This document shows, in pieces, positions 1 to 10,285 of a stretch of 10,285 nt of DNA. The first letter of the stretch is position 1. Every line of letters starts with the position of its first letter. This DNA is from a bacterium. GTDB taxonomy: Bacteria; JALSQH01. Under the pieces are notes generated by a model. The model did not search any database, was not told where the DNA came from, and saw only the letters and a program-made list of their open reading frames with translations. The stretch lies in the NCBI GenBank assembly GCA_026985515.1, contig JALSQH010000163.1, forward strand, positions 1 to 10,285. The letters are read 5' to 3'. The position numbers were made by a program, and so were the translations under genes.

Positions 1-1
1 A

Positions 2-1441
2 AAAATCATTTATGTGAACAAAAGTGATCTCCCCGATGTAACATCAGATACAGTCAAAAAAAATGGAAGCTCCTACGAGTACAGGGTGACATTCAAAGAT
101 TTACTGGAGATCACAGATACCACAAACATTTCCTTTATTTTCTCAAATTACTGGTACTATGTGGGAAGTCATGTATCCACACCCAGTGAGTGTACAAGTG
201 AGAATAAATTTGAGTGTTACTATTTATATGCCATGAGGCATGTGGTGAGTGGTACAGATGATTACTATGTGGTTGAAGCGAAAGTGAGTCTCCACTCATG
301 GACAGCTGAGGACACCGCCATTTACAATCCAAGACTTCAGTTCACCTCATCAGAGGGGATGATAGTTATGAGCAGCCTTGACAGGATAGAAGATGGTAAA
401 ACGGTGAGGCATTTCACACTCCAGAGAATCAACAATGGTGAAATTTCAGATATTCTGACACTTAACTCTTCACAGTTATCAGATGTGGGAGAGCTTGATC
501 CAGGTAATTTTAAAGTAATAACCGGTGGCATTTATCAGGGGAACCTTTATTATGCTGTAAAAGGAAGATTCAATGTTGAGTATGATGGTGACCCAAAACC
601 TTATCCATCCCACTTCAACTTCGTACCTTATGCACATGTTGTGGAACGTGGAAATGTGAATTATGAAGGAGAAAATGAATACTGCGAAGGCGACTATACT
701 ATTTACTCAGATAATACAACCTCAATTACAGGCGTTGAATGCTATTTTGATGAAAACCATAACGGAATTTTTGACGACACAGGTGATATTGAATGTACCG
801 ATGACGACAATAATGGTCAGTTTGATGCAGGAGAATGTGATTTCGTAAACAGCGGAAGATTTTATAAAACTTATCTCTGTTCAACTCCCCTGGATTCATC
901 TGAGAATGGAATCTGTACGAATTCTATTTTTGAATTCATAGATAATTCCAGCAGAAGCATAGGATTTATCAACAACTACATCTATGTGGAAGGGGATTCA
1001 TGGTTTGGTACTCCGTTTCTCTATGATATCAAAAGCGGAGAGCAGTCAAAAACGGGATTGGGAATCTTTGATCTGGATTATTTCCCCTATGGAAGTTCAG
1101 ACGGCATGCCTGCAGGATGGTTTATAACCTACGATTCCAGAGGTATTGCATTTTATGATGACGAAAATAACAAATCCCTCTTTGATATCACAGCCATTGA
1201 GCCTGATGTTAATGAAAAGGTAAGGGCATATTTTGCAGCATACAATGGAACCATTGGAATACTTATTCACAGTTACCCATCAGAAAAAGAATATCCCTAC
1301 GAGACAACCTACACTGAGGAATACTCATTCTACACACTTCACCCCGATACGATGAAAGAAGAGTTCAGCAAAACTTCCATTTCAAACGGTCACAGCAAAG
1401 CGATTGAGATAGAACTTCTTGAATCAGGATTCTTTGAATAA
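2..1441 (+). CDS. Unrecognised extracytoplasmic protein with EF-hand-like loops, 5' end cut by window
   Basis: The frame is already open at base 2 and the first possible start is a GTG at 14 with no Shine-Dalgarno site visible, so I read this as the C-terminal part of a longer gene. Numbered from that GTG it has 475 residues. I do not recognise the family. Two acidic loops lie side by side: D246-x-N-x-N-G-x-F-D, ending near D258, and D263-x-D-N-N-G-x-F-D-x-G-E274. They have the spacing of EF-hand or thrombospondin-3-type calcium loops and are bracketed by Cys243, Cys261 and Cys275. Eight cysteines in all, the aromatic-rich beta-like sequence and the calcium-type loops suggest a secreted or surface protein; its signal peptide would lie outside the window. 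The gene ends at a strong terminator and converges on a lipoprotein gene. Its function is unknown; that it is coding is near certain. Confidence 0.85.
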   Translation, partial: KIIYVNKSDLPDVTSDTVKKNGSSYEYRVTFKDLLEITDTTNISFIFSNYWYYVGSHVSTPSECTSENKFECYYLYAMRHVVSGTDDYYVVEAKVSLHSWTAEDTAIYNPRLQFTSSEGMIVMSSLDRIEDGKTVRHFTLQRINNGEISDILTLNSSQLSDVGELDPGNFKVITGGIYQGNLYYAVKGRFNVEYDGDPKPYPSHFNFVPYAHVVERGNVNYEGENEYCEGDYTIYSDNTTSITGVECYFDENHNGIFDDTGDIECTDDDNNGQFDAGECDFVNSGRFYKTYLCSTPLDSSENGICTNSIFEFIDNSSRSIGFINNYIYVEGDSWFGTPFLYDIKSGEQSKTGLGIFDLDYFPYGSSDGMPAGWFITYDSRGIAFYDDENNKSLFDITAIEPDVNEKVRAYFAAYNGTIGILIHSYPSEKEYPYETTYTEEYSFYTLHPDTMKEEFSKTSISNGHSKAIEIELLESGFFE

Positions 1442-1442
1442 G

Positions 1443-1473
1443 AAAAGAGGCAGGTTCCCCTGCCTCTTTTTTT
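1443..1473. terminator. Bidirectional intrinsic terminator between convergent genes
   Basis: A perfect 12-bp stem (1443-1454 with 1459-1470) closes a TTCC loop. It is followed by a T-run on the plus strand and, because the stem begins with AAAA, by a T-run on the minus strand too. It begins 2 bases after the plus-strand stop codon and about 27 bases past the minus-strand stop at 1500, so it can end both transcripts. Confidence 0.93.
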
Positions 1474-1499
1474 CTAATTTTTTCACTATCGTTACAACC

Positions 1500-2948
1500 C
1501 TACTTCAGCTCCCCTACTACCTTAACTGAATAATTGCCATTATTTTCTTCTATCCTGAGTACACCATATCTGAATCTTATTACCAATAAGAATACGCACG
1601 GTTTTATTTCCACTTTCTCCTTTGCCTTATCTGAATTCACATCACGTGCTACTATCCAGATGTGTCCATTACCATCTACCCATACCCCGGTATCGCCTCC
1701 GTCACAAACCCACGGTGATGGCAATTCAAGTATCTCTGTCTTCAAAGAGGCAAGATCTAAAATTGCGATTCTCTTTCCCAGTACAGAGATCACCCTTCTA
1801 TTTTTCCTATCAAAAGCGACAGAATGAAATGGTTCCGACTCGGGGTGAATAAGCAAAGGAATGTGAAAATAAGATTCCGATGAGTATGTATTGTAAGAAA
1901 TTTCTTTTGAGAACAGGGTCTTCAAATTTTCAGGATCCAGAACCATAACTTTATCTCTTACCGGTGCTTCGGAAAGAATATCTTTAGTAAACTCTCTCGT
2001 ATAAACAACCAGGCCCGTACCTTTAAAATAATCCATACCAATAATTGTCGTGAAGGTTTCCGGGTTTTCAAATCGTTTGTATCTGACATCAGTAACATTC
2101 ATTGAATATTTATCAAATTCAACATTTCCAACGAAAAGATAGGAATCAATATTCCTGGCCAGAGAGGGGTAACGATAAAGATAATCAGGATTAAATGAAT
2201 CACTTCCCTGAAAATAAATCATGTTTGAATCCTTAATAATTTCTCCCCCCTCAAATATAAAAAGTCTGGACAAATCAAGATCTTTATCTCTCAAAAAAAT
2301 TCTGGGATAATAAACAGAGGTATAAGGATAAGCTTCAAAAAACCCGGGTAATCTACCATTTGAAACCTCAATACTATAACTGTCTCTTCCATACTTAATC
2401 CAACCATATCTGTTAAGTGGAGCCCAGTAAAAAAGGGATACTATGGAAAAATAGTATCCTTCATCAAATCTGAAAACAGAGTTGAAAATACCGCCTTTAA
2501 CTTTTATAAACTTGCCATTCTCATTTAAGAAATAAAAAGTTTCACCGTTCGTAATACTTTCAGAAAAAAATCTGGCCATAAAAAGAAAGGCATTGGCTGT
2601 ACCCTCAACAGGATAAATACACAGGCCAGAAAAAGAATCATATACATCTGTAAATGTGGAGGGATACAGCGAGTAACTTTTTTCAACATGCATCTGTGAA
2701 GAATCTACGCTATAAAACCTTAATTCAGCTCTTTCTGTTACAACATCTGAACCCCTATAAATATCTTTCACATAAAGAGTTGTAAGTGACAATCCCTCTC
2801 TTTCTGGAGAAACAATTATATCCTTTACACCATCAACTAACAAGCCTTCAGGGTGGCATCGCCCGCCGCCAAAATCAGGATGGCATGAAAGCAAAATCAA
2901 CAGCAACAACCACAGAAGAAAAACCTCTGTTTTCCCCTTAAAATTCAT
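1500..2948 (-). CDS. Unrecognised lipoprotein, possibly beta-propeller-like
   Basis: A 482-residue protein starting at the ATG at 2948. A GTG three codons upstream is in frame, but the purine-rich GAGAGG element runs into that GTG and sits 8 bases before the ATG, so the ATG is preferred. The N-terminus has Lys4 and Lys6, a Leu-rich helix at about residues 9-20 and a lipobox ending L-L-S-Cys22, so it is a predicted lipoprotein. A CHP motif follows the lipidated Cys and recurs nine residues later (CHP...GGGRCHP). The rest is rich in short hydrophobic strands separated by turns with Asp, Gly and Asn, and includes stretches such as AILDLASLKTEILELP and GVWVDGNGHIWIVARD that resemble blades of NHL/WD-type propellers. 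That fold is my inference; no family is recognised. It has its own promoter and a shared terminator, so it is monocistronic. Confidence 0.88.
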   Translation of the reverse strand: MNFKGKTEVFLLWLLLLILLSCHPDFGGGRCHPEGLLVDGVKDIIVSPEREGLSLTTLYVKDIYRGSDVVTERAELRFYSVDSSQMHVEKSYSLYPSTFTDVYDSFSGLCIYPVEGTANAFLFMARFFSESITNGETFYFLNENGKFIKVKGGIFNSVFRFDEGYYFSIVSLFYWAPLNRYGWIKYGRDSYSIEVSNGRLPGFFEAYPYTSVYYPRIFLRDKDLDLSRLFIFEGGEIIKDSNMIYFQGSDSFNPDYLYRYPSLARNIDSYLFVGNVEFDKYSMNVTDVRYKRFENPETFTTIIGMDYFKGTGLVVYTREFTKDILSEAPVRDKVMVLDPENLKTLFSKEISYNTYSSESYFHIPLLIHPESEPFHSVAFDRKNRRVISVLGKRIAILDLASLKTEILELPSPWVCDGGDTGVWVDGNGHIWIVARDVNSDKAKEKVEIKPCVFLLVIRFRYGVLRIEENNGNYSVKVVGELK

Positions 2949-3023
2949 TTTGAACACCTCTCATATTCCCTCACCCTTCCATATGCTAACCAAATGAAAT
3001 AGTTCCTTGTTTCATCATCTATA

Positions 3024-3052
3024 ATTATCATACCGCGAATCAACAGTGTCAA
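3024..3052 (-). promoter_or_regulatory. Strong housekeeping-sigma promoter for the lipoprotein gene
   Basis: Reading the minus strand, a perfect TTGACA (3052-3047) is followed by a 17-base spacer and GATAAT (3029-3024). Transcription should start near 3017, giving a leader of about 70 bases before the ATG at 2948. It is the closest match to consensus in the window and separates the lipoprotein from the upstream operon. Confidence 0.8.
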
Positions 3053-3200
3053 GCACAGAAACTTTTTCCTCCACAATTACACAGTAGAAGGATTTTAGAT
3101 TAAATCTGAAACTGACTGAAAGAATAAAAATGGAAAAGAACTTTTTCTAATTTTTCTGAATAAAATTTACATCACAATTAAAAAGGTTTACTTCCCCCCT

Positions 3201-3620
3201 TCACTCCCCGATTATCTTTATTAACACTCTCTTCCTTCTCCTGCCATCAAATTCACCATAGAAAATCTGCTCCCATGGTCCAAAATCAAGTTTACCATCA
3301 GTTATGGCAACAACGACTTCTCTCCCCATAATCTGCCTCTTTATGTGGGCATCACCATTATCTTCACCTGTGAGATTGTGTCTGTACCTGCTGATGGGTT
3401 CGTGAGGGGCAAGCCTTTCAAGAAACTCCTTAAAATCTTCGTGAAGGCCCGGTTCATCATCGTTGATGAAAACCGATGCGGTGATATGCATGGCATTCAC
3501 AAGAACGAGACCCTCTTTGATCCCGCTCTCCCTTACCGCTTCCTCCACCTCTTTCGTAATATTGACAAACCCAACCCTTGTGGGTAGATTAAACCAAAGT
3601 TCCTTTCTGTAACTCTTCAT
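3201..3620 (-). CDS. yjbQ: YjbQ/UPF0047 family protein (secondary thiamine-phosphate synthase type)
   Basis: A 139-residue soluble protein, the usual size for the YjbQ/UPF0047 family. Family landmarks are clear and in order: [21 protein letters not shown] at residues 42-62 with His45, then [18 protein letters not shown] at 79-96 with His81, Asp90 and His92, then [18 protein letters not shown] at 114-131. These His/Asp positions form the presumed active or metal site. Some family members support weak thiamine-phosphate synthesis, which is the basis of the family name; the physiological role is not settled. The ATG overlaps the stop codon of the upstream amidotransferase (ATGA, 3617-3620), and an AAGGAGG site lies a short distance before it, so the two are transcribed together and probably translationally coupled. 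No convincing terminator follows. Confidence 0.93.
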
Positions 3621-4330
3621 CTTCCCTCTCCTCCTTCAGGAAACAGGAAATTTGTTAAAAATAGATCAAGAAGTTTGTTCAATTCTTCAAATTTTGCAGA
3701 TTTTCTCATTTCCTCAGGTGTCTGCACATAGAGATCAGGGGGATCAAGATCCTCTGATGAATACTTGATGAGATTCTCCATCAGTTCAGGTGTAGTTTCC
3801 AGATGGAACTGGAGAGCCACCACCTGATTTCTGCATGTAAAGGCCTGATTATAACACGCCTCACTTTTTGCAAGATGAATAGAGCCATGGGGCAGTTCAA
3901 AGGTGTCACCATGCCAGTGAAATGCAGTAAATCTCTGTGGGAAACCCTTTAAAAGGGGAGAATGCCTGCCTTCAGGAGTTAGAGTTACATCAAACCAGCC
4001 TATTTCCCTGTAACGGTTTCTGTATATCTTTGAGCCAAAAACATCTGCTATCAACTGGGCACCAAGGCAGATTCCAAGAACCTTTTTCTCCTTTTTAATG
4101 GATTTCTCAATAAATTTTTTCTCCTCCTTCAGCCATGGATACTTCTCATATTCATATATGTTCATCGGCCCACCCATAACCACCAGAAGATCAAAATCCT
4201 TTGAATCTGGTGGAAGTGCATTGCGCTCAAATATCTTCCACTCCTCAAAATCAAATCCCCTCTTCTTCATCCAGGTCAGGATAGCTCCCGGTTTTTCAAA
4301 GGGAACATGCTCCAGAAAAAGTGCCTTCAT
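3617..4330 (-). CDS. Class I glutamine amidotransferase, GMP-synthase-like
   Basis: A 237-residue stand-alone class I glutamine amidotransferase. The oxyanion strand reads [13 protein letters not shown] (residues 48-60). The nucleophile elbow is GICLGAQ with Cys88. The second and third triad members are His176 and Glu178 in LQFHLE. The segment FHWHGDTF (137-144) is typical of the GuaA-like stand-alone subgroup. Such proteins hydrolyse glutamine or gamma-glutamyl compounds in the cytoplasm; the synthase partner and real substrate cannot be told from sequence. Nothing nearby looks like an ATP-pyrophosphatase domain. The start has a GGAG 8 bases before the ATG. It is the first gene of a two-gene operon with the YjbQ protein, which may hint at a link to cofactor or nucleotide metabolism, but this is inference. 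Confidence 0.92.
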
Positions 4331-4360
4331 ACTCCAGACTCCGTTTTAAAATTATGTTAG

Positions 4361-4389
4361 ATTTTACCCATTGTGGGAGAATGAATCAA
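4361..4389 (-). promoter_or_regulatory. Promoter for the amidotransferase-YjbQ operon
   Basis: On the minus strand TTGATT (4389-4384), a 17-base spacer and TAAAAT (4366-4361) match the -35/-10 pattern at 4/6 and 5/6. Initiation would fall near 4354, about 25 bases before the ATG at 4330. Confidence 0.6.
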
Positions 4390-4419
4390 GGATTTTTAAA
4401 AGCAGTCATGGAAATTTTG

Positions 4420-4428
4420 TGATAAAAT
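4420..4428 (+). promoter_or_regulatory. Possible extended -10 promoter for the small membrane protein
   Basis: TGATAAAAT fits an extended -10 element (TGn then TAAAAT, 5/6). I see no good -35 at the right distance, so this call rests on the extended -10 and on the need for a promoter in a divergent gap. The start would be about 55 bases before the ATG at 4490. Confidence 0.35.
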
Positions 4429-4489
4429 ATTATTGAATTGAAAGTCGTAACCCGGCAAATGTGAAGTCAACCATCTAAGGAGGTACAGG

Positions 4490-4915
4490 ATGGAACACAC
4501 GAAAGAGGAACTTAAAGAATTTATGATAAAGGAAATAGAAATCATTCAGGATATAATAAAAAGAATGGCCTTCAACTCCTTCATGATAAAAGGATGGGCC
4601 GTAACCCTTGTCGCAGTAACACTCCTTTTGAGAGGTACCAGGTATCAGGTTCTCATAGCTTTTATCCCATTGATAGTATTCTGGCATCTTGATGCATATT
4701 TCCTCTGGCAGGAGAGACTTTACAGGAGACTCTATAACTGGGTGGTAAGCAACAGATTAAAAACAGAAGATTTTCTCTTTGATATGAATGCTTACAGATT
4801 CAAAGATGAGGAACAATCAAAATTGAGGATAATGTTTTCCACCACCCTTTTCTGGTTCTACGGTTCAATTTTCCTGCTAACACTCATTTATGCCGTCATT
4901 GTACTGATCCTGTAA
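4490..4915 (+). CDS. Small three-helix membrane protein of unknown function
   Basis: A 141-residue protein with a near-perfect AAGGAGGT site 5 bases before its ATG. Residues 1-27 form a charged, probably helical cytoplasmic segment. Hydrophobic segments lie at about 34-48, 53-72 and 117-141, the last running to the C-terminus. The second segment runs into a distinctive motif, F-W65-H-L-D68-A-Y70-F-L-x-x-E75-R76-L-Y78-R-R-L-Y82, which puts charged and aromatic residues at the membrane face. The order (amphipathic helix, two close helices, soluble middle of about 35 residues, last helix) recalls small membrane effectors such as the SLATT-type proteins of bacterial conflict systems, but I cannot establish membership. 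No nucleotide-sensor gene lies beside it. It is flanked by a divergent operon and by an importer with its own promoter, so it looks monocistronic. Confidence 0.85.
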   Translation: MEHTKEELKEFMIKEIEIIQDIIKRMAFNSFMIKGWAVTLVAVTLLLRGTRYQVLIAFIPLIVFWHLDAYFLWQERLYRRLYNWVVSNRLKTEDFLFDMNAYRFKDEEQSKLRIMFSTTLFWFYGSIFLLTLIYAVIVLIL

Positions 4916-4961
4916 GAATTTCACTTTTCCTGGTTACTCTATCTCCACTTTCATAAGGTTT

Positions 4962-4991
4962 CTGGCATAGAGAAAGAAATCTATCTATAAT
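4962..4991 (+). promoter_or_regulatory. Promoter of the ABC importer operon
   Basis: CTGGCA (4962-4967, 4/6), an 18-base spacer and a perfect TATAAT (4986-4991). Initiation near 4998 would leave a leader of only about 14 bases, almost all of it the Shine-Dalgarno site AGGAGGTGA at 4999-5007. I see no Fur-box-like palindrome overlapping it. Confidence 0.6.
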
Positions 4992-5011
4992 ATTTCCCAG
5001 GAGGTGAGGAG

Positions 5012-6019
5012 ATGAAGAAATATTTCTTGCTCATTCTGGTTGCTCTTATCACAACAGGCGGCTGTAAAAAACATTCAGGTAAAAAAGTTGTTGTGGTTTA
5101 TACATCCACAGATCAGGTCTTCTCTGAGCCAGTACTGAAAGCCTTTGAGAAGAAAACGGGTATTGAGGTAAAGATGGTTTTTGATACTGAAGAATCAAAA
5201 TCCACAGGCCTTGTTAACAGATTAATTGCAGAGAAAAACTCACCCCAGTGCGATGTATTCTGGTCAAATGACCCGCTGAGAGTGGAGATTTTGAAGCAAA
5301 AGGGGATTCTCCAGCCATACCACTCTCCATCAGCTGAGGGTATCCCTGAGAAATTTCATGACCCACAGTGGTACTGGACAGGTTTTTCGGGGAGGATAAG
5401 AGTTATTCTTGTCAACACCTCCCTTGTTAAAAACAATTACCCTGAAAGTGTCACTGAATTAATTGATAGAAAATGGTATGGGCAATTTTCCATTGCAAAT
5501 CCTCTATTCGGCACAACTTCCTTCCATATTGCTTCACTTTTCGTACTCTGGGGTGACACAAGGGCAAAGGAGTTTTTAGAAGAGATGAAGAAAAATGGTC
5601 TTAAAATGGCCTCTTCAAATGGCGAAGTTGCAAAATGGGTGGCGATGGGAAAAGTAAGATGGGGATTTGTAGACAGCGACGATGCCTTTTCAATGATAAG
5701 AGAAGGATACAGTGTAAAAATGATCATCCCTGATCAAAAAGGAATGGGAACCCTCTTAATGCCAAATGCAGTTGCCATGATTAAGAACTGCCCCCATCCA
5801 GAAACTGCCAGAAAATTGATAGACTTTCTCCTTTCAGAAGAGGCAGAAAAGATGTTAGCCTACGAAACATGTCACCAGATTCCGCTTCACTCAGGTCTTA
5901 CTCTACCTCAAGGTGTCCCTGACATTTCAAAAATAAAAACTATGGATGTCAGTTACCCTGCAGTTGGGAAAAAGATGCTTGAGATCTTACCATATCTCAA
6001 AAAATGGGTTTCACATTGA
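5012..6019 (+). CDS. ABC importer substrate-binding lipoprotein, Fe(3+)-type family
   Basis: A 335-residue binding protein with a short signal helix (residues 4-15) and a lipobox-like T-G-G-Cys18, so it is probably lipid-anchored outside the membrane. The Thr at -3 is unusual for a lipobox. The body follows the AfuA/FutA-like class: VVVVYTSTDQVFSEPVL (26-42), DVFWSNDP (81-88), WYWTGFSGR (120-128), ANPLFGTTSFH (162-172), VDSDDA (220-225) and TLLMPNAVAMI (247-257), ending in the hinge-region QIPL (289-292). The tandem tyrosines that bind iron in FbpA are not seen in the C-terminal half, so iron is only one possible ligand; other small anions or cations are open. The gene has a strong Shine-Dalgarno site and overlaps the permease gene by 16 bases. 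It is the first gene of a three-gene operon. Confidence 0.93.
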   Translation: MKKYFLLILVALITTGGCKKHSGKKVVVVYTSTDQVFSEPVLKAFEKKTGIEVKMVFDTEESKSTGLVNRLIAEKNSPQCDVFWSNDPLRVEILKQKGILQPYHSPSAEGIPEKFHDPQWYWTGFSGRIRVILVNTSLVKNNYPESVTELIDRKWYGQFSIANPLFGTTSFHIASLFVLWGDTRAKEFLEEMKKNGLKMASSNGEVAKWVAMGKVRWGFVDSDDAFSMIREGYSVKMIIPDQKGMGTLLMPNAVAMIKNCPHPETARKLIDFLLSEEAEKMLAYETCHQIPLHSGLTLPQGVPDISKIKTMDVSYPAVGKKMLEILPYLKKWVSH

Positions 6020-7518
6020 TAATCCTGAGGATCCTGATATGGCTTTTTTTCATTTTAATCTTCCTCCTCCCACTTATCCCTCTCTTCCTCTCTTTTTCCT
6101 CATCATCTCTGATAGAAATAGTGAGAGAGAAAAGTTTCCTAAATGCGTTTCTCAATAGCCTTTTCATATCCACTTTCTCCACTATAATCTCCCTAATACT
6201 GGGTTCACTTACAGGCTTTCTGATCTCAAAGGTTGATTTACCAGGGAGAAAAATCTTCACCATTCTCCTTATGATACCCCTTCTCGTTGTCCCATATCAG
6301 TTTGCTCTATCATGGTCACTGATACTTCCACCTTCATTAACAAAGTTGCTCTTCACAAAGTGGGGAGTGGTTTTTATCCTTGCTGAAAGCTACTATCCGG
6401 TGATTCTTCTCCTCACCATAGCAGGATTGAATTCCATCTCGAGGGAAGAAGAGGAAAGCGCGCTCATACTTTCAAAACCTTCCAAAATATTCACCGGGAT
6501 CTACCTCCGCAGAGTTCTTCCATTTCTTATTGCAGGCTCCCTGATAGTTTTCCTCTTCTCCTTTTCAGAGGTGGGAGTCGCTACATACCTTGGTGTGGAT
6601 GTTATCCCTTACGAAATCCTGGTGAAATTTTCTGCCTTTTACGACCTGAAGGGTGCCACCATTTATGCTGTACCCATGGGAGTTATGGGATTGCTGCTTT
6701 TTATCTTTGAGTATTTTCTCTTCTCAAAATCTATTTCATTCACATGGAGAGGAGGAGCAGGAGGAGAGGTTGTATATAAAAGCAGGATTCTCAAATATAC
6801 AGGGTTCTTTTTAACGACAACATTAATCATCATTCTGGTAATAATGCCTCTCTCAGGTATGATCATGGGAAGTGTGAGGAGTGAAAATATATTCAGAACT
6901 ATAGTAACAGGTACAGAGAGCCTTCTCAGAAGCCTCTTCTTCTCTCTAATTGCCGCATTTTCAGGAATGATATGGGGTTTTCTGGCAATTTACCTCTGCA
7001 AAAGATTTTCAAAATCAATTTTTGGAGCAGTAACTCTTTTGACATTTTTTATTTCTCCACCTGTCATAGCAACCGGTATCCTCTACTCATGGGGAAAATT
7101 CCTTCCATTCCTCTATGGTACAGCCTTAACCCTCATCGCAGGATGGCTTGCCCGTTTTTCCTTTCCCGGGATCAAGATTCTTGAATCAGCCTTTGAGAAT
7201 TTAGACAGAGCATCAGAGGAAGCAGCCATCATAGCTGGAGCGGGAGAAATAAGAAGAGGAGTAAAAATCATATTCCCGCAGGTGAGAAACTGGTTTTATG
7301 CCGGTGTAATTTTGATTTTTGTTTTTTCAATGAATGAACTATCTGCCAGCACAATGCTCTATCCACCCGGTGGAGAGACTTTAGTGGTCAGACTTTATAC
7401 ACTTACAGTTAACAACTCTCCCGAAGTTCTCTCGGTGCTCTCCCTTCTCAATCTGACAGGAACACTTCTTTTCTCCACTCTTTTTATGCTGTATGGAGTG
7501 AAAAGGAGAAACAAATGA
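6004..7518 (+). CDS. ABC importer permease, fused double-domain (FbpB-like)
   Basis: A 504-residue membrane protein with two homologous permease halves, as in FbpB-type and thiamine-type importers, so one chain replaces a dimer. Hydrophobic helices run from residue 4 to about 240 and again from about 264 to 497. Each half has the cytoplasmic coupling loop: a degenerate one at 147-171 (REEEESALILS...YLRRVLP) and a clearer one at 402-425 (ASEEAAIIAGAGEIRRG). The first loop lacks the usual invariant Gly. The ATG at 6004 lies inside the end of the binding-protein gene with no clear ribosome site, which suggests translational coupling. An in-frame TTG at 6016 would give a 4-base TTGA overlap and is an alternative start. 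The ATPase gene follows with an ATGA overlap. Confidence 0.92.
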   Translation: MGFTLIILRILIWLFFILIFLLPLIPLFLSFSSSSLIEIVREKSFLNAFLNSLFISTFSTIISLILGSLTGFLISKVDLPGRKIFTILLMIPLLVVPYQFALSWSLILPPSLTKLLFTKWGVVFILAESYYPVILLLTIAGLNSISREEEESALILSKPSKIFTGIYLRRVLPFLIAGSLIVFLFSFSEVGVATYLGVDVIPYEILVKFSAFYDLKGATIYAVPMGVMGLLLFIFEYFLFSKSISFTWRGGAGGEVVYKSRILKYTGFFLTTTLIIILVIMPLSGMIMGSVRSENIFRTIVTGTESLLRSLFFSLIAAFSGMIWGFLAIYLCKRFSKSIFGAVTLLTFFISPPVIATGILYSWGKFLPFLYGTALTLIAGWLARFSFPGIKILESAFENLDRASEEAAIIAGAGEIRRGVKIIFPQVRNWFYAGVILIFVFSMNELSASTMLYPPGGETLVVRLYTLTVNNSPEVLSVLSLLNLTGTLLFSTLFMLYGVKRRNK

Positions 7519-8219
7519 TCCCTGTTGAGCTGGTAGAAGTATGGAAGAATTTTCAGGGAGAGGATGTCCTGAGAGGTATTAATCTAAAAGTGGAAAATGG
7601 TGAGATTCTGGCAATAATAGGTATATCCGGTGCGGGTAAAACAACCATTTTGCGAATAATAGCGGGGCTGGAAACTCCAGACAGAGGAGAGGTCCTGATA
7701 GAAGGCAAGACGGCTTCAAAAGATGGCAGGATTATAACACCTCCATATCAGAGAAAGGTGGGGTTCATCTTTCAGAATCTGGGATTATGGGAACATATGA
7801 GCGTGGAAAATCATCTCAGATTTGTATGCAAGAACAAGGAAAAGATTGAAAAAACACTCGATTTCTTTGCTCTAAAGGATCACAGAAAGAAAAAGCCCTA
7901 CCAGTTATCGGGGGGACAGAAACAGAGACTTGCAATTGCAAGGACCTTTATAACTGAGCCAGATATCATTCTCCTTGACGAACCATTTGCCAACCTTGAC
8001 CTCCCTGCCAAAAGGAAACTGAGGGAGGAGATTTTAAAAATAAAAAGGGAGAGAAACACAACATTTATCTATGTAACCCATGATCCCACAGATCTGAAAC
8101 TGATGGCTGACAGAATCGCGGTGTTAGTTGATGGAAGAATTATTCAGATAGGGAGTTACAAAGAAATCCTTGAGAAACCTGTGGATAAAAAGGTTACGGA
8201 ACTTCTTGTAATTGAATAA
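7515..8219 (+). CDS. ABC importer ATPase, short form without C-terminal regulatory domain
   Basis: A 234-residue nucleotide-binding subunit with all core motifs: Walker A GISGAGKTT (36-44, Lys42), Q-loop Gln87 in FIFQNLG, signature LSGGQKQR (131-138), Walker B IILLDEP with Asp155 and Glu156, D-loop (ANLD) and switch His189 in THD. It powers the permease encoded just upstream. FbpC/PotA-type ATPases are typically around 350 residues, with a C-terminal TOBE-like regulatory domain; here the protein stops soon after the catalytic core. The stop codon is clean and the end is not frayed, so I read it as a natural short form. The start overlaps the permease stop (ATGA, 7515-7518) and AAGGAG lies just before it. 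No convincing terminator follows. Confidence 0.95.
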   Translation: MIPVELVEVWKNFQGEDVLRGINLKVENGEILAIIGISGAGKTTILRIIAGLETPDRGEVLIEGKTASKDGRIITPPYQRKVGFIFQNLGLWEHMSVENHLRFVCKNKEKIEKTLDFFALKDHRKKKPYQLSGGQKQRLAIARTFITEPDIILLDEPFANLDLPAKRKLREEILKIKRERNTTFIYVTHDPTDLKLMADRIAVLVDGRIIQIGSYKEILEKPVDKKVTELLVIE

Positions 8220-8243
8220 AATTTCAAAAAGCAAAAATTCCCC

Positions 8244-8271
8244 TTGAAAATTATAATTCCACGCTTAGAAT
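8244..8271 (+). promoter_or_regulatory. Promoter placed for a leaderless or near-leaderless transcript of the TSUP gene
   Basis: TTGAAA (8244-8249), a 16-base spacer and TAGAAT (8266-8271), each 5/6 to consensus. The -10 box ends 9 bases before the ATG at 8281, so initiation would fall at or within a few bases of the start codon. No Shine-Dalgarno site lies before the ATG. A second TATAAT at 8252-8257 lacks a -35 partner. Confidence 0.6.
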
Positions 8272-8280
8272 AGCAATCTC

Positions 8281-9009
8281 ATGCTGTTGCTATTCCTTAT
8301 CTCACTATTTGCCGCATTTATCTTTTCCCTCGGTGGTGTGGGTGCCGCCATTGTTCTAATACCCATAATGGTTTCAATGGGAATCCCTGTGAACATTGCA
8401 AAACCTGTGGGACTTTTTTACAACACAATCAGTCTTTCAGGAGCTACATATAGCAATATCAAAAATAAAAGGCTGGATGTCAGGCTGGGAATACCCATAA
8501 TCGTTTCCTCATTCTTCTTTGCAGTTATTGGTGCATACATTTCAAAATTCATACCTGCTAAAGTGATCCTGATTCTCTTCATTATTTTTCTCATCTTCTC
8601 AAGTTTTATCTTTTTTATCAGCAAAAAGGGTAAGGATAGGTACAGAGAGGATGTGCCATATCTTGCATTGGGCGGAGTTGGAGCACTTGCAGGTCTCCTC
8701 TCCGGACTCCTCGGCATAGGCGGGGGAGGAATAATCTCTCCACTTATGCTTATGCTCGGTTTCAATCCCAAGAAAATAACAACTGTAACTGCCTTTGCTG
8801 TCCCCTTCTCCTCTTTCTCAGGCTTCCTCACCTACTGGGCAATGGGGAGTGTAAACTGGAAGTTGATGCTGATTGTCTCACTGGGCGGCCTGATAGGTGC
8901 CTCAATCGGAACAAATCTCATGCATGAAAGATTCCATCCCCAGACAGTCAAAAAAGTCCTCGCAGTAATTCTGCTCATCCTGGCAGTAAAGCTGATGTTT
9001 AAGGTGTAG
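8281..9009 (+). CDS. TSUP family (TauE/SafE) membrane permease
   Basis: A 242-residue polytopic protein of the TSUP family, which moves sulfite, sulfonates or other small organic or sulfur anions; the substrate here is unknown. The family's twofold repeat is visible. The first half opens with FSLGGVGAAIVLIPIMVSMG (residues 15-34) and the second with SGLLGIGGGGIISPLMLMLG (141-160), including the Gly-rich GIGGGG hallmark. Each half continues with a matching helix pattern (GLFYNTISLSGA against AFAVPFSSFSGF). A charged loop at 115-125 (KKGKDRYREDV) separates the halves. An in-frame TAG at 8266 excludes a longer N-terminus, and the ATG has no ribosome site but a promoter directly upstream. It stands 61 bases after the importer and is probably a separate unit. 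Confidence 0.92.
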   Translation: MLLLFLISLFAAFIFSLGGVGAAIVLIPIMVSMGIPVNIAKPVGLFYNTISLSGATYSNIKNKRLDVRLGIPIIVSSFFFAVIGAYISKFIPAKVILILFIIFLIFSSFIFFISKKGKDRYREDVPYLALGGVGALAGLLSGLLGIGGGGIISPLMLMLGFNPKKITTVTAFAVPFSSFSGFLTYWAMGSVNWKLMLIVSLGGLIGASIGTNLMHERFHPQTVKKVLAVILLILAVKLMFKV

Positions 9010-9023
9010 TGCAAGGCACGGGG

Positions 9024-9052
9024 TTGAGTCAGGGGGAGAGTTGGGGTATAAT
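9024..9052 (+). promoter_or_regulatory. Promoter of the tyrosine recombinase
   Basis: TTGAGT (9024-9029, 4/6), a 17-base spacer and a perfect TATAAT (9047-9052). Initiation near 9059 gives a leader of about 14 bases. The spacer is almost all G and A and carries two G-tracts; a third directly follows the -10 box. Confidence 0.72.
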
Positions 9053-9064
9053 GGGGGAAGGGGG
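9032..9064 (+). other. Candidate DNA G-quadruplex overlapping the recombinase promoter
   Basis: Four G-tracts of 5, 4, 5 and 5 bases (9032-9036, 9043-9046, 9053-9057, 9060-9064) are separated by loops of 6, 6 and 2 bases; a fifth tract of four G lies at 9020-9023. This satisfies the G(4+)N(1-7) rule on the non-template strand. The middle loop is exactly TATAAT, the -10 box. The last tract also lies where the ribosome site should be. Confidence 0.65.
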
Positions 9065-9072
9065 AAAGTTAA

Positions 9073-10185
9073 ATGTTTGGTAGTGAAAGATTAAAATATG
9101 AGAAAGAGGGAAATGAATTTTTATTATTCATCAGAGAAGACACACAGAGAATAAGAGTTATCAAAGGAGATAAAAACAAAGTTGTCGTTTTTATACCCTA
9201 TGATCCAGGCTTAATAGATAAGATTAAAACAATTAATGGCAGGAGGTGGAATCCAGAGAAAAAATACTGGGAGTTACCATTCAGAGAAGACTTAATATCA
9301 AAACTTAAAATCCTTTTTCCAGAAAACCTTTCTATTGATCCAGAGCTATATCTTTTTCCTTTGGAAAAAGAGCTTACAATTAGAAAATACTCAAAGAGAA
9401 CAGTCAGATCCTATGTTAGTATAAATAGAAACTTCCTCAACTGGATTGGTAAGGAACCTGAAAATGTGAATAATCAGGATATAAAAAAGTACCTGTATTA
9501 CTTAGTAGAACAAAAGGAAAGGTCAACCTCAACAATTAATATTGTAATAAACGCTTTAAAATTCTATTATGGAGAAATTCTAAAGAAAAAGTTTATTTAT
9601 GATATCAGGCGACCCAAAAAAGATAAAAAGTTGCCTGTCGTTTTGAGTAGAGAAGAAGTTTTAAAAATTATTTCTGCCATAAACAACATAAAACACAAGG
9701 CAATTATATCACTCGTTTATTCCTCTGGATTGAGAGTGGGAGAAGTTGTTAAACTAACAATAGAGGACATAGATACTGAAAGTAAACTCATTCATATTAA
9801 AGAAAGTAAGGGAAGGAAAGATAGGTACACCCTGCTTTCAGAACATGCTCTGCAAATCTTGAAAGATTACCTTAAAAAATACAGACCTTCAAAGTGGTTA
9901 TTTGAAGGATCTCAAAAGGGAAACCATATATCCACCAGAACAGTTCAGGCAATTTTCAAACAGGCATGTGAAAAAGCGGGAATTAAAAAGCCTGTAAGTG
10001 TCCATTCCTTGAGACACAGCTTTGCCACTCATCTATTAGAAAGTGGAGTGGATCTGAGGTATATTCAGGAGATCCTGGGGCATAAGAGCAGCAAAACAAC
10101 GGAAATTTATACCCATGTGAGTAAGGCGAACATTGCTAAAATTAAAAGTCCGTTTGATGGAATTATGGAGGAGCAAAAGGAATGA
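9073..10185 (+). CDS. Tyrosine recombinase with HARP-like N-terminal extension
   Basis: A 370-residue site-specific recombinase acting on DNA. The catalytic domain (about 188-355) has all six expected residues: Arg221 (SSGLRVGE), Lys246 (ESKGRKDR), His311 and Arg314 (HSLRHSFATHLLESG), His337 (LGHKSSKTT) and Tyr346 (IYTHVS). A SAM-like core-binding domain fills about 97-180. Before it is an extra segment; residues 36-82, with INGRRWNPEKKYWELP, resemble the HARP DNA-binding motif of SMARCAL1-like proteins. The end of the protein is XerC/D- and IntI-like, but Lys246 to His311 is 65 residues, close to XerD and without the insertion of integron integrases. An in-frame TAA just before the ATG fixes the start. 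The gene is visibly more A+T-rich than the importer genes, consistent with acquisition. Its stop overlaps a possible next start. Confidence 0.95.
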   Translation: MFGSERLKYEKEGNEFLLFIREDTQRIRVIKGDKNKVVVFIPYDPGLIDKIKTINGRRWNPEKKYWELPFREDLISKLKILFPENLSIDPELYLFPLEKELTIRKYSKRTVRSYVSINRNFLNWIGKEPENVNNQDIKKYLYYLVEQKERSTSTINIVINALKFYYGEILKKKFIYDIRRPKKDKKLPVVLSREEVLKIISAINNIKHKAIISLVYSSGLRVGEVVKLTIEDIDTESKLIHIKESKGRKDRYTLLSEHALQILKDYLKKYRPSKWLFEGSQKGNHISTRTVQAIFKQACEKAGIKKPVSVHSLRHSFATHLLESGVDLRYIQEILGHKSSKTTEIYTHVSKANIAKIKSPFDGIMEEQKE

Positions 10186-10285
10186 ATACTGTTTCGAAAG
10201 TAAGGCATATCCGCAATACTGCGTATACACTTCTATATTGGGAAAATATACGCAATGCGGGTATAACTGAGTTGTGCGCAATCAG
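10182..10285 (+). CDS. Possible short or 3'-cut CDS coupled to the recombinase
   Basis: An ATG at 10182 overlaps the recombinase stop (ATGA) and follows GGAGGAG (10167-10173) by 8 bases, an ideal ribosome site. The frame stays open for all 34 codons to the window edge (starts MNTVSKVRHIRNTAYTLLYW). I recognise nothing in the product. The same bases form an imperfect palindrome, so the frame may be open by chance; an open run of this length is not rare. If real, it is a recombinase partner or the first cassette gene. Confidence 0.3.
   Translation, partial: MNTVSKVRHIRNTAYTLLYWENIRNAGITELCAI
10192..10199. repeat. Perfect 8-bp palindrome TTTCGAAA
   Basis: A self-complementary octamer 7 bases past the recombinase stop and 7 bases before the larger inverted repeat. 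It could be an operator or part of a recombination site, but short palindromes also occur by chance. Confidence 0.3.
10207..10264. repeat. Bulged imperfect inverted repeat next to the recombinase (possible recombination site)
   Basis: Two paired blocks form a long hairpin. The outer block is ATATCCGCA (10207-10215) with TGCGGGTAT (10256-10264), 9 bp including one G-T pair. The inner block is TGCGTATA (10220-10227) with TATACGCA (10247-10254), a perfect 8 bp. Four unpaired bases on the left face one on the right, and the hairpin loop is 19 bases. Two paired boxes with asymmetric extrahelical bases recall folded attC sites. Typical GTTRRRY core ends are not clear; GTTGTGC at 10271 is one base off. 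CGCAAT occurs three times (10212, 10251, 10277). It is not terminator-like, as no T-run follows. Confidence 0.6.

Follow-up and report, generated by a model that had tools for sequence, protein, structure and literature searches.

Integrons are in practice defined by an IntI integrase together with attC sites. IntI integrons, of the class 1, Vibrio and Treponema denticola types, have an integrase, an adjacent attI with a G^TTRRRY crossover, and tandem attC cassettes with co-oriented ORFs. The reverse layout, in which the site lies past the 3' end of the integrase, is known from Spirochaetota (PMC9668308). Archaeal integrons have been described in 75 MAGs (Ghaly et al. 2022, PMC9668308), where attI lies on the downstream side of the integrase and 539 attCs but only six IntIs were counted; these six were detected by means of the IntI-specific domain, and are said to carry it (PMC9668308). 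IntegronFinder calls an IntI only if profiles for PF00589 and for the IntI-specific domain both match (PMC9668308), and attC arrays without a detectable IntI are termed CALINs (PMC9024848). Messier and Roy (2001; cited in PMC9668308) are the source for the view that integron recombination cannot do without this domain. Because published detection requires this domain, platforms that do not have it would be missed, and their cassettes counted as CALINs.

The window analysed here (the whole stretch of DNA, 10,285 nt) is the complete contig C163 of a draft genome of 2.36 Mb in 268 contigs. The final gene of the contig encodes a tyrosine recombinase, with 100 nt between its stop codon and the contig end. 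The contig end coincides with a cassette boundary, and the contigs of several relatives likewise stop within about 150 nt of the corresponding site. We conclude that the contig very probably ends at a reverse-integron platform whose integrase is not an IntI. The locus is an integron by its layout, and its integrase falls outside IntI as defined by tree position and by the IntI-specific domain. The features are listed in Table 1. An Rfam search gave no credible match.

Table 1. Features of the integrase gene and the predicted attI region, in window coordinates.
Feature	Position	Strand	Basis
Integrase, tyrosine recombinase of a clade outside IntI and outside XerC/D	9073–10185	+	ORF, Pfam, NCBIfam, tree
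HARP-like N-terminal domain (aa 39–70)	9187–9282	+	PF07443
Catalytic domain without IntI-specific insert (aa 191–351)	9643–10125	+	Pfam; comparison with VchIntIA (2A3V)
Putative attI accessory dyad 1, arms ATATCCGCA / TGCGTATAC	10207–10228		Alignment of 46 sites, pair counts
Central stretch CTATATTGGG, where relatives have a conserved CCAAATTTGG block	10233–10242		Alignment of 46 sites
Putative attI accessory dyad 2, arms ATATACGCA / TGCGGGTAT	10246–10264		Alignment of 46 sites, pair counts
Predicted attI core: L box GTATAAC, spacer TGA, R box GTTGTGC	10261–10277	+	Motif model
Putative first-cassette start TTGTGCGCAATCAG, cut by contig end (14 bases)	10272–10285	+	Start consensus GTTRNNYGMAAT

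The integrase is a complete ORF of 370 residues that matches PF00589 Phage_integrase at 1.1e-48, and its catalytic residues are among the invariant columns in an alignment of 22 relatives. The top family above cut-off is NCBIfam NF040815, 'site-specific tyrosine recombinase/integron integrase' (261 bits, cut-off 220); against the integron integrase family TIGR02249 the protein scores 225 bits, under the cut-off of 265, in a match split into two stretches. The additional domain that IntI proteins carry around patch III is absent, there being 14 residues where VchIntIA (2A3V) has 56. Between the Lys motif of patch II and HxLRH there are exactly 59 residues in 44 of the 44 clade members measured, compared with 62–67 in XerC/D and 100 in IntI, the last figure being that of four IntIs, as the pattern failed on 8 of 12. 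In a quick tree of 94 proteins, with SH-aLRT support only, the IntIs form one group on one side of a branch (99) and XerC/D another (100). The window integrase is in neither, but in a separate clade (100) with proteins from Acidobacteria, Spirochaetes, Caldisericales and an Alkanophagales archaeon. Two other Xer proteins of the same genome, on contigs C99 and C11, do group with XerC/D. An AlphaFold model of the integrase (mean pLDDT 82.7, with a low pTM of 0.52) gave IntIA (2A3V) as the first structural match and XerA as the next. XerA-type recombinases (NF040815; PDB 5HXY) are also the closest named family above cut-off, and likewise have no IntI insert. The function described for XerA is to resolve chromosome dimers at dif, whereas the recombinase here is linked to attI and cassettes, and is fused to a HARP-like domain.

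This domain sits within the N-terminal 95 residues. It scores 20.2 bits against PF07443 (HARP), just under the cut-off of 25, and the same domain in a relative, L033, scores above it at 26.5 bits. HARP domains of SMARCAL1-type proteins are associated with DNA annealing and with branched DNA, so that the domain could plausibly help to recognise folded attC or the attI arms here. It is not required in the wider group, since HARP-less relatives in Patescibacteria (L102) also have attC arrays. At L102 (Candidatus Falkowbacteria, MFGJ01000001.1, 7019–9773), several minus-strand attCs lie directly upstream of the integrase, with an attI-like GTTGTGC close to its 5' end; this corresponds to the divergent arrangement of classical integrons, and here too the IntI insert is absent. 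The preliminary description of this DNA had already recognised a complete tyrosine recombinase with a short Lys-to-His interval, no IntI insertion and a HARP-like extension absent from classical IntI, and all of this agrees with the results above.

An imperfect palindromic region (10206–10265) starts about 21 nt after the recombinase stop codon. Folded as single-stranded DNA it beats 195 of 200 shuffles on the plus strand (z −2.3) and 198 of 200 on the minus strand (z −2.7), which is modest when taken alone; the decisive support for the site is its conservation, rather than the significance of the fold. A model of the core motif, built from relatives with the window left out, scores 21.1 at 10259–10282; the best of 3000 dinucleotide shuffles reaches 13.1, and no other place in the window exceeds 7.3. 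The core consensus among relatives is TATGAACGAG^TTRGGYGAAAT. The core of the window is near this consensus, is of RYYYAAC / GTTRRRY type and adjoins the recombinase, and crossover is expected between 10271 and 10272, at the G^TT of the R box (GTATAAC-TGA-G^TTGTGC). The last 15 bases of the window are GTTGTGCGCAATCAG; the final 14, at 10272–10285, match the cassette-start consensus (GTTRNNYGMAAT) derived from 46 array cassettes.

Upstream of the core are two dyads, built of the half-site ATATNCGAA / TTCGNATAT, with a CCAAATTTGG-like block between them. Their four arms covary. A single long attC-like hairpin was tried against local palindromes and the fit was equal, with 83.3% of cells paired between dyads and 84.1% within them, so that neither wins. 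Because pairing is equal in both ways, repeated half-sites for protein binding are a better reading of the arms than a single hairpin of attC type. The arms are probably extra integrase binding sites, possibly for the HARP-like domain. Judged by sequence, the region as a whole has the anatomy of an attI, namely accessory repeats, L box, spacer and an R box with G^TT.

The preliminary description had pictured an attC-like bulged hairpin with two paired boxes. The palindromic region stands, by both fold and conservation, but its form as a single hairpin is not uniquely supported, and the likeness to attC gives way to a platform site of attI type; true attCs lie further downstream in relatives, and differ in look. 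Its authors had also proposed that the lack of a second copy, or conserved flanking genes, would speak against their reading. There is indeed no second copy of the site in the window's genome, yet this has no bearing on an attI, which is single-copy and so expected to occur once; relatives do carry the site, and the genes past it differ among them. The placing of the site past the 3' end of the integrase, as in reverse integrons, is matched by the same layout in relatives. The further proposal that this DNA borders a cassette array run by a non-IntI recombinase is borne out by the attC arrays of relatives and by the absent IntI insert.

These relatives came from a scan of public genomes with an alignment of three clade members, which gave 80 loci; an earlier scan of genome contigs with a single protein as query had found no relative. 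In around 50 related loci there is an integrase with the site on its 3' side. Their hosts include Nitrospirota, WOR-3, Spirochaetes and Acidobacteria, and among archaea Methanophagales, Archaeoglobi and Altiarchaea, a spread that may be inflated by binning errors, as most of the relatives are MAGs. The attI motif scored high in 43 of the 56 clade loci with enough 3' flank, and a clear match to this gapless model is missing in the other 13. The conserved unit occurs once per locus, at a distance of 44–290 nt from the integrase on its 3' side, with no further copies in the arrays; beyond it, the sequences of relatives share nothing. Viral contigs gave two distant relatives only. In eight loci (L047, L049, L052, L072, L075, L078, L089 and L104) the integrase is frameshifted or truncated, and attI and array are still present. 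Related integrases are also found in Flavobacteriaceae and their relatives (L098, L109, L097, L105 and L110), followed by long attC-like sites and co-oriented genes, and on the Chryseobacterium plasmid NZ_CP041688.1 (L156), where the array is accompanied by an IS110 element and a group II intron. This plasmid and the Bacteroidota isolates are cultured relatives.

The arrays are clearest in G087 (L020/L061), where three genes follow in succession, each with a site like CACATAAC-ACGGCATATACG...CGTATATGCCG-AAAC-GTTAGCTG after it. Downstream of the integrases, an attC finder gave 49 matches on the cassette strand and 4 on the reverse; upstream it gave 8 and 5. The number expected from shuffles is 5.3. 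A covariance model from 34 of the sites has 19 pairs, with many compensatory changes and 91% of cells paired, a value biased upwards because the sites were picked by a pairing-based finder; the strand asymmetry is free of this bias. The resulting attC model, R1, has 83 matches in 62 sources, and almost every one has the expected position and the orientation of the cassettes. The sites have R''-L''...L'-R' anatomy and a GTTRRRY end. Successive sites have a median spacing of 865 bp, and in 73 cassette intervals the longest ORF is forward in 69 and reverse in 1. There is little homology among cassettes, which encode HicA, ParE, PIN and other toxin-antitoxin parts, DNA methylases, and many unknowns. 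A cargo of toxin-antitoxin, methylase and unknown genes is usual for integrons.

No match to R1 was found in the 1.5 kb flanks of 12 IntI genes. Attention was also given to 98 species, 9 of which have attCs of R1 type, 8 of these 9 being without an IntI above the family cut-off. Among them, a close HARP-type integrase is present only in the window's genome, G002 and G087, and the HARP clade therefore does not explain all integrase-less clusters. One genome of 99% completeness, G054, has 19 model-matching attCs (L130–L134) and neither an IntI nor a close HARP-type integrase; it is either a true integrase-less cluster genome, or has another recombinase.

The window ends before any array, and in the window and its bin cassette sequence is limited to the final 14 bases. 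In G001, the sole other genome of the window's family that was searched, contig C102 begins inside an attC, which is followed by an ORF of 320 residues and then by a second attC of 47.7 bits. Because of this cassette with its two attCs, we can say that the window's family of organisms carries cassettes of this type. The window's own genome has one weak attC-like match (C63:16596–16682, 29.7 bits, E 0.012), with a degenerate R' box. This site and an unknown ORF of 281 residues lie beside a fragment of a DUF2201-like metallopeptidase, next to a MoxR-type AAA gene (L116, 15290–17038), and it is possible that it represents a cassette inserted outside the platform. Insertion within the DUF2201-like gene was considered but is not claimed, as the joined flanks did no better in Pfam (16.0 bits, compared with 17.1 with the pieces swapped).

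Several other explanations can be set against this evidence. A classical IntI integron whose integrase has lost its IntI-specific domain would account for the integron-like attCs and the array layout, and for IntIA being the top structural match, ahead of XerA. However, the window clade is not nested inside the IntI group (in the quick tree, with its SH-aLRT support only), and the interval of exactly 59 residues is the same in every clade member measured, where IntI has 100. We regard such a loss as highly unlikely. Even less credence is due to the idea that the palindrome is itself the attC of a cassette, with the integrase forming part of that cassette or of a mobile unit. It is true that it folds as a bulged hairpin better than most shuffles, and that it ends in a pair of AAC / GTT boxes. 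Against this, the conserved unit is always single and at a limited distance from the integrase, while the true attCs of the arrays match R1; the window region neither matches R1 nor has the R''-L''-loop-L'-R' anatomy that is repeated between cassettes.

The least probable is that the region is an intrinsic terminator, or an ordinary palindrome between genes, lying after an integrase of phage or Xer type and having no link to cassettes. The modest fold significance (z −2.3) is what one would expect of it, but not a motif that keeps its sequence and its distance to the integrase across phyla and in archaea, and that is then followed by attC arrays.

A reverse integron platform with a non-IntI integrase is thus the preferred reading. 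What has been observed is that the position and core of attI are conserved, that the IntI insert is absent, that relatives have co-oriented arrays punctuated by attC, and that G001 has a cassette with two attCs. By analogy with known integrons, the integrase would bind double-stranded attI just past its own stop codon, and the folded single-stranded attC of a cassette would be exchanged with attI at the G^TT in the R box. Cassettes would then stack downstream, in the integrase's own direction. We infer, rather than observe, the chemistry, which strand is used, what the arms and the HARP-like domain do, and that the array runs on beyond contig C163.

What separates this system from IntI integrons is an integrase that has no IntI-specific domain, branches outside the IntI group and carries a HARP-like domain at its N-terminus, together with an attI of four arms. 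Archaeal integrons (PMC9668308) share an attI just downstream of the integrase and attC arrays in archaeal MAGs; the integrases described here differ from the archaeal IntIs in having no IntI-specific domain, although the two are set apart by description only. CALINs (PMC9024848) consist of attC arrays of the same kind for which no IntI is detected, whereas here a non-IntI integrase and an attI are linked to them. In the open literature, with preprints and subscription journals outside the scope, no paper was found that links HARP or XerA-type integrases to integrons.

We think it fairly probable that there is an integron lineage apart from IntI in many bacterial phyla and in archaea, with XerA-like integrases that are fused to HARP in reverse-oriented platforms and HARP-less in divergent ones from Patescibacteria. 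These would handle ordinary attC cassettes without the IntI-specific domain, would have been overlooked because detection demands that domain, and would explain part of the excess of integrase-less clusters. A widespread platform of this kind would change how integrons are counted, and would assign an owner to clusters that have no integrase, above all those of archaea and candidate phyla. It also raises the question of how a recombinase without the IntI-specific domain recognises folded attC.

It is worth adding two minor observations. At the other end of the window, two ORFs of 475 and 485 residues (14–1441 and 1500–2957) have no Pfam match. In G062, an IS91-type element that has a tyrosine recombinase is present in two copies, on the 5' side of the integrase at L017 and L018; the copies share their flank up to TTCAACAT, and past this point diverge into different attC-like sequences, as if the element targeted attC sites.
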